From: Rhodococcus wratislaviensis
Lineage (GTDB): Bacteria > Actinomycetota > Actinomycetes > Mycobacteriales > Mycobacteriaceae
Direction of reading: 5' to 3'
Assembly (NCBI RefSeq): GCF_900455735.1
Contig: NZ_UAUI01000024.1
Span: 186,001 to 250,000, forward strand
Length of the DNA stretch: 64,000 bases
In this document: one piece after another, positions 1 to 64,000 of the stretch
Layout of the letters: every line of letters begins with the position of its first letter
Numbering within the stretch: the stretch's first letter is position 1
Position numbers and translations under genes: made by a program
The notes under the pieces: generated by a model
What the model was told of the DNA's origin: nothing
The model's database searches: none
Seen by the model: the letters and a program-made list of their open reading frames with translations, nothing else

Positions 1-628
1 GCCCGGTCCGCTCCGCGGCGGGCGGCACCTCGAACGGCACCCGGGCCGCCCCGAGGGTCTTCTTCGCCCGGGTGATCCGGGCCTGCACGGTCGCGGTCGG
101 GACGAGGAACACCTTCGCGATCTCGTCGCTCGTCAGACCGCCGACCACCCGCAGGGTGAGAGCGACCCTCGCCTCCCGCGACAGCACGGGGTGGCAGGAG
201 ATGAACATCAACGCCAGCATGTCGTCGTCGATCTGGTCCGGATCCCACAGCACGTCCCCGGTGCCCTTGGCCGGATCGGCGGGCGCGCTCCCCGAGACGG
301 CACCGCCCTCGCCCAGGTCGTGAGCGAGGACGGCGTACCTCTCGTCGAGGGCGGAGCGCCGGCGGAACGCGTCGATCGCCCGGCGGCGGCCGACGGTGAG
401 CAACCATCCCGCAGGGTTGTGGGGAATGCCGTCGCGCGGCCAGCTCACGAGTGCCTCGGCCAGCGCCTCCTGGGCGAGGTCCTCGGCCAGCGCGAAATCG
501 CCGGTGTACCGCGCGAGCGCACCGACGATCCGCGCCGACTCGATCCGCCAGACGGCGGCGACGGCCTCACGCCCGGTGTGACCGTCACCCGTCGATCCGC
601 TCAGAGCTGGCCGGTCGCTTCGCGCCAC
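1..628 (-). CDS. ECF RNA polymerase sigma factor, ECF42-like (3' end cut by window edge)
   Basis: Alternative sigma factor that redirects RNA polymerase. The visible N-terminal ~209 residues contain a sigma region 2 (around AEDLAQEALAEAL) and a region 4 helix-turn-helix (GLTSDEIAKVFLVPTATVQ). The gene runs off the left edge, so the C-terminal TPR-like extension usual in this group would lie outside. It directly follows, and overlaps by about 28 bases, a DGPF-motif protein, the diagnostic partner of ECF42 sigma factors. The start is uncertain: I chose the GTG at 626-628 because no ATG precedes the conserved REAVAAVWRIESARIV segment. No anti-sigma factor gene is visible nearby, as expected for ECF42. 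The family is secure; the subgroup is inferred from the neighbour. Confidence 0.85.
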   Translation of the reverse strand, partial: MARSDRPALSGSTGDGHTGREAVAAVWRIESARIVGALARYTGDFALAEDLAQEALAEALVSWPRDGIPHNPAGWLLTVGRRRAIDAFRRRSALDERYAVLAHDLGEGGAVSGSAPADPAKGTGDVLWDPDQIDDDMLALMFISCHPVLSREARVALTLRVVGGLTSDEIAKVFLVPTATVQARITRAKKTLGAARVPFEVPPAAERTG

Positions 629-1023
629 GCCCGCTCCTTCTGGATCCACACGTTGTCCTGCGGGAACTCGTCGATCGTCGCGACCCGGCGGATCTCCGCC
701 TTGGAACCGGGACCGGCCATCGGGGCACGCTTGGCCCACTCGACGGCCTCCTCCTTCGACGCCACGTTGAGCATCCAGAAGCCGCCGAACAACTCCTTCG
801 TCTCGCCATAGGGGCCGTCGGTCACCACAGGCGTCTCCGAGGAGTAGTCGACCACCACACCCGATTCGGGGTCGGGGTCCAGGCCCTCGGCGGCGAGCAG
901 CACGCCGGCGCGGATCATCTCGTCGTTGAACTTGCCCATCGCCTCCATGATCTCGGTGAAATCAACGTCCTGGAACGCCGCGAAGGTCTCGTCGGTGGCG
1001 CGCATGATCAGCATGTACTTCAT
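601..1023 (-). CDS. YCII-related DGPF-motif protein
   Basis: Protein of 140 residues of the YCII/DGPF family, a small dimeric ferredoxin-like fold. Residues 69-77 read DGPYGETKE, a clear variant of the DGPFAETKE signature. Its biochemical activity is unknown; such proteins accompany ECF42 sigma factors, and the sigma gene starts inside the last codons of this one, so the two are almost certainly co-transcribed and translationally coupled. An AAGGAGA-type ribosome binding site precedes the ATG. Family assignment is firm; role (substrate or signal for the sigma factor) is unknown. Confidence 0.9.
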   Translation of the reverse strand: MKYMLIMRATDETFAAFQDVDFTEIMEAMGKFNDEMIRAGVLLAAEGLDPDPESGVVVDYSSETPVVTDGPYGETKELFGGFWMLNVASKEEAVEWAKRAPMAGPGSKAEIRRVATIDEFPQDNVWIQKERAWREATGQL

Positions 1024-1128
1024 GGTGTCCGTCTCCTTGGATGTCGGGGTCCCTCTTGGACCTTCTCATCCTCAGGTCGAACGGGGAGGGACATGGATCG
1101 ACACACCTGCCGAAATTCTTTTTCGAAC

Positions 1129-1413
1129 CTATCGGGCTCGGCCGGCTCTGCGCCGGTCGGTTTCCGTGGTGCCACCCCATATTCCGTGGGTCTCGCGGTG
1201 TTCGGTTGCGTGTGCGCGGCATTGGTCGGCGACGATGCAGCCGTCGCAGATCTGTTTGGCGCGTCGTTCCCGCCTGATCCGGGCGCCGCGTCGCTCGCCG
1301 TCCGGAGCGAAGAAGGCGGAGGGGTCGGTGGTGCGGCAGTGGGCGCGGTACCGCCACCCCCAGCGTTCGGCGGCGGTTGTGGGTTGGTCGTGAAGTGCTG
1401 TGTGGTCGGTCAT
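1129..1413 (-). CDS. WhiB-family iron-sulfur transcriptional regulator
   Basis: Small actinobacterial regulator of 94 residues that binds a 4Fe-4S cluster and usually partners with the principal sigma factor. The cluster ligands are visible as C26-x29-C56-x2-C59-x5-C65, exactly the Wbl spacing, followed by the G-I-W-G-G turn at 77-81 and a basic C-terminal tail (TDRRRAGRAR). The ATG at 1411-1413 is chosen because it is the first start that leaves the whole domain intact; a longer in-frame opening upstream only reads through the SDR gene in another frame. It lies 25 bases downstream of the SDR stop and could share its transcript. Its exact Wbl subclass cannot be told from the sequence alone. 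Confidence 0.88.
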   Translation of the reverse strand: MTDHTALHDQPTTAAERWGWRYRAHCRTTDPSAFFAPDGERRGARIRRERRAKQICDGCIVADQCRAHATEHRETHGIWGGTTETDRRRAGRAR

Positions 1414-1438
1414 TGCGTGTCCCGTGGCTGCACCTGAC

Positions 1439-2212
1439 TCAGTGCAGGTGGCTGCCGCCGTTGATGTCGACGGTGGTGCCGGTGAGGTAGGCGGCGTCCT
1501 GCGAGGACAGGAAGGTGATGACGGCGGCGACCTCGGTGGTGGTCGCGACCCGGCCGAGGGGGATGTCGCGGCAGAGTGCGGCTTCCTGTTCGTCGGTGCT
1601 GCCCACGCGGATGCTGGTGTCGACTGCACCGGGGGTGACGGCGTTGACGGTGACTCCGCTGTCGCCGAGTTCACGCGCGAGGGACTTGGTGAAACCGAGG
1701 ACCGCGGCCTTCGCGGACGAGTACGGCACCTTGCCGAACACCCCGCCACCACGCTGGGCGGAGACGGAGGACATGTTCACCACACGCCCCCAGCCGTTGT
1801 CGATCATGGCCGGCAGGAACGCGCGGGTGACGAGGTAGGTGCCGGTGGCGTTGACCGCCATCACCTTGTTCCACAGTTCCAGCGTGGTCTCGAGGAACGG
1901 CACCGGCGACGTGATGCCGGCGATGTTCGCGAGCGCACCCACGGTGGGGAGGTTGCCGCCTGCGACTTCGGCGGCGACGGCGTCGTGGGCCCGCTGGACC
2001 GAGGTTTCGTCGGCGACGTCGATGTCGTGACCGAAGGCCGGGACACCGAACTCGTTGCCGATCTCGGCGGCGACCTTCGCGGACTTCTCCCCGTCGAGGT
2101 CGAGAACGACGATCGCCCAGCCCTCTTCGGCGTAGCGGCGGGCGGTGGCGAGACCGATCCCGCGCTCGGAGGTGGCGCCGGTGATGACGGCGGTGCGCTG
2201 GATGGACGACAT
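1439..2212 (-). CDS. Short-chain dehydrogenase/reductase (SDR)
   Basis: NAD(P)-dependent oxidoreductase of 257 residues, classical SDR size. The cofactor motif TGATSERGIG is at 11-20, followed by an acidic D-L-D at 38-40 ending beta-2 (suggesting NAD preference), NIAG at 96-99, the catalytic Ser in NMSS near 149, and Y164-SSA-K168. The C-terminus has the PGAVDT and GTTVDINGG segments of FabG-like members. It is transcribed divergently from a permease and split transketolase, with shared operator boxes in between, so it probably oxidises or reduces a polyol, ketose or related compound feeding the transketolase. The substrate is unknown. Confidence 0.92.
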   Translation of the reverse strand: MSSIQRTAVITGATSERGIGLATARRYAEEGWAIVVLDLDGEKSAKVAAEIGNEFGVPAFGHDIDVADETSVQRAHDAVAAEVAGGNLPTVGALANIAGITSPVPFLETTLELWNKVMAVNATGTYLVTRAFLPAMIDNGWGRVVNMSSVSAQRGGGVFGKVPYSSAKAAVLGFTKSLARELGDSGVTVNAVTPGAVDTSIRVGSTDEQEAALCRDIPLGRVATTTEVAAVITFLSSQDAAYLTGTTVDINGGSHLH

Positions 2213-2299
2213 GATCGCTCCTCGTGTTGCTGGAATCGCGCGTCCCGTCCGATGCGGTGGAGAGCTGGAAGGTCGACGACGCGGTAGGTGACTGCCACC

Positions 2300-2329
2300 A
2301 CAGTAAGCCGATCAACTGTTAACAGTCAA
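2300..2329 (-). promoter_or_regulatory. Putative promoter of the SDR gene
   Basis: Read on the minus strand: TTGACT (2324-2329), an 18-base spacer, TACTGT (2300-2305). The CTGTTAACAG box at 2316-2325 sits in the spacer and touches the -35, a position expected for repression. Confidence 0.55.
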
Positions 2330-2398
2330 CCGTCGGCGGGTAACGGTTGACATATCGACGTGGCTCGGATCACACTGTTGAAACCGCACTGTTGACAG
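2316..2398. promoter_or_regulatory. Two CTGTYRACAG operator boxes in the SDR/permease divergent promoter region
   Basis: CTGTTAACAG at 2316-2325 is a perfect 10-bp palindrome, and CTGTTGACAG at 2389-2398 matches the same CTGTYRACAG pattern. Three more copies lie directly upstream of the GntR regulator gene at 5771-5808. The shared motif indicates one regulator for the SDR, the permease-transketolase operon and its own gene. Assignment to the GntR protein is inference from position. Confidence 0.7.
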
Positions 2399-2449
2399 TC
2401 AACAAATCGGCGGCAATCGTAGAAACCGGCAGCTCGAAGAGGAGTCCCC

Positions 2450-3841
2450 ATGAGTACCGAAACACTCAGGATGCGAGGTCCTGTCCATGGCACGAAGGAC
2501 GCCAAGCGCGTAGCAATCGGCTCCTCGGTGGGTGCCGTCATCGAGACGTACGACTTCATCGGCTTCGGCACGGCCGCCGCGCTGTACTTCGGTACCGCCT
2601 TCTTCCCGGGCGCCGACCCTGTCACCGGAACACTCGCCGCGTTCGCGACGCTGGGTGTCGGCTTCGCAGCGCGCCCACTCGGCGGGGTGCTCGGCGGACA
2701 TCTCGGGGACAAACTGGGACGCAAGCCCGTGCTGGTGGCATCGCTGATCGCGATGGGTCTGGCGACGTTCGCGATCGGCCTGCTGCCCACCTATTCGCAG
2801 GTGGGACTCATCGCGCCGGTGCTGCTGGTCCTCGTCCGCATCGTCCAGGGCCTCGCGTTCGGCGCCGAGTGGGGCGGTGCGATCCTGATGAGCTACGAGC
2901 ACGCCCCCTGGAAGTCCAAGGGCAAATTCACCGGCATCGTGCAGGCCGGCTTCCCCGTCGGGCTGCTGCTGGCGAATCTGGTGTTCCTGTTCAGCGTGCA
3001 CCTCGGCGGCGACTGGGCCTGGCGGGTACCGTTCCTCGCCAGCATCGTCCTGGTGATGGTCGGCCTGGTCATCAGGTCGAAGGTGCCCGAGTCCCCGGTA
3101 TTCGAGGACGTCAAGAACGAGGGCGACATCGTCAAGTCCCCGGTACTCGAATCCATCAAGTACGACTGGCGAAACATTCTGCGCGGCATCGGTCTTCGAG
3201 TCGCCGAGACCGCGGGTTACGCGGTGTCGATCACCTACATGATCTCTTACCTGCACAACCAGGGTCTCGCTGGGAAGTCCGAAACCCTTGTCGCCCTGTG
3301 TATCGCGTCCGCAATCGGCGTCTTCGCCACCGTCGCCTGGGCCCGCCTCACCGATCGTATCGGACGACGCCCCCTCTACATCGCGTCCTGCGCCTTCGCG
3401 GCACTGTTCGGAATCCCGATGTTCCTTCTGGTCAACACCGGTCTGTTCCTCTTGGTGATCGCCACCATCGTGATCGCCTACGCGGTCTGCCAGAACTCGA
3501 TGGCGGGAGCGCAGGGTGCGTGGTTCCCCGAACTGTTCGACGCCTCGCGGCGTGCCTCGGGAGCCTCCCTCGCCTACCAGATCTCGGCGATGGTCTCCGG
3601 CTTCACGCCCTTCGTCACCACGCTGCTGTTCGTCTCCTTCGGCTGGTGGGGTCCGGCGCTGCTGTTCAGCACGTACGCCCTGATCGGGCTGTGGGCGGCG
3701 TTGATCACCCGAGAGACCTGGGGACCCACCGAACGGCGCCTCGCCGCCGAGGCCGCGGCGCGCGCCGATTCCAAAAGCGCCGACACCCCGGCGTCCACCG
3801 GCACCACGCCCACGATCCGCAAGGAAAAGGAACTCCTGTGA
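2450..3841 (+). CDS. MFS transporter, metabolite:H+ symporter (MHS) family
   Basis: Proton-coupled uptake permease of 463 residues with about 12 membrane segments. It carries the MHS signatures: an N-terminal VGAVIETYDF segment, the loop GHLGDKLGRKPVL between TM2 and TM3, and the second-half equivalent RLTDRIGRRPLY. Family members carry organic acids, osmolytes and related small metabolites (ProP, ShiA, KgtP). A GAGGAG ribosome binding site lies just before the ATG. It is the first gene of an operon with the two transketolase subunits (4-base overlap with the next start), so it probably imports the compound that this module degrades. Confidence 0.92.
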   Translation: MSTETLRMRGPVHGTKDAKRVAIGSSVGAVIETYDFIGFGTAAALYFGTAFFPGADPVTGTLAAFATLGVGFAARPLGGVLGGHLGDKLGRKPVLVASLIAMGLATFAIGLLPTYSQVGLIAPVLLVLVRIVQGLAFGAEWGGAILMSYEHAPWKSKGKFTGIVQAGFPVGLLLANLVFLFSVHLGGDWAWRVPFLASIVLVMVGLVIRSKVPESPVFEDVKNEGDIVKSPVLESIKYDWRNILRGIGLRVAETAGYAVSITYMISYLHNQGLAGKSETLVALCIASAIGVFATVAWARLTDRIGRRPLYIASCAFAALFGIPMFLLVNTGLFLLVIATIVIAYAVCQNSMAGAQGAWFPELFDASRRASGASLAYQISAMVSGFTPFVTTLLFVSFGWWGPALLFSTYALIGLWAALITRETWGPTERRLAAEAAARADSKSADTPASTGTTPTIRKEKELL

Positions 3842-4725
3842 CCATCACAACCGCCACCACCGCGGCCGAAGACACGATCAGTGAAGCGTCGCGCATCGCG
3901 ACCGTCGAACAATTCGCCTACCGCATGCGGCACAACGTCCTCGACATGGGTGAGGAACAGGGCCAGGGATACGTCGGGCAGGCGCTCGGGGCCGCCGACA
4001 TCTTCGCCACCGTCTACGCCGACCAACTGCGCTTCCGCGCCGACGATCCCGCGTGGGAGGGCCGGGACCGGTTCCTGCTCTCCACCGGCCACTACGCCAT
4101 CGGCCATTACGCCGCGCTCGCCGAGGCCGGCATCATTCCCCGCAGCGAACTGGAAACCTACGGCTCCGACGACTCCCGCCTCCCGATGTCGGCGATGTCC
4201 ACGTACACCCCCGGGATGGAGATTTCGGGCGGCTCTCTCGGCCACGGCCTGACCATCGCGGTCGGGATGGCCCTCGGGCTGCGTCACCAACATTCCACCG
4301 CCCGCGTCTTCAACTTTCTCTCCGACGGCGAACTCGACGAGGGTTCGACGTGGGAGGCGGCCATGGGCGCACACCACCACCGGCTCGGCAATCTGACGGC
4401 GATGGTCGACATCAACGCGCTCCAGGCCGACGGTGCGACCTCGACGGTGCTCAGCACCGAACCCGTGCACGACAAGTGGGCCGCCTGCGGGTGGCACGTC
4501 GAACGCGTCGACGGCAACGACGTCACCGCGCTGGTGCGCGCGTTCGACAACGCCGCCGCCGAATCCGGCGGCAAACCGACGATCATTCTCTGCGACACGA
4601 AGGTCGGCAAGGGCGTGCCCCTGCTCGAGACCCGGGAGAAGGCGCACTTCATGCGCATCGACGAACACGAGTGGCAGATCTGCCGCGACCAGCTCACCGC
4701 CGGCTTCGACCCCAAGGACGCCTGA
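3838..4725 (+). CDS. Transketolase, N-terminal (ThDP-binding) subunit
   Basis: The first half of a split transketolase, 295 residues, the usual length for this subunit. It binds thiamine diphosphate and Mg through the SDGELDEGS...DIN motif at about 162-193; conserved histidines are at 85 (GHYA) and 136 (GHGL). The start is a GTG at 3838-3840 overlapping the permease stop by four bases, with AAGGAAAAGG immediately upstream; a much longer in-frame opening reaching back to 2347 lies under the permease gene and is not coding. Split transketolases occur both in the pentose phosphate pathway and in dedicated catabolic routes (for example apulose-4-phosphate or sulfo-sugar transketolases). The operon context favours a catabolic role. 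Confidence 0.9.
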   Translation: MTITTATTAAEDTISEASRIATVEQFAYRMRHNVLDMGEEQGQGYVGQALGAADIFATVYADQLRFRADDPAWEGRDRFLLSTGHYAIGHYAALAEAGIIPRSELETYGSDDSRLPMSAMSTYTPGMEISGGSLGHGLTIAVGMALGLRHQHSTARVFNFLSDGELDEGSTWEAAMGAHHHRLGNLTAMVDINALQADGATSTVLSTEPVHDKWAACGWHVERVDGNDVTALVRAFDNAAAESGGKPTIILCDTKVGKGVPLLETREKAHFMRIDEHEWQICRDQLTAGFDPKDA

Positions 4726-4726
4726 C

Positions 4727-5719
4727 ATGACCACCGCCAGCAAACCGAAGCTCAAGACGTCGGCCATGATCGCCTCGTTCGTCGACGACGGGCAGAAGAC
4801 CACGTCCGCACCGTTCGGGCACGCCCTCGTGAAGGCCGCCCGGGAGAACGACAAGATCGTCGGCCTGTCCGCCGACCTCGCCAAGTACACCGACATGCAC
4901 ATCTTCGCGCAGGAGTTCCCCGAGCGGTTCTTCCAGATGGGGATGGCCGAGCAGCTCCTGCTCGGAGCCGCCGCGGGGATGGCCGAGACCGGCCTCGTGC
5001 CGTTCGCGTCCACGTACTCGGTGTTCGCCGCGCGCCGCGCCTACGACTTCCTGTGCCTCGACATCGCCGAACCGAACCTCAACGTCAACATCATCGGCGG
5101 GCTCCCCGGCCTCACCACCGGCTACGGACCCAGCCACCAGGCCACCGAGGACATGGCCATCTTCCGGGGCATCCCCAACCTCACCATCGTCGATCCGTGC
5201 GACTCGATCGACATCGAACAGGCCGTCCCGCAGCTCGCCGCGTCCGACGGACCCACCTACCTGCGGCTGTTGCGGGGGAAGGTCGCGACCGTGCTCGACG
5301 AGTACGACTACACGTTCGAACTGGGCAAGGCCAAGGTGCTCCGCGGCGGCAACGACGTCGTGTTCGTCGCCAGTGGCCTGATGACGATGCGCGCGCTGCA
5401 GGCCGCCGACCGGCTGGCGGAGCACAACGTCGACGTGGCGGTCGTGCATACGCCCACGATCAAGCCGTTCGACGCCGAGACCGTCCTCGCCGAGGTGAAC
5501 ACCGACCGACTGGTGGTGACCCTGGAGAACCACACCGTGATCGGCGGTCTCTTCGAGACGGTGGCGTCCGCCGTCGTCACGGCCGGCCTCGGTAAGCGGG
5601 TTGTGCCGATCGCCCTCCCGGACCAGTTCCTCGACGCCGGTGCCCTGCCCACCCTGCACGAGCGGTACGGCCTGAGCACCGACCGGATCGTCGCCAAGGT
5701 CCTGGGCGAACTGGCATGA
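4727..5719 (+). CDS. Transketolase, C-terminal (pyrimidine-binding) subunit
   Basis: The second half of the split transketolase, 330 residues. It contains the pyrimidine-binding domain with the catalytic glutamate in MGMAEQ (E75), which activates the ThDP cofactor held by the partner subunit, then the phosphate/substrate region GLTTGYGPSHQATED near residues 120-135 and the C-terminal regulatory domain. The ATG follows the stop of the N-terminal subunit by one base, so the two are translationally coupled and form an alpha2-beta2 enzyme. The acceptor and donor sugars cannot be told from sequence. Confidence 0.9.
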   Translation: MTTASKPKLKTSAMIASFVDDGQKTTSAPFGHALVKAARENDKIVGLSADLAKYTDMHIFAQEFPERFFQMGMAEQLLLGAAAGMAETGLVPFASTYSVFAARRAYDFLCLDIAEPNLNVNIIGGLPGLTTGYGPSHQATEDMAIFRGIPNLTIVDPCDSIDIEQAVPQLAASDGPTYLRLLRGKVATVLDEYDYTFELGKAKVLRGGNDVVFVASGLMTMRALQAADRLAEHNVDVAVVHTPTIKPFDAETVLAEVNTDRLVVTLENHTVIGGLFETVASAVVTAGLGKRVVPIALPDQFLDAGALPTLHERYGLSTDRIVAKVLGELA

Positions 5720-5770
5720 CCAGCGCGTACGGCCCTCGCCGCAGGCCGGGCGGTGCGGGTCGTACGATGG

Positions 5771-5808
5771 CTGTCAACAGGTTGCTGTCAACAGACCGCT
5801 GTCGACAG
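5771..5808. promoter_or_regulatory. Triple CTGTYRACAG operator, 14-bp period
   Basis: CTGTCAACAG at 5771-5780, CTGTCAACAG at 5785-5794 and CTGTCGACAG at 5799-5808 form three tandem palindromic boxes with starts exactly 14 bases apart, 28 bases before the GntR start codon. The same box occurs twice upstream of the SDR and permease. This is the expected layout for autoregulation by the GntR protein. Confidence 0.75.
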
Positions 5809-5835
5809 TTGATCGCTGACCCCACGGAGGCATCC

Positions 5836-6486
5836 ATGGCCGGACAACCCGCCGCACTGCTCGGGCTGGAGAAGACCAGCCTCCGCCAGCAAGCCGTCGC
5901 CGCCCTGCGGGTCGCGATCACCAGCGGGGAGCTCGCGCCGAGCAGCCCGCTCGTGGAGACCGAACTGTCCGAAATGCTGCAGATCAGCCGCGGCACGCTC
6001 CGCGAGGCGATGCGGCAACTCCAGCAGGAGGGATTGATTTCCGCCGGCGCGCGGGGCCGGCTGTATGTCCGGCACCTCGATTCCAAGGAGATCCGCGACA
6101 TCTTCGCCGTCCGCGCCGCACTCGAGGCGCTGGCCGTCCGGGAACTCGCGGGCCTGGCCGACCGCGCCACCGTCATCGCGGAACTGCGCGCCGCCCTCGA
6201 CGTCATGGACACCGCCGTCCTCGAAGCCCGGATCGAGGCCGACCTGAACTTTCACCGCACCATGTGCTCGCTCACCGGCAACGACACACTCCTGCACTCG
6301 TGGATCTCCCTCGAAGGATCCATCCGGATGTCGATCATGTTCGCCGGCCTCGACCGCGCCGTCGGGAACATGGACGTCGGCCGCCACAGCGCCATCGTCG
6401 ACGCCATCGAAACCGGTGACGCCGACGAAGCGGCCACAGCGATTCAGACGCACATGGACTGGGCCTCAGCGAATCTGGTGTCCTGA
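5836..6486 (+). CDS. GntR-family regulator, FCD (FadR-like) subfamily
   Basis: Transcription factor of 216 residues with an N-terminal winged helix (LRQQAVAALRVAITSGEL through SRGTLREAMRQLQQEGLI, about 15-75) and an all-helical FCD ligand-binding domain (RAALEALAVRELA and the later FHRTMC, RHSAIVDAI metal-ligand histidines). I place the start at the ATG at 5836, which has GGAGG seven bases upstream; the longer reading from 5716 would run through the operator array. It ends the transketolase operon region and probably represses it. A ligand derived from the imported substrate is likely but unknown. Confidence 0.88.
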   Translation: MAGQPAALLGLEKTSLRQQAVAALRVAITSGELAPSSPLVETELSEMLQISRGTLREAMRQLQQEGLISAGARGRLYVRHLDSKEIRDIFAVRAALEALAVRELAGLADRATVIAELRAALDVMDTAVLEARIEADLNFHRTMCSLTGNDTLLHSWISLEGSIRMSIMFAGLDRAVGNMDVGRHSAIVDAIETGDADEAATAIQTHMDWASANLVS

Positions 6487-6492
6487 CCCCAG

Positions 6493-6532
6493 GTGAGTGG
6501 TAAAGAGTGCGGGCACACGCTTTGCCGCTCAC
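6493..6532. terminator. Hairpin between convergent genes
   Basis: GTGAGTGGTAAAG (6493-6505) pairs with CTTTGCCGCTCAC (6520-6532), 13 pairs including G-U, with a 14-base loop, between the convergent GntR and C45 genes. There is no T tract, so it is a candidate bidirectional terminator rather than a classical one. Confidence 0.5.
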
Positions 6533-6553
6533 GTACCGGGACAGGCAGCCGTG

Positions 6554-7663
6554 TCACCCGCCCACGACGCACGCGGCCTCGGTGGCATCGAGCGTGGTCC
6601 ACGACCTCCGTCGGGCGTCGATCGGTGTGCCGGCGAGGATGCGGGCACGGCGGTGCTCGGGTTCGAGCAGCACTGTCGCGAGGGTGGCCCAGCGCTGACC
6701 GAAGACCGCGTCCGGGGCGGGGACGCAGCACAGCTGGGGCTGCCCCGGATCGGAATACAGGTACTCGACGAGGTGATCGGCGACGGCCGGCTCGGCGTAC
6801 CGCTGCTGCCGGGAGGCGATCAGACCGTAGCGGTCCTGCGAGTCCGGCTCGTACAGACCGGTCTTCTCGCGGGCGGCGTTGGCCGGGTCGAGGAAGTGGT
6901 TGGTGTGCGTCAGGAATCCGTCGCTCGGGCGGAGCGTCGCGACGCCGACGGGGCTGACCTCGGCACACGCGACGGTGTCGGGGTCGATCAGCGTCAGTGC
7001 GCCCGAGGTCGCGATCGGTGCCGAGCACAGTAGTTCGAGGGCTTCGTCGACGGTCCCGGCTTCGCCGAGGACCGCCGCGGACAGGACGTGCACGGGCACC
7101 CCGGCCGGTGCGTCGTCGCGGTGGCCGAGGATGTTGAAGAAGACGCCGAGGCCCGCGCTGTTCATCCCGATCTTGCCGAGGATGCCGTGCTCGGTCAGCC
7201 CCACGTAACTGTGGCGGGTTCCGCGCACCTGATGGGTGTGCCAGTACGGGTCCAGTTCTTCGTGCCAGTCCCAGGTTTGGATGCCGAACGGCGCCGACGG
7301 ACGATCCGCGGGTGCGTAGGCGATGGTGGAGCACTCGCCGGGACGGGCCGCGGTTGCCTGGGACAGGATCTCCGTCCGGCCGTTCAGCGCCATCACGTGC
7401 CAGGGCTCGAGCCCGGCGCCGGCAGCGATGCCCTCGATCTCTTCGAGGTACCGGGGGCCCCACGCCGCCAGCACATCCGCGAGGCGGTGCGCGCTGTCGC
7501 GGGTGCGGGACTCGCTCACGCCGACCGTGTCGAACAGGCGCAGATACAGTTCCACGGACGCGGGTAGGTCGCCGCGCAGCTGCGTGCCGCGGGCGACGCC
7601 GCGTTCGTGCGGCCGGGTGTCGTCCACGCAGACGTGGGAGTGGACAGTGCTGGTCTCGGTCAT
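6554..7663 (-). CDS. C45-family Ntn-hydrolase (acyl-CoA:6-aminopenicillanate acyltransferase-like)
   Basis: Protein of 369 residues of the penicillin acyltransferase-like (AAT, peptidase C45) family. These are made as precursors that cleave themselves to expose an N-terminal cysteine nucleophile; here C111 in RPGECSTIA is the expected site, preceded by the ALNGRTEIL segment. It probably hydrolyses or transfers an amide or acyl group on a small amide or N-acyl compound. The ATG at 7661-7663 has GAGGA upstream. It lies 59 bases after an NCS1 permease on the same strand, suggesting that the permease imports its substrate and the LacI regulator controls both. No antibiotic role is implied by the family name. 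Confidence 0.85.
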   Translation of the reverse strand: MTETSTVHSHVCVDDTRPHERGVARGTQLRGDLPASVELYLRLFDTVGVSESRTRDSAHRLADVLAAWGPRYLEEIEGIAAGAGLEPWHVMALNGRTEILSQATAARPGECSTIAYAPADRPSAPFGIQTWDWHEELDPYWHTHQVRGTRHSYVGLTEHGILGKIGMNSAGLGVFFNILGHRDDAPAGVPVHVLSAAVLGEAGTVDEALELLCSAPIATSGALTLIDPDTVACAEVSPVGVATLRPSDGFLTHTNHFLDPANAAREKTGLYEPDSQDRYGLIASRQQRYAEPAVADHLVEYLYSDPGQPQLCCVPAPDAVFGQRWATLATVLLEPEHRRARILAGTPIDARRRSWTTLDATEAACVVGG

Positions 7664-7722
7664 CGTCGTCCTCGTTGTGGTGCTGGTGTGAATAGTGCTG
7701 TGTGCCGGCCGATCACAGTCGA

Positions 7723-9150
7723 TCAGCGGGCCCGGTACGAACGCATCAGCACGACGTACAGTGCTGCGGAGACGATCAACCCGACCGGTAGTGACAGGTC
7801 CACGCCGCCGACCGCGTTCGCGACCGGACCGGTGTAGACCGGGGCGGCGACGCAGAGCGCGGCCGCGGCGATGCCGGTGAAGACGGCGACCGTTCCCGCC
7901 CAGTTGATCCCACCGCTGTACCAGTAGGGGCTGCTGCTGGTTTCGTCGCCGAGCCCGAGGCCGTCGTAGCGGTTGCGGCGCCACAGGACGTCGGCGACGT
8001 ACACGGCCATGACGGGACCCATCACGGTCACGACGAGCTGCATCATGTTGCTGACGGTGTCGAGGAAGTTGGAGACGAGCAGCGCGTACAGCGTCATGGC
8101 CACGCCCATCGAGCCGTCGAGGAGGACGCTGCGTGAGCGGCGCAGGCGCAGGCCGACCGATTGCAGGGCGAGTCCGGAGCTGTAGGCGGTCATCGCGTTG
8201 TTGGCGATCGTGCCGACGATGACGGCGAGCAGGAAGATCGGTGTGAACCACGCCGGGAGAATGGTCTCGAGTGCGATCTGCGGGTCGGCCATGTCGAGTC
8301 CGGTTCCGGCGAGTGCGCCGAGCGCGGTGAACAGCACGCTGGGGACGAACGCGCCGAGCGCCGTCCAGGCGGTGACCGAGACCGGTGAGGTGGTCGCAGG
8401 CAGGTAGCGGGCGAAGTCCGCGCTGTTGGTGTAGGACAGCGGAGCCGACGCCACAATCGACACACCCGCGGCCACCGTCGCCCACAGGCCGATTCCGTGG
8501 AGTGACTCCGCCGGCTGGTAAGCCCAGTCGGCGTTGCCGAGAACGTATCCGGCCATCACCACGAAGATCAGCGTCAGCACCAGGGCCAGCGGCTGGTAGA
8601 GCCGCACGATCGTGGCGTGCCCGTACACGCCGATGGCCAGCGTGACAGCGGCGATCGCCAGGATGATGACGACCTTGACGGGGGTGGTCGCGTCGATCCC
8701 GAACCGTTCGACGAGCCTGAAGGCCGTGTACGACGCGGCCGCCCAGTTCAGCGCCAGGTAGCAGACGCTGATGAACCAGCTGGTCACGAGAATGTTCACG
8801 CGGTTGCCGCGGATACCGAAGATCGCCCGGGTGATCACCTCGCTCGGCGTGCCCGACGCGGGTCCGCTGGCGGCGACGATCCCGGTGAGGATCGAGAACA
8901 GGTTGCCGACCACGATCACCGCGAGAGCCTGCCAGAAGGACAGGCCCATCAGGATCAGTGCGCCGCCGACGACCAGGGCCAGGTAGCTCACGTTGGGCGC
9001 CGCCCATACCGCGAACAGGTCCCGGGCGCGGCCGTGCCGCTCGCCGGCGGGGATGAAGTCGATGCCGTGCGTCTCCACCCGCCCGGCGCGATCGGCCGGC
9101 GGTGTTTCGCCGGGCGTCACCGCGCGCGGGTCTGCTTTTGTCGATGCCAT
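7723..9150 (-). CDS. NCS1-family nucleobase/cation symporter (cytosine/purine/hydantoin permease type)
   Basis: Integral membrane permease of 475 residues with about 12 helices. It resembles CodB/PucI-type carriers: PSEVITRAIFGIRGNRVN in the first helix-loop-helix region, NWAAASYTAF, SYTNSADFARYLP and the C-terminal WAGTVAVFTGIAAA. NCS1 carriers import nucleobases, hydantoins, allantoin, thiamine precursors or similar small N-heterocycles with Na+ or H+. The ATG at 9148-9150 has GGAGGA just upstream. It heads an operon with the C45 hydrolase, divergent from a LacI regulator whose candidate operators lie between them. The pairing suggests import and amide cleavage of an N-containing compound. 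Confidence 0.9.
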   Translation of the reverse strand: MASTKADPRAVTPGETPPADRAGRVETHGIDFIPAGERHGRARDLFAVWAAPNVSYLALVVGGALILMGLSFWQALAVIVVGNLFSILTGIVAASGPASGTPSEVITRAIFGIRGNRVNILVTSWFISVCYLALNWAAASYTAFRLVERFGIDATTPVKVVIILAIAAVTLAIGVYGHATIVRLYQPLALVLTLIFVVMAGYVLGNADWAYQPAESLHGIGLWATVAAGVSIVASAPLSYTNSADFARYLPATTSPVSVTAWTALGAFVPSVLFTALGALAGTGLDMADPQIALETILPAWFTPIFLLAVIVGTIANNAMTAYSSGLALQSVGLRLRRSRSVLLDGSMGVAMTLYALLVSNFLDTVSNMMQLVVTVMGPVMAVYVADVLWRRNRYDGLGLGDETSSSPYWYSGGINWAGTVAVFTGIAAAALCVAAPVYTGPVANAVGGVDLSLPVGLIVSAALYVVLMRSYRAR

Positions 9151-9222
9151 GGGGTCCTCCGGATAGATGAGCGCGGATGTGCGGCTGGTGGGCGCAATCG
9201 CCGATCTGGCGTGACCCCGGTC

Positions 9223-9251
9223 ACCGTACGGAACCAAATCGATTTGGACAA
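9223..9251 (-). promoter_or_regulatory. Putative promoter of the NCS1-C45 operon
   Basis: On the minus strand TTGTCC (9246-9251), a 17-base spacer and TACGGT (9223-9228). The palindrome at 9234-9247 fills the spacer. Confidence 0.55.
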
Positions 9252-9283
9252 GAGTGGGGTCAGCGAATTTGCAAATCGATTTG
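9234..9283. promoter_or_regulatory. Twin LacI-type operators
   Basis: CCAAATCGATTTGG at 9234-9247 is a perfect 14-bp palindrome; CAAATCGATTTG at 9272-9283 repeats its 12-bp core, 37 bp centre to centre. The first lies between the -35 and -10 of the permease promoter, the second touches the -35 of the lacI-type gene. The central CG step is typical of LacI-family operators. Confidence 0.8.
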
Positions 9284-9308
9284 GTGCAGGTCGAGCCGTT
9301 GGTAGCCT
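9281..9308 (+). promoter_or_regulatory. Putative promoter of the LacI-family gene (leaderless)
   Basis: TTGGTG (9281-9286), 16-base spacer, TAGCCT (9303-9308). The GTG start codon begins at 9315, six bases after the -10, so the mRNA would start at or next to the start codon; no Shine-Dalgarno sequence is present. Confidence 0.5.
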
Positions 9309-9314
9309 GAGTGC

Positions 9315-10334
9315 GTGACGGAGAAGCGATCGCGGCCCACCATCGCCGACGTGGCACGGCACGCGGGCGTGTCGACCACGACGGTGTCGCACACGTTCAG
9401 CGGCAAAGGCGTCGTCGCCACCGCGACGCGTGAGCGTGTCCGCTCGGCCGCCAAGTCCCTCGGCTACCGGCCGGACGTGGTGGCGAGGAGCCTGCGGAGC
9501 AACCGTCTCGGCGTGCTCGCCCTCGTGCTCCGGCCGCTCGAGACACTGGATTCGACTCTCCCGGCGGGCGTCGACTACTTCCTGCGGTTCGCGGGTTCGG
9601 CGGCTCTGGCCGCGATGGATTTCGGATACGGGCTCATGCTGGTGTCCGATCCGACGCGCGACGAGTCCCCGGCAGCCGCCCTCGCCTGCGACGGGTTCCT
9701 GATCACGGAACCCGTCACGAACGACCCCCTCATCGAGATGCTCCTCGGGGAAGGCGTGCCGTTCCTGTCCGTCGGCAGGGATCCGGCGAGGGCCGCCTAC
9801 GACGCGTGGCTCGACACCGACACCGAACTCATGACCGACCGAGTGCTGCGGCACCTCGCGGACGCGGGGGCGACGCGAGTGGCTCTCGTTACCGGAACCG
9901 ATCCCAATTCGTGGAACCTGGGCGCCGAGGCCGCGTACCGCGCGTGGGCAGCGAACCGTGGTCAGGACGCTCTGGTCGCCAGCCGGCCCGAGACCACCGG
10001 TGAGGCCGGCGGACGCGAAGCCGCGGACGAACTGTTCGACCGTAACGATTCACCCGACGCGGTGTACTGCCTCACCGGCCGCCACGCCGCCGGGGTGCTC
10101 GCGCGGGTCCGGGAACGAGGGCTCGACGTCCCCGGCGACGTGCAGATCGTCGGCGGCTCCGACTCGGAGCACACACGATCCGCCGTTCCCGCGATCACCT
10201 CGGTGGACCTACAGCCCGAACACCTCGCCCGCGTGGCCGTCACGATGCTGGTCAACCGCCTCGACAACTCTGACCGGCCAGTCCCACCGGGACACCTCCA
10301 CGGACGCCTCGTCGTGCGGGGATCCACCCGGTAG
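9315..10334 (+). CDS. LacI-family transcriptional regulator
   Basis: Repressor of 339 residues. The N-terminal helix-turn-helix reads TIADVARHAGVSTTTVSHTF (9-28), followed by the hinge region GYRPDVVARSLRSNR and a periplasmic-binding-protein-like effector domain (DGFLI, VGGSDSEHTRSAVPAITSVD). It is divergent from the NCS1 permease/C45 hydrolase operon, and two palindromic CAAATCGATTTG operators lie in the gap, so it very likely represses that operon and itself. The effector is probably the transported compound or its product. The GTG start appears to be leaderless. Confidence 0.9.
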   Translation: MTEKRSRPTIADVARHAGVSTTTVSHTFSGKGVVATATRERVRSAAKSLGYRPDVVARSLRSNRLGVLALVLRPLETLDSTLPAGVDYFLRFAGSAALAAMDFGYGLMLVSDPTRDESPAAALACDGFLITEPVTNDPLIEMLLGEGVPFLSVGRDPARAAYDAWLDTDTELMTDRVLRHLADAGATRVALVTGTDPNSWNLGAEAAYRAWAANRGQDALVASRPETTGEAGGREAADELFDRNDSPDAVYCLTGRHAAGVLARVRERGLDVPGDVQIVGGSDSEHTRSAVPAITSVDLQPEHLARVAVTMLVNRLDNSDRPVPPGHLHGRLVVRGSTR

Positions 10335-10486
10335 TCACGTCGACGACGGGTACCTCCGCCGTGCTGCTCGACGATATCCTCGGGAGGGCGCCGTCGAGAG
10401 GTGAGTCCACGGTTGTATCCGCGCTGGTCGCGCCGTCGGGACCAATGCGCCGGAACCACGATCCGACGGGGTGAGTAGACCGTCCG

Positions 10487-13400
10487 ATGGGTGAAGGTGA
10501 TCCGCTCGACACGCAGCGGTACCCGCCGTCCCCGGCTGCCGAACTCGGTAGATCTGGTTTCGCTGACGTTCAGGAGATCGGCCGCGGCGGTTTCGGCGTG
10601 GTCTACCGCTGCACGCAGGCGGAACTGGATCGCACGGTCGCGGTGAAGGTCCTCACCGTCGAGTTCGACGAGGAGAACCGGGCCCGATTCTTCCGGGAGC
10701 AGCAGGCGATGGGCCGGCTGACCGGGCACCCGAACATCGTCAACATTCTGCAGGTCGGTGCCACCGACAGCGGCCGTCCCTACACCGTCATGCCGTACCA
10801 CCCGCAAGATTCCCTCGATGTGCGGATCCGCCGACACGGTCCGCTGCCGTTGGGCCAGGCGTTGCGGCTCGGGGTGAAGATCGCAGGTGCACTGGAGTCG
10901 GCGCACCGACTGGGTGTCCTGCATCGCGACGTCAAACCCGCGAACATCCTGCTCACCGATTACGGCGAGCCCGAGTTGGCCGATTTCGGTATAGCGCACA
11001 TCAGCGGCGGCTTCGAGACCGCCACCGGTGCCGTCACCGGGTCGCCGGCGTACACCGCGCCGGAGGTGCTCGGGGGTGAACCGCCCAGTCCGGCAGCCGA
11101 TGTCTACGGCTTGGGCGCCACCCTGTTCAGTGCCCTCACCGGCCATGCCGCGTTCGAACGTCGCAGCGGCGAACAGCTCGTCGCCCAGTTCCTGCGGATC
11201 ACCACACAGGAGGTGCCCGATCTGCGTGAGCGGGGGCTCCCGGACGACGTGTCCGCGGTGATCGCCCGCGCGATGTCCCGCGTGCCCGATCAGCGACCGG
11301 CTACCGCCGCCGACTTCGGAGAGGAACTGCGAACCCTGCAACGTGCCCACGGCTTCCCGGTCGACGAGATGCCCCTACGAGCCGAACCCGACACACAGGG
11401 CAACGACCGGCGACCGGGTTCCGAAGTGCGACCGAGCGGCGCAGGTGCCTCCGCTCCCATCACGACGGGGAACCTTCCCCTGGAACTGACCAGCTTCGTC
11501 GGCCGCCGACACGAGCTCACCGAGGCGAAGAACCTCCTGACCGGGTCGCGCCTGGTGACGTTGACCGGGATCGGGGGTGTCGGGAAGACGCGGCTGGCGA
11601 TGCGGGTCGCGTCCGCCGTGCAGCGCGAGTACGCCGACGGTGTGCGGCTGGTCGAGTTGGGCGAACTGCGCGACGCGGTTTCACTGATCGACGCCGTCGC
11701 GGGCGCACTGGGAGTCCGGGACCACTCGACGAGGCCGCTGCGGGAGGTCCTGATCGAGTTCCTCGCCCCGCGAGAGGTGCTGTTGGTCCTCGACAACTGC
11801 GAGCACATCGTGGAGGCGGTCGCCGAACTCGCCGGCCCTCTGCTCCACACCTGTCCGCGGTTGCGGATTCTGGCCACCAGCCGCGAACCCCTCGGCATCG
11901 GCGGGGAGGCAGTGCTACGGGTCCCCCCGCTGGCCGTCCCCGATCCCGAACGGAAGCCCTCCTTGCGCGGGTTACCCAAATACGATGCGGTGACGTTGTT
12001 TACCGAACGCGCCAATGCCGCCGTTCCGGGGTTCGCGCTCACCGACGACAACGCAGCGGCGGTCGCGGGGATCTGCCACCGGCTCGACGGACTGCCGCTG
12101 CCGATCGAGTTGGCGGCGGCCCGGTTGCGGGCGATGTCACCCGAGCAGATCCTCGGTCGCCTCACCGACCGCTACACCCTGCTGACCCGCGGCAGCCGGG
12201 GTGCGCCGACGCGGCAACAGACGCTGCGGTTGTGCATCGACTGGAGTTTCGAGTTGTGCACCGCCGGTGAACAACTGGTGTGGGGACGGGTGGCGGTGTT
12301 CGCGGGAAGCTTCGAACTCGATGCCGCGGAGCGGGTGTGCGGCGCCGACCTCGACCCGGGCGAGTTGCTGGACACGCTGACGTCCTTGGTGGAGAAATCG
12401 ATTCTGATCCGGGAGGAGCACGGGTCGGTGGTGCGCTTCCGGATGCTCGAGACTCTCCGCGAATATGGCTACGAGAAACTCGAGCAGACCGGTGAGGCTG
12501 TGGCGTTTCGGCGCCGGCACCGGGACTGGTACGAGGCGTTGGCGCTGGATGCGGAGGCCGAGTGGATCAGTGCCCGCCAGCTCGACTGGATCGCCCGTCT
12601 GAAGCGGGAACAGCCGAATCTGCGGGAGGCCCTCGAATTCGGCATCGACGACGATCCCGCCGCCGGCCTGCGCACCGCCGCCGCACTCCGCTGGTTCTGG
12701 ACGTCGCAGGGCCTCTACAACGAGGGCCGGCGCTGGTTGGACCACCTGTTGGCCAGCTACCCCGTCGAACCGACCGTCGACCGGATCAAAGCGCTCTACT
12801 GCGCCAGCGTGATGGCCGACGTGCAGGGGGATCTCGAGTCCGGGGCCGCGCTCGTGGCGGAGGCGCGAACTCTCACCGCGCGCACGAGCGATCCGATGAT
12901 GCGCGCTCTCGTCGCCGACGCGGACGGCACGCTGGCCCTCTACAACGGTGATCTCGAACGGGCCCGCTCTCGCCTCGACACCGCGCTCGCAGAGTTCCGC
13001 GAACGGGGAGAACGCACACTCGAAACCAGTGCCCTCTACCTGTTGGGGACGACCCATGGACTGTCCGGTTCGACGGAGCAGGCTGTCGAAAGCCTCGAGC
13101 GTGTTCTCGCGATCACAGAGATGCACGGCGAGAAGGTGTATCGATCGCATTCGCTGTGGGCCCTGGGAATTGCGGTGTGGCAGCAGGGTGACGCCGATCG
13201 CGCGATCCGCCTTCTCGACCAATCGCTGGAGCTGACCCGGCAAGTGCACAGCCCCCGCTTCGCGGCAGCCTGCCTCGGAGCCCTGGCCTGGATCGCGTGC
13301 GAGCGGCGCGACGCCGCCCGAGCCGCAATGCTGATGGGAGCCGCGGAGGGATTGGCGCGGTCGGTGGGCAGTGCTGTGGTCATACATTCCAATCTTCTCG

Positions 13401-13753
13401 TATACCAGCAGAACTGCGACCAGGAAGCTCGGAAGCGGCTCGGAGGAGCGGTATTCGAGGAGGCCCACCGCAAGGGCCGAAGCCTGGATTTCGATGCGGC
13501 AATCGCCTACGCCCTCCACGAGCAACAGGCCGGCACCACCACGCGAGACGCCGACGCGTCGACGCGACTGACCAAGAGGGAACGCCAGGTCGCCGATCTG
13601 ATCGCCGAAGGCCTGACCAATCAGGCCATCGCCGACCGACTGGTGATCTCGCCGCGCACCGCACAAGGACACGTGGAGCACATCCTGGCGAAACTGGGCT
13701 TCACCTCCCGGACACAGGTCGCGGCCTGGGTCGTGGAGCAGGCGCACGACTAG
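10487..13753 (+). CDS. PknK-like Ser/Thr kinase - STAND ATPase - TPR - LuxR regulator
   Basis: Large regulatory protein of 1088 residues. Order of parts: Hanks-type kinase (glycine loop GRGGFGVVY 32-40, K54, HRDVKPANILL at 146-156, DFG 166-168, APE 191-193); a low-complexity linker (~290-330); a STAND/MalT-type NTPase (Walker A GIGGVGKT 361-368, Walker B VLLVLD 431-436, then an LATSREPLG sensor); a winged-helix and TPR-rich middle; and a C-terminal LuxR helix-turn-helix (about 1028-1088, LTKRERQVADLIAEGLTN). This is the architecture of mycobacterial PknK. It probably integrates a signal by phosphorylation and ATP-dependent oligomerisation to activate transcription. Target genes are unknown; neighbours (an MFS exporter, convergent) offer no firm clue. 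All catalytic residues look intact. Confidence 0.92.
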   Translation: MGEGDPLDTQRYPPSPAAELGRSGFADVQEIGRGGFGVVYRCTQAELDRTVAVKVLTVEFDEENRARFFREQQAMGRLTGHPNIVNILQVGATDSGRPYTVMPYHPQDSLDVRIRRHGPLPLGQALRLGVKIAGALESAHRLGVLHRDVKPANILLTDYGEPELADFGIAHISGGFETATGAVTGSPAYTAPEVLGGEPPSPAADVYGLGATLFSALTGHAAFERRSGEQLVAQFLRITTQEVPDLRERGLPDDVSAVIARAMSRVPDQRPATAADFGEELRTLQRAHGFPVDEMPLRAEPDTQGNDRRPGSEVRPSGAGASAPITTGNLPLELTSFVGRRHELTEAKNLLTGSRLVTLTGIGGVGKTRLAMRVASAVQREYADGVRLVELGELRDAVSLIDAVAGALGVRDHSTRPLREVLIEFLAPREVLLVLDNCEHIVEAVAELAGPLLHTCPRLRILATSREPLGIGGEAVLRVPPLAVPDPERKPSLRGLPKYDAVTLFTERANAAVPGFALTDDNAAAVAGICHRLDGLPLPIELAAARLRAMSPEQILGRLTDRYTLLTRGSRGAPTRQQTLRLCIDWSFELCTAGEQLVWGRVAVFAGSFELDAAERVCGADLDPGELLDTLTSLVEKSILIREEHGSVVRFRMLETLREYGYEKLEQTGEAVAFRRRHRDWYEALALDAEAEWISARQLDWIARLKREQPNLREALEFGIDDDPAAGLRTAAALRWFWTSQGLYNEGRRWLDHLLASYPVEPTVDRIKALYCASVMADVQGDLESGAALVAEARTLTARTSDPMMRALVADADGTLALYNGDLERARSRLDTALAEFRERGERTLETSALYLLGTTHGLSGSTEQAVESLERVLAITEMHGEKVYRSHSLWALGIAVWQQGDADRAIRLLDQSLELTRQVHSPRFAAACLGALAWIACERRDAARAAMLMGAAEGLARSVGSAVVIHSNLLVYQQNCDQEARKRLGGAVFEEAHRKGRSLDFDAAIAYALHEQQAGTTTRDADASTRLTKRERQVADLIAEGLTNQAIADRLVISPRTAQGHVEHILAKLGFTSRTQVAAWVVEQAHD

Positions 13754-14985
13754 GTAGTGGGCAGGGCCCGACTGTCGCGGTGTCTCAGACACGGTGCTGC
13801 GATGGCAGCGGCGATCAGGCAGGCAAGGGCGCCGAGGAGTAGTCCCGCGCGGCCGCCCCAGTGCTGACACACCCATCCGGCGATGGGCGCGCCTACCGCG
13901 GTAGATCCGATGAATGCCATTCCGAACAGGGCCATTACTCGTCCGCGTGTGGCCGGTGCGGCGGCGAGTTGCAGCGCGCTGTTGGTCGTGGAGGTGAAGG
14001 CGACGCTGCATGCTCCCACACAGGCCATGACTGCAAGCATGATCCACAGATTCGGGGCGAGGGCGGCGACGAGGAGGAGCGCACCGAAAGCGGTTGCTGT
14101 GAGCACGAGCGCCCGGGTTCCGGTGCGGCCCCAGGCTGCGACGGCGAGTCCGCTCACCACCGATCCCGCGCCCATCGCAGCGGTGATGAAGCCGTACGCG
14201 CCCGGCCCGGCGTCGAAGGTCTGGTCGGCGATGACGGGCAGGATTACCGGGAACTCGAGGGCGAAACAGCCGATCAGGGCCATCATGGTCAACGGTACGG
14301 CCAGCTGAGGGGAGCGTCGGACGTATGCGAGACCTTCGCGGAGCTGACCGCGAGCGCGGGCCGTCGGTGGTGAGGGGGTCAGCTGCGAGACGTCGAGGGC
14401 GAGAAGGGAGGCGACGACCGCCACGAAACTTGCTGCGTTGAGCAGGAAACACAGACCGACACCGCCTGCTGCGATGACGAGTCCGGCGGCGGCGGGCCCG
14501 ATCATCCGGGCCGTGGAGTTGAGCACCGATTGCAGGCTGACGGCGTTGCGGAGGTGATCGGCCCCGACCATCTCGAGCAGAAACGATTGGCGTGTGGGGT
14601 TTTCGAAGCACTGGTTCAGGCCGAGGACGAGGGCGAGAACGTAGACGTGCCAGAGCTGGACTGTTCCGGTGACGGTGAGAATACCCAGGATCAGTGCTTG
14701 CACGCCCATCAGTGCCTGCAGGGCAATCATCAGACGCCGCTTGTCCAGTCGATCGGCAACGACCCCGCCATACGGTGCGACGAGGAGCATGGGCACGGTC
14801 TGCAATGCCATCACCACGCCGATCGCGGTGGCGGAGTCGGTGAGCTCGAGGACGAGCCACGACTGGGCGACGGTTTGCATCCACTTGCCGGCTTGGGAAA
14901 TTGCCTGACCGGTGATGTAACGGCGAAAGTTGGTGCTGCGGAGGGACGCGAAGGTTTGCCGGCGGAGCCCGGAGAGGATGGTCAT
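13750..14985 (-). CDS. MFS transporter (EntS-like exporter, DHA3 type)
   Basis: Membrane protein of 411 residues with about 12 helices, similar to enterobactin exporter EntS and related efflux carriers: N-terminal LRSTNFRRYITGQAISQAGKWMQTVAQ... entry into TM1, motif A-like GGVVADRLDKRRL between TM2 and TM3, and NQCFENPTRQSFL. The start at the ATG at 14983-14985 is preferred over a longer reading to 15111, which would add an atypical charged leader and cross a hairpin. Its stop codon overlaps that of the convergent kinase gene in a CTAG at 13750-13753. The substrate is unknown. Confidence 0.88.
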   Translation of the reverse strand: MTILSGLRRQTFASLRSTNFRRYITGQAISQAGKWMQTVAQSWLVLELTDSATAIGVVMALQTVPMLLVAPYGGVVADRLDKRRLMIALQALMGVQALILGILTVTGTVQLWHVYVLALVLGLNQCFENPTRQSFLLEMVGADHLRNAVSLQSVLNSTARMIGPAAAGLVIAAGGVGLCFLLNAASFVAVVASLLALDVSQLTPSPPTARARGQLREGLAYVRRSPQLAVPLTMMALIGCFALEFPVILPVIADQTFDAGPGAYGFITAAMGAGSVVSGLAVAAWGRTGTRALVLTATAFGALLLVAALAPNLWIMLAVMACVGACSVAFTSTTNSALQLAAAPATRGRVMALFGMAFIGSTAVGAPIAGWVCQHWGGRAGLLLGALACLIAAAIAAPCLRHRDSRALPTT

Positions 14986-15060
14986 CGGCCCATCCCGGGG
15001 CGGGGTTCTGGTTCGTCGTTGCTCGTGGTGATCACCTCTGCTGAGGAAGTAGCGTGGAAA

Positions 15061-15110
15061 TGCGTGCCGTCCGCCGGATTTCGGCGGACATCGGCAGCGG
15101 ACGGCACGCA
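15061..15110 (-). terminator. Hairpin terminator at the end of the LigJ-type operon
   Basis: TGCGTGCCGTCCGC (15061-15074) pairs perfectly with GCGGACGGCACGCA (15097-15110), 14 pairs, 22-base loop. Leaving the hairpin on the minus strand the sequence continues TTTCC. It sits just after the last gene (15125) of the minus-strand operon. Confidence 0.65.
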
Positions 15111-15124
15111 CGTGGGGGCACGAC

Positions 15125-15346
15125 CTATATCAGCTCGATCACTGTGCCGACATCGTGCAGATTCTCGTCGGACGAATACCCGTCCGCCTCGAGGCCGTCG
15201 CGCGTAATGCGGGACAGCGCCATTCCCTCGGCCAGCGCGAAGGCAACCGGCGCGGCTGCAGCGGCAGATACGAGGGCAACGCATGCATCGAATACACGGC
15301 GTGCGATAACGATTGTGCCATCGCATCTTTGCCGAATTGCCATCAT
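15125..15346 (-). CDS. Small hypothetical protein
   Basis: Reading frame of 73 residues that I do not recognise. It begins 13 bases after the preceding amidohydrolase stop, with TCGGAGAAA just before the ATG, and ends ahead of a strong hairpin, so it is placed as the last gene of the operon. The middle is hydrophobic and alanine-rich (VALVSAAAAAPVAFALAEG), possibly one membrane-associated helix; the C-terminal third is acidic. Support is only positional (spacing, ribosome binding site, terminator). Confidence 0.5.
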   Translation of the reverse strand: MMAIRQRCDGTIVIARRVFDACVALVSAAAAAPVAFALAEGMALSRITRDGLEADGYSSDENLHDVGTVIELI

Positions 15347-15359
15347 TTTCTCCGAGACC

Positions 15360-16211
15360 CTATGTGGCCAGGCTGGGGTACAGCCGTCGCGCCGTGCCTG
15401 CGAAGATCTCCCGGCGTTCGGGCTCGGGCACTTCGGCCAGCACCTCCCGGGCGAGGGCGACGAGTTCGGGCAGCGACTGTTCCGCGGCAGGCAGGTTGGA
15501 GCCCCACGCGATCCGGTTCGCTCCGAACGCTGCGAGCACCGGATCGAGGAAACCGGCGGCCTTCGGGCCGGCGTCGTGGAGACGTTCGAGGTTGCGGTGG
15601 GTCAGCTTGAGGTGCAGGCCGGGATGGACGGCCAGCGCCGCCACCGCTTCGCCGGCGTCGGTGGGGGAGGCCGCGATGTCGGGGTAACCCATGTGGTCGA
15701 GCAGCACCCGGACCGAGGGGAACCGGCGCAGCAGCAGGTGCAGTTGCTCGGTCGCCGGCCCGAGTCGCATCTGCAGGCACACCGTCACGCCGAGCTGGGT
15801 GGCCTTGTCCCAGAAGGGATAGGTCTCCGGCGCGGCGAACCACTCGCCCTGGGTGGGAACCGTGCTGCCGCTGGTGAACAGCCGCACCCCGGAGAGGCCG
15901 CCGTCGCCGACTACCGCCTCGAGATTGTCGGCGGCGTCGGGCCGCAACGGGTCCACTGTGCCCACCGCGATGAACCGGTCCGGCCGCTGCGCCCTGCTGT
16001 CGAGCACATAGGAGTTGTCGTAGCCGTAGGCGGTGGTGGCCTGAACCAGCACGGCCTGGCTGATCCCGGCTTCGTCCATGCGCTCGGCCATGCCGTCCGC
16101 GGTGACCGGCCGGGTGGTGGCCCAGCTGGACTGCTTCCCACCGATCGGGGCCCGCGGGTAGCGGGTCACGTCGTCGGTGATGATGTGGCAATGGGTGTCG
16201 ACGATGTCCAT
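15360..16211 (-). CDS. Amidohydrolase of the 2-pyrone-4,6-dicarboxylate hydrolase (LigI, COG3618) type
   Basis: Metal-dependent TIM-barrel hydrolase of 283 residues. The first strand carries D5-T-H7-C-H9, and the later LDHMGYPD and WGSNLPAAE segments supply the conserved histidine and the end-of-barrel acidic region. Its family includes LigI, which opens 2-pyrone-4,6-dicarboxylate to oxalomesaconate, and assorted lactonases. The presence of a LigJ-like hydratase and an HpcH-type aldolase in the same operon makes a lactonase role attractive, but that is inference. The ATG at 16209-16211 has AAGG upstream; a GTG three codons earlier is an alternative. A paralogue lies at 23863-24744 in the divergent operon. 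Confidence 0.85.
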   Translation of the reverse strand: MDIVDTHCHIITDDVTRYPRAPIGGKQSSWATTRPVTADGMAERMDEAGISQAVLVQATTAYGYDNSYVLDSRAQRPDRFIAVGTVDPLRPDAADNLEAVVGDGGLSGVRLFTSGSTVPTQGEWFAAPETYPFWDKATQLGVTVCLQMRLGPATEQLHLLLRRFPSVRVLLDHMGYPDIAASPTDAGEAVAALAVHPGLHLKLTHRNLERLHDAGPKAAGFLDPVLAAFGANRIAWGSNLPAAEQSLPELVALAREVLAEVPEPERREIFAGTARRLYPSLAT

Positions 16212-16242
16212 GGTCTGCACCTTTCTCGGTTGGTGGGCCGGA

Positions 16243-17223
16243 TCAGGCGTCCGGGTAGTCGCCCTTGGCGAACAGCAGGGCGGGATCGGCGGCGAAGTCC
16301 TTGTCGAGCAGGCCCTGGTCCCGCGAGAACTTCACGAGCGCTCGCACGCTCGCGTCGTTGGCCTGCAGACCGTAGGGAATCGGGTCGGTCCGGATCTGCC
16401 TGCCCTGCTTGCCCAGTCGCGGCAGCGCCGACCACTGGGGATCGGCCTCGATCTGACGGCGCTTGCTCTCGGCGAAAGCTGCGTAAAGCGCGGTCGGCAA
16501 CTCCGGATCGCGGTCGACGAGGTCACGCCGGATCGCGATCACCGAATGCAGTGGATAAATCCCGGTCCGCAGGTACCAGTCGGTGGCGAGCACCTCGTGG
16601 TCGGGGAACAGCGGGTACGGCCCGTCGTCGCCCGCGGGTTGCTCGGCCGACGCCGACCACCCCGCCCGCGGCGCACCCGCACGCCCGGTGCCTGCGTTGC
16701 CGCTGAACGCGGCGTCGATCTCGCCGGCACGCAGCAACTCACCGAGCGATCGGCCGTCGGTGACCCGCTCGACGTTGGCGGGGGCGCGGCCTTCGATGTG
16801 GTCGTCGTCGTCCACGACCCACTTGACCGTGTCGATGTCGAGGTCGTACTCGTCGCGCAGGATGCCGCGCATCCACACCCCGGTGGTCACCGTGTAGGCG
16901 CGGACACCGATGCGTGTGCCCGTCAGGTCGGCGGGGAAGCGAATTCCCGATGCCGAGCCGCATTGCACGTCGGCGTGGTGGAAGCGGCGGTTGAGGAAGA
17001 CGGGGATCCCGGTGAGCGGAACCCCGGCCTGCAGCGCCATCAGGTACGAGGTCGGCGCGAGTTCGCACACGTCGAATTCGAGGTCGCGGATCATCCGCCG
17101 GTACGCGCCGATGATCGGGCTGACCTCGACGGGTTCGACTGCGTAGCCGTTCACCGTGACGTCGCCGCCCAGCAGTGCCTGCACGTGCGGGTAGTCCCCG
17201 AGTGCGACCGAGAGCGTGTTCAT
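16243..17223 (-). CDS. 4,5-dihydroxyphthalate decarboxylase (Pht5)-family protein B
   Basis: Protein of 326 residues of the family named after phthalate 4,5-pathway decarboxylase Pht5/DHPDC, which has a type-II periplasmic-binding-protein fold. The recognisable core is GVRAYTVTTGVWMRGILRDE with the preceding FDVCELAPTSYL segment and the C-terminal PLHSVIAIRRDLVDRDPEL. No signal peptide is present, so it is cytoplasmic and more likely an enzyme than a transporter receptor. It is one of three paralogues (also 17258-18139 and 22906-23811) in this cluster. The substrate is unknown; a vicinal aromatic or unsaturated polycarboxylate is a reasonable guess. Confidence 0.82.
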   Translation of the reverse strand: MNTLSVALGDYPHVQALLGGDVTVNGYAVEPVEVSPIIGAYRRMIRDLEFDVCELAPTSYLMALQAGVPLTGIPVFLNRRFHHADVQCGSASGIRFPADLTGTRIGVRAYTVTTGVWMRGILRDEYDLDIDTVKWVVDDDDHIEGRAPANVERVTDGRSLGELLRAGEIDAAFSGNAGTGRAGAPRAGWSASAEQPAGDDGPYPLFPDHEVLATDWYLRTGIYPLHSVIAIRRDLVDRDPELPTALYAAFAESKRRQIEADPQWSALPRLGKQGRQIRTDPIPYGLQANDASVRALVKFSRDQGLLDKDFAADPALLFAKGDYPDA

Positions 17224-17257
17224 GTTCAGCCTTTCGTGTTCAGAAGGAGTAAGTGGG

Positions 17258-18139
17258 TCAGCCGCCGAGGCGTGAGGCGGTCACCCCGAGAGCGGCGCAG
17301 GTGCGGTCGACGAGTTCGTCGAACTCGACCCGGCGAGGCAGCAGCCCCTGCTCGTAGGCGTAGCGGGAAGCGTCGGTGACGGCGCCGCGCAGACCGTCGA
17401 ATCCGACGGGGCTCAGGTCCACCGGACCCGCCGCCGGGCCGCTGGCCGCGGCTGCTTCGGCCAAGGCGTCGTAGACCGCGAGGATGGCCTTCGGGTCCTC
17501 GTTCGCGGCTGCCGCACTGAACCCGACCACGTGGTTGATGGGAGCGAAGCCTTTGCGTGCGGCCCATTCGGCCGCGACCGCGAGGGCGTTGGGGATGGCG
17601 GTGCGGATTCGGTCGTCGGAGGGCAGCTCGTTGCCCATGATCCCGTAGTCGAGCGTGCCTTCGAGGAAGTCGGCCTGGAGTTTGGCGCCTTCGGGGGCGC
17701 GCGTGACCCATGCCGGGTCGGTGGCCCCGTCGACGTGCCCGCCCTCGTATGTCTGCCAGTTGATTTCGGTCAGATCGAGACCGTACTGCTCGCTGAGGAA
17801 TCCGCGCAGCCACACCCCGGTGGTCTGGCTCCACGAGCGCACACCGACAGTTCGGCCCCGCACATCGTCGACACTCAGATCGCCCATGGTCACCAGGGTC
17901 TGGTGCTGGTAGCGGCCGAGCATGGTGACCGGCAGCAGCGCCACCGGCTTGTCGTGGGCGGCCGCCTGCAGCAGCGTCACCACGGCCAGCTCGCACACGT
18001 CCGCCGATGTGTCGTTCACGAAACCGCGCGATGCCTTGTGCACGGGCCGAATGTCGAGACGTTCGGGCGTGGCACCGGCGGCCGCGGCCCCCTCGACGGC
18101 TACGGCCGCGAGGTCGTCCCTGCCCAGTACGATCTTCAT
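17258..18139 (-). CDS. 4,5-dihydroxyphthalate decarboxylase (Pht5)-family protein A
   Basis: Protein of 293 residues, second member of the Pht5-like family here, shorter in its middle. The shared core reads GVRSWSQTTGVWLRGFLSEQ, with ADVCELAVVTLLQ before it and PINHVVGFSAAA toward the C-terminus. No export signal is seen. The ATG at 18137-18139 has GAGGAG upstream, preferable to the longer reading to 18184. It is followed 34 bases on by paralogue B. Two diverged copies side by side may form a heteromeric enzyme or act on successive or related carboxylates; this is inference. Confidence 0.8.
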   Translation of the reverse strand: MKIVLGRDDLAAVAVEGAAAAGATPERLDIRPVHKASRGFVNDTSADVCELAVVTLLQAAAHDKPVALLPVTMLGRYQHQTLVTMGDLSVDDVRGRTVGVRSWSQTTGVWLRGFLSEQYGLDLTEINWQTYEGGHVDGATDPAWVTRAPEGAKLQADFLEGTLDYGIMGNELPSDDRIRTAIPNALAVAAEWAARKGFAPINHVVGFSAAAANEDPKAILAVYDALAEAAAASGPAAGPVDLSPVGFDGLRGAVTDASRYAYEQGLLPRRVEFDELVDRTCAALGVTASRLGG

Positions 18140-18180
18140 TTCCGACTCCTCTTGTCGTTTGTCGTCAGCAATGTCGGCTC

Positions 18181-19833
18181 TCACACGTCGTCGCCGTACT
18201 GGATGCGCCGGTAGGGCACGCTGAGCACGTCGCGGGTGATGCGGACGTCGATGACGGTGGGCCGCGGGTTACGGACGTACTCGGCCAGGGCGGCGCGCAG
18301 TTCGTCGGTCGTGCGGACCGTCGCGCCGCCGCCGCCGAGCGCCTGTCCGACCGTGCCGAGTTCGGGGGTGGGGATCACGGCGAGCTCGGGGTCGAGACCC
18401 TTGGCCTTCGCCTTGTGGTACTCCGCGCCGAGGGCTTCGTCGTTCATGACGACGACCAGCACCGGAAGCTGGTAGCGGCACGCGGTTTCGAACTCCGACA
18501 GGTGCATCAGGAAACTCGCGTCGCCTTCGACCACGAATGTGGGCTTGCCGCCGTTGGCGACGACGGTGCCGATGGTCAGCAGTGGGGCCTGACCGATGGC
18601 GCCGAACATGCCGTAGTTCGAGGTGATCTCGCGTGAGCGCTGGAAGAGCATCGTGCCGAAGTCCGTCTGGTGTCCGCTGCCGAGCACGAGCCCGATCTCG
18701 CCGGGAAGTTCGGCGTCGAGCACCGCGATCGCCTCACGCGGGTCGAGCAGGTCCGGCGCACTGCGGTATTCGGCCGGGTCGATCAGCGGGGCCGTGAGCC
18801 GGCCGTGCACCTCGGGGGTGTGGAAGCCTTCCAGCTCGATACCGCGGACCCCCAGCGCGTCCGTCAGGGCGTCGAGGGCGGTGATCGCGTCGGCCTGCAT
18901 GTAGCAGTCGGCGACCTGACCGTTGCCCATCACCAGGTTCGGCGCGGTGTCGATCTGGATGAACCGGGCTTCGGGGAACAGGTATCCGCTCTCGATGGTG
19001 TAGTGGTTGAGGCTCGCACCCACCGCCACTACGCAGTCGGCCTCCTGCAGTAGCTCCATCGCGAGCCTGCTGCCGAACAGGCCCGCGATCCCGACGTGGT
19101 ACTCGGTTTCGGCGCACAGCCAGTTCTTGGCCTGCAGCGTGGTGGCGAGTAGGGCGCCGGTTCGACGCTGGAGCGCGAGGATCTGCTCGCCGGCTTCCGC
19201 GTTGCGGGCGCCCCGCCCGGCGACGATCACGACTCGCTTGCTCGCCCCGATGATTTCGCACGCCTGCTGGATCTGGGTCGGGTGGGGTAGCAGCTTGGGG
19301 GTCCGGAGCAGTTCGGTGGACGGGACGTACGGCATGTCGTCCTCGAACTCCTGCAGCTGCACGTCGAACGGGGCGCTGATCATCACCGGCCGGGATTGGG
19401 TGCGGGCCAGGTAGAAGGCGCGCTGCACCACTTCTGTGGCCGACTCGGCCTTGGTCACCTGGAGGAATTCGCACTCGATCGCGGCGGCGAACCGGCGCTG
19501 GTCGAGGTACTGCACGGCGCTCGTGTCACCCAACGGGGTCTCCCCGCAGAACGCGACCAGCGGGATGCGCGCCCGGCTCGCCACGATCATCGACGTGGCC
19601 AGCTGCGCGGTACCGGGACCGCTGGTCGTCGTCACGACGCCGGGCCGGCCGGATGCGCGGGCGTACCCGTGCGCCATGCTCAGTCCCGCACCTTCGTGAC
19701 GCACCTCGTACAGGCGCGTCCCGCGACTGGCCAGCGCGTTCATCCAGTGCATGTTGGCGTCGCCCATCATGCCGAACACATCCGTGGTGCCCTCGGCGGC
19801 GAACGCTGCTGCGAGCGCTTCGTAGACCTTCAC
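18181..19833 (-). CDS. Thiamine diphosphate-dependent enzyme (acetolactate synthase/benzoylformate decarboxylase superfamily)
   Basis: Protein of 550 residues with the three-domain ALS/pyruvate decarboxylase layout. The catalytic glutamate is in EVRHEGAG (about 52), the central domain has VIVAGRGARNAEAG, and the ThDP-binding motif starts VVEGDASFLMHLSE near 455-470 and ends in the VVVMNDEALGAEYH region. The start is a GTG at 19831-19833 with GAGGAGA upstream, overlapping the LigJ-like gene stop by four bases. It might decarboxylate a 2-oxo acid or carry out a carboligation within the pathway. Glyoxylate carboligase and sulfoacetaldehyde acetyltransferase-like activities are alternatives; sequence alone does not decide. 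Confidence 0.85.
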   Translation of the reverse strand: MKVYEALAAAFAAEGTTDVFGMMGDANMHWMNALASRGTRLYEVRHEGAGLSMAHGYARASGRPGVVTTTSGPGTAQLATSMIVASRARIPLVAFCGETPLGDTSAVQYLDQRRFAAAIECEFLQVTKAESATEVVQRAFYLARTQSRPVMISAPFDVQLQEFEDDMPYVPSTELLRTPKLLPHPTQIQQACEIIGASKRVVIVAGRGARNAEAGEQILALQRRTGALLATTLQAKNWLCAETEYHVGIAGLFGSRLAMELLQEADCVVAVGASLNHYTIESGYLFPEARFIQIDTAPNLVMGNGQVADCYMQADAITALDALTDALGVRGIELEGFHTPEVHGRLTAPLIDPAEYRSAPDLLDPREAIAVLDAELPGEIGLVLGSGHQTDFGTMLFQRSREITSNYGMFGAIGQAPLLTIGTVVANGGKPTFVVEGDASFLMHLSEFETACRYQLPVLVVVMNDEALGAEYHKAKAKGLDPELAVIPTPELGTVGQALGGGGATVRTTDELRAALAEYVRNPRPTVIDVRITRDVLSVPYRRIQYGDDV

Positions 19834-20888
19834 CGCGCGATCTCCTCTTGCTTGTCGTGGTTGGTGACGCGGCTCGCGAGGCGCGGGAACACCCTCAGCG
19901 CATTGCCGCCATATATCGCCTGCCGGTCGTCGTCGCTGATGGAGTCGATGGAGTCCAGCAGCGCCTTGGTGTCGTCGAAGCGGTGCCCGGTCTCGGGGTC
20001 GACGCCGCGGACGGCGCCGATCATCTCGGAGGCGAACAGCACGTTCTCGGCGGGGATGATGTCGGTGAGCAGTTCGAGGCCCCGCTTGTGGTAGACGCAG
20101 GTGTCGAAGAAGACGTTGTGCAGCAACGATTCCTGCAGGGGTGGCCTGCCTTGGTCCTGCATCATCCCGCGGTAGCGGCCCCAGTGGTAGGGGACCGCGC
20201 CGCCGCCGTGCGGCAGGATCAGCCGCAGCGTGGGGAAGTCGGTGAACAGGTCCGACTGGCACAGCTGCATGAAGGCCGCGGTGTCGCCGTTGAGGTAGTG
20301 CGCGCAGGTGCCCTGGATGGCGGGGTTGCGCGACATCGCGACGTGGATCATCGCGGGCACGTCCAGCTCCACCAACTTCTCGTAGAGCGGGTAGTAGATC
20401 CGGTCGGTCAGCGGCGGCGCCTGCCAGTACCCGTCGGAAGGGTCCGGGTTGAGCAGGCAGCCGACGAATCCGAGTTCCTCGACGCAACGCTCGAGTTCGG
20501 TCGCCGATCGGCGGATGGAGGAGGCGAGTGCGTCACCGGGGGACTGCGGGAGCTGGCACACCGCGGCGAAACGGTCCGGGAACAGGCCGCACACCCGGGC
20601 GATGAGGTCGTTGCTGACCTGCGACCAGGCCAGACTGGTCTGCTCGTCGCCGTAGTGGTGGGCCATCTTTCCCGCGCCGGGGGAGAAGAGTGTGAGATCG
20701 GTGCCGCGTTCGAGTTGGAGCTTGAGCTGCCCCTGTTCGATCGCGGATCTGATTTCGTCGTCGCCGATGTGCAATTCGTCGGGTGAGACTCGGGCGCCCG
20801 AATCCTCGAACGCCTTGATCTGGCGCTCGCGCCACTGTCCGAGCGCGGGTGGCGCGGTCGTGAAGTGGCCGTGACAGTCGATGATCAT
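19830..20888 (-). CDS. 4-oxalomesaconate hydratase (LigJ)-like amidohydrolase
   Basis: Protein of 352 residues in the amidohydrolase superfamily. The N-terminus MIIDCHGHFTTAP with H6 and H8 as metal ligands, plus WRERQI, SPGAGKMAHHYG and LPHGGGAVPYHWGRYRG, is characteristic of LigJ, which hydrates 4-oxalomesaconate to 4-carboxy-4-hydroxy-2-oxoadipate in the protocatechuate 4,5-cleavage pathway. Related decarboxylases (gamma-resorcylate type) share the fold but not this N-terminal signature. Lying beside a LigI-like lactonase and an HpcH-type aldolase, it supports a lower meta-cleavage-like route. Exact substrate needs biochemical proof. Confidence 0.82.
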   Translation of the reverse strand: MIIDCHGHFTTAPPALGQWRERQIKAFEDSGARVSPDELHIGDDEIRSAIEQGQLKLQLERGTDLTLFSPGAGKMAHHYGDEQTSLAWSQVSNDLIARVCGLFPDRFAAVCQLPQSPGDALASSIRRSATELERCVEELGFVGCLLNPDPSDGYWQAPPLTDRIYYPLYEKLVELDVPAMIHVAMSRNPAIQGTCAHYLNGDTAAFMQLCQSDLFTDFPTLRLILPHGGGAVPYHWGRYRGMMQDQGRPPLQESLLHNVFFDTCVYHKRGLELLTDIIPAENVLFASEMIGAVRGVDPETGHRFDDTKALLDSIDSISDDDRQAIYGGNALRVFPRLASRVTNHDKQEEIAR

Positions 20889-20919
20889 GAAGGTTTGTCT
20901 CCAGGTGAGGTGTTCGGGG

Positions 20920-21774
20920 TCAGGAGCGACCGGTGAGTTTGCGGCCCAGTTCCAGGCCGGGGTAGCTGCGCACCGGCGCTGACATGAGGAAGCGGTAGCC
21001 CTCGTCGAGCACTTGCTCGAGGTTGCTGGGGGTCACGTGCGGGTGGCCGACCACGACACCGTGTTCGTGACAGATCTTCACGATCCGGCTCCTGGCCTCG
21101 ACCATCAGCGGGTGGTCGAGCTGGCGAGGCACACCCAGTTCCTGGCTCAGATCGCCCTCGCCGATGAGGATGAGACCGATGCCGGGCACCTCGTCGAGGA
21201 TCGCCGGGAGGTTCTCGATGCCGAGTTGATCCTCGATCTGGATCACGACGAGAATCTCGCCGTCCGGGGCGAGTGGCCACACGTCGGCCTTGGCGTAGTA
21301 CTCATCGTTCGACAGGCCCCAGTACCGTGCGGCGGCCGCCGGCGCGTCGCCGCGCAGGCCCGGCGGGTCGAACCGGTCCTCGCCGGGCAGCCGCGGGTAT
21401 CGGCATGCCGCGACCGCGTTGCGGGCCTCTTCGACCCGGCTGATGTGCGGCCACACGATTCCGTACGCTCCGAGGTCGAGGGCCTGCTTCGCGTGCCACT
21501 GCCCGTGTTCGGCGCCGTTGACGGGGACGCGGACGAGTGGGGTGGGGGAGGGGGCGAGCGTGCCGGCTTCGAATATCCGCCGCCGGTTGAGCAGATACTG
21601 CAGGCTGTCCCGCAATGTCGTTGCGTCCCAGGGCTTGTGCTCGGACTCGAACACCAGGCCGTCGTAGTCGGTCGTCGCGAAGTCCACCGCCGCGGCCGGT
21701 TCGGGTGCCGCGAACGCCGCGAAGGCGTGCTGCCCCGATTCCAGCGCACCGATCACGCTATTGAGTCTTGCCAC
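20920..21774 (-). CDS. HpcH/HpaI-family aldolase
   Basis: Class II, metal-dependent pyruvate/oxaloacetate aldolase of 284 residues. Recognisable elements are DYDGLVFESEHKPW, PLVRVPVNG, GAYGIVWPHIS, the metal-binding VVIQIEDQLGIENLP and IGEGDLSQELG. Family members cleave 4-hydroxy-2-oxo acids to pyruvate plus an aldehyde or 2-oxo acid. After a LigJ-like hydratase it could split 4-carboxy-4-hydroxy-2-oxoadipate to pyruvate and oxaloacetate, a job done by LigK elsewhere. Start chosen at the GTG at 21772-21774, which has GGAG seven bases upstream and overlaps the preceding gene by 17 bases; a GTG at 21795 is possible. Confidence 0.85.
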   Translation of the reverse strand: MARLNSVIGALESGQHAFAAFAAPEPAAAVDFATTDYDGLVFESEHKPWDATTLRDSLQYLLNRRRIFEAGTLAPSPTPLVRVPVNGAEHGQWHAKQALDLGAYGIVWPHISRVEEARNAVAACRYPRLPGEDRFDPPGLRGDAPAAAARYWGLSNDEYYAKADVWPLAPDGEILVVIQIEDQLGIENLPAILDEVPGIGLILIGEGDLSQELGVPRQLDHPLMVEARSRIVKICHEHGVVVGHPHVTPSNLEQVLDEGYRFLMSAPVRSYPGLELGRKLTGRS

Positions 21775-22333
21775 TTGCCACTCCGATCTGCTCACTCTGT
21801 CGCTTGTGAATGGTCCTGTGCCACCAGGCGCGCACGCGTGCCCACACGGACGGACGGCTGGGCGGTGGTGTGATCGCCGTGTCCCCGGCGCACCGGCGAA
21901 TCAGTTCGTCCGTGAAGTCCTGAGTCATCCGGGACACCACGGCTCCGGCGCCCGCTTCGATCAGCGACGCGAGCTTTCCCGCGAGAGCCACCTCACCCGC
22001 CACATGCATCCGCGTGCCGCCGACTGCGTGGTCCTCGGTGATCCGGAAGGTCGCCTGCGCAGTGAAGCGGGTCGCACCTTGTCCGTCCCGTCCGCGTGCC
22101 GAAAGCCGTCCCTCTCGTTCGGGCTCGTCGAGGTCGAGCGACATCCGGGCGCCGAACCGCACCCGGATCGCGCTGAACTTCACGAACAGCGTGCCGTCGA
22201 AGGAGCCGTCGTCGTGGAACTGGCCGAGTTCGGCTCCGTTGATGCACGACACCACTTCAGTGGGGTCGGAAATGACCTCCCACACCCGTTCCGGTGGTGC
22301 GGGTACGGCGATCTCTTCGTCGATCTTTATCAC
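21758..22333 (-). CDS. SRPBCC-family protein, CoxG-like
   Basis: Protein of 191 residues with a START/CoxG-type helix-grip fold: MIKIDEEIAVPAPPERVWEVI at the start, then VVSCINGAEL and the C-terminal amphipathic helix VVSRMTQDFTDELIRR. CoxG-like proteins bind hydrophobic ligands or anchor CO dehydrogenase-type enzymes to the membrane; no molybdenum hydroxylase is seen here, so the role is open. It is the first gene of the minus-strand operon, with a GTG start preceded by GAGGA. The basic C-terminal ~35 residues are extra compared with the domain. Confidence 0.78.
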   Translation of the reverse strand: MIKIDEEIAVPAPPERVWEVISDPTEVVSCINGAELGQFHDDGSFDGTLFVKFSAIRVRFGARMSLDLDEPEREGRLSARGRDGQGATRFTAQATFRITEDHAVGGTRMHVAGEVALAGKLASLIEAGAGAVVSRMTQDFTDELIRRCAGDTAITPPPSRPSVWARVRAWWHRTIHKRQSEQIGVASGKTQ

Positions 22334-22510
22334 AACTGTGTCCTCGCTTGGCGATCTGGAACAGCCTCCACAGATTCGTTGTGGAGCTTGGGAACTCGCG
22401 AGACTCGATCAGCGAGTTGATGTCACGGGTGCCCCCGCTGGGTGGCGGAGTGCAGGCCGGCCGCAGGGGTGCGTTGGCGTCTCCGAGTCTCCTGGCGACG
22501 CGGCCTCAGA

Positions 22511-22521
22511 TTGTTTAACAA
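22511..22521. promoter_or_regulatory. TTGTN3ACAA operator 1
   Basis: TTGTTTAACAA, a perfect palindrome around a central T, 177 bases upstream of the SRPBCC start. It matches the pattern found next to the GntR regulator at 29806 and 29914. Confidence 0.65.
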
Positions 22522-22618
22522 CTTTCTCTCGCACAGAGTAGCAGCGCGGCGCAGTTGTCGGCAAGAACCACGTATAAATCAGTAGTTTGGGCGGCGCGCC
22601 CGATGTTGACAGGAAATT

Positions 22619-22629
22619 TTGTACAACAA
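22619..22629. promoter_or_regulatory. TTGTN3ACAA operator 2
   Basis: TTGTACAACAA, identical over all 11 bases to the site at 29806-29816 just upstream of the GntR regulator. A one-mismatch copy, TTGTTAGACGA, lies at 22735-22745. Confidence 0.7.
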
Positions 22630-22905
22630 TTCTTGTGAACAGACGTCTTGGCGGACCGTGGGAGCGGCGCGTCGGCGTGAGCCGCGGTCGCGGAGTGGGT
22701 CGTCGTAGCTCCTCGGGTGCAGTGTCGCGCAAAATTGTTAGACGATCCACGCGAGAAGGCCTTGTGTTGGGCCCGTCACACGCGTAAATTGGGCGAAACC
22801 GTAAGACAATATTGGTGGTCCGCCCGTCGGTTGAGGATCAGCATCAGTGCACCGGCACCGTGCACTCCCTCCCCCCGGGCTCGGACGCAACAGAGGAGTC
22901 GTTTC

Positions 22906-23811
22906 ATGCCCCAGCCCTTGTCCATCGCCGCGAAGTCCTACCCGCACACCGCGTTCCTCACCGATCCCGAACTCACTGTCGGGGGGCGCGCCGTCGAACT
23001 CGCGGCAGCGGATCCGATCTACAAGGCGTTCGCTCCCATGGTGCGTGAACTCCGGTACGACGTCAGCGAATTGGCCATCGCCACCTTCCTGCAGGCCCGC
23101 GAGGCCGGTGCCCCGATCGCACTCCTGCCGGTGGTGCTGAGCGGCGACTTCCACCACCACTCGCTCACCCGCTGGCCCGGTTCGGCCGAGATCAGCCCGG
23201 CTGACCTGGCAGGACGACGGGTCGGCGTCCGTGCCTACAGCCAGACCACCGGGCTGTGGGTCCGCGGCATCCTGCACGAGGAGTTCGGCGTCGACGCCAA
23301 GGAGGTCACCTGGGTCACCACCGAGGAGCCGCACGTCGCCGGTTACGTCGAGCCGCCGAACGTCGAACGCACGACCGGCAAGGTGCTCGACGTGCTCGAG
23401 CGCGGCGATGTCGTAGCCGCCGTTCTCGGTCCGCCGGCGCTCGACGGCGCGCAGGGACCGCTGGTCCCGATCATCCCGAACTGGCGCGAGGCCGAGGAGG
23501 CGTGGGGCGCCCGGCACCAGACGGTGCCGATCAACCACATGCTCACCGTCCGGCGCGACCTCCTCGAAGCCGAGCCGCAGACGGTCTCAGCGCTCTACCA
23601 GGCTTTCGGCGCCGAGATCGAGGCGCGCAAGGCGGCAGACACCGAGCCCGGTCCGCGCGTCCGCGCCCTCCGGTTCGGGGTGACCGACGAACTCGTCGCC
23701 GGTCTGCAGATCGCGATCGACTACGCCTTGCAGCAGAACGTCATCCGCACGCCGGTGACCGTGGCCGAGCTCCTCGACGACTTCACCCGGCACCTCGGTG
23801 AGCGTGCATGA
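22906..23811 (+). CDS. 4,5-dihydroxyphthalate decarboxylase (Pht5)-family protein C
   Basis: Third member of the Pht5-like family in this cluster, 301 residues, first gene of the plus-strand operon. Its core GVRAYSQTTGLWVRGILHEE follows a YDVSELAIATFLQ segment, and PINHMLTVRRDLLEAEP is near residue 200-215. No signal peptide is present. The ATG at 22906 has GAGGAG upstream; a reading from 22717 would include the operator region and is rejected. It precedes a LigI-like hydrolase and an ABC importer, mirroring the decarboxylase-hydrolase pair of the other operon. Confidence 0.82.
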   Translation: MPQPLSIAAKSYPHTAFLTDPELTVGGRAVELAAADPIYKAFAPMVRELRYDVSELAIATFLQAREAGAPIALLPVVLSGDFHHHSLTRWPGSAEISPADLAGRRVGVRAYSQTTGLWVRGILHEEFGVDAKEVTWVTTEEPHVAGYVEPPNVERTTGKVLDVLERGDVVAAVLGPPALDGAQGPLVPIIPNWREAEEAWGARHQTVPINHMLTVRRDLLEAEPQTVSALYQAFGAEIEARKAADTEPGPRVRALRFGVTDELVAGLQIAIDYALQQNVIRTPVTVAELLDDFTRHLGERA

Positions 23812-23862
23812 GCGCACCCGCCCGCACGCTTGCCCCCGCCACCTACCAGCCGTGAGGTATTG

Positions 23863-24744
23863 ATGTTCACCGTCGACACACACACCCACATCATTTCGCC
23901 CGACACCGATTCCTACCCCGCAGATCCTCTCGGCGGCCACCGCTCCACCTGGTCGCAGGAACGGCCCACCGACATCGACGGACTCCTGCGCGCGGCCGAC
24001 GCTGCCGCCGTCGACCACCTCGTCGTCGTCCAGGCCTCCACGGTCTACGGATTCGACAACAACTACGTGGCCGATCAGCTCACCAGGCACGCCGACCGCC
24101 TCAGCGGGGTCTGCTCGGTGGACTTCCTCTCCCCGAAGGTCGTCGACGACCTCCACCACTGGATCGACGACCGGGGCTTCTCGGGAGTCCGCATCCGCGC
24201 CGCCGACGGGACGACCGCCGTCCCGACGCCCGGCCGCGGCCTCGACGACGAGCGCATGGCGCCGGTCTGGCAGTTCCTGTCCGACCGCCGGGTGCCGGTC
24301 TGCATCCAGATGCACGCCAAGCACGCCCCCATCCTCGCCGGGCTCCTCGAGCAGTACCCGGGACTCACCGCGATCCTCGACCACGCGGGACGGCCCCAGC
24401 TGGACGGCGACGCGCCGTACCCGAGCGCCGCCGGAGTTCCCCAGCTCGAGGAGACGGGCCGGGTCTTCATCAAGCTCACGCCGCCGGCCGTCCTGCGCGC
24501 ACAGCGCGAAAGCGGATCCGCGGCACCGGTGGTCCGCACGCTGATCGAGAAGTTCGGCGCAGCCAACGTCATGTGGGGTTCGAACTTCCCCGCCTCGGCC
24601 GGGTCGTTGTCCGAACTTCACGATCTCATCGAGAAGCAACTGCCCTCGCTCGACGACACGCAGCTGGAACTGATCGCCGGCGGCACCGCCGGCCGGCTGT
24701 ACGGGCTCACCCCTGCCGTCACTCCCGGCGCGAAGGAATGTTGA
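23863..24744 (+). CDS. Amidohydrolase of the LigI/COG3618 type (paralogue)
   Basis: TIM-barrel hydrolase of 293 residues starting MFTVDTHTHI, with metal-binding H7 and H9. It shares with the 15360-16211 protein the RSTWSQERPTDIDGL/SSWATTRPVTADGM-type segment, VVVQASTVYGFDNNYV, ILDHAGRP and MWGSNFPAS, so the two are paralogues in one regulon. It probably opens a lactone or hydrolyses a related cyclic ester. The ATG at 23863 has GAGG upstream. Its stop overlaps the region of the next gene's start, so it is co-transcribed with the ABC importer. Confidence 0.84.
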   Translation: MFTVDTHTHIISPDTDSYPADPLGGHRSTWSQERPTDIDGLLRAADAAAVDHLVVVQASTVYGFDNNYVADQLTRHADRLSGVCSVDFLSPKVVDDLHHWIDDRGFSGVRIRAADGTTAVPTPGRGLDDERMAPVWQFLSDRRVPVCIQMHAKHAPILAGLLEQYPGLTAILDHAGRPQLDGDAPYPSAAGVPQLEETGRVFIKLTPPAVLRAQRESGSAAPVVRTLIEKFGAANVMWGSNFPASAGSLSELHDLIEKQLPSLDDTQLELIAGGTAGRLYGLTPAVTPGAKEC

Positions 24745-24749
24745 TTGCC

Positions 24750-25814
24750 ATGAATCGAATTGGGCGCAAGTTCTGTCTGACCGCCTCGGTCATGGCCGTT
24801 GCCGTCGCCTTGTCCGCCTGCGGCGGCCCTCCCGCCGTTCCGGACACCAAGAATCTCGACGAGCTGTACCAGGCGGCCAAGGCCGAAGGTGAGGTCGTGT
24901 GGTTTGCGCCGAAGCCGGAGGCGCAGATGAAGCCGGCTATCGACGCCTTCGAGAAGAAGTACCCCGGGATCGAAGTCCGGTACACGAACAAGAAGGCTCC
25001 GGACCTCGTCACCCAGCTCAATGTGGAGCAGGCCGCGGAGCGCGTGACCTTCGATGTCTCCAACGCAGGTGGGCTCACGGTGTTGCCGTCGCAGTCCATG
25101 GCGGCGAAGGTGGACTGGGCGTCCTACGAGGTGCCGAGCGACCAGATCTTCGCCGGCGACTTCGTCTACGTCTGGGCCGTACCGAAGGTCTGGGCGTACA
25201 ACACCGACGCTCTGGCCGCCGGCGATATCCCGACGAGCTGGGACGAGCTGCTCGATCCGCGTTGGGATGGGGGAAAGCTCAGCGTCGAGTCGCGCGGGTC
25301 CTTCATGACCGTATGGGCCCAGGATCCGGCCCTCGGCACCGACGCCGGACTCGATTACGCCTCCCGGCTGGCTCAGCTGAATCCCCACTACACCGAGAAC
25401 ACCACGCAAGCCCACACGCTCATCGTCTCCGGCCAGACACCGGTCGGCACCGACCTGATCAACCTCGTGCTCGAGGACCAGGGCAAGGGTGCGCCGGTCG
25501 CCGTCGCACCGGTGGGCCCGACGAACGCCAACAAGTCCTACCTGTTCGTGGCCGATGGAGCCCCGCACCCGGCGGCGGGCCGTCTGCTCACCGCCTTCCT
25601 CGCCTCCGAAGAGGGACAGTCCGCCCTGGTCGGCACGTACAACTCGGCCATCCCCACCAACACCGACTGCACGGACGCCGCAACCAACCGTGTCATCGGC
25701 GCCCTGTGCGCCGCCGGCGTCGAATGGTTCGGCGAAACCAACCTCGAGCAGTACGAGCAGTTCTCGGAATACTTCCCCGAGGTCGAAGAGGCCTTGGGCA
25801 CCGACGTCAACTGA
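24750..25814 (+). CDS. ABC transporter substrate-binding lipoprotein, family 1 (Fe3+/polyamine/phosphonate type)
   Basis: Extracytoplasmic receptor of 354 residues. The N-terminus has basic residues, a hydrophobic stretch (LTASVMAVAVALSACGG) and the lipobox LSAC, so it is lipid-anchored on the outer face of the membrane. The mature domain begins with the usual GEVVWFAPKPEAQMKPAIDAFEKK segment of type-II binding proteins and ends EWFGETNLEQYEQFSEYFPEVE. It binds the solute and delivers it to the double permease encoded next. Start: ATG 24750; an ATG at 24738 and a TTG at 24741, which overlap the previous stop, are alternatives. The ligand is unknown, perhaps an anionic carboxylate given the pathway. 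Confidence 0.88.
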   Translation: MNRIGRKFCLTASVMAVAVALSACGGPPAVPDTKNLDELYQAAKAEGEVVWFAPKPEAQMKPAIDAFEKKYPGIEVRYTNKKAPDLVTQLNVEQAAERVTFDVSNAGGLTVLPSQSMAAKVDWASYEVPSDQIFAGDFVYVWAVPKVWAYNTDALAAGDIPTSWDELLDPRWDGGKLSVESRGSFMTVWAQDPALGTDAGLDYASRLAQLNPHYTENTTQAHTLIVSGQTPVGTDLINLVLEDQGKGAPVAVAPVGPTNANKSYLFVADGAPHPAAGRLLTAFLASEEGQSALVGTYNSAIPTNTDCTDAATNRVIGALCAAGVEWFGETNLEQYEQFSEYFPEVEEALGTDVN

Positions 25815-25880
25815 CGGCCCTCACCGCTGCCCTGACCGGCAGCAGAAGACTTTATCCCCTCACCTTTGGAGACTTCAGCG

Positions 25881-27692
25881 ATGCAGTCCGGCACCCCGCT
25901 CTCCACCGGCGGACGCCCGCCCACCGGCGGACGCCCGCCCACCGGCACCCGCCCTCGCCCACAGCGAACCGGCGTCCGCCCTGAGCCCACCGACGTACAC
26001 CCGCATCGGCGGGACCGTGTCCTGATCGGCGTCAACATCGCCATCGGTGCGATCATCGCCTATCTCATGCTCTTCCCCCTGGGGATGCTGTTGTTCAGCA
26101 GTCTCAAGGACAGCGAGACGAAGCTGCCCTTCCAGGTCCCCGGGTTCACGCTTGCCAACTTCACCGCGATCTTCTCCTCGAAACGCCTGGTCGAAGTCGC
26201 TCTCAACTCGTTGATCTTCGTGGTCGGCACCGTGGGCCTGGCTCTCGTGATCAGTGTCAGCCTGGCCTACCTGTTCGAACGCACCGACATTCCGGGACGC
26301 CGCTTTCTCGCGCCGAGCACTCTGGCCCCCATGGCCGTGCCGGCCACGGTCATGGCGGTGGCCTGGGTGCTGGCGGCCAACCCCACCAACGGCCCGATCG
26401 CCATCGTCATCGAGCGGATCTTCGGGTTCACAATCGACATCTACTCGCTACCGGGCATGATCCTGGTTGCCGGAATCTTCGGCGTGCCAGGGATGTACAT
26501 CATGCTCGCGCCGACGTTCGCCCGGCTCAACCTCGAGTTCGAGGAGGCCGCGGCCACAGCGGGCGCCGGATGGTGGACACGAACCCGCAAAGTGGTTCTG
26601 CCCCTGACGATGCCGGGAATCACCGCAGCCAGCATGCTGCTGGTCGTCATCGCGCTCGAGGAATTCGCGATCCCGGCCATCCTCGGAATGCCGGACCAGA
26701 TCTACGTGTTCAGCAGCCTCATCCAGGCCTCGCTGCAGCCGCCGTCGGGACTCGCCAACTACGGTCAGGCCAGCGCGTACGGCATCATGCTGGTCCTGCT
26801 GTCCCTGGTGATGATTGCCGTCTACCGACGCCAGACCCGAGAGTCGCACCGGTTCCAGGTGGTGGGGGGCAAGGGGTACCGGTCCACGCCGGTGCGGCTG
26901 GGACGCTGGCGCATCCCGATCTTCGCCACCGTCTTTCTCTACGTGCTGGTCGCGATCATCGTGCCCATCCTGACCCTGGTCTGGACGAGCCTGACACCGT
27001 ACCTCCAGCCGATCAGCCTGGACAATCTGGGTGCGCTCAGCCTCGCCAACTACACCGCGATCTTCACCAACCCGAGCTTGAGCCAAGCGGTCCTCAACAC
27101 CCTGGTGATCAGCCTGATCACGGCGACCCTGACCGCCGGGTTCGCCCTGTGGCTGGCGCTGGCCGCCAGCCGTGGCGGACGCATCGGCCGGGCCCTGTTC
27201 GATATCTCGTTCCTGGTCTTCGCCATCCCCGCCGTGGTACTGGGAATGGCGGTGCTGTTCCTCTACCTGTACATGCCTTTCCCGATCTACGGAACGATCT
27301 GGATCATCATCATCGCGTTCACCACCCGGTACGTCCCGCGCGGGTCACGCATGATTCAGACGGCACTGTTGCAACTCGACAAGGGACTCGAAGAGGTGGG
27401 CCGCGTCTCCGGTGCGTCGAAGGGTGTCGTGCTGCGCCGGGTGATCTTCCCCCTCGTCGCCCCCGCGGTGTCGAGCACGTGGCTGTGGGTGTTCGCCCAC
27501 TCCCTCGGAGAACTCCCCATCGCGCTGCTGCTGTCCAGCTCCGACAACCGCACCGTCGTGGTGCTGCTGTGGGACATGATCGGCGAGAGCGCGAACTATC
27601 CCGAGGCCAGCGCCCTCGCAGTTCTCCTGCTCGCCCTCTCCGCCGTCTCCGTCTGGTGGGTCAACCGCCGTGGCGTCCAAAAACACATCTGA
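25881..27692 (+). CDS. ABC transporter permease with two fused transmembrane domains
   Basis: Inner-membrane permease of 603 residues, FbpB-like, with two tandem copies of the binding-protein-dependent permease domain, each ~6 helices and each carrying the cytoplasmic coupling loop (EEAAATAGAGWWTRTRKVVLP near 230 and EEVGRVSGASKGVVLRRVIFP near 530). One polypeptide therefore replaces a heterodimer. The N-terminal 50 residues are proline-, glycine- and arginine-rich and partly built from an 18-bp tandem repeat, unusual for this family. The ATG at 25881 follows TGGAGA by ten bases; a TTG five codons earlier is less likely. Confidence 0.9.
   Translation: MQSGTPLSTGGRPPTGGRPPTGTRPRPQRTGVRPEPTDVHPHRRDRVLIGVNIAIGAIIAYLMLFPLGMLLFSSLKDSETKLPFQVPGFTLANFTAIFSSKRLVEVALNSLIFVVGTVGLALVISVSLAYLFERTDIPGRRFLAPSTLAPMAVPATVMAVAWVLAANPTNGPIAIVIERIFGFTIDIYSLPGMILVAGIFGVPGMYIMLAPTFARLNLEFEEAAATAGAGWWTRTRKVVLPLTMPGITAASMLLVVIALEEFAIPAILGMPDQIYVFSSLIQASLQPPSGLANYGQASAYGIMLVLLSLVMIAVYRRQTRESHRFQVVGGKGYRSTPVRLGRWRIPIFATVFLYVLVAIIVPILTLVWTSLTPYLQPISLDNLGALSLANYTAIFTNPSLSQAVLNTLVISLITATLTAGFALWLALAASRGGRIGRALFDISFLVFAIPAVVLGMAVLFLYLYMPFPIYGTIWIIIIAFTTRYVPRGSRMIQTALLQLDKGLEEVGRVSGASKGVVLRRVIFPLVAPAVSSTWLWVFAHSLGELPIALLLSSSDNRTVVVLLWDMIGESANYPEASALAVLLLALSAVSVWWVNRRGVQKHI
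25905..25940 (+). repeat. 18-bp tandem repeat in the permease N-terminus
   Basis: Two perfect in-frame copies of an 18-bp unit (25905-25922 and 25923-25940) followed by a degraded third copy to about 25960. They encode repeated T-G-G-R-P-P units in the cytoplasmic N-terminal tail. Confidence 0.85.
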
Positions 27693-27704
27693 GGTGTCGT
27701 GAAC

Positions 27705-28853
27705 ATGCAGAAACTCGTTGCTACCGACCATTCCGTACAGATCTCCGGTCTGCAGAAACAATTCACCCGCCACGACAGCGGCGAGGTGAACCGCGTCATC
27801 GACGATGTCAGCTTCGCAGTACCGAAGAACAGCTTCTTCACCCTGCTCGGGCCCAGCGGCTGCGGCAAGACGACCACGCTGCGCTGCCTCGCCGGACTCG
27901 AGACCGCTGATCGCGGCGAGATCTGGATGAACGGGCAGGCCGTCTTCTCCGCCGCGGCGGGTCGCGACGTCCCTCCCGACTCCCGGCCGATCGCCATGGT
28001 GCCGCAGTCCTACGGAATCTGGCCCCACATGAAGGTGTTCGACAACGCCGCCTTCCCGCTCCGATACGGCCGAAAGACCTACCCCCGCCCCGAGACGCAG
28101 CGGCGTGTCCTCACAATGCTCGAACAGGTGGGGCTGTCGGAGTACGCCGACCGATGGTCCACCCAGCTCAGCGGTGGCCAGCAGCAGCGGCTGGCGCTGG
28201 CCCGCGCTCTGCTGTGCGAGCCGGAGGTTCTGCTGCTCGACGAACCGCTGTCCAACCTGGACGCCAAACTGCGCTCACAACTGCGCACCGAACTGCGGTC
28301 GTTCCAGCAGAAGTTCGGCGTCACCACCATCTACGTGACGCACGACCAGGGCGAGGCCCTCGCCATGTCCGACACGATCGTCGTCATGAACCGTGGCCGG
28401 ATCGAGCAGATCGGTTCGCCGAGCGAGATCTACGACTCCCCGGCGACGCGGTTCGTGGCCGACTTCGTCGGCAGCGCCAACCTCATCCCCGGCGTACTCG
28501 ACCGGCCGGCCGGCTCCCGTGACCGCGTGGTCGACGCCAAAACGACCCTCGGGGTGGTGCGGTGCGAGAGATTCACCACCCCACCGGCGCCGCCCACTGC
28601 AGGCCAGGAAATATTCGTGTGCGTCCGGCCCGAGAACATCCGCGTCATCACTGCGTCGCGGGAGGCCGAGGGCCCCAACCGGTTCCCGGGGCGCATCATG
28701 ACTGCCGAGTACCTCGGCGACCGCCAGGAGATGGTCGTCACCGTCGGGGACGTCACGCTTCGCGCACACGCCGATGCACACTTCGATGCACACCCGGGCG
28801 ACGACGTAACCGTTGTCCTGGATCCGGCGTGGACGGTCGCTCTCTGGTCCTAG
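27705..28853 (+). CDS. ABC transporter ATP-binding protein
   Basis: ATPase of 382 residues powering the importer. It shows Walker A GPSGCGKTTT (about 49-58), Q-loop MVPQSYGIWPHM, signature LSGGQQQRLALARAL, Walker B EVLLLDEPLSNLD and the switch histidine in YVTHDQGEA. A C-terminal TOBE-type domain (IFVCVRPENIRV ... GDVTLRAHAD) is typical of the Pot/Fbp/Mal class. The ATG at 27705 is eight bases from GAGGTG, better than the GTG at 27699. It ends the plus-strand operon. Confidence 0.92.
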   Translation: MQKLVATDHSVQISGLQKQFTRHDSGEVNRVIDDVSFAVPKNSFFTLLGPSGCGKTTTLRCLAGLETADRGEIWMNGQAVFSAAAGRDVPPDSRPIAMVPQSYGIWPHMKVFDNAAFPLRYGRKTYPRPETQRRVLTMLEQVGLSEYADRWSTQLSGGQQQRLALARALLCEPEVLLLDEPLSNLDAKLRSQLRTELRSFQQKFGVTTIYVTHDQGEALAMSDTIVVMNRGRIEQIGSPSEIYDSPATRFVADFVGSANLIPGVLDRPAGSRDRVVDAKTTLGVVRCERFTTPPAPPTAGQEIFVCVRPENIRVITASREAEGPNRFPGRIMTAEYLGDRQEMVVTVGDVTLRAHADAHFDAHPGDDVTVVLDPAWTVALWS

Positions 28854-28900
28854 CGGCCATGACTCGTGAGAGTGCTGTCGACGTGTCGGGCTGAGTGGAC

Positions 28901-28957
28901 GAGGACCTCCGGGCGACGTGGGTGTCGCAACGCACCCACGAGCAGCCTGGAGGTCTT
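28901..28957. terminator. Large hairpin between convergent genes
   Basis: Between the ATPase stop and the convergent GntR stop, GAGGACCTCC (28901-28910) pairs imperfectly with CTGGAGGTCTTC (28946-28957), and CGTGGGTG (28917-28924) pairs with CACCCACG (28933-28940) inside. There is no T tract; it probably acts as a bidirectional terminator. Confidence 0.5.
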
Positions 28958-28968
28958 CGCGGCGCCGA

Positions 28969-29664
28969 CTAATCGGCCGAGGGGGTGAACTTCAGCAGAA
29001 GTGCCCGCCGGGCCGACGACAGATGGTGTCGCATCGCCGCGGAGGCGGCCTCCGGGTTGTGGGTGACGATCGCGGCGAGGATGGCCTCGTGTTCCCGGAC
29101 GGAGTCGGTCCGCGGCTTCTCGCGGTCCGCGTCGCGGTACTGCTGCATGACGAGCGGGTAGAGCAGGCTGTCGACGAACCTGGTGAGCGTGGACTGCCGC
29201 GCCGCGCGTTTGACCTGTTCGTGGAACCTGCGGTTGAGGTTCCAGTATTCCTCGCGCCCGCCCGGTTTCTGCCAGTCCCACATGCGCTTACAGGTTTCGG
29301 TCATCGCGGCGATGTCCGCATCGGTGGCGCGTTCGGCGGCCTTCGCCGCCAGCGCCGCCTCCAGCACCGCGCGGGTCTCCAGTATCTCGATCGCCTCGTC
29401 CACCGAGAACGAGCGGGTGCGGGCGCTGCGGTTCGCCTCGGCGGTGACATAGCCCTCCTGCGCGAGGCGTGCGAGCACCGAACGGATCGTCCCACGTGAA
29501 ACCTGGAGCTGCGTGGTGAGCTCCGACTCGGTGAGGCGTGAGTCCGGTTCATATTGACCGGAGAGGATCAAGGCACGCAGATCGTGGTACGCCTGCGACG
29601 TCCGGTTGGCGCCCGAATCCGGGCCGCCCTCGTTGCTCGGGCCCGTGCCCGTAGCTAGCACCAT
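28969..29664 (-). CDS. GntR-family regulator, FCD subfamily (candidate regulator of the LigJ/ABC operons)
   Basis: DNA-binding protein of 231 residues: a winged helix with YHDLRALILSGQYEPDSRLTE and SRGTIRSVLARLAQEGYV (about 25-85), then an FCD domain (EILETRAVLEAALAAKAAERA, NRRFHEQVKRAAR and the REHEAILAAI metal/ligand region). The ATG at 29662-29664 has GAGGTGA upstream. Two TTGTN3ACAA sites lie upstream of it, and the same site recurs between the two divergent catabolic operons, which is strong circumstantial evidence that it controls them and itself. Confidence 0.88.
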   Translation of the reverse strand: MVLATGTGPSNEGGPDSGANRTSQAYHDLRALILSGQYEPDSRLTESELTTQLQVSRGTIRSVLARLAQEGYVTAEANRSARTRSFSVDEAIEILETRAVLEAALAAKAAERATDADIAAMTETCKRMWDWQKPGGREEYWNLNRRFHEQVKRAARQSTLTRFVDSLLYPLVMQQYRDADREKPRTDSVREHEAILAAIVTHNPEAASAAMRHHLSSARRALLLKFTPSAD

Positions 29665-29805
29665 GGTGTGTCACCTCGAGAAGTCGTGGATCCGAGGGGC
29701 GGTGTACCCCGCGAAGCCGGGCTCGTCACCCGCGGGCAGGGGGCGGGTACGGGGGAGTTGCCGGGAGCGATGGACAGCGTCGTCATCTGTGCCTCCCACG
29801 TAATG

Positions 29806-29816
29806 TTGTACAACAA
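29806..29816. promoter_or_regulatory. TTGTN3ACAA operator 3
   Basis: TTGTACAACAA, embedded in the 12-bp perfect palindrome TGTTGTACAACA (29804-29815), 142 bases upstream of the GntR start codon. Identical to the site at 22619-22629. Confidence 0.7.
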
Positions 29817-29913
29817 CATTACGCGTTGCGTATCGAGCGCTCGATGTGAACGGGGTTAGGGGGCAGCAAGACGATCCCTTTCTGCATCAATCTGGTCCGG
29901 ACTGACCTCCATA

Positions 29914-29924
29914 TTGTTACACAA
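29914..29924. promoter_or_regulatory. TTGTN3ACAA operator 4
   Basis: TTGTTACACAA, extended to ATTGT-TAC-ACAAT at 29913-29925. Confidence 0.6.
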
Positions 29925-29964
29925 TGTGCACCCTCCGGCCGACGAGAAGCCCGACGGCGAATGC

Positions 29965-30008
29965 ACGTGCTCGCCGGCGCACCGTCAGTGATGCGCCGGC
30001 GAGCACGT
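29965..30008. terminator. Strong hairpin after the flavin reductase gene
   Basis: ACGTGCTCGCCGGCGCA (29965-29981) and TGCGCCGGCGAGCACGT (29992-30008) form a perfect 17-bp stem with a 10-base loop, nine bases beyond the flavin reductase stop. No T tract follows on either strand. Confidence 0.6.
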
Positions 30009-30017
30009 TCGCCCGGA

Positions 30018-30542
30018 TCAGAACAACCAGGGGACCTCGTCGTGACCGAAGTCGTGGAAGTCGCCGAACCGCCCCGAGTAGAACACCAGGCCGGTGCCCT
30101 CCCGGCAGCGCATGTCGGTGACCTCGCCGTAGAAGACGCGGTGGTCGCCGATGTCGTGGGCGCTGTGGACCCTGCATTCGAGCTGGGCCAGAGCATCTTT
30201 GATCAGCGGCAGCCCCGAGCGGCTGCGATCGCAGGGCAGGTCGTCGAATCGGGCGCCGCCCCGCGTGGCGAAGCGGCGGGCGAGAGCTTCCTGACGGGAG
30301 CCGAGGACGGAAACGGCGAACGAGCCCGCGGCTTCCACGGCCTCGGTGGTGCGGGAGCCGTGGGTGAGCGAGACGAGCAGGATTGCCGGGTCCAGGCTGA
30401 TCGAGGTCAGGGAGCTGATCGTCATGGCACTGGGGTCGCCGTCGCCGTCGTCGGCGCTGACGACGGCGACCCCGGTGGTGAACCGGCCCATGCTTCGCCG
30501 CATGTCCGTCGGGGTGGGGGCGTGGAATGCCGGAAGGGTCAT
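30018..30542 (-). CDS. Flavin reductase (HpaC-like), monooxygenase component
   Basis: NAD(P)H:flavin oxidoreductase of 174 residues with the flavin reductase-like FMN-binding split barrel: MRRSMGRFTTGVAVVSA, AMTISSLTSISLDPAILLVSL, SFAVSVLGSRQEALARRFA and the final GEVTDM...VFYSGRFGDF. It supplies reduced flavin to the HpaB-type oxygenase three genes upstream in the same operon, making a two-component monooxygenase. It is the last gene, followed by a strong hairpin. Confidence 0.9.
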   Translation of the reverse strand: MTLPAFHAPTPTDMRRSMGRFTTGVAVVSADDGDGDPSAMTISSLTSISLDPAILLVSLTHGSRTTEAVEAAGSFAVSVLGSRQEALARRFATRGGARFDDLPCDRSRSGLPLIKDALAQLECRVHSAHDIGDHRVFYGEVTDMRCREGTGLVFYSGRFGDFHDFGHDEVPWLF

Positions 30543-30549
30543 CGTGGGC

Positions 30550-30897
30550 CTACTTACTGTGGTACCGGACTTCGAAGGTGACGACGCCCTCGTCCGTGCT
30601 CCAGGGGCCGTGCGGCATGCCGGGCGGCCGGCAGGCGTACATTCCCGCGGTGAACGTCTCGCCGAGGGTCAGGTCGGTGAACGACCCCTCGAGGATGTAG
30701 ACCTCCTCCCAGAAGTCGTGCTTCTGCACGCCCATGGGAGTGGAATCGGCGCCGGGTTCGTAGCGCAGGATCCGGGTGGCGACGTTGCCTTCCGGGTCCT
30801 TGGCGAGGATGCGTTCGGTGATCTTCGGATCGTCACCCGGACATACCGTCCACTCGACGTCGGTGACCGGGAAGAATTCGAATTCGGGCTTGGCCAT
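30550..30897 (-). CDS. Cupin-domain protein
   Basis: Single-domain cupin of 115 residues. The fold is indicated by the two motif regions, PMGVQKHDFWEEVYILEG and YACRPPGMPHGPW; H59, E63/E64 and H107-type residues could bind a metal, although the first motif has only one histidine. It may be a small dioxygenase, isomerase or decarboxylase acting on the monooxygenase product. It sits between the oxygenase and reductase genes with 6-7 base gaps, so it is part of the same operon. Confidence 0.8.
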   Translation of the reverse strand: MAKPEFEFFPVTDVEWTVCPGDDPKITERILAKDPEGNVATRILRYEPGADSTPMGVQKHDFWEEVYILEGSFTDLTLGETFTAGMYACRPPGMPHGPWSTDEGVVTFEVRYHSK

Positions 30898-30903
30898 GAG
30901 GGT

Positions 30904-32361
30904 TTACTCGCTTTCCGCTTTGTAGCCGTCGGTGAACTGCTGCACAGCCGCGACGGCGCTGTCGTAGTCGTAGTTGCGGTACGTGTATGCACCCTTCACC
31001 ACGAAAGGGGCGCCGGCGTAGAACATCTCGTACTGCTGGTGTCGTCCGGCGAATTCGGATCCGATGATGTCCCAGGCCAGTTTGAAGAGCTTGACGCGCT
31101 CCTCGGACGGCACCCCGGGGGACTGGACGTAGTGTTCGATGTCCCGGGACGTCAGCGGGCTGGTGAGGTCCTTGACGCTCGACGGGAGTTGCAGCACACC
31201 GCCGCCGACGAGGTCGCGCAGGATCGCGATCACCCGCGGGTAGATCTCCGACTGCAGGCCCATCGACCCGTACAGGGCCTGCCTGCCCGGCAGCCACATC
31301 CCGGCCGAATCCGGCTCGGCGGTGTACTCGGCGGCCAGTACCGCGGAACGGACCCCGCTGACGAGTGCGGCGAGTTCGCCGAGCTTCTCCTGAACGCTGG
31401 GGATCTTGTCCACCCCGTTGACCTGGGTGACCCGGCGCGCCACGCCGGCAATGAATTCGAGCTTCGTCGCGAAGCGGATCTGGGCCTGCCAGTTGCCAAG
31501 AACGTGGGCGCCGGTCTCGAAGAACTGCCGGCGGACACCGGTGGTGTCGCGGTCCACGAACACGCGATCCCACGGCACGAGGACGTCGTCGAAGACGAGG
31601 AGCGAGTCGGGCTCGTCGTAGCGGCAGGTCAGTGGGTAGTCGAACGAGCTCGTCGCGGCCGGGATGTACGGGCGGCGAACGTACTGCTTGAGACCGGGAG
31701 CGTTGGTCGGGACCACGAACCCGACGGCGAAGTCCTTGTCGTCCGGGCCGAGCGGCTTGATGCACGAGACGAAGATTTCGTCGGCGATCGCCCCGCCGGT
31801 CGCCAGCATCTGCGAACCACGGATGACCAGGCCCTCGGGGGTCTCCTCGACCACACCGGCCTGCAGGTACTCACCCTCCCAGCCGGACGCCGTCGTCGCG
31901 CGTGAGACCTGCGGCGGGATGATCGCGTACGAGACGTAGAGGTTCTCGTCGAGCAGCCGCCGGTACAACTCGGAGACGTTCGCCCCGAAGTCGTGCCCAC
32001 CCTCGGCCGCGAACACCTCGGGATGCGCTGCGAACGCGGCGAGGAACGTCCCCACATGATCGGGGCTACGACCGATCCAGCCGTGCGTGTGCTTCGCCCA
32101 CCGCTCGATCGCCTCCCGCCGCTGCGCGAGCTCCTCCCGCGATCGGGGAATCGAGAACACCCGATTGGCCGCCTTCCCGGTTTCGGGTGCGACGTACTGC
32201 ATGCCGTTGGCCTCGTCCGCCGCCAGATCGAACATCTCGGCGATCGTCCGGGTCACGGGGGCGAAGGCCGGATGGGTGGTGACGTCGTCGATCTTCTCCC
32301 CGTCGACGAGCACTACGCGCCCGTCGTTCAGGGAGGCCAGGTAGTCGGCTCCGGTGCGCAT
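30904..32361 (-). CDS. HpaB/PvcC-family FADH2-dependent monooxygenase, large component
   Basis: Oxygenase of 485 residues related to 4-hydroxyphenylacetate 3-hydroxylase (acyl-CoA-dehydrogenase-like fold). Landmarks are MRTGADYLASLNDGRVVLVDG, the LYVSYAIIPPQVSRATTASG region, FDDVLVPWDRVFVDRD and the C-terminal KLAWDIIGSEFAGRHQQYEMFYAG. It uses reduced flavin from the HpaC-like partner to hydroxylate, or in some relatives to open, an aromatic or N-heterocyclic ring. The accompanying nitrilase-type hydrolase and DUF2848 protein do not belong to the 4-hydroxyphenylacetate route, so the substrate is probably different. Confidence 0.9.
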   Translation of the reverse strand: MRTGADYLASLNDGRVVLVDGEKIDDVTTHPAFAPVTRTIAEMFDLAADEANGMQYVAPETGKAANRVFSIPRSREELAQRREAIERWAKHTHGWIGRSPDHVGTFLAAFAAHPEVFAAEGGHDFGANVSELYRRLLDENLYVSYAIIPPQVSRATTASGWEGEYLQAGVVEETPEGLVIRGSQMLATGGAIADEIFVSCIKPLGPDDKDFAVGFVVPTNAPGLKQYVRRPYIPAATSSFDYPLTCRYDEPDSLLVFDDVLVPWDRVFVDRDTTGVRRQFFETGAHVLGNWQAQIRFATKLEFIAGVARRVTQVNGVDKIPSVQEKLGELAALVSGVRSAVLAAEYTAEPDSAGMWLPGRQALYGSMGLQSEIYPRVIAILRDLVGGGVLQLPSSVKDLTSPLTSRDIEHYVQSPGVPSEERVKLFKLAWDIIGSEFAGRHQQYEMFYAGAPFVVKGAYTYRNYDYDSAVAAVQQFTDGYKAESE

Positions 32362-32362
32362 G

Positions 32363-33040
32363 TCAGTGTCCTTCGGTGGTGTAGGAGTGGGCCAGGGTTC
32401 GGCCGTCGGGCAGGGTGAGTTCGAGGTCCCACCGGTGACCGGGGGTGAACTTGCCGTCGAGCAGCGGCAGGGTGCCTGCGAAGCAGAGCAGGTCCTCGCC
32501 GGTGTCGCCGAGCCGGTCGGCGAAGATCTGCAGAAGGTTCTGCGGTGTACGGAGATTGGCCAGGGTGCCGTCCTGATACAGGACCCCGTCGACCCACGAT
32601 CGGGCCCGGCACGCGTCCCAGTCGAACGACGCCCAGTCGGCGATCTCGATGACGGCCGGGCCTACCGGCTTCGGGCACGCCCGCTTCGAGTCGCCGATGT
32701 CGACGGTCTCGAGTTCGCGGTCGGTGTGGTCGGAGCCGACACCGAGGTAGTACCGCCCGCGGTGCCGCAGGATCACCGGCTCGACCTCGCCCGAGGTGTG
32801 CGTTCCTACGACGGGGGCCTGCGTCGCGGTGGTGACCGTCGCGATCTCGACGGGGTAGAACATCGGCACCTGTGCGGGCGGTGCGACTCCGATGGCCGCG
32901 AGCTCGTCGATGTGATGTTGCACCGCTGCTTCGTCCCGGCCGGTGTAGCCGGCTACCAGGGTTCGGCCGCTGCCGAAACGCAGGATCTCGGAGGAATCGA
33001 GGGTTTCGAAGGTGAGCACCTCCGTGGTGGCGCCGGTCAT
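32363..33040 (-). CDS. DUF2848-family protein
   Basis: Protein of 225 residues of the DUF2848 family, distantly related to fumarylacetoacetate hydrolase-type enzymes. Recognisable stretches are VAGYTGRDEAAVQHHIDELA, PVEIATVTT, GVGSDHTDRELE and KPVGPAVIEIADW, and the TLPLLDGKFTPG turn near the end. Function is unproven; an acylpyruvate-hydrolase-like or lyase step is possible. The ATG (33038-33040) overlaps the nitrilase stop as ATGA, and its own stop lies one base before the oxygenase start. Confidence 0.85.
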   Translation of the reverse strand: MTGATTEVLTFETLDSSEILRFGSGRTLVAGYTGRDEAAVQHHIDELAAIGVAPPAQVPMFYPVEIATVTTATQAPVVGTHTSGEVEPVILRHRGRYYLGVGSDHTDRELETVDIGDSKRACPKPVGPAVIEIADWASFDWDACRARSWVDGVLYQDGTLANLRTPQNLLQIFADRLGDTGEDLLCFAGTLPLLDGKFTPGHRWDLELTLPDGRTLAHSYTTEGH

Positions 33041-33849
33041 GAAAGGACCTTTCTGCGGTTGAGGAAGCTGTAGTCGTCGAGCCGGTCCCTCAGGATCGGG
33101 AACTCGGCGCGGGTGCGGTCGACCACGGCGGGGTCGATCTCGGCGATGGTGATGCCCTCGGACGAATCCGCCTCGGCGATCACCGTTCCCCACGGGTCGA
33201 CTATCCGGCTGTGGCCGCCGAGTTCGACGGAATTGTGTGTGCCGGTGGCGTTGCAGGCGATCACGAAGACCTGGTTGTCGACGGCGCGGGCCGAGGTCAG
33301 CAGCCGCCAGTGCTCCTTGCGGGCTTTCGGCCAGGCCGCAGGAACGATGACGAGTTGCGCTCCGGCCGAGACCAATTCGGTCCACAATCCGGGGAACCGC
33401 AGGTCGTAGCAGGTCGTGGCGGCGATCGGGCCGAACGGGGTGTCGGTGGTGTGGATCTGCGTCCCCGGCTGCACGAGCTGCGCTTCGAGGGAGTCGTATC
33501 CGAAAACGTGAACTTTGCTGTAGTGGTGGTGGACCTGTCCGTCGGGGCCGATCAGGACCGCCGTGTTGCGCAGCCTGCCCTCCTCGCCCTGTTCGACGAT
33601 GCTGCCGGCGTGGATGTAGCACTGCCGTTCGACGGCGACGGATGCCAGAACCTGGACGGTACCGCCGTCGAGAGTCTCCGCGGCGGCGGAGTAGTCGTCG
33701 AAGTGGTTGTATCCCACGCGCCACAGCTCGGGCAGAACGATGAGGTCGACTCGCTCGTCGAGTCCGGTCAGGAGGTTGCGTACGCGCTCGAGTCGATGCG
33801 CGGGGGTCTCGGAATCGGGGCTGGCCAGCTGAGCCAGGGCTATCTTCAT
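33037..33849 (-). CDS. Carbon-nitrogen hydrolase (nitrilase/omega-amidase family)
   Basis: Hydrolase of 270 residues with the full nitrilase-superfamily triad: E41 in VLPELW, K112 in YSKVHVFG and C147 in AATTCYDLRFP. These enzymes cleave non-peptide C-N bonds in amides, carbamoyl compounds or, rarely, nitriles; the CYDLRFP context resembles omega-amidase-like members. Inside an operon with a flavin monooxygenase it may remove ammonia from an amide formed by ring opening, which would explain why a C-N hydrolase is needed. Confidence 0.9.
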   Translation of the reverse strand: MKIALAQLASPDSETPAHRLERVRNLLTGLDERVDLIVLPELWRVGYNHFDDYSAAAETLDGGTVQVLASVAVERQCYIHAGSIVEQGEEGRLRNTAVLIGPDGQVHHHYSKVHVFGYDSLEAQLVQPGTQIHTTDTPFGPIAATTCYDLRFPGLWTELVSAGAQLVIVPAAWPKARKEHWRLLTSARAVDNQVFVIACNATGTHNSVELGGHSRIVDPWGTVIAEADSSEGITIAEIDPAVVDRTRAEFPILRDRLDDYSFLNRRKVLS

Positions 33850-33866
33850 GGGTTTCCTTCGTGCCG

Positions 33867-34511
33867 TTAGATATTCGGCTGTTTCATTGACTGCAGGGTG
33901 GTGTCGAGGTGTTCCCGCACCGCCTGTACCGCGGCGTGGGGATCACCTGCCGCTATCGCGTCGGCGATGGCGTGGTGCTCGACGAGAACCTGCTTCTTGC
34001 GGGTTTCGTCGGCCATGACGATGCGGATGCCCATCCGCATCTGGCGGTCCCGCAGCGAGCTGTAGAAGGTGTTCATCAGTGGATTGCCCGCCGCGCGGAT
34101 GATGGCCGTGTGGAATTCGAGGTCGTGCGCGATGAAGTCGACCGGGTCGGTGTCGTTCTCCTGCAGGTCCAGGAGAATGCGGAGCCGGTCCGGTACCAGG
34201 CCCGGCTGGGGCGCCACTTCGGTGACCGACCATTCCTCGACCACCCTCCGGGCCTGCATGATGGCTTCCACGTCACTGTCGGACAATGCCGGGATGAAGG
34301 CACCCTTGTGGGGCACTCGCCGGATGAAGCCTTCGGCCTCGAGGCGTAACAACGCCTCGCGCACCGGAGTTCGGGAAATTCCGGAGGACGCGGCGACCTG
34401 CGCTTCGGACAGAAACATCTCCTCGTCGCGGGGCAGGGTGATGATGGTGTTCTTCAGCCACTCGTAGGCCAGCTCCGGTGCCGTTGCCCCGGTGGTCTTC
34501 GATGTCGTCAT
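33867..34511 (-). CDS. GntR-family regulator, FCD subfamily
   Basis: Regulator of 214 residues. The winged helix spans LAYEWLKNTIITL to SRTPVREALLRLEAEGFIRRVPHKGAF, the FCD domain has FIAHDLEFHTAIIRAAGNP and VEHHAIADAI. It lies inside the operon, between the permease and nitrilase genes, 17 bases from the latter. A TTGTATACGA near-palindrome at 36090-36099, upstream of the permease, is a plausible target. The ligand is likely the imported compound. Confidence 0.9.
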   Translation of the reverse strand: MTTSKTTGATAPELAYEWLKNTIITLPRDEEMFLSEAQVAASSGISRTPVREALLRLEAEGFIRRVPHKGAFIPALSDSDVEAIMQARRVVEEWSVTEVAPQPGLVPDRLRILLDLQENDTDPVDFIAHDLEFHTAIIRAAGNPLMNTFYSSLRDRQMRMGIRIVMADETRKKQVLVEHHAIADAIAAGDPHAAVQAVREHLDTTLQSMKQPNI

Positions 34512-34532
34512 GGCTTGCCCCTTCGAGGAGAG

Positions 34533-35900
34533 TCAGGAGATGACGGACGCCGGCTTTTCCGGCGTCCGGGAGGCCGCCTCGTCGCCCACGGCCGCGAGAT
34601 CCACGGACTGCGTTTCCCGCGCGAGAAGTGAGGCGATCAGGGAGATGACTCCCATGGCGGCGAGGTAGGCACCGATGGCGTATCCGGTGCCGAACCGGGT
34701 GTAGAGCGCGATCGCGATGATCGGGGCCAGCGAGCCGGCGAGGACGGACGCGAGGTTGTAGGCCAGCGACACTCCGGAGTACCGGACCTCGGTGGGGAAC
34801 AGTTCGGAGAAGAACGCGCCGATCACGGCGCTGTACGCCGCGAAGATCAGCAGTCCCACCGCCACCGCGAGGGTGATCGCCGCCGGATTCTTCGTGTCCA
34901 GCAGAGCGAAGAACACGAACGCCCACACGATGGTGGCGGCGGACGCGCCGATGTAGATCGGTCGTCGGCCGATCCGGTCGGCGAGCACGGCGAACATCGG
35001 GATCGTCACCAGGGCGACGACCATACCGATCATGACGGCGTTCAATCCGGTGCTGCGCTCGAGTTCGAGGATCTGGGTGATGTAGGTGATGACGAACAGC
35101 GAGAAGATGTAGAAGCCGGCGTTCTCGCCGAAGCGGGTGAAGGCCGCGAGGAGGATCTGGCGCCAGTGTCCCCGGACGGCCGCTGCGAGCGGCATGCCCT
35201 TCTTCTCGGCGGTCGCGGTTTCCCGGGACTGCTCGAACAGCGGGGTCTCCGCGACGTACAGCCGCAGCACCAGGCCGATGATCACCAGCAGGGCCGACAG
35301 CCCGAACGCGATCCGCCATCCCCAGGACAGGAACGCGTCCTCCGACAGCACCGAACCGAGGACGGCGAGCACCCCGGCCGCCAGCAGGTTGCCCAGCGGC
35401 GGACCGAGATTGGGCCATGCGGACCAGAACGCCCGTCTCTTCGAGTCGCCGTGTTCGGAGACCAGCAGAACTGCCCCACCCCACTCGCCACCGAGGGCGA
35501 AACCCTGCACCAGCCGCAGAAGCACCAGGATCAACGGTGCGGCGACGCCGATCGAGGCGTACGTGGGCAGGAAGGCGATGAGGAAGGTCGACACTCCCAT
35601 GAGCATCAGGCTGGCGATGAGGGTGGCCCGCCGGCCTTTGACGTCCCCGTAGTGCCCGAGTACCGCGGCACCGAGGGGGCGCGCCACGAAGCCGACCGCG
35701 TAGGTGGCGAACGCGAGCATGGTGCCCACCAGGGGATCTTCGGTGGGGAAGAACAGCTTGTTGAACACCAGCGCCGCCGCAGTTCCGTACAGGAAGAAGT
35801 CGTACCACTCGACTGCTGTGCCGGCGAGGCTCGAACCTGCGATGACGGGCAGGCTGGTGTGTGGTCTGCGATTGATAGATTTGTTGTTGGCGGTTGCCAT
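34533..35900 (-). CDS. MFS transporter, metabolite:H+ symporter (MHS) family
   Basis: Permease of 455 residues with about 12 helices. The MHS pattern is clear: LAGTAVEWYDFFLYGTAAAL in TM1, GHYGDVKGRRATL between TM2 and TM3, EWGGAVLLVSEH, and ADRIGRRPIYIG in the second half. It is the first gene of the monooxygenase operon and probably imports the aromatic or heterocyclic acid degraded by it. It differs from the 2450-3841 permease in sequence and is not a recent duplicate. Confidence 0.92.
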   Translation of the reverse strand: MATANNKSINRRPHTSLPVIAGSSLAGTAVEWYDFFLYGTAAALVFNKLFFPTEDPLVGTMLAFATYAVGFVARPLGAAVLGHYGDVKGRRATLIASLMLMGVSTFLIAFLPTYASIGVAAPLILVLLRLVQGFALGGEWGGAVLLVSEHGDSKRRAFWSAWPNLGPPLGNLLAAGVLAVLGSVLSEDAFLSWGWRIAFGLSALLVIIGLVLRLYVAETPLFEQSRETATAEKKGMPLAAAVRGHWRQILLAAFTRFGENAGFYIFSLFVITYITQILELERSTGLNAVMIGMVVALVTIPMFAVLADRIGRRPIYIGASAATIVWAFVFFALLDTKNPAAITLAVAVGLLIFAAYSAVIGAFFSELFPTEVRYSGVSLAYNLASVLAGSLAPIIAIALYTRFGTGYAIGAYLAAMGVISLIASLLARETQSVDLAAVGDEAASRTPEKPASVIS

Positions 35901-35937
35901 AGTCGACTCCTAGGTCGAATCGTCGCTACGTGACGAG

Positions 35938-36042
35938 CTGCGCGTCCTTGCGCCTACCTCCAAGTAGGCGACTCGAACGGTCGCGCAGATGGTGCTGCCT
36001 GGGCTCGGTGGTTGCTCCAACAGCCGCCGAGCCCACTTTTTT
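35938..36042 (+). ncRNA. Candidate small structured RNA ending in an intrinsic terminator
   Basis: On the plus strand, nested stems CTGCGCG/CGCGCAG (35938-35944 with 35982-35988) enclose CGCCTAC/GTAGGCG (35951-35957 with 35964-35970). They are followed by TGGGCTCGG/CCGAGCCCA (36000-36008 with 36027-36035), which has an inner GTTG/CAAC and runs into CTTTTTTCTT. That last part is a textbook intrinsic terminator, yet no plus-strand gene lies upstream: both flanking genes point away. A short plus-strand transcript beginning near 35900-35935 would fit. No clear promoter was found, so it could instead be a structured leader of the minus-strand permease mRNA. Confidence 0.42.
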
Positions 36043-36089
36043 CTTGCCTTTCCGACTGTGAAGCCGATCACGCAAAGGCCGTGCACCAG

Positions 36090-36099
36090 TTGTATACGA
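36090..36099. promoter_or_regulatory. Candidate GntR operator upstream of the monooxygenase operon
   Basis: TTGTATACGA, one base from a perfect TTGTATACAA palindrome, a form often bound by FCD-type GntR regulators. Confidence 0.4.
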
Positions 36100-36161
36100 C
36101 CGGTCTACGATCCGCAAGAGGGGTTCGAATTCGCGGATTCCGGTCCGCGACTGAGTGTCTC

Positions 36162-36190
36162 TTGACGCCGGCCCGTGTACGACCTAGCTT
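36162..36190 (+). promoter_or_regulatory. Promoter of the YtcJ-type amidohydrolase gene
   Basis: TTGACG (36162-36167), 17-base spacer, TAGCTT (36185-36190). The TetR operator begins on the last base of the -10, so bound repressor would block the start site. Confidence 0.7.
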
Positions 36191-36210
36191 AATCGAATCA
36201 TATTCGATTA
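36190..36210. promoter_or_regulatory. TetR operator, copy 1
   Basis: Perfect inverted repeat with 9-base arms TAATCGAAT and ATTCGATTA around a 3-base centre. Two further copies lie upstream of the TetR gene and the APC permease (38496 and 38550). Confidence 0.82.
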
Positions 36211-36225
36211 GTTGGAGGAGGTCCC

Positions 36226-37839
36226 GTGGACGCCGAACTGCTCGTCGTCGGAGGCGCGGTGCGCACCGGTGATCCCGACCGGCCCGTCAGTGACGCGCTC
36301 GCCGTGGCCGCCGGCCGCGTGGTTGCTCTGGGGGAGCGGGCTCGTGCGATGCGGTCGAGCCGCACCGAACTGATCGACCTGGATGGGGGCGCATTGTTGC
36401 CGTCGTTCGGAGACGGACACGTCCACCCGCTGATGGGCGGGCTGGGTTTGCGCGGTGCCTCGATTCGCGACTGTGGCAGCGTCGACGACGTCCTGCGCGA
36501 GGTGCGCCGGTGGGCGGACGAGAACCCCGAGGCCGGGTGTGTATTCGGGGACGGGGTTTCTCCGACGCTCGCCGAGGGTGGGCGTTTCGAGGCCACGTGG
36601 CTCGACAGCGTGGTTCCGGACCGGCCGGTGGTCCTGCGCACGATGGACCACCACACGGCTTGGGTCAACAGTGCAGCGCTGCGACGTGCCGGACTGAGTC
36701 GGGACACCCCGGATCCGGCGGGCGGCGAGATCGTGCGGACGGCCGACGGTGAGTTGCTCGGGACCCTGCGCGAATGGGGTGCGATCAATCCGGTTCTCGC
36801 GCTGGTGCCGGATGCGAGCCTCGACGATCGGGTCGACGCGCTGGCGACGGTGTCGACGATGCTCGCCGCCGCAGGTATCACGTGGGTGCAGGATGCGTGG
36901 ACCGAACTCGACGACGTCGAGGTCTGGCTGACTGCCGCCGACCGCGGGAGACTGTCCACCCGTGCCAACCTCGCGTTTCGTGCGACGCCGGAGAGCTGGG
37001 AGGCCGACCGGGAGGCGTTCGCCCTGGCGCGGCGGAAGGTCGAGGAGCGGGGCGGCGACGCGGTCAGGGCGGGAACGGTCAAGTTCTTCGCCGACGGCGT
37101 GATCGAGGCCGGTACGGCAGCGCTTCTGGCGCCCTACACGGACTGTCCGCACTCCCACGGCATCAGCAACTGGACGACGGACGAACTGTCGCGGGCCGCG
37201 GCCGAGGTGGACCGGCTGGGGTTCCAGATCCACATCCATGCCATCGGCGACGCCGGGGTGCGCATGGCGCTCGATGCGATCGAGCACGTCGATCGAAGCA
37301 ATGGTTCGCGTGATCGGCGCGCCACGATCGCGCATCTGCAATTGGTCGACGGTGACGACCTCGACCGATTCACGTCGCTCGGGGCGGTCGCCAACTTTCA
37401 GCCGCTGTGGGCCCAGCTCGACGCCCTGATGACGGAATTGACGATTCCGCGGATCGGGGACGACCGGGGCGCGCAGCAATATCGCATCGGAACCCTCACC
37501 GAGCGAGGTGCCCGGGTGGCCTTCGGCAGTGACTGGCCCATCACCGCCTATGAGCCGATCAAGGGAATTGCCACCGCGATCCACCGCCAGACCCCGTCCG
37601 GCATACCGACGGAGGGATGGTTGCCGGGCGAACGCGTCGGGCTCGAACGGGCCCTCGCCGCATATTCGGCCGGCGTCGCCTATCAGGGATTCGAGGAGAA
37701 CCTGTGGGGCTGCCTCCGGCCGGGAATGCGGGCCGACATGATCCAGCTGCCGGTCGACCCCTACGACCTGTCGTCCGCGCAGGCGCTCAGCGAGCTCGCC
37801 GTGACCCGAACCTGGCTGGGCGGCAAGCAGGTGCACTGA
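36226..37839 (+). CDS. YtcJ/NfdA-type amidohydrolase (amidohydrolase family 3)
   Basis: Metal-dependent hydrolase of 537 residues. The H65-V-H67 pair in PSFGDGHVHP, the HIHAIGD segment near residue 345, the IAHLQLVD region and the late GSDWPITAYEPIKGI (catalytic Asp) define the family, whose characterised members include N-substituted formamide deformylase; most are uncharacterised amidases. The GTG start at 36226 has GGAGGAGG upstream. Its promoter carries the same TetR operator as the APC permease, so the two probably form a regulon for an amide or amine compound: uptake by the permease, C-N cleavage by this enzyme. The TetR gene converges on its 3' end. Confidence 0.88.
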   Translation: MDAELLVVGGAVRTGDPDRPVSDALAVAAGRVVALGERARAMRSSRTELIDLDGGALLPSFGDGHVHPLMGGLGLRGASIRDCGSVDDVLREVRRWADENPEAGCVFGDGVSPTLAEGGRFEATWLDSVVPDRPVVLRTMDHHTAWVNSAALRRAGLSRDTPDPAGGEIVRTADGELLGTLREWGAINPVLALVPDASLDDRVDALATVSTMLAAAGITWVQDAWTELDDVEVWLTAADRGRLSTRANLAFRATPESWEADREAFALARRKVEERGGDAVRAGTVKFFADGVIEAGTAALLAPYTDCPHSHGISNWTTDELSRAAAEVDRLGFQIHIHAIGDAGVRMALDAIEHVDRSNGSRDRRATIAHLQLVDGDDLDRFTSLGAVANFQPLWAQLDALMTELTIPRIGDDRGAQQYRIGTLTERGARVAFGSDWPITAYEPIKGIATAIHRQTPSGIPTEGWLPGERVGLERALAAYSAGVAYQGFEENLWGCLRPGMRADMIQLPVDPYDLSSAQALSELAVTRTWLGGKQVH

Positions 37840-37848
37840 GATCCGGCG

Positions 37849-38478
37849 CTACCGCTGCACCGCGCCGCGTTCCTGCAGGAGGTTGCGGAAGCCCGCCAGC
37901 AGGGCCGCCAGGCCGAGTTCGAACGCCTGCTCGGCCCTCGCCGGGCCGCGGGGTGCGGCGGCAAGCGCCCGGGTCAGCGCATCGTCGGCCGTCGTCGAAT
38001 CCGCTTCGATCATGACCTCCGGGGCGGCCGCGTCCAGGGCGGCGCCGAGCAGGAAATTCTCCGCGGCGGTGATGACGGCCATGATGTGGTCGTCCGGAAA
38101 GCCGGCGTCGCGCAGACCGGCCGCCGCCGCGTGATACACCGAGAGCGAACCGGGATCGCGCACCGTCTCGGTGGCCAGGAGGCGGATGGCGGTGGGGTGC
38201 CGGCTGAACGCCGCCCGATAGGACCGGGCCCACTCGGAGAACGCCTCGTCCCAGGGCAGGCGCTCGAAGGCCGATCCGTCGATCTCTCGGACGACGCGGT
38301 GGCGAACCAGTTCGACGACGGCCGCGCGGCCTTTGGCATGGTGATAGATCGACGACACCTGCACGTTCAGGTGCCGGGCCAGATCCGGCATCCTGAAGTC
38401 GCCGTCACGATCGACCAGTTCGAGCGCCGCCTCCGCGATGCGTTCGCGGTCCAGGCGTGCGACGCGAGGTCTGCCCAT
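37849..38478 (-). CDS. TetR-family repressor of the amidohydrolase/APC permease regulon
   Basis: Repressor of 209 residues. The N-terminal helix-turn-helix reads RIAEAALELVDRDGDFRMPDLARHLNVQVSSIYHHAKGRAAV, close to TetR proper in sequence style, with a TetR_C-like effector domain. I use the ATG at 38478 (MGRPRVARLDRE); a GTG at 38490 is also in frame. Divergent from the APC permease; two operator copies lie in the 152-base gap and a third at the amidohydrolase promoter, which marks it as the local repressor and autoregulator. Confidence 0.85.
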   Translation of the reverse strand: MGRPRVARLDRERIAEAALELVDRDGDFRMPDLARHLNVQVSSIYHHAKGRAAVVELVRHRVVREIDGSAFERLPWDEAFSEWARSYRAAFSRHPTAIRLLATETVRDPGSLSVYHAAAAGLRDAGFPDDHIMAVITAAENFLLGAALDAAAPEVMIEADSTTADDALTRALAAAPRGPARAEQAFELGLAALLAGFRNLLQERGAVQR

Positions 38479-38495
38479 CGGTGCACCCACCTCTC

Positions 38496-38516
38496 CAATC
38501 GAAATTCATTCGATTA
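38496..38516. promoter_or_regulatory. TetR operator, copy 2
   Basis: Right arm ATTCGATTA is perfect; left arm CAATCGAAA differs from copy 1 at two positions. It lies directly upstream of the TetR start codon, over the expected ribosome binding and start-site region. Confidence 0.7.
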
Positions 38517-38521
38517 TGCCC

Positions 38522-38550
38522 TTGTGGCGCCGGTCACAACGTTCTAGTCT
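38522..38550 (+). promoter_or_regulatory. Promoter of the APC permease gene
   Basis: TTGTGG (38522-38527), 17-base spacer, TAGTCT (38545-38550); the operator begins on the last -10 base, exactly as at the amidohydrolase promoter. Confidence 0.65.
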
Positions 38551-38570
38551 AATCGAAACACATTCGATTA
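38550..38570. promoter_or_regulatory. TetR operator, copy 3
   Basis: TAATCGAAA-CAC-ATTCGATTA, 21 bp, with symmetry continuing outward by two bases on each side (TC...GA). Confidence 0.8.
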
Positions 38571-38642
38571 GAACCTCGTCGCGTATCCGCGCCCCCGGTT
38601 TACCCCGCCGCCGCGCCCTTGCCCTGACTGGAGAAGTTCCTC

Positions 38643-40148
38643 ATGAAGAAATCCGCACCCGGACCCGCCTCCGGCACGCAGCTGGAAGGCGGCGCCCTCG
38701 GCACCTCCGGCATCGTGTTCTTCGTCGTGGCGGCTGCCGCGCCGTTGCTGGTGATGGCGGGGGTGGCTCCCCTGGCGCTGAACGTCGCGGGCATCGGGGC
38801 GCCCGGCGGGTACATCCTGGCCGGGCTCGCGCTCGGCGTGTTCGCGATCGGCTTCACCGCGATGAGCAAGTACATCCACAACGCGGGGGCCTTCTACTCG
38901 TACATCTCGATCGGACTCGGCCCCCGATGGGGCCTCGCGGCGGCGGTACTCGCCCTCGTCTCCTACAACGCTCTCGAGATCGGGATCTTCGGCGCCCTGG
39001 GGTATTTCACCCAGTCCACCATGGCGGATCTGGTCGGGCTCAACCTTCCGTGGGGTCTGTGGTCGCTGATCGGCGTCGGTCTGATCTGGTTCCTGGGGTC
39101 GCGATCGGTCCATGTCGGCGCACGGTTCCTGATCCTGCTGCTCACCGCTGAGACAGGGATCCTGGTCCTGCTCGCAGCCGCCGTCCTTCTTCGGGGCGGC
39201 GCCGAGGGGCTCGGCGTCGACTCGTTCGCTCCCACCCACGTCTTCAGCCCCGGCCTCGGTGGGGTGCTGACTCTGGCGTTCGCCGCGTTCATCGGGTTCG
39301 AAGCGACCGCCCTGTACCGGGAGGAAGCGAAGGATCCCTCCCGGACGATCCCCCGGGCAACCTACCTGGCGGTCGCATTCCTCGGCCTGTTCTACGCCTT
39401 CATGGTGTGGATCATCATCCAGGCATACGGCCCGGATCAGGCGCTCGCGCTCGCAGCCTCGGATCCCGCCGCACTGTACTTCGACGCCATCGAGAACTAC
39501 GTCGGTGGCTGGGCGAGCACGCTCATGGAACTGTTGATCATCACGAGCATCCTCGCCAGCCTGCTCGCTTTCCACAACGCGATCACCCGCTACGCCTTCG
39601 CGTTGTCGCGCGAGCACGTCCTGCCCCGGGCCCTCGGCAAGCTGCACCCGGTCTACAAGTCGCCGTACGTGGCGAGCGCCGTGCAGAGTCTCCTTGCCAT
39701 GGTCGTGATCGTCGGGTTCGCGCTCGCCGGCGCCGACCCCTACCTTCAGCTCCTGCTCTGGGTGAATTCCCCCGGCGTCGTCGGCATCGTCGTACTCCAG
39801 GCCATGGCCGCCGCCGCCGTTCTCGCATTCTTCTGGCGGGACCGCCGCGGGCATTCGATCTGGCGGGTTCGGGTAGCCCCCGCAGCCGCTCTCGCCATGT
39901 TGAGCTACGCGACGTGGTTGATCGTGGCCAAGATGGACCTGCTCACTGCCGCAGGACCCGCCGTGAACACGGTCCTCGTCGCCGTCACACCGGCGAGCCT
40001 GGCGATCGGACTGGTGCTCGGTACACGGCTCGCGCGACGCGATCCCGAACTCTACGCACGGCTCGGAACCACCGACGTGGACGCCGAACCCTCGGTGCCG
40101 TCCGAAGAAGTGAGCAACAGTCCGATCCAGCCCGGCAAGGCGACGTAG
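38643..40148 (+). CDS. APC-family amino acid/amine permease
   Basis: Integral membrane carrier of 501 residues with about 12 helices. It resembles amino acid/polyamine permeases: LGTSGIVFFVVAAAAPLLVMAG in TM1, GGYILAGLALGVFAIGFTAMSKYIHNAGAFYSY, then FAAFIGFEATALYREEAKDP (the conserved E-A motif in TM6 and loop) and AFHNAITRYAFALSREHVLPR. The substrate is probably an amine or amino acid derivative, matching the amidohydrolase in the same regulon. It is strongly repressible through the adjacent TetR operator. A small protein gene follows after two bases. Confidence 0.9.
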   Translation: MKKSAPGPASGTQLEGGALGTSGIVFFVVAAAAPLLVMAGVAPLALNVAGIGAPGGYILAGLALGVFAIGFTAMSKYIHNAGAFYSYISIGLGPRWGLAAAVLALVSYNALEIGIFGALGYFTQSTMADLVGLNLPWGLWSLIGVGLIWFLGSRSVHVGARFLILLLTAETGILVLLAAAVLLRGGAEGLGVDSFAPTHVFSPGLGGVLTLAFAAFIGFEATALYREEAKDPSRTIPRATYLAVAFLGLFYAFMVWIIIQAYGPDQALALAASDPAALYFDAIENYVGGWASTLMELLIITSILASLLAFHNAITRYAFALSREHVLPRALGKLHPVYKSPYVASAVQSLLAMVVIVGFALAGADPYLQLLLWVNSPGVVGIVVLQAMAAAAVLAFFWRDRRGHSIWRVRVAPAAALAMLSYATWLIVAKMDLLTAAGPAVNTVLVAVTPASLAIGLVLGTRLARRDPELYARLGTTDVDAEPSVPSEEVSNSPIQPGKAT

Positions 40149-40150
40149 AC

Positions 40151-40450
40151 GTGCCTTCACCGAAATCCGATCCGCTGGACGTCCGGCGCTACCGTCGGTG
40201 GCGCGATCGACGTCGAGAAGCCGAACGACATCGTGCCCGACAGCCGAGGCCGGGCAAGGAGGTCGACGACATCCTCGACTTCGCCCGAACCTGGGCGCCG
40301 TTCGGCGGTCCCCCGGAGGAGGAGACCCTCGTCAACTTCGGGATGTGCCCAACTCGATTCACGGAACGACTCTGGCAAGTCATCGGCGAATTCGGTTGCG
40401 GGCGAGCCGACGAGACACAACTGAAACGGGCCTATCCGCAGCACGAATAG
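40151..40450 (+). CDS. Small protein with a DUF3263-like helix-turn-helix motif
   Basis: Protein of 99 residues with a basic N-terminus and a helical core VDDILDFARTWAPFGGPPEEETLVNFGMCPTRF ending WQVIGEFG (written here in parts: VDDILDFARTWAPFG, then PEEETLVNFGMCPTRF). The pattern F-A-x-x-W ... G-G-P-x-E-E-E ... F-G-M-x-x-T-R-F recalls the small DUF3263 DNA-binding-like proteins of mycolate actinobacteria. Start GTG at 40151, two bases after the permease stop, with AAGG ten bases upstream. Likely a minor DNA-binding protein; function unknown. Confidence 0.7.
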   Translation: MPSPKSDPLDVRRYRRWRDRRREAERHRARQPRPGKEVDDILDFARTWAPFGGPPEEETLVNFGMCPTRFTERLWQVIGEFGCGRADETQLKRAYPQHE

Positions 40451-40474
40451 CGAAGCTGCGGGCCCATCGGGATC

Positions 40475-41044
40475 GTGATCGATAATGGTCGGATGCGGTC
40501 GCGGAGGAAAATCTTGGACGCCACGCTCGACTTGATCGCGAGTGACGGTTTCGAGGGTGTCACCATCGCGGCGGCGGCGCATGGCGCCGGCGTCACGCGA
40601 CAGACCGTGTACTCCAACTTCGGGTCGCGCGAGGAACTCGTGTCGCAGGCGATCGCCGGTCTCGCCGTCGAGGTGCTGGGCGGGATCCACTCACGATCGA
40701 ACGCCACCGACACAGCGTGCGAATACGTCGTCGAACTCATCGTCGCGGGCCGGGCGGCGGTGCGCGCCCATCCGGTCCTGGCTACCCTGCTCCAGGCGGA
40801 ACGGGGCAACCCTGTTTTCGACACCGGCATGATGTCTCGCGCGAAACCTGTAGCGCGCGAACTGCTCGCGCCACTCGTCGAGCGCGATCCCGGTGTGGAG
40901 TCGAGCCTCGACGACATCGTGGAGATCGCACTTCGGCTGGCGCTGTCGGTCATCCTTTTCGACGACGACGCCGTTCACGCCGACGACGACCTTCGCCGGT
41001 TTCTCACCCGCTGGCTCTTGCCGGCGATGCCGTCCAGCTCGTAA
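40475..41044 (+). CDS. TetR-family regulator
   Basis: DNA-binding protein of 189 residues (or 183 if the ATG at 40493 is used). The helix-turn-helix reads ILDATLDLIASDGFEGVTIAAAAHGAGVTRQTVYSNFGSREEL in the usual TetR spacing; the C-terminal half is a variable effector domain. It precedes a cholesterol-oxidase-like gene on the same strand by about 130 bases and may regulate it, but no matching operators were found. Neither start codon has a strong ribosome binding site. Confidence 0.85.
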   Translation: MIDNGRMRSRRKILDATLDLIASDGFEGVTIAAAAHGAGVTRQTVYSNFGSREELVSQAIAGLAVEVLGGIHSRSNATDTACEYVVELIVAGRAAVRAHPVLATLLQAERGNPVFDTGMMSRAKPVARELLAPLVERDPGVESSLDDIVEIALRLALSVILFDDDAVHADDDLRRFLTRWLLPAMPSSS

Positions 41045-41173
41045 CGGCAGTCACAGTTACTTCTTGACACATCTGGCTTCAAGTGTCTAGTTTGAGCTCG
41101 CCCACGAGAAATGCTCCACGCTGATCTTTCGACATCTCGCCGAGTGAGTCCGTCTGCGATCTGGGGGAAACCT

Positions 41174-42769
41174 GTGTCTGCACTCAATCGCCGCTCCTTT
41201 CTGGCCGGGGCCGCTGCCGCGGGGGTTGCGTTGGCGAGTCCACGCATCGCGCAGGCCGGGACCGGACTCGCGGGTCGCCGCACGACCGTGCCTCTCACCC
41301 GCGAAGATCACCGGGTCATCGTCGTCGGGTCGGGGTTCGGCGGCGGCGTCGCGGCGCTTCGGCTCGCGGAAGCCGGGGTGCCCGTTGTGGTGCTCGAGCG
41401 TGGAATGCGCTGGCCCACAGGGCCGGACGCGGAGACCTTCCCTCGCGCGACCGCCCCGGACAAGCGCATCCTCTGGTACCGGTCCAGTCCGCAACTGTTC
41501 GGTGAGCCAGTGGCGCTGGAGCCGTACACCGGTCTGCTCGAGGCGGTGCCCGGCGACAACATGACCGCACTGTGCGCGGCAGGCGTCGGCGGTGGTTCCC
41601 TGGTCTACCAAGGGATGACGTTGCAACCGGCTGAGGCCGTCTTCAACACGCACCTTCCCGAAGCACTCGACTGGGCCACCATGGACCGAGTTCACTACCC
41701 GCGGGTCGCGCAGATGTTGCGGCTCGCCGTCGCCCCCGATGAGTTGATCGACAGCCCGAATTACCAGGCCGCGAGGGTGTTTGCGCAGAACGTGCAGCGA
41801 GCGGGACTGCCCGTGTCGAAGATCCCGATGCCGATCGACTGGAACTTCGCGCTCGACGAACTCCGCGGCCGCATGAAACCCTCGTACACCAACGGCGACG
41901 GCGCCCTCGGGGTCAACAACGGCGGCAAGCACTCGGTCGACGTCACCTACATCGCTGCCGCGGAAGCGACCGGCCGGGTGACGGTGGAAACCCTGCACCA
42001 GGTCACCGATGTCGAACGCGCCCCGGACGGCCGCTGGACGGTGTACGTCGACCGGATCGATACGTCCGGCACCGTGCTCGAGACCAAGATCCTCACCACG
42101 AATGCCCTGGTGATGGCCGCCGGCAGCCTGGGCACCACCAAGTTGCTTGTGCGCGCGGGGGCGACGGGCCGGATCCCGGATCTGCCGGACGGACTCGGAA
42201 CCGGGTGGGGAACCAACGCCGACCGAATCTATGTCTGGACGAGCCTCGAAGAAGAGTTCGGCGCTCCGCAGGGTGGCCCGGTCGTCTACGGCAGTTTGAA
42301 CTGGGACGACCCCGCCACCGCCGTCACGGTCATCCAGGCGTCGATGCCACCACTGTCTTTCGACGCACGCAGCACCATGCTCGTCGGATACGGAGTCAGC
42401 GACGGCCGTGGGAGTTTCGTGTACGACTCGGCCACCGACGACGCGGTACTGCGCTGGCCCCAGGAAGGCGACGCCGTCATCCAGAACGGCCGCATCGATC
42501 CGATGGTGCGGAAGATCGCCGGGCCGGGAAGCCTACTCACGGACACCAACGCGCTGTTCCCCTCCACCTGGCATCCGCTCGGTGGGGCGTCGATGGGCTC
42601 GGTGTGCGACCTCGAAGGCCGAGTGCTCGGCCAGCGCGGACTGTATGTCCTCGACGGCGCACTGATGCCCGGCAACACCGCGGCCTGCAATCCGTCGATG
42701 ACCATCGCCGCGGTCGCCGAACGCGCCCTGGACCACCTGGTGGCCCGCGACGTCGGAACGGTGATCTGA
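41174..42769 (+). CDS. Secreted cholesterol-oxidase-like FAD enzyme (GMC family)
   Basis: FAD-dependent sterol oxidase type, 531 residues. The N-terminus NRRSFLAGAAAAGVALA is a twin-arginine signal, so it is exported folded with FAD. The dinucleotide motif GSGFGGGVAALRLAEAG follows at about 52-68, with LERG at the end of beta-2. Cholesterol oxidase landmarks near the C-terminus are STWHPLGGASMGSV and the GNTAACNPSMTIAAVAERA segment holding the catalytic Asn. Members oxidise and isomerise 3-beta-hydroxysterols to 4-en-3-ones with H2O2 release. The GTG at 41174 with GGGGGA upstream is preferred to the ATG at 41122 region, since it puts the Tat motif near the N-terminus. Confidence 0.88.
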   Translation: MSALNRRSFLAGAAAAGVALASPRIAQAGTGLAGRRTTVPLTREDHRVIVVGSGFGGGVAALRLAEAGVPVVVLERGMRWPTGPDAETFPRATAPDKRILWYRSSPQLFGEPVALEPYTGLLEAVPGDNMTALCAAGVGGGSLVYQGMTLQPAEAVFNTHLPEALDWATMDRVHYPRVAQMLRLAVAPDELIDSPNYQAARVFAQNVQRAGLPVSKIPMPIDWNFALDELRGRMKPSYTNGDGALGVNNGGKHSVDVTYIAAAEATGRVTVETLHQVTDVERAPDGRWTVYVDRIDTSGTVLETKILTTNALVMAAGSLGTTKLLVRAGATGRIPDLPDGLGTGWGTNADRIYVWTSLEEEFGAPQGGPVVYGSLNWDDPATAVTVIQASMPPLSFDARSTMLVGYGVSDGRGSFVYDSATDDAVLRWPQEGDAVIQNGRIDPMVRKIAGPGSLLTDTNALFPSTWHPLGGASMGSVCDLEGRVLGQRGLYVLDGALMPGNTAACNPSMTIAAVAERALDHLVARDVGTVI

Positions 42770-42857
42770 CTCCTCGATACGACCGGAACCCGTTCCGTAA
42801 CGAATCGTCGTCGGAATCGGACGTATCCGGGGAATCAGCACAAGGGGAGGAGTTCAC

Positions 42858-43265
42858 ATGAGGCGAACAGTGCGAAGATCGATGATCGGTGTGCTTGCGG
42901 TGAGTGCGTGGATCGGGTGCTCCGTCCCGGCGTCTGCCGAACCACCACAGTTCGACGGCATGACGACCCTCCAAGTCCCTGGAACGATTGTCGGCTGGCC
43001 GTTGACCCGCGGGGGCGCGTTCTACAACCCCGTCGTCCACCACGGACACGGCCAGATCTATCCGACCCCGGATGGTTACGGATATGAGTTCCAGTGGATC
43101 AATCTCTCGACTGGAGCGTCCGGGAATATCACCGACCGGCACCCCGACCGAGACGCGGTCACGACCGGCTCCGGTCAGGTAGTCGTCACCGTGACCGCGC
43201 ACCTGCCGGACCTGCACGACGTGTTCGGCACTCCGAGCGTGGGCACGTTCTACGTGGCACCGTAG
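42858..43265 (+). CDS. Small secreted protein of unknown function
   Basis: Protein of 135 residues that I do not recognise. It has a Sec-type signal peptide (RRSMIGVLAVSAWIGCSVPASA, cleavage after ASA near 27) and a mature part rich in beta-prone and aromatic residues (GATF-like GGAFYNPVVHHGHGQIYPTPDG, FQWINLSTGASG). GGGGAGG lies upstream of the ATG. It follows the sterol oxidase by about 90 bases on the same strand; a shared role is possible but unsupported. Confidence 0.78.
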   Translation: MRRTVRRSMIGVLAVSAWIGCSVPASAEPPQFDGMTTLQVPGTIVGWPLTRGGAFYNPVVHHGHGQIYPTPDGYGYEFQWINLSTGASGNITDRHPDRDAVTTGSGQVVVTVTAHLPDLHDVFGTPSVGTFYVAP

Positions 43266-43305
43266 GCGCGAGGTCACGGCGAGAAATCATGCGACTACAT
43301 CGCAC

Positions 43306-44682
43306 CTAACACTCCGTGACGTTGACAGCCAGTCCGCCCAGCGAGGTCTCCTTGTACTTCGACAGCATGTCCACGCCGGTCTGCCGCATGGTTTCGATGG
43401 CCTGGTCGAGGGTCACTCGGTGCGTCCCGTCGCCGTGCATCGCGATCTTCGCGGCGTTGACCGCTTTCACGGCGGCGACCGCGTTCCGTTCGATGCAGGG
43501 AATCTGAACGAGTCCACCGACCGGGTCGCAGGTGAGACCGAGGTTGTGTTCGATCGCGATCTCGGCGGCGTTCTCGACCTGTGCCGGTGTGCCGCCGAGC
43601 ATTTCGGTGAGGGCGGCGGCAGCCATCGAACAGGCGGATCCGACCTCGCCTTGGCAGCCCATCTCGGCGCCCGAGATCGACGCCCGGCCCTTGACGAGTG
43701 ATGCGATGGCGCCGGATGTGAGCAGGAAACGGACGATTGCGTCGTCGCGTTCATCGCCCGCGCCGACCGTGGGGACGAACCGTAGTGCCCAGTTGAGCAC
43801 TGCCGGTATCACGCCGGCCGCGCCGTTGGTGGGTGCGGTGACGACGCGCCCGCCGCCGGCATTCTCTTCGTTGACGGCCATCGCCGCCGCGTTGAGCCAG
43901 TCCATCGACACCGAGTGGTCGGTGCCGATCAGCCGTATCCGCTCGTACAGGCTGGGAGCACGGCGCTCGACCCCCAGCCCACCGGGAAGGCGGCCCCGGG
44001 TGTGGAAGCCGTGACGGATGGACTCGCTCATCACGTTCCAGACTTCGAGGAGATATCTCTGCACGTGGTCGGGGGAGCGGGTCGCGCACTCGTTCTGCCA
44101 CATCACATCGCTGATCGCGAGGCCCTCACGAACGCAGATGTCGAGTAGTTCCCCTGCCGTGGCGAATGGCCAGGGGACCGAGGGTGTTTGCGGCGCGGGC
44201 GCTCCGTCGCGCTCGACGAACCCTCCTCCGACGGAGTAGTACGTCGCCGTGTGGCCGGGTTGTGCGGTGTCGCTGTGCGGGGTGTCCGAGTGGGCCGTGA
44301 ACCGCAGGGTATTCGGATGCCGAGTGCCGGCGTCGCGCATGTGTAGGGTGATATCCGCAGTGGTGAAACGTAATTCGCAGTCCGGACCCAACCGCAGTGG
44401 GGATCCGGCATCGATCTCGGCGACGCGCGACCGTGCGTAGTCGGGGTCGATGGTGTCGGGCGCATTGCCCTCGAGGCCGAGGAGCACCGCCCCGAGGGTC
44501 CCGTGCCCACGTCCGGTCGCGGCCAGCGAGCCGTACAGGTCGACTTCGAGCCGGGAGACCGTGCCGAGGTCGGAGTTCTTCACCTCGTCGACGAACATCG
44601 AGCCTGCCTTCATCGGGCCGACGGTGTGCGAGCTCGACGGACCGATTCCGATCGAGAACAGATCGAAGACGCTGGTCACCAC
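43306..44682 (-). CDS. sdaA: L-serine dehydratase (ammonia-lyase), single-chain 4Fe-4S type
   Basis: Converts L-serine to pyruvate and ammonia. Protein of 458 residues fusing the beta and alpha domains: [18 protein letters not shown] near the N-terminus, and the iron-sulfur cysteines in [32 protein letters not shown] in the second half. Length is as for E. coli SdaA/SdaB. GTG start at 44682 with GGAG upstream, four bases after the M20 amidohydrolase stop, so it is the last gene of a three-gene operon. This neighbour suggests that serine is released from an N- or C-blocked form first. Confidence 0.93.
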
Positions 44683-44685
44683 ACC

Positions 44686-45960
44686 CTACTCCGCGAGATG
44701 GGCGGCGGCCCGAGCGTCGTCGTCGTGGTCGACCATCGTGGCGCCCGTGGGACGCTCGGCGGCGCGGCGCAGCAGGTGTTCGCGCGTACCGGGATCCGAC
44801 GCGACGTCGACGATCGTCCATGCGAGTGCGGTCGCCCCCGTGATGGCGCAGTCGTCGCCCGCGTCGGAACCGGCCGCTCGTTCGAACTCCACGGTGTGCG
44901 GCGGACCCGCTGCACCGTCGAGTTTGATCATCGGGTGAATGCTGGGAACGACCCGTGAGACGTTGCCCATGTCCGTCGAACCGCCCGACCCGTCGTGCCT
45001 GTCCGCCACGGGAAGTCCGGACAGTTCGATGTTCGCGTCCCACGCCTGGGCAAGGAGCGGATCTTGGCGGATGCTGAGGTATCGGGGTTCGGTGCGCCCG
45101 TGCTCCCAGGAGCAGCCCGTCGCGATGGCGGCGCCTTCGAGGCACGCAAGCACCCGCTGTTTGGCGTCGATCATCTCCTCCAGGTTCTGCGACCGGACCT
45201 CGATGTCGAGGCGCGAGTACCCGGGGACGATGTTCGTCACCGTGCCGGCGTCGGAGGTGATCGATGCGACGCGGATCCCGTCGCGCAACTGCTGGCGCAG
45301 CAGACCGATGGCGACCTGTGCGAGAGTCGCGGCGGCGCCGGCGTTGACGGCCTCGTGCGGGGCTGCTGCGGCATGGGCGGCCCGGCCGGTGAACTCCACG
45401 ACGAAGCGGTCGACGCACTGCATGACGATCTGTGACGTGCGCACCTGGGTGTCGCTGTTCGACGGATGGACCATCGCCGACATCACGGCCGATTCGAACG
45501 CTCCCGCACGCATCAACGCGATCTTGCCGCCACCGTGCTCCTCGGCGGGGGTACCCAGGACCACGAGTTGCACGCCGAGATCGTCCGCGATCGGCTTCAG
45601 GGCAAGGGCCGCGCCGACGGAGATGGCGGCGATGACATTGTGGCCGCAGGCATGTCCGATCCCCGGCAGCGCGTCGTACTCCGCGCACAACACGACGCGG
45701 AAATCGCCGCTGCCGTATACCGCCTCGAACGAGGTCTCGATGTCGTATGCGCCCCTCGTGACGTCGAATCCTGCCGACTCGAGTTCCGTGGAGATGCGCT
45801 CGCACGCGAAGTGTTCGGCGAAGGCGAGCTCGGGCTGTGCGTGAATGTCGCGGCTGAGCGCGATGATTCGTCCACGCTCCTCGGTGATGGTGTGCGCGGC
45901 CGATTTCTTCAGGAGCTGGTTCGTTTCGGATGCGGTGGTGCTGTCGTCGACTCGCGTCAT
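44686..45960 (-). CDS. M20-family amidohydrolase (aminoacylase/AbgB-like)
   Basis: Zinc-type amidohydrolase of 424 residues. The metal-binding landmarks are VVLCAEYDALPGIGHACGHN, GTPAEEHGGGK (general base Glu pair) and MVHPS, with a dimerisation domain containing the VEFTGRAAHAAAAPHEAVNA lid region; STDMGNVS supplies a further metal ligand context. Such enzymes remove acyl or aminobenzoyl groups from amino acids. Placed between a DUF3100 membrane protein and serine dehydratase, it may hydrolyse an imported N-blocked amino acid. Confidence 0.88.
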   Translation of the reverse strand: MTRVDDSTTASETNQLLKKSAAHTITEERGRIIALSRDIHAQPELAFAEHFACERISTELESAGFDVTRGAYDIETSFEAVYGSGDFRVVLCAEYDALPGIGHACGHNVIAAISVGAALALKPIADDLGVQLVVLGTPAEEHGGGKIALMRAGAFESAVMSAMVHPSNSDTQVRTSQIVMQCVDRFVVEFTGRAAHAAAAPHEAVNAGAAATLAQVAIGLLRQQLRDGIRVASITSDAGTVTNIVPGYSRLDIEVRSQNLEEMIDAKQRVLACLEGAAIATGCSWEHGRTEPRYLSIRQDPLLAQAWDANIELSGLPVADRHDGSGGSTDMGNVSRVVPSIHPMIKLDGAAGPPHTVEFERAAGSDAGDDCAITGATALAWTIVDVASDPGTREHLLRRAAERPTGATMVDHDDDARAAAHLAE

Positions 45961-46033
45961 CGGTGATCGGCCTTCCAGTCGTCGTGGGTGTTCTGCTGTG
46001 TCGTCGCGTTCGCGAACGGGGGTCGGCGTGGGA

Positions 46034-47392
46034 TCACCTCCAGAATCCGAGCGCGAACTCGGCGATGAGGGTCGACAGCACGAAGGAGGCGAAGATCGCG
46101 GCGAATCCGACGGGAACGATCTTCCACCCGATCATCCGGAGCGCGGGAAGATTCTTTCCCACAGCCAATCCGGCGAATCCCAGCACCACCGCGCACATCG
46201 ACATGAAGTCGATCGATTCGGTGTTGTGGACGATCCACTCCGATCCGGGAAACCACCGACCCGATACGGATACGCCGAGCACGCTGGCCCAGATGACCGC
46301 GGTGATCTTGCCGCGGGTCAGACGGGACAGTGCGGTCGCGGCCAGCATGAGCCCGACGATGAGGGCGAAGCCGATGGGGATGCCGATCGTCGGCTCCCCT
46401 GCGGCGATCGTTGCGGCGGCGATGCAGATCGCGGCGACGATCGGGAGGCTCAGGTAGAGCGGAACGGTGATCTTTTCGTCGTCGTGGCCGAAGGGCGCGG
46501 CGTGTGTGTCGGCCGAGTCGGCGGGTGCGGGCGATGATTCGGTGCGCTCGCCCGAGACGACGGCGGGGCGGGACGAGGAGCGGGTGAGCAACCCGTAGAG
46601 ACGATCTGCCAGCGGAAGGGCGATCCAGACACCCACGTAGACGCCGAGAATCATGGTGATGAGGTTCGAGGTGGCCGCCAGTGCCAGGACCTGCTCGCCC
46701 ACTTCCGGGTGAGCCGCGGATATCGCAGCGGCACCGGCCGCCATCATCGATCCCGACCCGACGCCGGCACCCATCGCCAACGCCAGGGGGTCGAAGATGC
46801 CCAATGACGCGGTCAACGAGGCGATCAACGCAACAATGACGGCGCCGAACATCGTGCCGAAGACGTACATCGACAGCACACCGCGATATTCGTCCGATTT
46901 CACACCGAACCGGTCGCCCACGATGGCGAAGGATGCTTCCCGATCGATGGAAAACGTGGCACCGACCGTCGCGCGCCCCATCCGGAGTGCCACCGCGAGG
47001 GGAAGGGCAATCGCGACGGTCCCGACGAGGTGCCCGACCTCCTGCAACAGCAGAGCGGGCCCGGCGTCGAACAGGACGTCGATGTTGGGGCCGAGCGTGA
47101 GGCTCAACCGGGCGACCAGGAGCGAGACACCCACCGCCATGAGTGACTCGGCGACGGCCCACATCCCGGGCGTGAGCGGCCACCGCCGCTGTGCCGAGAC
47201 GAATCCGCCGGCGAGGAGCGCCCACACCATCGGGTACACGGCGATCGCGGCGGGGCCGAGGTTGATCTTCCAGACGCCGACGGCCTGGAACGCCGACACG
47301 ATCACGAGTGCGAGAACGGCCGGTAGCCACACTTCCCGCCGAAGCGGACCCGATGGTGTCCGACGGACCGACGGCGCAGGAATGACCTTCAT
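46034..47392 (-). CDS. DUF3100-family integral membrane protein (putative transporter)
   Basis: Membrane protein of 452 residues with roughly 11-12 hydrophobic segments. It fits the DUF3100 family, whose genes commonly sit beside M20 peptidases, as here. Notable segments are LALAMGAGVGSGSMMAAGAAA and the C-terminal GLAVGKNLPALRMIGWKIVPVGF. A loop around residues 270-305 is charged and low in complexity. It probably imports the substrate of the next enzyme. Start at ATG 47392 rather than the longer reading to 47446, because GGGG lies nine bases upstream and the leader is otherwise atypical. Confidence 0.85.
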   Translation of the reverse strand: MKVIPAPSVRRTPSGPLRREVWLPAVLALVIVSAFQAVGVWKINLGPAAIAVYPMVWALLAGGFVSAQRRWPLTPGMWAVAESLMAVGVSLLVARLSLTLGPNIDVLFDAGPALLLQEVGHLVGTVAIALPLAVALRMGRATVGATFSIDREASFAIVGDRFGVKSDEYRGVLSMYVFGTMFGAVIVALIASLTASLGIFDPLALAMGAGVGSGSMMAAGAAAISAAHPEVGEQVLALAATSNLITMILGVYVGVWIALPLADRLYGLLTRSSSRPAVVSGERTESSPAPADSADTHAAPFGHDDEKITVPLYLSLPIVAAICIAAATIAAGEPTIGIPIGFALIVGLMLAATALSRLTRGKITAVIWASVLGVSVSGRWFPGSEWIVHNTESIDFMSMCAVVLGFAGLAVGKNLPALRMIGWKIVPVGFAAIFASFVLSTLIAEFALGFWR

Positions 47393-47632
47393 GATTGTTG
47401 CCCCTACGAGGTGTAGTGCCGATATCGGCACGCAGGATTCATGCATACGAGCTGGGGGAATGATGGCGCATCAGGGAGTACACGCTGTCCGAGTCGCCGG
47501 ATACCGGCACAGAATGGGAAGTGTGCGCAGAATGCAGGATCTACGCGCCTAATATTGCAGGAGAAATGCCCACTGGGGCGGAGGCCCGGCCACCCCACCG
47601 GCAGGGCCCGTCGGTGGAAGGATTCGCAGGAC

Positions 47633-48628
47633 ATGACCGACGCGAGAGACACGATGCTGGCGGAGGAGGATCGGCGCCTGATCCATGCGCTCCAAATCGC
47701 GCCGCGGGCCCCGTGGACCGCGCTGGCACCCATCCTCGGAGTGGACGCCGTCACGATTGCCCGCCGGTGGTCCCGACTGCAGTCCGAGGGGCTGGCCTGG
47801 GTCACCGCCTACCCGGCCACCGCGGAACGCGTGCTCGCGCTCATCGAGCTGAAATGCCCGCCCGGCCGCACACGCGCTGTGGCGGACGAGATCGGTCGCG
47901 ACCGCGAAGCCATCACCATCGACCTGACGACCGGCGGCCGCGACCTGCTCGTCACCACCGCATTCGAGGACCATGAGCAGCTGAGTGACTATCTCCTCGA
48001 ACGCATGGGATCGCTCGACGGAATCTCGGACATGACCACCCACGTACTCACGGGCATCCACACCGACGCCCGCAGCTGGAGACTCAGGGCGCTCGACTCC
48101 ACGGAAGCCGCTGCCGTGCAACAACTCGCCAACAGCGCCCCGGCACCTCGTCGACTGCGGGCTCATCCGAAGGACGAGGCGGAGATCCTTCGTGAACTCG
48201 CCACCGACGGCCGCCTGCCCGCGACCGAGATCGCCGCACGGCTGTCCCTGAGCGTCGACAGCACGCGCGCATCGATGAACAACCTGCTCGCCTCGGGTCG
48301 CGCGGTGATTCGCACGGAAGTCGCACGGCGGCACTCCGGTCGACCGGCATACGCCTGGTACTTCCTGAAGTCGCCGGCGCGATCGATGGATCAGGTACTC
48401 GACCGACTGTCGACTCTCAGCGACGTCCGGCTCCTCGCCCCCACCATCGGTCCCTACAGCATCATCATGGCGATGTGGCTCCGAAATCTCGACGAGGTGC
48501 GCAAGTTGGAAACGGTCATCGAGCAGCATTGCCCCGACGTGATCATCGAAGACAGATCGCTCGTGCTGCGCACGCCCAAACATCTCGGTAGGCGACTGAC
48601 CGCCACAGGCCAGACCTCGCGCGGGTGA
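47633..48628 (+). CDS. Lrp/AsnC-family transcriptional regulator
   Basis: Regulator of 331 residues, about twice the length of a basic Lrp. It has two helix-turn-helix regions (LIHALQIAPRAPWTALAPILGVDAVTIARRW near 17-47 and ILRELATDGRLPATEIAARLSLSVDSTRASMNNL near 180-215) each followed by an AsnC-type ligand-binding (RAM-like) domain, so it looks like a tandem duplication. It is divergent from the DUF3100-M20-SdaA operon and probably controls it in response to an amino acid. ATG at 47633; a palindromic repeat lies after its 3' end. Confidence 0.88.
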   Translation: MTDARDTMLAEEDRRLIHALQIAPRAPWTALAPILGVDAVTIARRWSRLQSEGLAWVTAYPATAERVLALIELKCPPGRTRAVADEIGRDREAITIDLTTGGRDLLVTTAFEDHEQLSDYLLERMGSLDGISDMTTHVLTGIHTDARSWRLRALDSTEAAAVQQLANSAPAPRRLRAHPKDEAEILRELATDGRLPATEIAARLSLSVDSTRASMNNLLASGRAVIRTEVARRHSGRPAYAWYFLKSPARSMDQVLDRLSTLSDVRLLAPTIGPYSIIMAMWLRNLDEVRKLETVIEQHCPDVIIEDRSLVLRTPKHLGRRLTATGQTSRG

Positions 48629-48666
48629 GTCACTGACGGCAGCGATCGAACGTCACCCCATCGATC

Positions 48667-48715
48667 GCCCAATGTCACCGCGGTTCATTCTGATTGACCG
48701 GCTGTGACATTGGGC
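48667..48715. repeat. 49-bp palindromic repeat, copy 1
   Basis: GCCCAATGTCAC (48667-48678) pairs perfectly with GTGACATTGGGC (48704-48715) across a 25-base centre; symmetry extends four more bases on each side (GATC). It is about 38 of 49 bases identical to copy 2 at 49465-49513, with a compensatory A-T to G-C change in the stem. It begins 39 bases after the Lrp-type stop codon and may act as a terminator. Confidence 0.85.
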
Positions 48716-48868
48716 GATCATGCGTCGGTGGACGCTATGAAATGTTTCTTGACAACGCGTCGTGCGAGTGAATAAGTTGTTGCCTACATCACTGACACTC
48801 TGTTGTGTGAACTGACGCACTGTTGTCTGACCTATTTCATCCCCAACCATCGACAGAAGCGGACCGCC

Positions 48869-49495
48869 ATGTCTTCACAGACCAAGGGAATCCTGATCCA
48901 GGCGGTGCTCGGTGCCGTCCTCATCTCGATTCTGATGATCCCGTTCCAGGGCCTCACCCCCTTCGCCCCGTACAGCGCGATGCTGATCCTTCCGGTGATG
49001 CTGTTCTTCACCCTCCAGGCGCCTCCGAAGGCCCTCCTGGGGATGTTCCTGAGTTTCGCGTGCGGTGTCGGCTGGGCCGGGTTGTTCATGCTGGTCAAGG
49101 CCGCTCTGCCCGGGGTGCCGTTCGAACTGATGATGGGGGTCGGCGTGGCCCTCGTGATCTTCCTGATCCTGTCGGTGCACCCGATCCTGCTGGGACGCAC
49201 ACCCTTCGGAGTGGTCCCGGCGGTGCTGCTGGGCCTCATCGAGTCGTTGCTCGTCATGCTGCTGACCCCGATGCTCGCCCCCGGCGAACCGGGGCCGAAC
49301 CTGCTGTGGCTCCTCGTCATCTTCGGTTACGGCTGCGTCATGACCTTGATCCTCGTCGTGGTGCAGGACCGGCTTATCAGTGCGGCGCTCGGGACGACGT
49401 GGCGTTCCGCCCCGGCGGAGGACGCACCCAGCTCGCAGGTCCCGTCCACGCAGTCAGCGGGCAATCCCGATGTCACAGCGGTCCAATTCGACTGA
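48869..49495 (+). CDS. Small integral membrane protein (possibly DUF1097-like)
   Basis: Protein of 208 residues with five or six hydrophobic segments (GILIQAVLGAVLISILMIPF, YSAMLILPVMLFFTLQ, ALLGMFLSFACGVGWAGLFML, LMMGVGVALVIFLILSVHP, VVPAVLLGLIESLLVMLLTP, LLWLLVIFGYGCVMTLILVV). I do not firmly recognise the family; the layout is somewhat like DUF1097. The last ~10 codons and the stop are supplied by copy 2 of the palindromic repeat. Start ATG 48869, AAGCGGA upstream. The upstream gap holds copy 1 of the repeat. Confidence 0.75.
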   Translation: MSSQTKGILIQAVLGAVLISILMIPFQGLTPFAPYSAMLILPVMLFFTLQAPPKALLGMFLSFACGVGWAGLFMLVKAALPGVPFELMMGVGVALVIFLILSVHPILLGRTPFGVVPAVLLGLIESLLVMLLTPMLAPGEPGPNLLWLLVIFGYGCVMTLILVVVQDRLISAALGTTWRSAPAEDAPSSQVPSTQSAGNPDVTAVQFD

Positions 49496-49513
49496 CCCTC
49501 TGTGACATCGGGC
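49465..49513. repeat. 49-bp palindromic repeat, copy 2 (overlaps a gene 3' end)
   Basis: TCCCGATGTCAC (49465-49476) pairs with GTGACATCGGGC (49502-49513) at all but the outermost base, around a 25-base centre. It encodes the C-terminal PDVTAVQFD and stop codon of the membrane protein. Confidence 0.85.
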
Positions 49514-49557
49514 GCCGGGTGTGTGCGCCGCGGAGTGCCGGGGACTACGGTCTGCCT

Positions 49558-50187
49558 ATGGACGACGGTGGACTCGAGGGACTCGTTGCGCGCGCCCGGG
49601 CGCTGACCGAGCCGGGCACGCGCCGCATTCTCGGGATCGCCGGACCGCCCGGCTCGGGCAAGAGCACCGTCGCTGCGGCCGTGCTGGCGGCGCTGGGACC
49701 GTCCGCGGTGGTGGTGCCGATGGACGGATTCCATCTGGCGGGTGCGGAATTGATCCGCCTCGGCCGGGCCGGGCGCAAGGGCGCGCCGGACACGTTCGAC
49801 GCCGCCGGGTACGTGGCGCTGCTGCGCCGGCTGCGTGAACCCGACGGCGAGACCGTGTACGCCCCGCAGTTCCACCGTGAGGTCGAGGAGTCCTACGCCG
49901 GGTCGATCGCCGTCCCGCCGGACGTCCCGCTGGTGATCACCGAGGGCAACTATCTGCTCCTCGACGAGCAGCCGTGGGCGAGGGTGCGCGGCCTGCTCGA
50001 CGAGGCATGGTTCCTCGCCCCGGACGACGACGAGCGCGTCGCCCGGCTCGTCGAGCGGCACGTCCGCTTCGGCAAGTCGCCCGATGACGCCCGAAAATGG
50101 GTGCGGCGCAGCGACGAACGCAACACCGCGCTGGTCGCGCCCGGCCGAACCCGCGCCGACGTCGTCGTCCTCGGCGACCCGCTGTGA
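49558..50187 (+). CDS. P-loop nucleoside/sugar kinase (uridine kinase/FrcK-like)
   Basis: Kinase of 209 residues of the uridine kinase-like family that includes FrcK-type fructose kinases and YegS-unrelated panK-like proteins. It has Walker A GPPGSGKST (29-37), VPMDGFHLAGAEL (catalytic Asp region), YAPQFHREVEE and ITEGNYLLLDE, followed by an arginine-rich lid (RLVERHVRFGKSPDDARKWVRRSDE). It phosphorylates a sugar, nucleoside or related compound. It converges on the Gfo/Idh operon end. A TACGGT -10 at 49546-49551 stands six bases before the ATG and no ribosome binding site is seen, suggesting a leaderless mRNA. Confidence 0.85.
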   Translation: MDDGGLEGLVARARALTEPGTRRILGIAGPPGSGKSTVAAAVLAALGPSAVVVPMDGFHLAGAELIRLGRAGRKGAPDTFDAAGYVALLRRLREPDGETVYAPQFHREVEESYAGSIAVPPDVPLVITEGNYLLLDEQPWARVRGLLDEAWFLAPDDDERVARLVERHVRFGKSPDDARKWVRRSDERNTALVAPGRTRADVVVLGDPL

Positions 50188-50193
50188 GCGGGT

Positions 50194-51195
50194 TCAGGCC
50201 GGGTACTCGATCGGTTCCATCCGGCCGCTGGTGAGTGAGCGCGTCGCGGCCTCGGCGATCGCCTGCGCCTTCAGCGCCTCCGACAGGGTCGGGCCGATGT
50301 CGGCACCGTTCTCCAGCGCGTCGACGAAGTGGTCGAGCGCGGTGCGGTAGCTGGCCCTGATCCGTTCGAACCATCCCGCGTGCAAGCCGTCGTCGACCAC
50401 GCGGCCCGCGCTGTACCGGGAGACGGATCCGGCGCGCTGCCGTCGCGCCTCGACCATGCCGGTCGAACCGAGGACCTCGATGCGTTCGTCGTAGCCGTAG
50501 CCGATCCGCCGGGTGCAGTCGATCTGGACGAGCGCGCCGCCGGGCAGACGCAGGGTCACTGCCGACGTGTCGACGTCGCCGTACTCGGCGAGGCGGGGTT
50601 CGGCGAGCGTGGACCCGGTCGCGAAGACGGACTCGGGGTCGAGCCCGGAGATCCACCGCGCCAGGTCGAAGAAGTGGACGGTCTGGTCGCGCATCTGCCC
50701 GCCCGAGACCGCGATGTACTCGAGCGGCGGCATCGCCGGACCGCGGCTGGTCATCTGGATCAGCTCCACCGAACCGATCTCGCCGGACGCGACCACCCGC
50801 TGCAGTTCGGCGTAGTCGCGGTCGAAGCGGCGGTTGAAATCGACCATCGCCCGCAGCGATCGGGCCTCGGCGAAGCGCACGATATCGACGGCGTGCGCGA
50901 GATCGAGATCGATCGGTTTCTCGCACAGGGCCGGGATTCCCGCCGTCGCCGCGGCGCGAAGGTGCTCGGCGTGGGTGTCGGTGGACGACGCAATGAAGAC
51001 GGCGTCGATTGCCGTCGGGTCGAAGACCTCCGCGAGGTCGGTGGTCGCGCGGCTGCCGTGCCGCTTGGCGAGGTCCGTCGCACGGGCGAGGTCGATGTCG
51101 AAGACGAGAGCCAGGTCGACGTCGGGGTGCGCGGCGAGGTTGGCACCGTGCACGCCGCCGATGAATCCGGCTCCGATGAGGGCGAAACGCTGCAT
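50194..51195 (-). CDS. iolG: Inositol 2-dehydrogenase-like oxidoreductase (Gfo/Idh/MocA family)
   Basis: NAD-dependent sugar/polyol dehydrogenase of 333 residues. The Rossmann motif is GAGFIGGVHG, the conserved lysine is in CEKPIDLD (about 93-97), and the second domain has YIAVSGGQMRDQTVHFFDLARW (catalytic His region) and the IolG-like RRIGYGYDERIEVLGSTG. It probably oxidises myo-inositol or a stereoisomer to the 2-keto form. It is the last gene of an operon with a sugar porter, a universal stress protein and a second Gfo/Idh enzyme. The symbol reflects similarity; other IolG-like substrates remain possible. Confidence 0.85.
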   Translation of the reverse strand: MQRFALIGAGFIGGVHGANLAAHPDVDLALVFDIDLARATDLAKRHGSRATTDLAEVFDPTAIDAVFIASSTDTHAEHLRAAATAGIPALCEKPIDLDLAHAVDIVRFAEARSLRAMVDFNRRFDRDYAELQRVVASGEIGSVELIQMTSRGPAMPPLEYIAVSGGQMRDQTVHFFDLARWISGLDPESVFATGSTLAEPRLAEYGDVDTSAVTLRLPGGALVQIDCTRRIGYGYDERIEVLGSTGMVEARRQRAGSVSRYSAGRVVDDGLHAGWFERIRASYRTALDHFVDALENGADIGPTLSEALKAQAIAEAATRSLTSGRMEPIEYPA

Positions 51196-51196
51196 G

Positions 51197-52381
51197 TCAG
51201 ATACCGACCTTTTCGTGTGCGAAAGCGGGGACGACCCAGGCGGAGTCGGCGGCGTGGGAGGCGGCGGTCGCCTCCACGAACTGGACGCCGATCAGGCCGT
51301 CGCGCCCGGCGGGGAAGGACAGATCGCGGATGGTTGTGGGCTCGCCGTCGCGGCGGGCGCGGAGTTCGTCCGCGAGGTCGCGGTAGAAGTTCGCGAACGC
51401 CTCGAGGAAGCCCTCGGGATGCCCCAGACCGGGGCGCGTGAGCCGGGTGGCGTCCTCGGACAGCGTGCGCATTCCCTGCGTGAGGATCGTGGTGCCGCCG
51501 TCGAGGTCGCGCACCGTCAGGTGGTGGGGATCCTCGTGCCGCCATTCGACGCTCGCGGTGTCGCCGAAGACCCGGATGCGCAGGCCGTGCTCGTTGCCGG
51601 TGGCGGCCATGCTCGCCCACAGCGTCGCGGGTGCCCCGTTGGACAGGGTGAGGCGCACGGTGGCGTTGTCGAACACCCGCCGTCCGGGGACGAGGGTGTC
51701 CAGTTCGGCCGACATCCGGGTGGCCTCGAGGCCGGTGACGTACCGCAACAGGTGGAAGGCGTGGGTACCGAGATCGCCGACGACGCTGGGGAAGCCCGCG
51801 ACGTCGGGGTCGGTGCGCCACCGCGCCTGGCGGTGTTCGCCGATTTCGAGGGGTGTCGCCGCCCACCCGGACGCGTGTTCCACCGCCACGAACCGGATCC
51901 GCCCGAGGTCGCCGTCACGCACCATCCGGGCCGCGTGCCGGACCATGGCGTAGGCCGAATAGCAGTGCGGGACGGCCAGGATCGCACCGGACGCCTCGGC
52001 GATCGCGACCAGTTCCGCAGCCGACGCCGAGTCGGTGGTGAGGGGCTTCTCGCACACCACCGAGATGCCCGCCTCCAGGAACGCGCGCGCGATGTCGAAG
52101 TGGCTGTCGTTCGGGGTGGTCACGGCGACCACATCGACGCCGTCCTCGCGGGCGGATTCCCGTTCCGCCATCTCCCGGTAGTCGCGATACGTGCGATCGG
52201 CCGGCACATTGAGGCTCTCCGCGATCCGCGCCGACGATGCGCCGTCTCGTCCGAAGACCCCGGCCTGCAGGACGTAGCGGTCGTCGAGACGCATCGCGTA
52301 GCGGTGGGTCTTGCCGATGTCGGCACCCTGCCCGCCCCCGACCATGCCGGCGACCAGGCGCAGGCTCCCGTGCTTGCTCAA
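51197..52381 (-). CDS. Gfo/Idh/MocA-family oxidoreductase
   Basis: Dehydrogenase of 394 residues with an N-terminal Rossmann fold (GMVGGGQGADIGKTHRYAM, then VVCEKPLTTD with the catalytic lysine) and a C-terminal alpha/beta domain (DLGTHAFHLLRYVTG with the His/Asp pair). Longer than IolG, as in family members acting on inositol-derived or dehydrated sugars. Start is a TTG at 52379-52381 with AGGAGA seven bases upstream. It is followed after one base by iolG; the two may oxidise different epimers or act in sequence. Confidence 0.88.
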   Translation of the reverse strand: MSKHGSLRLVAGMVGGGQGADIGKTHRYAMRLDDRYVLQAGVFGRDGASSARIAESLNVPADRTYRDYREMAERESAREDGVDVVAVTTPNDSHFDIARAFLEAGISVVCEKPLTTDSASAAELVAIAEASGAILAVPHCYSAYAMVRHAARMVRDGDLGRIRFVAVEHASGWAATPLEIGEHRQARWRTDPDVAGFPSVVGDLGTHAFHLLRYVTGLEATRMSAELDTLVPGRRVFDNATVRLTLSNGAPATLWASMAATGNEHGLRIRVFGDTASVEWRHEDPHHLTVRDLDGGTTILTQGMRTLSEDATRLTRPGLGHPEGFLEAFANFYRDLADELRARRDGEPTTIRDLSFPAGRDGLIGVQFVEATAASHAADSAWVVPAFAHEKVGI

Positions 52382-52389
52382 CTCGTCTC

Positions 52390-52749
52390 CTACTGAGGGG
52401 TTTTGACCGCGAGAACCGGGATCGGGGATTGCAGGATGAGGCGCTGGCTCACGCTGCCGAGCAGGGCCTTGCCGACCGCGCTGCGGCGTTTGACGCCGAT
52501 CACGAGACGTTCGATGTCGGGTCGTTCGTCGAGCAGGTCGAGCACGGCGGTCGCGGGATCGCGGTCTCCACGGCCGATGCGGTCGAGGACGGTCACGCCG
52601 TCGTCCGCGAGAGTGTGCACCTCTTCGGGTTCGGTGAGGGAGAGGTTCACCACCAGGAGGTCGGTGCCCAGCATCGCGGCTTCCTTCTTGCCGGCGAGGA
52701 GGGCGTGCGATCCTTCGGAGGAGTCGGTCACGGCTACGAGCACTGTCAT
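52390..52749 (-). CDS. Universal stress protein (UspA family)
   Basis: Small Usp-fold protein of 119 residues: MTVLVAVTDSSEGSHAL at the first strand, IERLVIGVKRRSAVGKALLGSVSQRLI (ATP-binding G-x2-G-x9-G-S-like region GKALLGSVSQ) and PVLAVK at the end. It lies inside the sugar-porter operon, eight bases before the TTG-start dehydrogenase, so its expression follows substrate availability. Role in the pathway is unknown. ATG at 52747-52749 with AAGG upstream; a longer reading to 52959 is in the porter gene and is rejected. Confidence 0.88.
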   Translation of the reverse strand: MTVLVAVTDSSEGSHALLAGKKEAAMLGTDLLVVNLSLTEPEEVHTLADDGVTVLDRIGRGDRDPATAVLDLLDERPDIERLVIGVKRRSAVGKALLGSVSQRLILQSPIPVLAVKTPQ

Positions 52750-52786
52750 GGGATCAACCTTTCTGCGGGCACGGTGCGGGCGACTG

Positions 52787-54205
52787 TCACGAGTAGTCGC
52801 GCCGGAACTGGTCTTCGAGTTCCTCGAGCGAGCGGCCACGGGTCTCCGGAACCTGGGTTTTGATGAAGACGAGTGCCAGCACGCCGAGGCCGGCGAAGAT
52901 GAAGAACGTCGCACCGATTCCCAGTGCGGCCACGACGGGCGGGAAGAGCAGCGCGACAACCGCGTTGGCGATCCACAGTGCGAAGATGCAGACGCCGATG
53001 GCGAAGCTGCGGATCTTCAGCGGGAAGATCTCCGACAGCATCAGCCACACCAGGGGGCCGATCGTGGCCTGCATCGAGAAGACGAACAGCACCACGAACG
53101 TCAGGATCAGGTAGGCCTTGAGGGTGCCGTCGGGCAGCAGGAACGCGGACAGGCCGACGAGCACGTGGAACGTGGTGGTGAGGGTGAAGCCGCCGATGAG
53201 CATCTTCCGACGGTCGATCCGGTTGATCAGGGCGACGCCGGTGAGGACGCCGAGCACGCTGAACAGACCGTTGAGGGTGTTCGCGACGATGGCGGCGTTG
53301 GAGGAGAATCCGGCGTCGCCGAGCAGCTGGGTGCCGTAGTACATCACCGAGTTGATGCCGGTGGCCTGCTGGAACACTCCGAGGCCGACGCCGATGAAGA
53401 TGAGGCGGCGGATCCATTTCACCGACAGGTCGGCGGCCCCGCCGGTCTGTGAGAGCTTCTCTTCCTCGGCGAGCGCCCGAACTTCCTCCAACTCGGCACG
53501 TGCCCGCTCCGGGGACCGAACCTGGAGAAGCACGGCGAGCGCTTCGTCGTGTCGGTCCTGCGACATCAGCCAGCGCGGGCTCTCCGGCATCCGCAGCATT
53601 CCGGCGAACAGGAAGATGGCCGGAATGACGGCGACCAGAAGCATGAAGCGCCAGACGTTCTCGTTCTCGCCCCAGATGTTGAAGATGATGGCGTTGATCA
53701 CGAATGCGGCGAACTGTCCGACGACGATCATGACTTCGTTGCGGGAGACCACGCTGCCGCGTCGTTCGGTGGGGGAGATCTCGGAAAGGTACACGGGCAC
53801 GGTCGCGGATGCGCCGCCGACGGCGAGGCCGAGGATGAAGCGGAACAGTGCGAGCACCTCCCACGTCGGGGACAGCACGCAGCCGAGCGTCCCGATCATG
53901 AAGATGATCGCGAGCACCAGAATGTTGTGCCGGCGCCCGAACCTGTCGGACATTCGTCCGCCGATGAGAGCGCCGATCGCGGCACCGAAGATCAGGATGC
54001 TGACCACCAGGCCTTCGGTGAACGAGGTGAGCTGGAGGTCTTCCTTGAGCGGTTCGAGTGCGCCGTTGATGACTCCGGTGTCGTATCCGAAGAGCAGGCC
54101 GCCGAAGGTGGCGACGACGGCAATGATGCCGAGTCTGTGCGAGTGCCGCCCGGGGGCGTCGGCAGGCAGGGACGGGGCGGTAGTTCGGGTGAGATCGCTG
54201 GCCAT
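52787..54205 (-). CDS. MFS sugar porter (inositol/xylose symporter type)
   Basis: Proton-coupled sugar transporter of 472 residues with 12 helices. The signatures are GGLLFGYDTGVINGAL in TM1, GGRMSDRFGRRHNI between TM2 and TM3, PVYLSEISPTERRG, PESPRWLM at the end of the first half, QQATGINSVMYY in TM7 and PETRGRSLEELE at the C-terminus. It probably brings in inositol or a related polyol for the two dehydrogenases downstream. Start: ATG 54205 with GAGGAG six bases upstream; ATGs at 54211 and 54229 are less likely. An inverted AACAC/GTGTT repeat lies at 54236-54250. Confidence 0.92.
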   Translation of the reverse strand: MASDLTRTTAPSLPADAPGRHSHRLGIIAVVATFGGLLFGYDTGVINGALEPLKEDLQLTSFTEGLVVSILIFGAAIGALIGGRMSDRFGRRHNILVLAIIFMIGTLGCVLSPTWEVLALFRFILGLAVGGASATVPVYLSEISPTERRGSVVSRNEVMIVVGQFAAFVINAIIFNIWGENENVWRFMLLVAVIPAIFLFAGMLRMPESPRWLMSQDRHDEALAVLLQVRSPERARAELEEVRALAEEEKLSQTGGAADLSVKWIRRLIFIGVGLGVFQQATGINSVMYYGTQLLGDAGFSSNAAIVANTLNGLFSVLGVLTGVALINRIDRRKMLIGGFTLTTTFHVLVGLSAFLLPDGTLKAYLILTFVVLFVFSMQATIGPLVWLMLSEIFPLKIRSFAIGVCIFALWIANAVVALLFPPVVAALGIGATFFIFAGLGVLALVFIKTQVPETRGRSLEELEDQFRRDYS

Positions 54206-54235
54206 GAACATCTCCTCGACGTATTCCATGTACAG

Positions 54236-54250
54236 AACACGTAATGTGTT
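54236..54250. promoter_or_regulatory. Inverted repeat upstream of the sugar porter operon
   Basis: AACAC-GTAAT-GTGTT, 31 bases before the porter start; a candidate operator only. The regulator is unknown. Confidence 0.3.
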
Positions 54251-54382
54251 TATGTCCGAACAAAGCTAACCCATTGTGACTCGAGGCGCAACGGCAAGCC
54301 AATCATCGGGCGGTTCCCACGGCGCGATCGGCCGATCCCTACCCACGAGTAATAGAACGCACGATCTGTTATCGTTCGCGAT

Positions 54383-55021
54383 ATGCCCAGGCCACGCGTC
54401 CACGACCTCGACGACGCGCTCGATGCCGCCGAACGGCTGGCCGTCGAGGGCGGGCCGAGCGCGGTGACCCTGCGTGCGGTCGCCGCGGCCACGGAGATGT
54501 CCAACGGCGCCATCTATCACGCCTTCGGCTCCCGGGGCGGGCTGGTCGGGCGCGCCTGGTTGCGGGCAGCGCACCGATTTCTCGACCTGCAACAGGAATC
54601 GGTCGAGGACGCGCTGGGGCGTGGTCCCGTGGACGCCGTCGTCGCTGCCGCCGACACCCCGGCCGTCTTCGCCGAGCGGTTCCCGCAGTCGTCGCGGCTC
54701 CTTCTCACCGTTCGCCGCGACGAACTGCTCGGATCGGAAATTCCCGACGACGTCGCCACCGAGTTGTCGCGCCTCGACTCCGTCCTCGTCGAACTGTTCG
54801 TCCGGTTGGCGCTCGCGCTGTGGGGGCGCAGGGACGGTCGCGCGGTCGAAGTGATCGAAGCGTGCGTCGTCGGACTCCCTACCGGACTGCTGCTGCACGC
54901 CCGGCGAAAACCGGACGACGCCATGCGCCGACGCCTGGAGGCGGCGGTCCGCGCCGTTCTCGCACTCGACCCCCCGCCCCCGGGGAAACGTCACGACAAA
55001 AACACGAAAGGTTCCCGATGA
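54383..55021 (+). CDS. TetR-family regulator
   Basis: Protein of 212 residues with an N-terminal TetR helix-turn-helix (LDAAERLAVEGGPSAVTLRAVAAATEMSNGAIYHAFGSRGGLV, about 12-54) and a variable helical domain. Its stop overlaps the ATG of a crotonase-family gene (ATGA at 55018-55021), so the two are co-transcribed and it probably regulates that gene. It is divergent from the sugar-porter operon across 177 bases. The start codon follows a TGTTAT hexamer by ten bases and has no ribosome binding site. Confidence 0.87.
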   Translation: MPRPRVHDLDDALDAAERLAVEGGPSAVTLRAVAAATEMSNGAIYHAFGSRGGLVGRAWLRAAHRFLDLQQESVEDALGRGPVDAVVAAADTPAVFAERFPQSSRLLLTVRRDELLGSEIPDDVATELSRLDSVLVELFVRLALALWGRRDGRAVEVIEACVVGLPTGLLLHARRKPDDAMRRRLEAAVRAVLALDPPPPGKRHDKNTKGSR

Positions 55022-55680
55022 CCGCCACCCTGACCTACCGGGACACGATCGCCGTCCTCGACCTCGGCGACGACGAGAATCGTTTCTCCCCCGAGTGGCT
55101 CGACACCGTCGATCGGCTCCTCGACGACGCCCACGAACACGGCGCGCAGGCCCTGGTCACCACGGCCACGGGGAAGTTCTACTCCAACGGGCTCGACCTG
55201 GACTGGCTGATGGCCAACGGCGACCGCGCGGACTGGTACGTCGGGCGCGTGCAGGCCCTGTTCAGCCGGATTCTGACGCTCCCCCTGCCAACGGTGGCCG
55301 CGGTCAACGGGCACGCGTTCGGCGCCGGCGCCATGCTCGGCATCGCCCACGACTACCGGGTGATGCGGTCCGACCGCGGGTACTACTGCTTCCCCGAGGT
55401 CGACATCCACATCCCGTTCACCCCTGGGATGGCCGCGCTGATCCAGGCGAAGCTGACACCACAGGCCGCAATCACCGCCATGACCACGGGCCGCCGCTAC
55501 GGCGGCGCCGACGCGCACACCAGTGGGCTGGTCGACGGGACCGCGCCCGAGGGCGCGGTCCTGGATGCCGCCGTCGACCTGATCGCGCCGCTCGCGGGGA
55601 AGGACGCCGGCACGCTCGGTGCGATCAAGTCCACCATGTTCGCGCCGGCCGTCACCGCACTCGCGTCGGGCCGATCATGA
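55018..55680 (+). CDS. Enoyl-CoA hydratase/isomerase (crotonase) family protein
   Basis: Crotonase-fold protein of 220 residues, at the short end for the family. It has LVTTATGKFYSNGLDLDWL (first oxyanion-hole strand) and TVAAVNGHAFGAGAMLGIAHDYRVM (second), then YYCFPEVDIHIPFTPGMAALI. Crotonase members hydrate, isomerise or hydrolyse acyl-CoA thioesters; the short form and the lack of a clear E-x-E pair at the usual position leave the reaction open. Overlaps the TetR gene by four bases; GAAAGG precedes the ATG. Confidence 0.87.
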   Translation: MTATLTYRDTIAVLDLGDDENRFSPEWLDTVDRLLDDAHEHGAQALVTTATGKFYSNGLDLDWLMANGDRADWYVGRVQALFSRILTLPLPTVAAVNGHAFGAGAMLGIAHDYRVMRSDRGYYCFPEVDIHIPFTPGMAALIQAKLTPQAAITAMTTGRRYGGADAHTSGLVDGTAPEGAVLDAAVDLIAPLAGKDAGTLGAIKSTMFAPAVTALASGRS

Positions 55681-55716
55681 CTCGCTGACGCGAAACCTAC
55701 TGTGCGCGAGCGGCGA

Positions 55717-56916
55717 TCATTCGCCCGGCACGTGGAGAATCAGGGCGTCGCCCTGTCCGCCGCCGCCGCAGAGTGCGGCGGCGCCGGTTCCACCGCCGCG
55801 TCGTTTCAGCTCGAGCGCGAGGTGCAGCACGACCCGTGCCCCCGACATGCCGAGCGGGTGCCCGATGGCGATGGCGCCGCCGTTCACGTTGACCCTCGAC
55901 GGGTCGACTCCGAGTTGCCGGGTCGACTCGATGCCGACGGCGGCGAAGGCCTCGTTGATCTCGACGAGGTCGAGCGCCGAGGGGTCGAGTCCCTCACGGG
56001 TGCACGCCTTGCCGATGGCGTTGGCGGGCTGCTGCTGGAGCGTCGAGTCCGGTCCGGCGACGACGCCGTGGGCGCCGATCTCGGCGAGCCATTCGAGTCC
56101 CAGCTCCTCGGCCTTGGCCTTGCTCATCACCACGACGGCGGCCGCACCGTCGGAGATCTGCGACGCGGAACCCGCGGTGACGGTGCCGTCCTTGCTGAAC
56201 GCGGGCCGCAGCTTCGACAGCGACTCCGCCGTGGTGTCGGCGCGGATGCCCTCGTCCTCGGTGACGACGAGCGGCTCGCCCCGGCGCTGCGGGATGGTGA
56301 CGGGAACGACCTCGTCGTCGAAGAGGCCGTTCTTCCACGCGGCCGCGGCACGCTGATGTGAGGCGGCAGCGAAGGCGTCCTGCTCGTCGCGACCGATCTT
56401 GTCGGTGTTCGCGTTCCGGTCCTCGGTGAGGGCGCCCATCGCCTGCTCGGTGAAGATGTCGTACAGGCCGTCGTAGGCGAGGTGGTCGACGAGGGTGGTG
56501 TCGCCGTACTTGAAACCGCTCCGCGAGTTCGGGAGCAGGTGCGGCGCCTGGGACATCGACTCCTGCCCGCCGGCGACGACGACATCGAATTCGCCGGCGC
56601 GGATCAGCTGGTCGGCGAGCGCGATGGCGTCGAGACCCGACAGGCACACCTTGTTGACGGTCAAGGCCGGCACCGACATCGGGATGCCCGCGTTGACCGC
56701 GGCCTGCCGGGCCGGGATCTGACCGGCGCCGGCAGTGAGGACCTGCCCCATGATCACGTACTCCACCAGTTCGGGTGCCACCCCGGCCTTGTCGAGGGCG
56801 CCCTTGATGGCGATGCCACCGAGATCGGAACCGGACAGTGACGCGAGCGAACCCGTCAGCCGGCCGACGGGGGTCCGGGCTCCGGCGACGATGACGGACC
56901 TGGCGGAAGAAGTCAT
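55717..56916 (-). CDS. Acetyl-CoA C-acetyltransferase (thiolase)
   Basis: Biosynthetic/degradative thiolase of 399 residues that splits or makes acetoacetyl-CoA. The nucleophile is C91 in [12 protein letters not shown], with later [10 protein letters not shown] (His) and CGGGGQGDA (second Cys). The V-N-K-V-C-L-S-G sequence differs from the N-R-L-C-G-S-G form of beta-ketoadipyl-CoA thiolases (PcaF), so acetoacetyl-CoA is the likelier substrate. It is the last gene after the two SCOT subunits, which together convert acetoacetate to two acetyl-CoA. Confidence 0.93.
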
Positions 56917-56948
56917 GGGATTGTCCTTGGTGTCGTGACGAACGTTGC

Positions 56949-57611
56949 TCAGACGAGTGCGGATTCGCGGATCTCGAGGGGGGTTCCGGTGGCGGCGACG
57001 ACCTCGTCGACGGTGACGCCGGGGGCGACCTCACGGAGAGCGAGGGTGCCGTCGCCGACCACGTCGATGACGGCGAGGTTGGTGATGATGCGGTTGACGA
57101 CGCCCTGGCCGGTCAGCGGCAGGGTGCAGGCGTCGATGATCTTCGGATTGCCGTCCCGGTCGGTGTGTTCCATGAGGACGATGACGCGGCTCGCGCCGTG
57201 CACGAGGTCCATCGCGCCGCCCATGCCCTTGACCATCTTTCCGGGGACCATCCAGTTGGCGAGGTCCCCTGTGCGGGAGACCTGCATGCCACCGAGGACG
57301 GCGGTGTCGATGTGGCCGCCGCGGATCATGCCGAACGACAGCGCGGAATCGAAGAACGCGGCACCGGCGTTGACGGTGACCGTTTCCTTGCCGGCGTTGA
57401 TCAGGTCGGGGTCGACGTTCTCGTCGGTGGGGTACGGGCCGGTGCCGAGGATCCCGTTCTCCGAATGCAGGGTCACGGTGACGTCGGTGCCGAGGTATCC
57501 GGGAATGAGGGTGGGCAGTCCGATGCCGAGGTTGACGTATTCGCCGTCGACCATCTCCGCGGCCGCACGGGCGGCCATCTGCTCACGTGTCCATCCGTTG
57601 GTGCCGGTCAT
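56949..57611 (-). CDS. 3-oxoacid CoA-transferase subunit B (SCOT-type)
   Basis: Beta subunit of 220 residues. The catalytic glutamate is E51 in [11 protein letters not shown], which forms the acyl/CoA thioester intermediate. It transfers CoA from succinyl-CoA to acetoacetate or a similar 3-oxo acid together with subunit A, whose stop it overlaps by four bases (57608-57611). The thiolase follows after 32 bases on the same transcript. Confidence 0.93.
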
Positions 57612-58375
57612 CGAGTGGCTCCTTCCGTGCTGCTGACTGTCCGCTTCTCGATCCGCTTGTTCTGGGGGCCGGTCTCGACGATGCGTTGAACGAAGACTCC
57701 GGGCAGGTGCACCTGGGCGGGGTCGATGGTGCCTGCGGGGACGAGTTCCTCGACCTGCGCGATGGTCACCTTCCCGGCCATCGCCGCGAGGGGGTTGAAG
57801 TTCAGGGCCGACTTGTCGAACACGAGGTTGCCGGCGGTGTCGCCCCGCAGTGCGTGGACCAGGGCGAAGTCGGCGGTGATCCCTAGTTCGAGGACGTAAC
57901 GCTTGTCGCCGAACACGCGGGTTTCCTTCGGGGGCGACGCGAGCGCGACGGAACCGTCGGCGGCGTACCGCCAGGGCAGGCCGCCGTCGGCGACCGGGCT
58001 GCCGACACCGGCGGGGGTGAAGAACGCGGGGATGCCCGCACCGCCGGCCCGGAGGCGTTCGGCCAGCGTGCCCTGCGGGGTCAGCTCCACCTCGAGCTCA
58101 CCGGAGAGGTACTGGCGGGCGAATTCCTTGTTCTCGCCGACGTACGACGCGGTGACACGTCGAATCTGACGGGCGCCCAGCAGAATTCCGAGCCCGTGGT
58201 CGTCCACACCGCAGTTGTTGGAGAAGACCTCGAGATTCCCGACACCGGAGTCGGCGAGCGCGCGGATCAGCGAGTCGGGGATTCCGCACAGGCCGAACCC
58301 GCCCACGGCGATCGACGCGCCGTCGGACACGTCCGCGACTGCTTCTTCCGGGGTGTCGAACACTCTCGATCCCAT
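57608..58375 (-). CDS. 3-oxoacid CoA-transferase subunit A (SCOT-type)
   Basis: Alpha subunit of 255 residues with [13 protein letters not shown], the [14 protein letters not shown] segment and [14 protein letters not shown]. These features match succinyl-CoA:3-ketoacid transferases (ScoA) rather than PcaI of the beta-ketoadipate pathway. First gene of the operon; the ATG at 58375 has AAGG seven bases upstream, and an ATG two codons earlier at 58381 is an alternative. Divergent from an IclR regulator with palindromic operators between them. Confidence 0.92.
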
Positions 58376-58428
58376 GTGCATCCTTTCTCCTGGCCGCCGT
58401 ACCGGCGATACCGTCTTCCGCACCAGAT

Positions 58429-58445
58429 CGTCCACCTGGTGAACG
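58429..58445. promoter_or_regulatory. IclR-type operator, near-palindromic copy
   Basis: CGTCCACC-T-GGTGAACG, a 17-bp imperfect palindrome one mismatch from symmetry, resembling the perfect copy at 58544. Confidence 0.5.
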
Positions 58446-58543
58446 TCTTCGCGCAACGAGCTTTGCTCCACTAAAAGGGGTTACTTCATGCATTTCAAGG
58501 GGTGAGGAGACAGTGCTCGCCGGCTGAACGTCGCACGAGAGAG

Positions 58544-58560
58544 CGTTCACTGAGTGAACG
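58544..58560. promoter_or_regulatory. IclR-type operator, perfect copy
   Basis: CGTTCACTGAGTGAACG, a perfect 17-bp palindrome around a central G, immediately before a TATACT -10 (58561-58566) of the IclR gene. This position should allow autoregulation. Confidence 0.7.
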
Positions 58561-58572
58561 TATACTGCGGTC

Positions 58573-59355
58573 ATGGACAACGCGCAGCGGCCGCAGGTCA
58601 TCCACCGGGTGGGATCTCTCTTCCGGGCCATCGCCGCCCTCGAATCGTCGGGATCCTCGACGTCCGCCCTGGCGCGGGAGACGGGTCTCGCCCGGCCCAC
58701 CGTGCATCGCCTCCTCGTCTCGCTGGCCGAGGAGGGACTGGTCGACCGCGATCAGAAGTCGGGGAAATGGTCGCTGGGGCCCGAGCTGTATCTGCTCGGC
58801 TCGCTCGCCGCCGGCCGGTACGACATCACGGACCGCTCCCGCGACGTCCTCCGAGATCTTGCACGCGAGACCGGCGAGAGTGTCTTCCTGTCCGCCCGCC
58901 GCGGCGACGAAACGGTCTGCATCGCGAGCGAGGAGGGCAGCTTCCCGCTGCGTTCCCACGTGCTGTACGTCGGCATCCGCCTGCCGCTCGGGGTGGCGTC
59001 GGCGGGTCTGGTCATCCTGTCCCACCTGCCGGACCGCGACATCGACGACTACCTGTCGCGCGCCGATGTCACCGGCGAGTGGGGAACGCAGCACAGGCGG
59101 GACGAGATCGCCGAGCGCATCGCGGAGACCCGACTGAACGGGTACGCCGTCAACCCCGGGCTGCTCGTCGAGGGCAGCTGGGGGATGGGCGCCGCCGTCT
59201 TCGACGCCCAGGGATCACCGGCCTGGGCGTTGAGCATCACCGGGGTGGAGAGCCGGTTCCGCGAGGAGCGCCGCCGCGAACTGGGAGAACTCCTCCTCCG
59301 CCAGGCGCACCGGCTCACCCAACTGCTCGCCGACAGGCCGCGGAGTCGGGGGTGA
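58573..59355 (+). CDS. IclR-family transcriptional regulator
   Basis: Regulator of 260 residues. The winged helix reads VGSLFRAIAALESSGSSTSALARETGLARPTVHRLLVSLAEEGLV (about 13-57), followed by the effector domain with TGESVFLSARRGDETVC and RLPLGVASAGLVIL. It is divergent from the SCOT/thiolase operon and probably controls it in response to acetoacetate or a related acid. The ATG stands six bases after TATACT and has no ribosome binding site, so the mRNA is probably leaderless. Confidence 0.9.
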   Translation: MDNAQRPQVIHRVGSLFRAIAALESSGSSTSALARETGLARPTVHRLLVSLAEEGLVDRDQKSGKWSLGPELYLLGSLAAGRYDITDRSRDVLRDLARETGESVFLSARRGDETVCIASEEGSFPLRSHVLYVGIRLPLGVASAGLVILSHLPDRDIDDYLSRADVTGEWGTQHRRDEIAERIAETRLNGYAVNPGLLVEGSWGMGAAVFDAQGSPAWALSITGVESRFREERRRELGELLLRQAHRLTQLLADRPRSRG

Positions 59356-59374
59356 GCAAGATTCGGTCCGGCGC

Positions 59375-59611
59375 CTACGCGGCCTTCCGCCGCCGCCGAG
59401 GCCGCCCGTGGCGGGTGTCGATACTCCACAGGTGGGTGCAGTCGGGGCACTGGAGATGGACGTGGGTGCCCCGATTGCTCAGCAGGTATTGCCAATGCCG
59501 GTCGCAGTTGCGGCCGGACCCGCAGTCGCCGCAGTCCGAGCCGTGGTCGCAGCCCGGGCAGGGCAACCAGGCGCGACGGGAGAAGTCCGCGGTCGGATCA
59601 ATCGGTAACAC
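59375..59611 (-). CDS. Small cysteine-rich (zinc-ribbon-like) protein
   Basis: Protein of 78 residues not recognised by name. It has C-P-G-C, C-G-D-C and C-P-D-C pairs plus further Cys and His residues (LPCPGCDHGSDCGDCG, then LQCPDCTHLW), the pattern of a zinc-binding module, and ends in a strongly basic tail (RHGRPRRRRKAA). The GTG start at 59609-59611 overlaps the 3' end of the upstream 79-residue protein by 14 bases, so the two are coupled. A nucleic-acid-binding role is plausible but unproven. Confidence 0.65.
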   Translation of the reverse strand: MLPIDPTADFSRRAWLPCPGCDHGSDCGDCGSGRNCDRHWQYLLSNRGTHVHLQCPDCTHLWSIDTRHGRPRRRRKAA

Positions 59612-59837
59612 GGCCCACCGTCCGATCCGGGAGCACACCCGCCTGGACCAGTTCGTCGTAGATGCGCTGCTGCTCGGGGTCGAGACCGGAGTACAGCATG
59701 TCGTACGCCCGCTCTTCCTCCGCGAGCACGGCGACGGGATCCCAGTCCTCGCCGATCGCCTCGAGAACAGCGGTGCGCCGCCGTGCCTCGTCCAGCGTGA
59801 GGTCGAGCGCGAACGAGAGTTCGGAGTCGCTACCCAT
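59598..59837 (-). CDS. Small acidic helical protein (DUF6400-like)
   Basis: Protein of 79 residues, rich in acidic residues and leucine (LSFALDLTLDEARRRTAVLEAIGED, then VLAEEERAYDMLYSGLDPEQQRIYDELVQAG). It is predicted all-helical and resembles the small DUF6400 family common in actinobacteria. Function unknown. ATG at 59837 with GAAGGTGAC upstream. It is coupled to the cysteine-rich protein after it. Confidence 0.7.
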   Translation of the reverse strand: MGSDSELSFALDLTLDEARRRTAVLEAIGEDWDPVAVLAEEERAYDMLYSGLDPEQQRIYDELVQAGVLPDRTVGRVTD

Positions 59838-59957
59838 GTGGTCACCTTCGTTTCGCGGTCGCCGTTGTCGAAGGGGCCAGGGTCACTCGAGCCCGCCCAA
59901 GATCACAATGACCTGGATCACGTCGATCGAAAGTGTTGCGTCGTATTAACGACGAAA

Positions 59958-59987
59958 CGCCCCGCCATCCGGGTGGATGACGGGGCG
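59958..59987 (-). terminator. Terminator after the YceI gene
   Basis: CGCCCCGCCATCC (59958-59970) pairs with GGATGACGGGGCG (59975-59987), 13 positions with one mismatch and a 4-base loop; on the minus strand TTTCG follows. It lies 16 bases after the YceI stop. Confidence 0.65.
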
Positions 59988-60003
59988 CGTGGTGCGGGTG
60001 GGG

Positions 60004-60558
60004 TCAGGCCTGGAGGCCGGCCTCGATCTCGAGGGTGATGGTGATCTTGTCGCCGACGACGGCTCCGCCGCCTTCGAGGGGCATGTCGATGGTGATGCCG
60101 AAGTCCTTGCGGTTGAGGACGGTGGTGGCTTCGAAGCCGGCGACCGGGCCGTTGCCCATGCCGGGGTTGACGCCGTTGAACTCGAGGGCGAGCTCGACGG
60201 GGCGGGTGACGCCGTGGAGGGTGAATTCGCCCTCGACCACGTAGTCGTCGCCCTTGGCGCGGACGGCGGTGGAGGTGAAGGTGGCGGTGGGGTACTGCTC
60301 GGCGTCGAAGAAGTCGGCGGACTTGATGTGGGCGTCGCGGTCGGTGTTCTTGGTGTCGATGGACGCGACCTGGATTTCGGCGGTGACGGCGGCGGTGCCG
60401 TCCTCGGCGACGGTGATCGCGCCGGTGAAGTCGTTGAAGGTGCCGCGGACCTTGCTGACCATGAGGTGGCGGACGGAGAAGCCGACGGTGGAGTGGACGG
60501 TGTCGATGGCCCAGGTTCCGGCGGTGAGGTTGGGCAGGGTGGCGGTGGCGGTGGTCAT
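60004..60558 (-). CDS. YceI-family lipid-binding protein
   Basis: Beta-barrel protein of 184 residues: GTWAIDTVHSTVGFSVRHLMVSKVRGTF near the start, then FDAEQYPTATFTST, GEFTLHGVTRPVELALEF and FGITIDMPLEGGGAVVGDKI. The family binds isoprenoid-type lipids such as polyprenoids. No signal peptide is visible, so this copy is probably cytoplasmic. ATG at 60558 with AAGGAG six bases upstream. Its promoter carries the same MarR-type sites as the VOC/pirin promoter, placing it in a stress or electrophile-responsive set. Confidence 0.92.
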   Translation of the reverse strand: MTTATATLPNLTAGTWAIDTVHSTVGFSVRHLMVSKVRGTFNDFTGAITVAEDGTAAVTAEIQVASIDTKNTDRDAHIKSADFFDAEQYPTATFTSTAVRAKGDDYVVEGEFTLHGVTRPVELALEFNGVNPGMGNGPVAGFEATTVLNRKDFGITIDMPLEGGGAVVGDKITITLEIEAGLQA

Positions 60559-60602
60559 GAAAACTCCTTGGACTGTCGAACGGTCACTCGAAATCGAGGT
60601 AA

Positions 60603-60650
60603 TTGAATCTGCAACTACTACGTTAAGCCGAAGTCGTTGCGATGTCAACT
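60603..60650 (-). promoter_or_regulatory. YceI promoter with two MarR-type sites
   Basis: On the minus strand TTGACA (60643-60648), 17-base spacer, TAACGT (60620-60625). One AGTTGN6CAA site (60637-60650, minus orientation) covers the -35, a second (60603-60616) lies just past the start point. The same arrangement occurs at 61658-61707. Confidence 0.7.
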
Positions 60651-60681
60651 AAATTCTGCGAAACGCAGGTGAACTGCGGTG

Positions 60682-61158
60682 TTACTGCTTCGGCCGGACC
60701 GGATGGCGGCTGACGATGGAGATCCGGTTGAAGGCGTTCATGGTGACGGCGATCCAGCTCACCGTGGAGATCTCCTGCTCGGAGAGGAATCGCCGTGCGA
60801 AGGCGTAGTCGGCCTCCTGGGTCTGCGCGTCCGGGAGGGTGGTGATCGATTCGGCCAAGGTCAGCGCCGCGACCTCGCGGTCGGAGAAGAGCGTCGTCTC
60901 CCGCCAGGCGGGCAGAATCGCGAGGCGCTGCTGAATCTCGCCGGCCGCGAGCGCCGCGGCGACGTGAACGTCCAGGCAGTACGCGCAGCGGTTGATCTGG
61001 GAGACGCGCACGTTGATCAACTCGACGAACCGCCGGTCCATCCCGGCCTCGGTGGTCGCGTGACGGACGGCTTTGGCGACGGCGATCTGCGCCTGATAGA
61101 CGGCCGGGCTCTGCTTGTCGATGTGGATGTACTCGGTTTCGGGTGCCGTGCTGCTCAT
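60682..61158 (-). CDS. AhpD-like carboxymuconolactone decarboxylase-family protein
   Basis: Protein of 158 residues with the AhpD/CMD fold. The redox C-A-Y-C pair in NRCAYCLDVHVAAALAAGE matches alkylhydroperoxidase-like members (C-x-x-C, H two residues on), suggesting peroxidase activity rather than lactone decarboxylation. It follows the MarR gene by 17 bases on one transcript. ATG at 61158; GAAAGGTCGGCC upstream. Confidence 0.88.
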   Translation of the reverse strand: MSSTAPETEYIHIDKQSPAVYQAQIAVAKAVRHATTEAGMDRRFVELINVRVSQINRCAYCLDVHVAAALAAGEIQQRLAILPAWRETTLFSDREVAALTLAESITTLPDAQTQEADYAFARRFLSEQEISTVSWIAVTMNAFNRISIVSRHPVRPKQ

Positions 61159-61175
61159 GGCCGACCTTTCGGGGT

Positions 61176-61637
61176 TCAGGGGTTTTCCAGCAGGTGGGCG
61201 CGCATTTCGTTGAAGTCGTGGCCGAGGATGCCGACGTCGCGGGGGCTGAGCAGGTCGAACATGGTGCGGCGCACCTCCGCGACATGTCCGGGGCTTGCGG
61301 CGGCGAGCTTCTCGGCGCCGGCGTCGGTCAACTCGGCCAGCGTCCCCCGCTTGTCGTCTTCGCATTCCACCCGGCGCACCCAGCCGGTGTCGACCAACCG
61401 GCTGATCGCCCTGGTCACGCCGCTGCGGGTGGTGGTCACCGCGTCGGCGAGTTCACGCATCCGCAGTTGCCGCTGCGGCGCCTCCGACAACACGACGAGC
61501 AGTTCGAAGTCGGTGAACGAGATGCCGGCGTCGCGGGTGAGCTGCCGATCGAGCGCCTGGAGGAGCAGGCGTGTGGCGTCCAGGTAGGCGCGCCAGGTGT
61601 TCTGTTCTTCGGCGCTGAGCCATCGAGTCGGTTCCAC
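61176..61637 (-). CDS. MarR-family transcriptional regulator
   Basis: Regulator of 153 residues. The winged helix spans RDAGISFTDFELLVVLSEAPQRQLRMRELADAVTTTRSGVTRAISRLVDTGWVRR and the C-terminal helix (DLLSPRDVGILG) is for dimerisation. It likely represses itself, the AhpD-like gene, the VOC/pirin genes and YceI through AGTTGN6CAA sites. Start GTG at 61637 with no ribosome binding site; a TATGCT -10 ends six bases before it, so the mRNA appears leaderless. Confidence 0.9.
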   Translation of the reverse strand: MEPTRWLSAEEQNTWRAYLDATRLLLQALDRQLTRDAGISFTDFELLVVLSEAPQRQLRMRELADAVTTTRSGVTRAISRLVDTGWVRRVECEDDKRGTLAELTDAGAEKLAAASPGHVAEVRRTMFDLLSPRDVGILGHDFNEMRAHLLENP

Positions 61638-61643
61638 GGCACC

Positions 61644-61671
61644 AGCATAGCCGAAGTAGTTGACAGCGCAA
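61644..61671 (-). promoter_or_regulatory. Promoter of the MarR gene (leaderless)
   Basis: On the minus strand TTGCGC (61666-61671), 16-base spacer, TATGCT (61644-61649), then six bases to the GTG start. The MarR-type site 61658-61671 overlaps the -35. Confidence 0.55.
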
Positions 61672-61707
61672 CGACTTGCTGTAGTCTGAATTTAGTTGAA
61701 AGCGCAA
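61658..61707 (+). promoter_or_regulatory. VOC/pirin promoter with two MarR-type sites
   Basis: TTGACA (61660-61665), 16-base spacer, TAGTCT (61682-61687). AGTTGACAGCGCAA (61658-61671) overlaps the -35, and AGTTGAAAGCGCAA (61694-61707) overlaps the expected start point; the two differ at one base and are 36 bp apart. Confidence 0.75.
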
Positions 61708-61737
61708 TCACTGCGCTCCGCGGAGAGGGGCAGGGCA

Positions 61738-62247
61738 ATGGGCACCACAGACGAGCAGGAGCGTTCGCAGAGGTTCGCGGAGCAACGCGACCGGATCCGC
61801 GCCGAGCATCTGAAGCCGGTGTCGTCGAGGCCCGCGTCCTCGGCCCGCGGCCTCCATCACACCGCGCTGATCAGCAGTGACGTCGAGCGCACCGTCCGGT
61901 TCTATCAGGATCTGCTCGAGTTCCCGCTCACCGAGTTGATCGAGAATCGGGACTACCCCGGGTCGTCGCACTTCTTCTTCGACATCGGCAACGGCAACCT
62001 GCTGGCGTTCTTCGACTTCCCGGGCCTCGACGTCGGCCCGTACCAGGAAGTGCTCGGCGGACTACACCACATCGCGATCAGCGTCGAACCCGGCCGGTGG
62101 GACCACCTGCGCACGAAACTGATCGACGCCGGCGTGGAACTCGTCGAACACAGTGAGGTGTCGCTGTACTTCCGCGACCCCGACGGTGCCCGCCTCGAAC
62201 TCATCGCCGACCCGCTCGGCGAAATGTACGGCTCACACGTTCTGTGA
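61738..62247 (+). CDS. VOC-family (glyoxalase/dioxygenase-fold) protein
   Basis: Protein of 169 residues. A vicinal-oxygen-chelate domain follows an N-terminal ~35-residue helical extension: GLHHTALISSDVERTVRFYQDLL, SHFFFDIGNGNLLAFFDF, GLHHIAISVEPGRWDHLRTKL and SLYFRDPDGARLELIADP, with H40/41, H-I and E residues in the usual metal positions. Could be a glyoxalase-like lyase or dioxygenase. First gene of a two-gene operon with pirin. ATG at 61738 with GAGAGGGG upstream. Confidence 0.88.
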   Translation: MGTTDEQERSQRFAEQRDRIRAEHLKPVSSRPASSARGLHHTALISSDVERTVRFYQDLLEFPLTELIENRDYPGSSHFFFDIGNGNLLAFFDFPGLDVGPYQEVLGGLHHIAISVEPGRWDHLRTKLIDAGVELVEHSEVSLYFRDPDGARLELIADPLGEMYGSHVL

Positions 62248-62269
62248 GAACCCTGGAAAGGCTTCGCTC

Positions 62270-63058
62270 ATGACCGCTGCGATCACCCCGCCCCGATTCG
62301 ACGTCCGGCGAGCCGACGACCGGTTCAAGACCGACGCCGGCTGGCTGGATTCCAAGCATTCGTTCTCGTTCAGCCGCCACTACGACCCGGCCAACACCCA
62401 TCACGGGGTGCTCATGGTGAACAACGACGACATCGTCGTCCCGGGTCAGGGCTTCGACACCCACCCCCACCAGGACATGGAGATCGTCACCTGGGTGCTC
62501 CAGGGTTCACTGGTGCACCAGGATTCGATGGGCCACTCCGGCGTCATCTATCCCGGACTGGCCCAGCGTATGAGCGCCGGAACCGGAATCCTGCACTCGG
62601 AGAAGAACGACTCGTGGCGGCTGGACGGCGTCACCGGTGAGCACGCCGACGAGCACACCGATCCCGTCCACTTCATCCAGATGTGGGTCGTCCCCGACGA
62701 AGCCGGTATCACACCCGGTTACGAGCAACTCGAAATCGACCACGAGTTACTCGCCGGGGGACTGGTCCCCGTCGCATCGGGCATGCCGCACTACGCCGAC
62801 CACTCGGCGATCCGGATCAAGAACAAGTACGCCGCAATGCATGTCGCACGCCTGCAGCCCGGGCAGGCGCCGATCACCCTGCCCGACGCCCCGTTCCTCC
62901 ATGTGTTCGTCGCGCGCGGCGAAGCGTCGATGGAAGGCGTCGGCATCCTCGCCGAGGGTGACGCCGTCCGGCTCAGCGGTGGCGGCGGCCAGCAGGTGAC
63001 CACCGACACCGGCGCCGAGATCATCGTGTGGGAGATGCACGCGACGATCGCCGGCTGA
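62270..63058 (+). CDS. Pirin-family protein (bicupin)
   Basis: Protein of 262 residues with an N-terminal cupin carrying the metal site FDTHPHQDMEIVTWVL and H-S-E further on (GTGILHSEKND), plus a second degenerate cupin (PGQAPITLPDAPFLHVFVARGE). Pirins include quercetin dioxygenase-like enzymes and redox-sensing regulators. It is co-transcribed with the VOC protein from a MarR-controlled promoter, consistent with a response to quinones, flavonoids or other electrophiles. ATG at 62270 with GGAAAGG upstream. Its 3' end overlaps the convergent glycosidase by 38 bases. Confidence 0.9.
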   Translation: MTAAITPPRFDVRRADDRFKTDAGWLDSKHSFSFSRHYDPANTHHGVLMVNNDDIVVPGQGFDTHPHQDMEIVTWVLQGSLVHQDSMGHSGVIYPGLAQRMSAGTGILHSEKNDSWRLDGVTGEHADEHTDPVHFIQMWVVPDEAGITPGYEQLEIDHELLAGGLVPVASGMPHYADHSAIRIKNKYAAMHVARLQPGQAPITLPDAPFLHVFVARGEASMEGVGILAEGDAVRLSGGGGQQVTTDTGAEIIVWEMHATIAG

Positions 63059-64000
63059 CGCGAGTCGCCGGGCAGGTGCGGGTGTAGGTCCCGGCCGGAA
63101 GGAGTTCGACCCGGTCTCCCAGCCTGAGTTCACATTCGCTGCCTGCCGGCACGGTCAGGCTCAGGGTGAACACGTCGTCGGTGATCGTCCAGCGCACCGC
63201 GATGTTGCCGTAGGGGCTGCAGTGCTCGGCGTGGGCAGCAGTGATGTCCCCGCCGGGACACGGCTCGACGACGAAACGGCGATAGCCGACCGTGTCGGGG
63301 CCGGTGGTCTCGGCCGGGCGCAGGCCGGCGACGAACTGGTGGAGAAACGAGACGACCGCACCCTTGGCGTAGTGATTCAGTGAGGCGGTGGCGCGGCCGT
63401 TCTCGTCGACTCCGTCCCATCGCTCCCAGATGGTGGTGGCCCCGCGGTCGATCATCTCCATCCAGGATGGATTACCGGTGGACAGCAGTACCCGGTAGGC
63501 GGTGTCGAGGTGCCCGTTGCGCGCGAGTGCGGGCAGCAGCATCCCGGTGGCCAGGAAACCGGTGCCGAGGTGATAGTCGTTGTCGGCGAGCAATTGTGCG
63601 AGTTCGTCGGCGAACCGTCGGCGGCCTTCGGCGGGCACGAGCCCGAACTCCAAGGCGCGAACATAATTCGCCTGCGTCGGGTGGGTCAGTGTGCCGCCGG
63701 GAGTGATGAATTCGCGTTGCCAGGCGTGGACGGCTCCCGCGGCGATCGCAGCGTACCGGTGCGCATCCCGGTCGCGGCCGAGTACGCAGGCGATCTGCGC
63801 GAGCAGTCCGGCCGACCGCGCGAGGTACGCGGTGGCGACCACGCTGTTATCGCGGGCGGGGTCGGGGGCGGGAATCTCGCCGGGTTCGAGCCATTCTCCC
63901 CAGTGGAAACCGGTGTCCCACAGATACTCTTCGTGGTCGTCCGGTGTGGGGCGCGCCAGTGCGCGGTCGGGATGGCGGCGATCCCGGGCCGCGCCGGCGG
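63021..64000 (-). CDS. GH78-type alpha-L-rhamnosidase, C-terminal part (5' end beyond window)
   Basis: The C-terminal ~326 residues of a glycoside hydrolase. They include the end of the (alpha/alpha)6 barrel with NDYHLGTGFLATGMLLPALA, GATTIWERWDGVDENG (conserved W-E-R-W region), SLNHYAKGAVVSFLHQFVAG and the C-terminal beta-sandwich VEPCPGGDITAAHAEHCSPYGNIAV, all typical of bacterial alpha-L-rhamnosidases. The frame continues uninterrupted through the right edge of the window, so the catalytic N-terminal barrel lies outside. It releases L-rhamnose from plant glycosides. The basic tail after CPATRV runs over the 3' end of the pirin gene. Confidence 0.88.
   Translation of the reverse strand, partial: AGAARDRRHPDRALARPTPDDHEEYLWDTGFHWGEWLEPGEIPAPDPARDNSVVATAYLARSAGLLAQIACVLGRDRDAHRYAAIAAGAVHAWQREFITPGGTLTHPTQANYVRALEFGLVPAEGRRRFADELAQLLADNDYHLGTGFLATGMLLPALARNGHLDTAYRVLLSTGNPSWMEMIDRGATTIWERWDGVDENGRATASLNHYAKGAVVSFLHQFVAGLRPAETTGPDTVGYRRFVVEPCPGGDITAAHAEHCSPYGNIAVRWTITDDVFTLSLTVPAGSECELRLGDRVELLPAGTYTRTCPATRVSRRSSRASPTR

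Follow-up and report, generated by a model that had tools for sequence, protein, structure and literature searches.

The operon and its gene products

The window analysed here is a 64,000-nt stretch of Rhodococcus wratislaviensis DNA (NZ_UAUI01000024.1), and all coordinates are positions within it. On its minus strand, from 35900 to 30018, seven genes lie head to tail and form one operon (Table 1), in the order MFS permease, GntR/FCD regulator, C-N hydrolase, DUF2848 protein, HpaB-like oxygenase, cupin and flavin reductase. An earlier note on this DNA had placed an operon with this gene order at this position, and each of the seven genes indeed has a Pfam match. Spacing between the genes is 1 to 21 bp, the C-N hydrolase and DUF2848 genes overlap by 4 bases (ATGA), and a perfect inverted repeat sits directly downstream of the flavin reductase gene, the last of the operon. 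The permease scores 429.8 bits against TIGR00883, under the cut-off of 443.45; its homologues are found in many of the related operons, not in all.

Table 1. Features of the operon, in order of transcription
Feature	Position	Strand	Support
MFS metabolite:H+ symporter family	34533..35900	-	MFS_1 107 bits (Pfam)
GntR/FCD transcriptional regulator	33867..34511	-	FCD 88 bits, GntR 44 bits (Pfam)
Nitrilase-superfamily C-N hydrolase, predicted 2-oxoglutaramate (omega-)amidase	33037..33849	-	CN_hydrolase 183 bits (Pfam)
DUF2848, predicted FAH-superfamily metalloenzyme	32363..33040	-	PF11010 223 bits (Pfam)
Group D flavin monooxygenase (HpaB-like), predicted ring hydroxylase	30904..32361	-	HpaB_N 305, HpaB 219 bits (Pfam)
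Small ChrR/KdgF-like cupin	30550..30897	-	Cupin_7 39 bits (Pfam)
Flavin reductase	30018..30542	-	Flavin_Reduct 147 bits (Pfam)
Inverted repeat, likely terminator	29965..30008	.	17-bp arms, 100% complementary, 10 nt between

The oxygenase (53.3 kDa) has HpaB_N and HpaB domains and a flavin reductase gene (18.8 kDa product) alongside, as two-component monooxygenases of group D do, and the reductase is predicted to supply the oxygenase with reduced flavin. Family and cofactor system are those of HpaBC (283 bits to Thermus thermophilus HpaB, TtHpaB), and the solved chains nearest by sequence are 4-hydroxyphenylacetate hydroxylases; in contrast, the phenol-binding Tyr and His are exchanged and the operon is a different one. 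In TtHpaB, Arg100, Tyr104 and His142 contact the phenol hydroxyl, according to the accessible part of the source (PMC10537072). The window oxygenase carries R98, H102 and Y145 at these positions, the Tyr/His pair thus being swapped. H102 and Y145 occur in 70/74 rows of the oxygenase alignment (rows of at least 350 aa); with the window protein (L001/L019/L021) and its own-genome paralogues (L002-L005) dropped, the swapped pair is found in 67/67 rows, a number that includes many close relatives and one sequence (L108) without DUF2848 nearby, whereas the own-genome paralogues L002 and L003 retain Tyr/His. The oxygenase scores 357.5 bits against TIGR02309 and 286.5 bits against TIGR02310, below the respective cut-offs of 480.2 and 885.2. 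Given the swapped active-site pair and these sub-cut-off scores, we reject 4-hydroxyphenylacetate hydroxylation; that the operon does not match 4-hydroxyphenylacetate degradation, as the earlier note had argued, is further borne out by the absence of an extradiol dioxygenase, an aldehyde dehydrogenase or a decarboxylase among the Pfam matches of the seven genes.

A different precedent comes from the same genus: the pyrrole-2-carboxylate monooxygenase of Becker (1997) reportedly has components of about 54 and 18.7 kDa, matching the window pair, which is likened to it by class (group D, two components), genus and these reported sizes, not by sequence. Its activity would be an NADH- and FAD-dependent hydroxylation of pyrrole-2-carboxylate at position 5, and the window oxygenase may be such a 5-monooxygenase or a similar ring hydroxylase. 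The accessible part of a review lists this FAD-dependent Rhodococcus enzyme, EC 1.14.13.130, in group D (PMC6165268).

The C-N hydrolase carries E41, K112 and C147 (conserved in 70/70, 68/70 and 69/70 rows of the alignment), which we take to be the Glu-Lys-Cys triad of nitrilases. It scores 133 bits against mouse Nit2 (2w1v) and under the cut-off of all 10 NCBIfam models listed. Among the plasmid matches listed, those with most bits after three operon-type copies are Arthrobacter and Paenarthrobacter hydrolases, including a pAO1 protein encoded near dhpH that is 36% identical to the window hydrolase over 266 aa (182 bits). We equate that protein (L125:9965-10840) with the pAO1 amidase NIT by its place near dhpH; NIT is the 2-oxoglutaramate amidase of nicotine breakdown, whose activity is reported as shown in the part of the source at hand (PMC6214936). 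Sequence kinship therefore leads us to predict a 2-oxoglutaramate (omega-)amidase in the window, and NIT acts last, once a flavin monooxygenase has attacked an N-ring, as we propose for its relative here. The pAO1 operon, unlike ours, has a 2,6-dihydroxypyridine 3-monooxygenase and a PF04199 cyclase, and no DUF2848 is listed around NIT. At E 1e-6, the pAO1 cyclase and cupin matched nothing but themselves in the loci fetched.

The fold of DUF2848 and the cupin

Searched as a single sequence against solved structures, DUF2848 gave no match up to E 1; a profile search was weak (best E 0.015), its top two matches being FAH-family chains. The AlphaFold2 model (pLDDT 93.6, pTM 0.91) matches solved structures at a best E of 1.8e-08 with probability 1.00 in Foldseek, and by Z it comes closest to fumarylpyruvate hydrolase 6j5y (VIA Z 20.9, rmsd 3.2, 201 residues). 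By this model DUF2848 folds as an FAH-superfamily enzyme, similar to 6j5y, FAHD1 and HpcE over nearly the whole chain, with sequence identities of 9-19% to the structural matches listed; it differs from members of the superfamily in forming a Pfam family of its own. H43, E46, E85, E87, D104, R108 and K119 are invariant in 55/55 rows, and we assume, ligand roles being assigned by motif and not by a superposed residue map, that E85, E87 and D104 are the ExE...D metal ligands of the superfamily and K119 its catalytic Lys. The apparent metal triad and Lys are joined by a His-Glu dyad, H43xxE46, a combination that we presume to be typical of FAH C-C hydrolases. The earlier note had found DUF2848 without firm function and its place in the operon a source of a testable role; the role can now be tested, and a lead on function does exist, since the model is FAH-like. 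Our literature search found no paper on DUF2848.

The small cupin has seven residues invariant in 34 rows (R42, H60, E64, E65, R90, H96, E109) and fold matches to TM1459, ChrR, KdgF and RemF. As these have several functions, the fold does not decide between a ring-opening isomerase and a dioxygenase. KdgF has a ring-opening role, and we predict that the cupin is a ring-opening or ketonising enzyme. LumY, a hydratase, offers a cupin precedent in the accessible part of its source (PMC12746152). At E <= 1e-20 the cupin profile matched 2 of 198 genomes sampled across the phylum, the own genome included, larger genomes being scored on their best 23 first-look candidates.

Exchange of parts around DUF2848

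Versions of the operon occur in other bacteria and in one archaeon. Viral contigs gave 19 pattern matches, of which 0 were confirmed, and the E. coli genomes gave no DNA match. The loci compared are the best 80 of 492 confirmed DUF2848 candidates, nearest to the window's protein, so their make-up is no survey of the whole family; genes were counted from BLAST matches above bit-score thresholds within 8.5 kb of DUF2848, and ORF calls, rough in GC-rich DNA, served to pick neighbour genes for Pfam and not for counts. In 51 of these best 80 loci, oxygenase, reductase, cupin and nitrilase all lie near DUF2848, which argues that the grouping is more than chance. The HpaB-like oxygenase is present in 56 of the best 80 and an unrelated FAD monooxygenase, of family PF01494, stands in for it in 10; at the thresholds used the two are together in 0/80, and one locus (L025) holds HpaB plus a weak 29% PF01494 match about 4 kb off, below threshold. 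Within the same set, a flavin reductase homologue accompanies HpaB in 56/56 loci and the cupin accompanies either oxygenase in 66/66. Neither oxygenase reaches threshold in 14 of the best 80, one of which (L075) has an HpaB start at a contig end; contig ends interrupt both L023 and L075. The PF01494 loci are scattered over the DUF2848 tree, with 7 label changes, at least 3 of them forced by well-supported branches. Among solved structures, the PF01494 stand-in is closest to PnpA and to HspB, a pyridine enzyme; a 2,6-dihydroxypyridine hydroxylase in this place was considered and rejected, as the only match to pAO1 DhpH at E 1e-6 in the loci fetched was DhpH itself. In the haloarchaeal version, DUF2848, cupin and nitrilase have CoxG, XdhC and molybdenum hydroxylase subunits nearby, the hydroxylase genes lying about 5 kb from DUF2848 and linked to it by neighbourhood only.

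The amide hydrolase is exchanged as well. AS amidases replace the nitrilase at some loci; nitrilase-like ORFs of weaker similarity (32-34%) are seen at L029, L058 and L087, no nitrilase lies close by at L027 and L053, and L107 (Burkholderia cenocepacia) combines reductase, HpaB, cupin and DUF2848 with no match to the nitrilase and AS amidase queries. Elsewhere DUF2848 is paired with AS amidases, the PxpABC 5-oxoprolinase or a HyuAB-type oxoprolinase, and D-glutamate cyclase homologues are found at 8 DUF2848 loci (PF07286 confirmed for one). AS amidases, 5-oxoprolinases and D-glutamate cyclase all act on 5-oxoproline-like lactams or amides. Some DUF2848 loci have an amidase, a 5-oxoprolinase or a nitrilase and no oxygenase, so the substrate entering there would be a different or an already oxidised one. 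Because oxygenase and amide hydrolase types are each exchanged, hydroxylation and amide or lactam hydrolysis appear to be the fixed chemistry.

A proposed pathway from an N-ring acid, and its alternatives

The operon probably turns an N-ring acid into an amide and then into a central metabolite. Oxygenation followed by amide hydrolysis, the N-heterocycle logic recognised in the earlier note, draws strong support from the fact that oxygenase and amide hydrolase are exchanged separately across loci; a pyridine-type ring, for which that note gave the logic as known, fares less well, as a five-membered ring acid agrees better with the links to 5-oxoprolinases, D-glutamate cyclase and a 2-oxoglutaramate amidase. 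We lean towards 2-oxoglutaramate as the amide, and our tentative candidate for the substrate is pyrrole-2-carboxylate, degraded to 2-oxoglutarate and ammonia. We infer the substrate, the product and every reaction of the pathway, which might run as follows: (i), the MFS carrier would import the substrate, a small carboxylic acid with an N-heteroaromatic ring and most likely pyrrole-2-carboxylate; (ii), the HpaB-like oxygenase, with reduced flavin from the reductase, would hydroxylate carbon 5, which adjoins the nitrogen, and so give 5-hydroxypyrrole-2-carboxylate, which is tautomeric with a dehydro-5-oxoproline lactam; (iii), DUF2848 and the small cupin, in either division of the steps, would isomerise, hydrate and open the lactam to 2-oxoglutaramate, DUF2848 being predicted to act as a tautomerase or hydratase, either on the ring once hydroxylated (lactam) or after its opening; (iv), the nitrilase-type omega-amidase would release 2-oxoglutarate and ammonia. 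The GntR regulator may control the operon, whose enzymes alone would suffice, in this scheme, to reach 2-oxoglutarate.

More tentatively still, DUF2848 could represent a new enzyme class within the FAH superfamily. Its substrates would be five-membered N-ring acids already hydroxylated or oxidised (5-oxo-pyrroline-2-carboxylate or cyclic 2-oxoglutaramate), which it would open or make accessible to hydrolysis. DUF2848 would in that case be the constant centre of a modular pathway, to which bacteria and haloarchaea add a hydroxylase of one of three unrelated types for the preceding step and an amide or lactam hydrolase of one of four unrelated types for the following one. DUF2848 would then gain both a fold and a role, and unrelated oxygenases and amide hydrolases swapped around a fixed core would be pathway logic read from genomes. 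The operon would also offer candidates for the genes of pyrrole-2-carboxylate breakdown, to which the accessible part of the source assigns an EC number but no gene (PMC6165268).

Several observations count against pyrrole-2-carboxylate: the PF01494 stand-in near HspB, the kpi parts of the same type, the loci without oxygenase or nitrilase, and a nitrilase only 36% identical to a known amidase. Electron-poor azine carbons are the usual target of molybdenum hydroxylases, so pyridines would fit the haloarchaeal variant better than pyrrole. A six-membered N-ring (a hydroxypyridine or a pyridine acid), handled as 4-hydroxypyridine is by kpi, is the alternative to weigh most, although we consider it unlikely: the oxygenase would yield a dihydroxypyridine, the cupin would be the ring-cleaving dioxygenase, the C-N hydrolase would remove formate or ammonia, and DUF2848 would cleave an acylpyruvate like other FAH enzymes. 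The kpi cluster of Arthrobacter sp. IN13, as far as the accessible text goes, has a PF01494 monooxygenase, a ring-opening enzyme, a deformylase and an FAH hydrolase (PMC7356986), and thus shares with our operon a flavin monooxygenase, a C-N hydrolase and an FAH enzyme for an N-ring. This cluster and the molybdenum variant, which fits azines, keep six-membered rings in play; the H43xxE46 dyad with its metal triad, the match to fumarylpyruvate hydrolase and the candidate His/Glu/His ligands retained by the cupin agree with them. In kpi, however, an amidohydrolase-family dioxygenase opens the ring, the deformylase is an alpha/beta-hydrolase, whereas our nitrilase resembles 2-oxoglutaramate amidase, and the FAH enzyme is PF01557; the accessible text mentions no cupin and the accessible part of its table no HpaB or DUF2848 (PMC7356986). 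Nor would a six-membered ring explain why 5-oxoprolinases and D-glutamate cyclase recur beside DUF2848; DUF2848 also occurs with an amidase and no cupin or oxygenase where an obligate dioxygenase step predicts otherwise, and the cupin fold matches do not single out a dioxygenase.

Less likely again, the substrate might be another amide or lactam (a substituted 5-oxoproline, a hydantoin or an aromatic amide) whose side group is modified by the oxygenase, the ring not being heteroaromatic. DUF2848 loci with an amidase or 5-oxoprolinase and a transporter, lacking an oxygenase, are consistent with this, as is a second DUF2848 locus in the own genome, which combines MFS and GntR with a partial nitrilase match. 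Against it, three unrelated hydroxylase types occupy one pathway position, and each belongs to a kind that works on aromatic or heteroaromatic rings. Finally, a simple phenol hydroxylase of the HpaBC type, for 4-hydroxyphenylacetate or another phenol and with unrelated neighbours, is highly improbable, its family-level likeness (the TIGR02309 score and the nearest solved chains) being set against the curated cut-off, the uniformly swapped His/Tyr pair that L002 and L003 do not share, and operon neighbours that are conserved across phyla.

The operon and a proposed pyrrole-2-carboxylate route

The earlier note had read a permease, a GntR regulator, a C-N hydrolase, a DUF2848 protein, an HpaB-like oxygenase, a cupin and a flavin reductase in this order; the order holds, and Pfam identifies all seven. 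The genes are closely packed, those of the C-N hydrolase and DUF2848 sharing a 4-base overlap, in a genome of 7.78 Mb. Two inverted repeats lie beyond the operon (see table), the shorter of which could be an operator for the GntR regulator encoded beside it.

Coordinates of the operon, neighbouring repeats and features of related loci
Feature	Position	Strand	Remark
Seven-gene operon	30018-35900	minus	MFS permease to flavin reductase
17-bp inverted repeat	29965-30008		perfect; directly behind the operon's final gene
11-bp inverted repeat	29799-29823		perfect; 3 nt between arms; upstream of the next gene listed
GntR gene	29664-28969		
NMT1/THI5-like protein	L049:10764-11696		second such protein at a PF01494 locus
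Second own-genome DUF2848 locus	L129:5006-8729		contig C25; MFS, GntR, partial (65-residue) nitrilase match
HpaB with His/Tyr signature	L108:7995-9476		Rhizobium plasmid; neighbours annotated L-asparaginase, chitin deacetylase, hypothetical proteins
DUF4286/hypothetical homologue	L109:10059-10700		DUF2848-amidase cluster
DUF4286/hypothetical homologue	L122:4800-5519		DUF2848-amidase cluster
DUF4286/hypothetical homologue	L124:9059-9688		DUF2848-amidase cluster

The simplest pathway that employs all the operon enzymes, and needs no others, would lead from pyrrole-2-carboxylate through 5-hydroxypyrrole-2-carboxylate to 2-oxoglutaramate, and on to 2-oxoglutarate and ammonia. The masses of the oxygenase and reductase (53.3 and 18.8 kDa) would match those that we take the pyrrole-2-carboxylate monooxygenase components to have (about 54 and 18.7 kDa), as would many HpaB/HpaC pairs. 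PMC6165268 lists a two-component Rhodococcus FAD monooxygenase acting on pyrrole-2-carboxylate among the group D enzymes. Literature searches of titles and abstract starts for pyrrole-2-carboxylate with monooxygenase or Rhodococcus yielded no gene for this monooxygenation, and a search for 5-hydroxypyrrole-2-carboxylate yielded nothing.

The catalytic triad residues of the C-N hydrolase are conserved. It was compared with the best 30 of 1147 matching plasmid records: among the matches listed, the copies of Embleya (presumably the operon orthologue), Arthrobacter StoSoilB13 (a copy of the operon) and Natrinema are at the top, and next by bit score are plasmid-encoded carbon-nitrogen hydrolases from Arthrobacter and Paenarthrobacter, at 36-37% and 181-188 bits; one haloarchaeal hydrolase, at 37%, scores 157 bits. 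On the one of these plasmids examined, the nicotine plasmid pAO1, the hydrolase gene sits two places past dhpH, which we take to be the position of the 2-oxoglutaramate amidase NIT. The window enzyme matches this amidase at 36% (182 bits over 266 aa) and mouse Nit2 at 133 bits. The 2-oxoglutaramate amidase activity of NIT is reported as shown in PMC6214936, and PMC10494377 gives a gene list of the locus. At physiological pH most 2-oxoglutaramate is present as a closed lactam (PMC5485471), so an enzyme that opens the ring would presumably help a catabolic flux passing through this compound.

Oxygenase, DUF2848 and cupin

The oxygenase aligns in register with Thermus thermophilus HpaB, where the phenol hydroxyl is bound by Arg100, Tyr104 and His142 (PMC10537072), and has R98, H102 and Y145 in their stead. 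H102 and Y145 are each found in 70 of 74 alignment rows (those of at least 350 aa), and together in 67 of the 67 rows, many of them close relatives and one (L108) without adjacent DUF2848, that are left once the window copies (L001, L019, L021) and own-genome paralogues (L002-L005) are removed; judging by this alignment, the exact phenol-binding arrangement of HpaB is therefore lost in the family. The paralogues L002 and L003 keep the usual Tyr/His. The Thermus residue that holds the carboxylate of the substrate, Thr198 (PMC10537072), corresponds to a lysine in actinobacterial rows and to Gln or Thr in others.

An AlphaFold2 model of DUF2848 (55 sequences; pLDDT 93.6, pTM 0.91) is placed by its predicted fold, using Foldseek and VIA-align, in the fumarylacetoacetate-hydrolase (FAH) superfamily, with Z scores of 20.9 against fumarylpyruvate hydrolase and 19.6 against FAHD1. 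Its invariant residues include H43, E46, E85, E87, D104, R108 and K119, which by motif would correspond to the FAH hydrolases' His-Glu dyad, metal triad and lysine. Since the substrates of FAH enzymes are 2-oxo acids and the enols of these, a 2-oxo-acid-like intermediate would fit DUF2848. No text mentioning DUF2848 was found in a literature search. The cupin model (pLDDT 94.5) resembles TM1459, ChrR, KdgF and RemF, with H60, E64, E65 and H96 invariant in 34 of 34 rows; LumY is a cupin hydratase of another heterocycle pathway (PMC12746152).

Oxygenases at DUF2848 loci

The DUF2848 protein was scanned against species genomes and the best 80 of 492 confirmed candidate loci were kept, so the counts describe its close relatives, the nearest named loci being those of a Rhodococcus MAG, Rhodococcus jostii and R. 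koreensis; homologues were counted by BLAST bit-score thresholds at up to 8.5 kb from DUF2848. Among these best 80, HpaB, reductase and cupin stand together at 56 loci, 51 of them with the nitrilase, and ten have the cupin with a PF01494 FAD monooxygenase and no HpaB (Pfam-confirmed for L049, L090 and L058, the other seven being BLAST matches to those three). Both oxygenases reach threshold at none of the 80 (L025 has a weak 29% PF01494 match alongside HpaB) and neither at 14, one of which, L075, holds an HpaB start at its contig end; the cupin is present at 69 of the 80, and at 66 of the 66 with either oxygenase. In a tree built from 106 DUF2848 rows, the label PF01494 is still clustered (7 changes against a shuffled mean of 9.7), and since at least three of the seven changes are forced by well-supported branches, these sequences suggest that the oxygenase was probably swapped repeatedly; L090 and L058 form long branches of unsure placement.

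In the haloarchaeon Natrinema gelatinilyticum, DUF2848, cupin, nitrilase, CoxG and XdhC lie within about 5 kb, and further on, within 18 kb, come two molybdenum hydroxylase subunits, an aldehyde dehydrogenase, an ornithine-cyclodeaminase-family protein and a DAO protein. Three unrelated hydroxylases accompany one core, which argues that the pathway starts by hydroxylating the ring; the archaeal hydroxylase is linked by neighbourhood alone. Molybdenum hydroxylases and the HspB-like PF01494 enzyme point towards pyridines, and the kpi pathway for 4-hydroxypyridine uses like kinds of parts (PMC7356986); we consider a six-membered N-ring substrate, degraded in a kpi-like manner, the main alternative to the pyrrole-2-carboxylate route, but rather unlikely.

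A cupin profile at E <= 1e-20 had two matches in 198 genomes of the phylum, in the own genome and in one other, where DUF2848, MFS, a 29% nitrilase and GntR adjoin the cupin, and oxygenase queries gave no match at the locus. The second own-genome DUF2848 locus, L129, was likewise unmatched by oxygenase queries; L128, from another actinobacterium, has a similar set plus the cupin. Near the PF01494 oxygenase, 7 of 10 loci encode a second NMT1/THI5-like protein, and most of these hold another one.

Amide and lactam hydrolases at DUF2848 loci

At the proteobacterial loci L103, L104, L105 and L098, an AS-type amidase replaces the nitrilase beside reductase, HpaB and cupin. Fourteen plasmid regions (L103-L110, L119-L124) were fetched for DUF2848 or HpaB matches: 11 are annotated and contain DUF2848 (L124's copy is named hypothetical protein), L106 and L107 are unannotated, and DUF2848 is absent from L108. 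An amidase lies near DUF2848 in ten of the 11; in the eleventh, L120, DUF2848 is abutted by an oxoprolinase (hydantoinase A/B, 1192 aa). Complete PxpA, PxpB and PxpC with a TRAP permease adjoin DUF2848 at L091, the same set is present at L100, and L096 has PxpB and PxpC. Oxoprolinase homologues occur at L089, L091, L101 and L120, and D-glutamate cyclase homologues at L091, L096, L097, L101, L102, L119 (PF07286 confirmed), L120 and L121. From these annotations, the shared theme of DUF2848 partners is the predicted hydrolysis of an amide or 5-oxoproline-like lactam. Three loci count against the pattern: L107, with reductase, HpaB, cupin and DUF2848, was unmatched by nitrilase and AS amidase queries, and no nitrilase was found near L027 and L053.

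Clusters of DUF2848 with an amidase repeatedly contain homologous proteins annotated as DUF4286 or hypothetical (see table), those of L109 and L122 matching no Pfam family at E 1e-5. At the rhodobacterial and related loci L091, L096, L100 and L119-L121, a TRAP transporter accompanies PxpABC, oxoprolinase or amidase, in most cases with a D-glutamate cyclase homologue; no oxygenase was seen at these DUF2848 loci, which probably represent a separate 5-oxoproline-type pathway.
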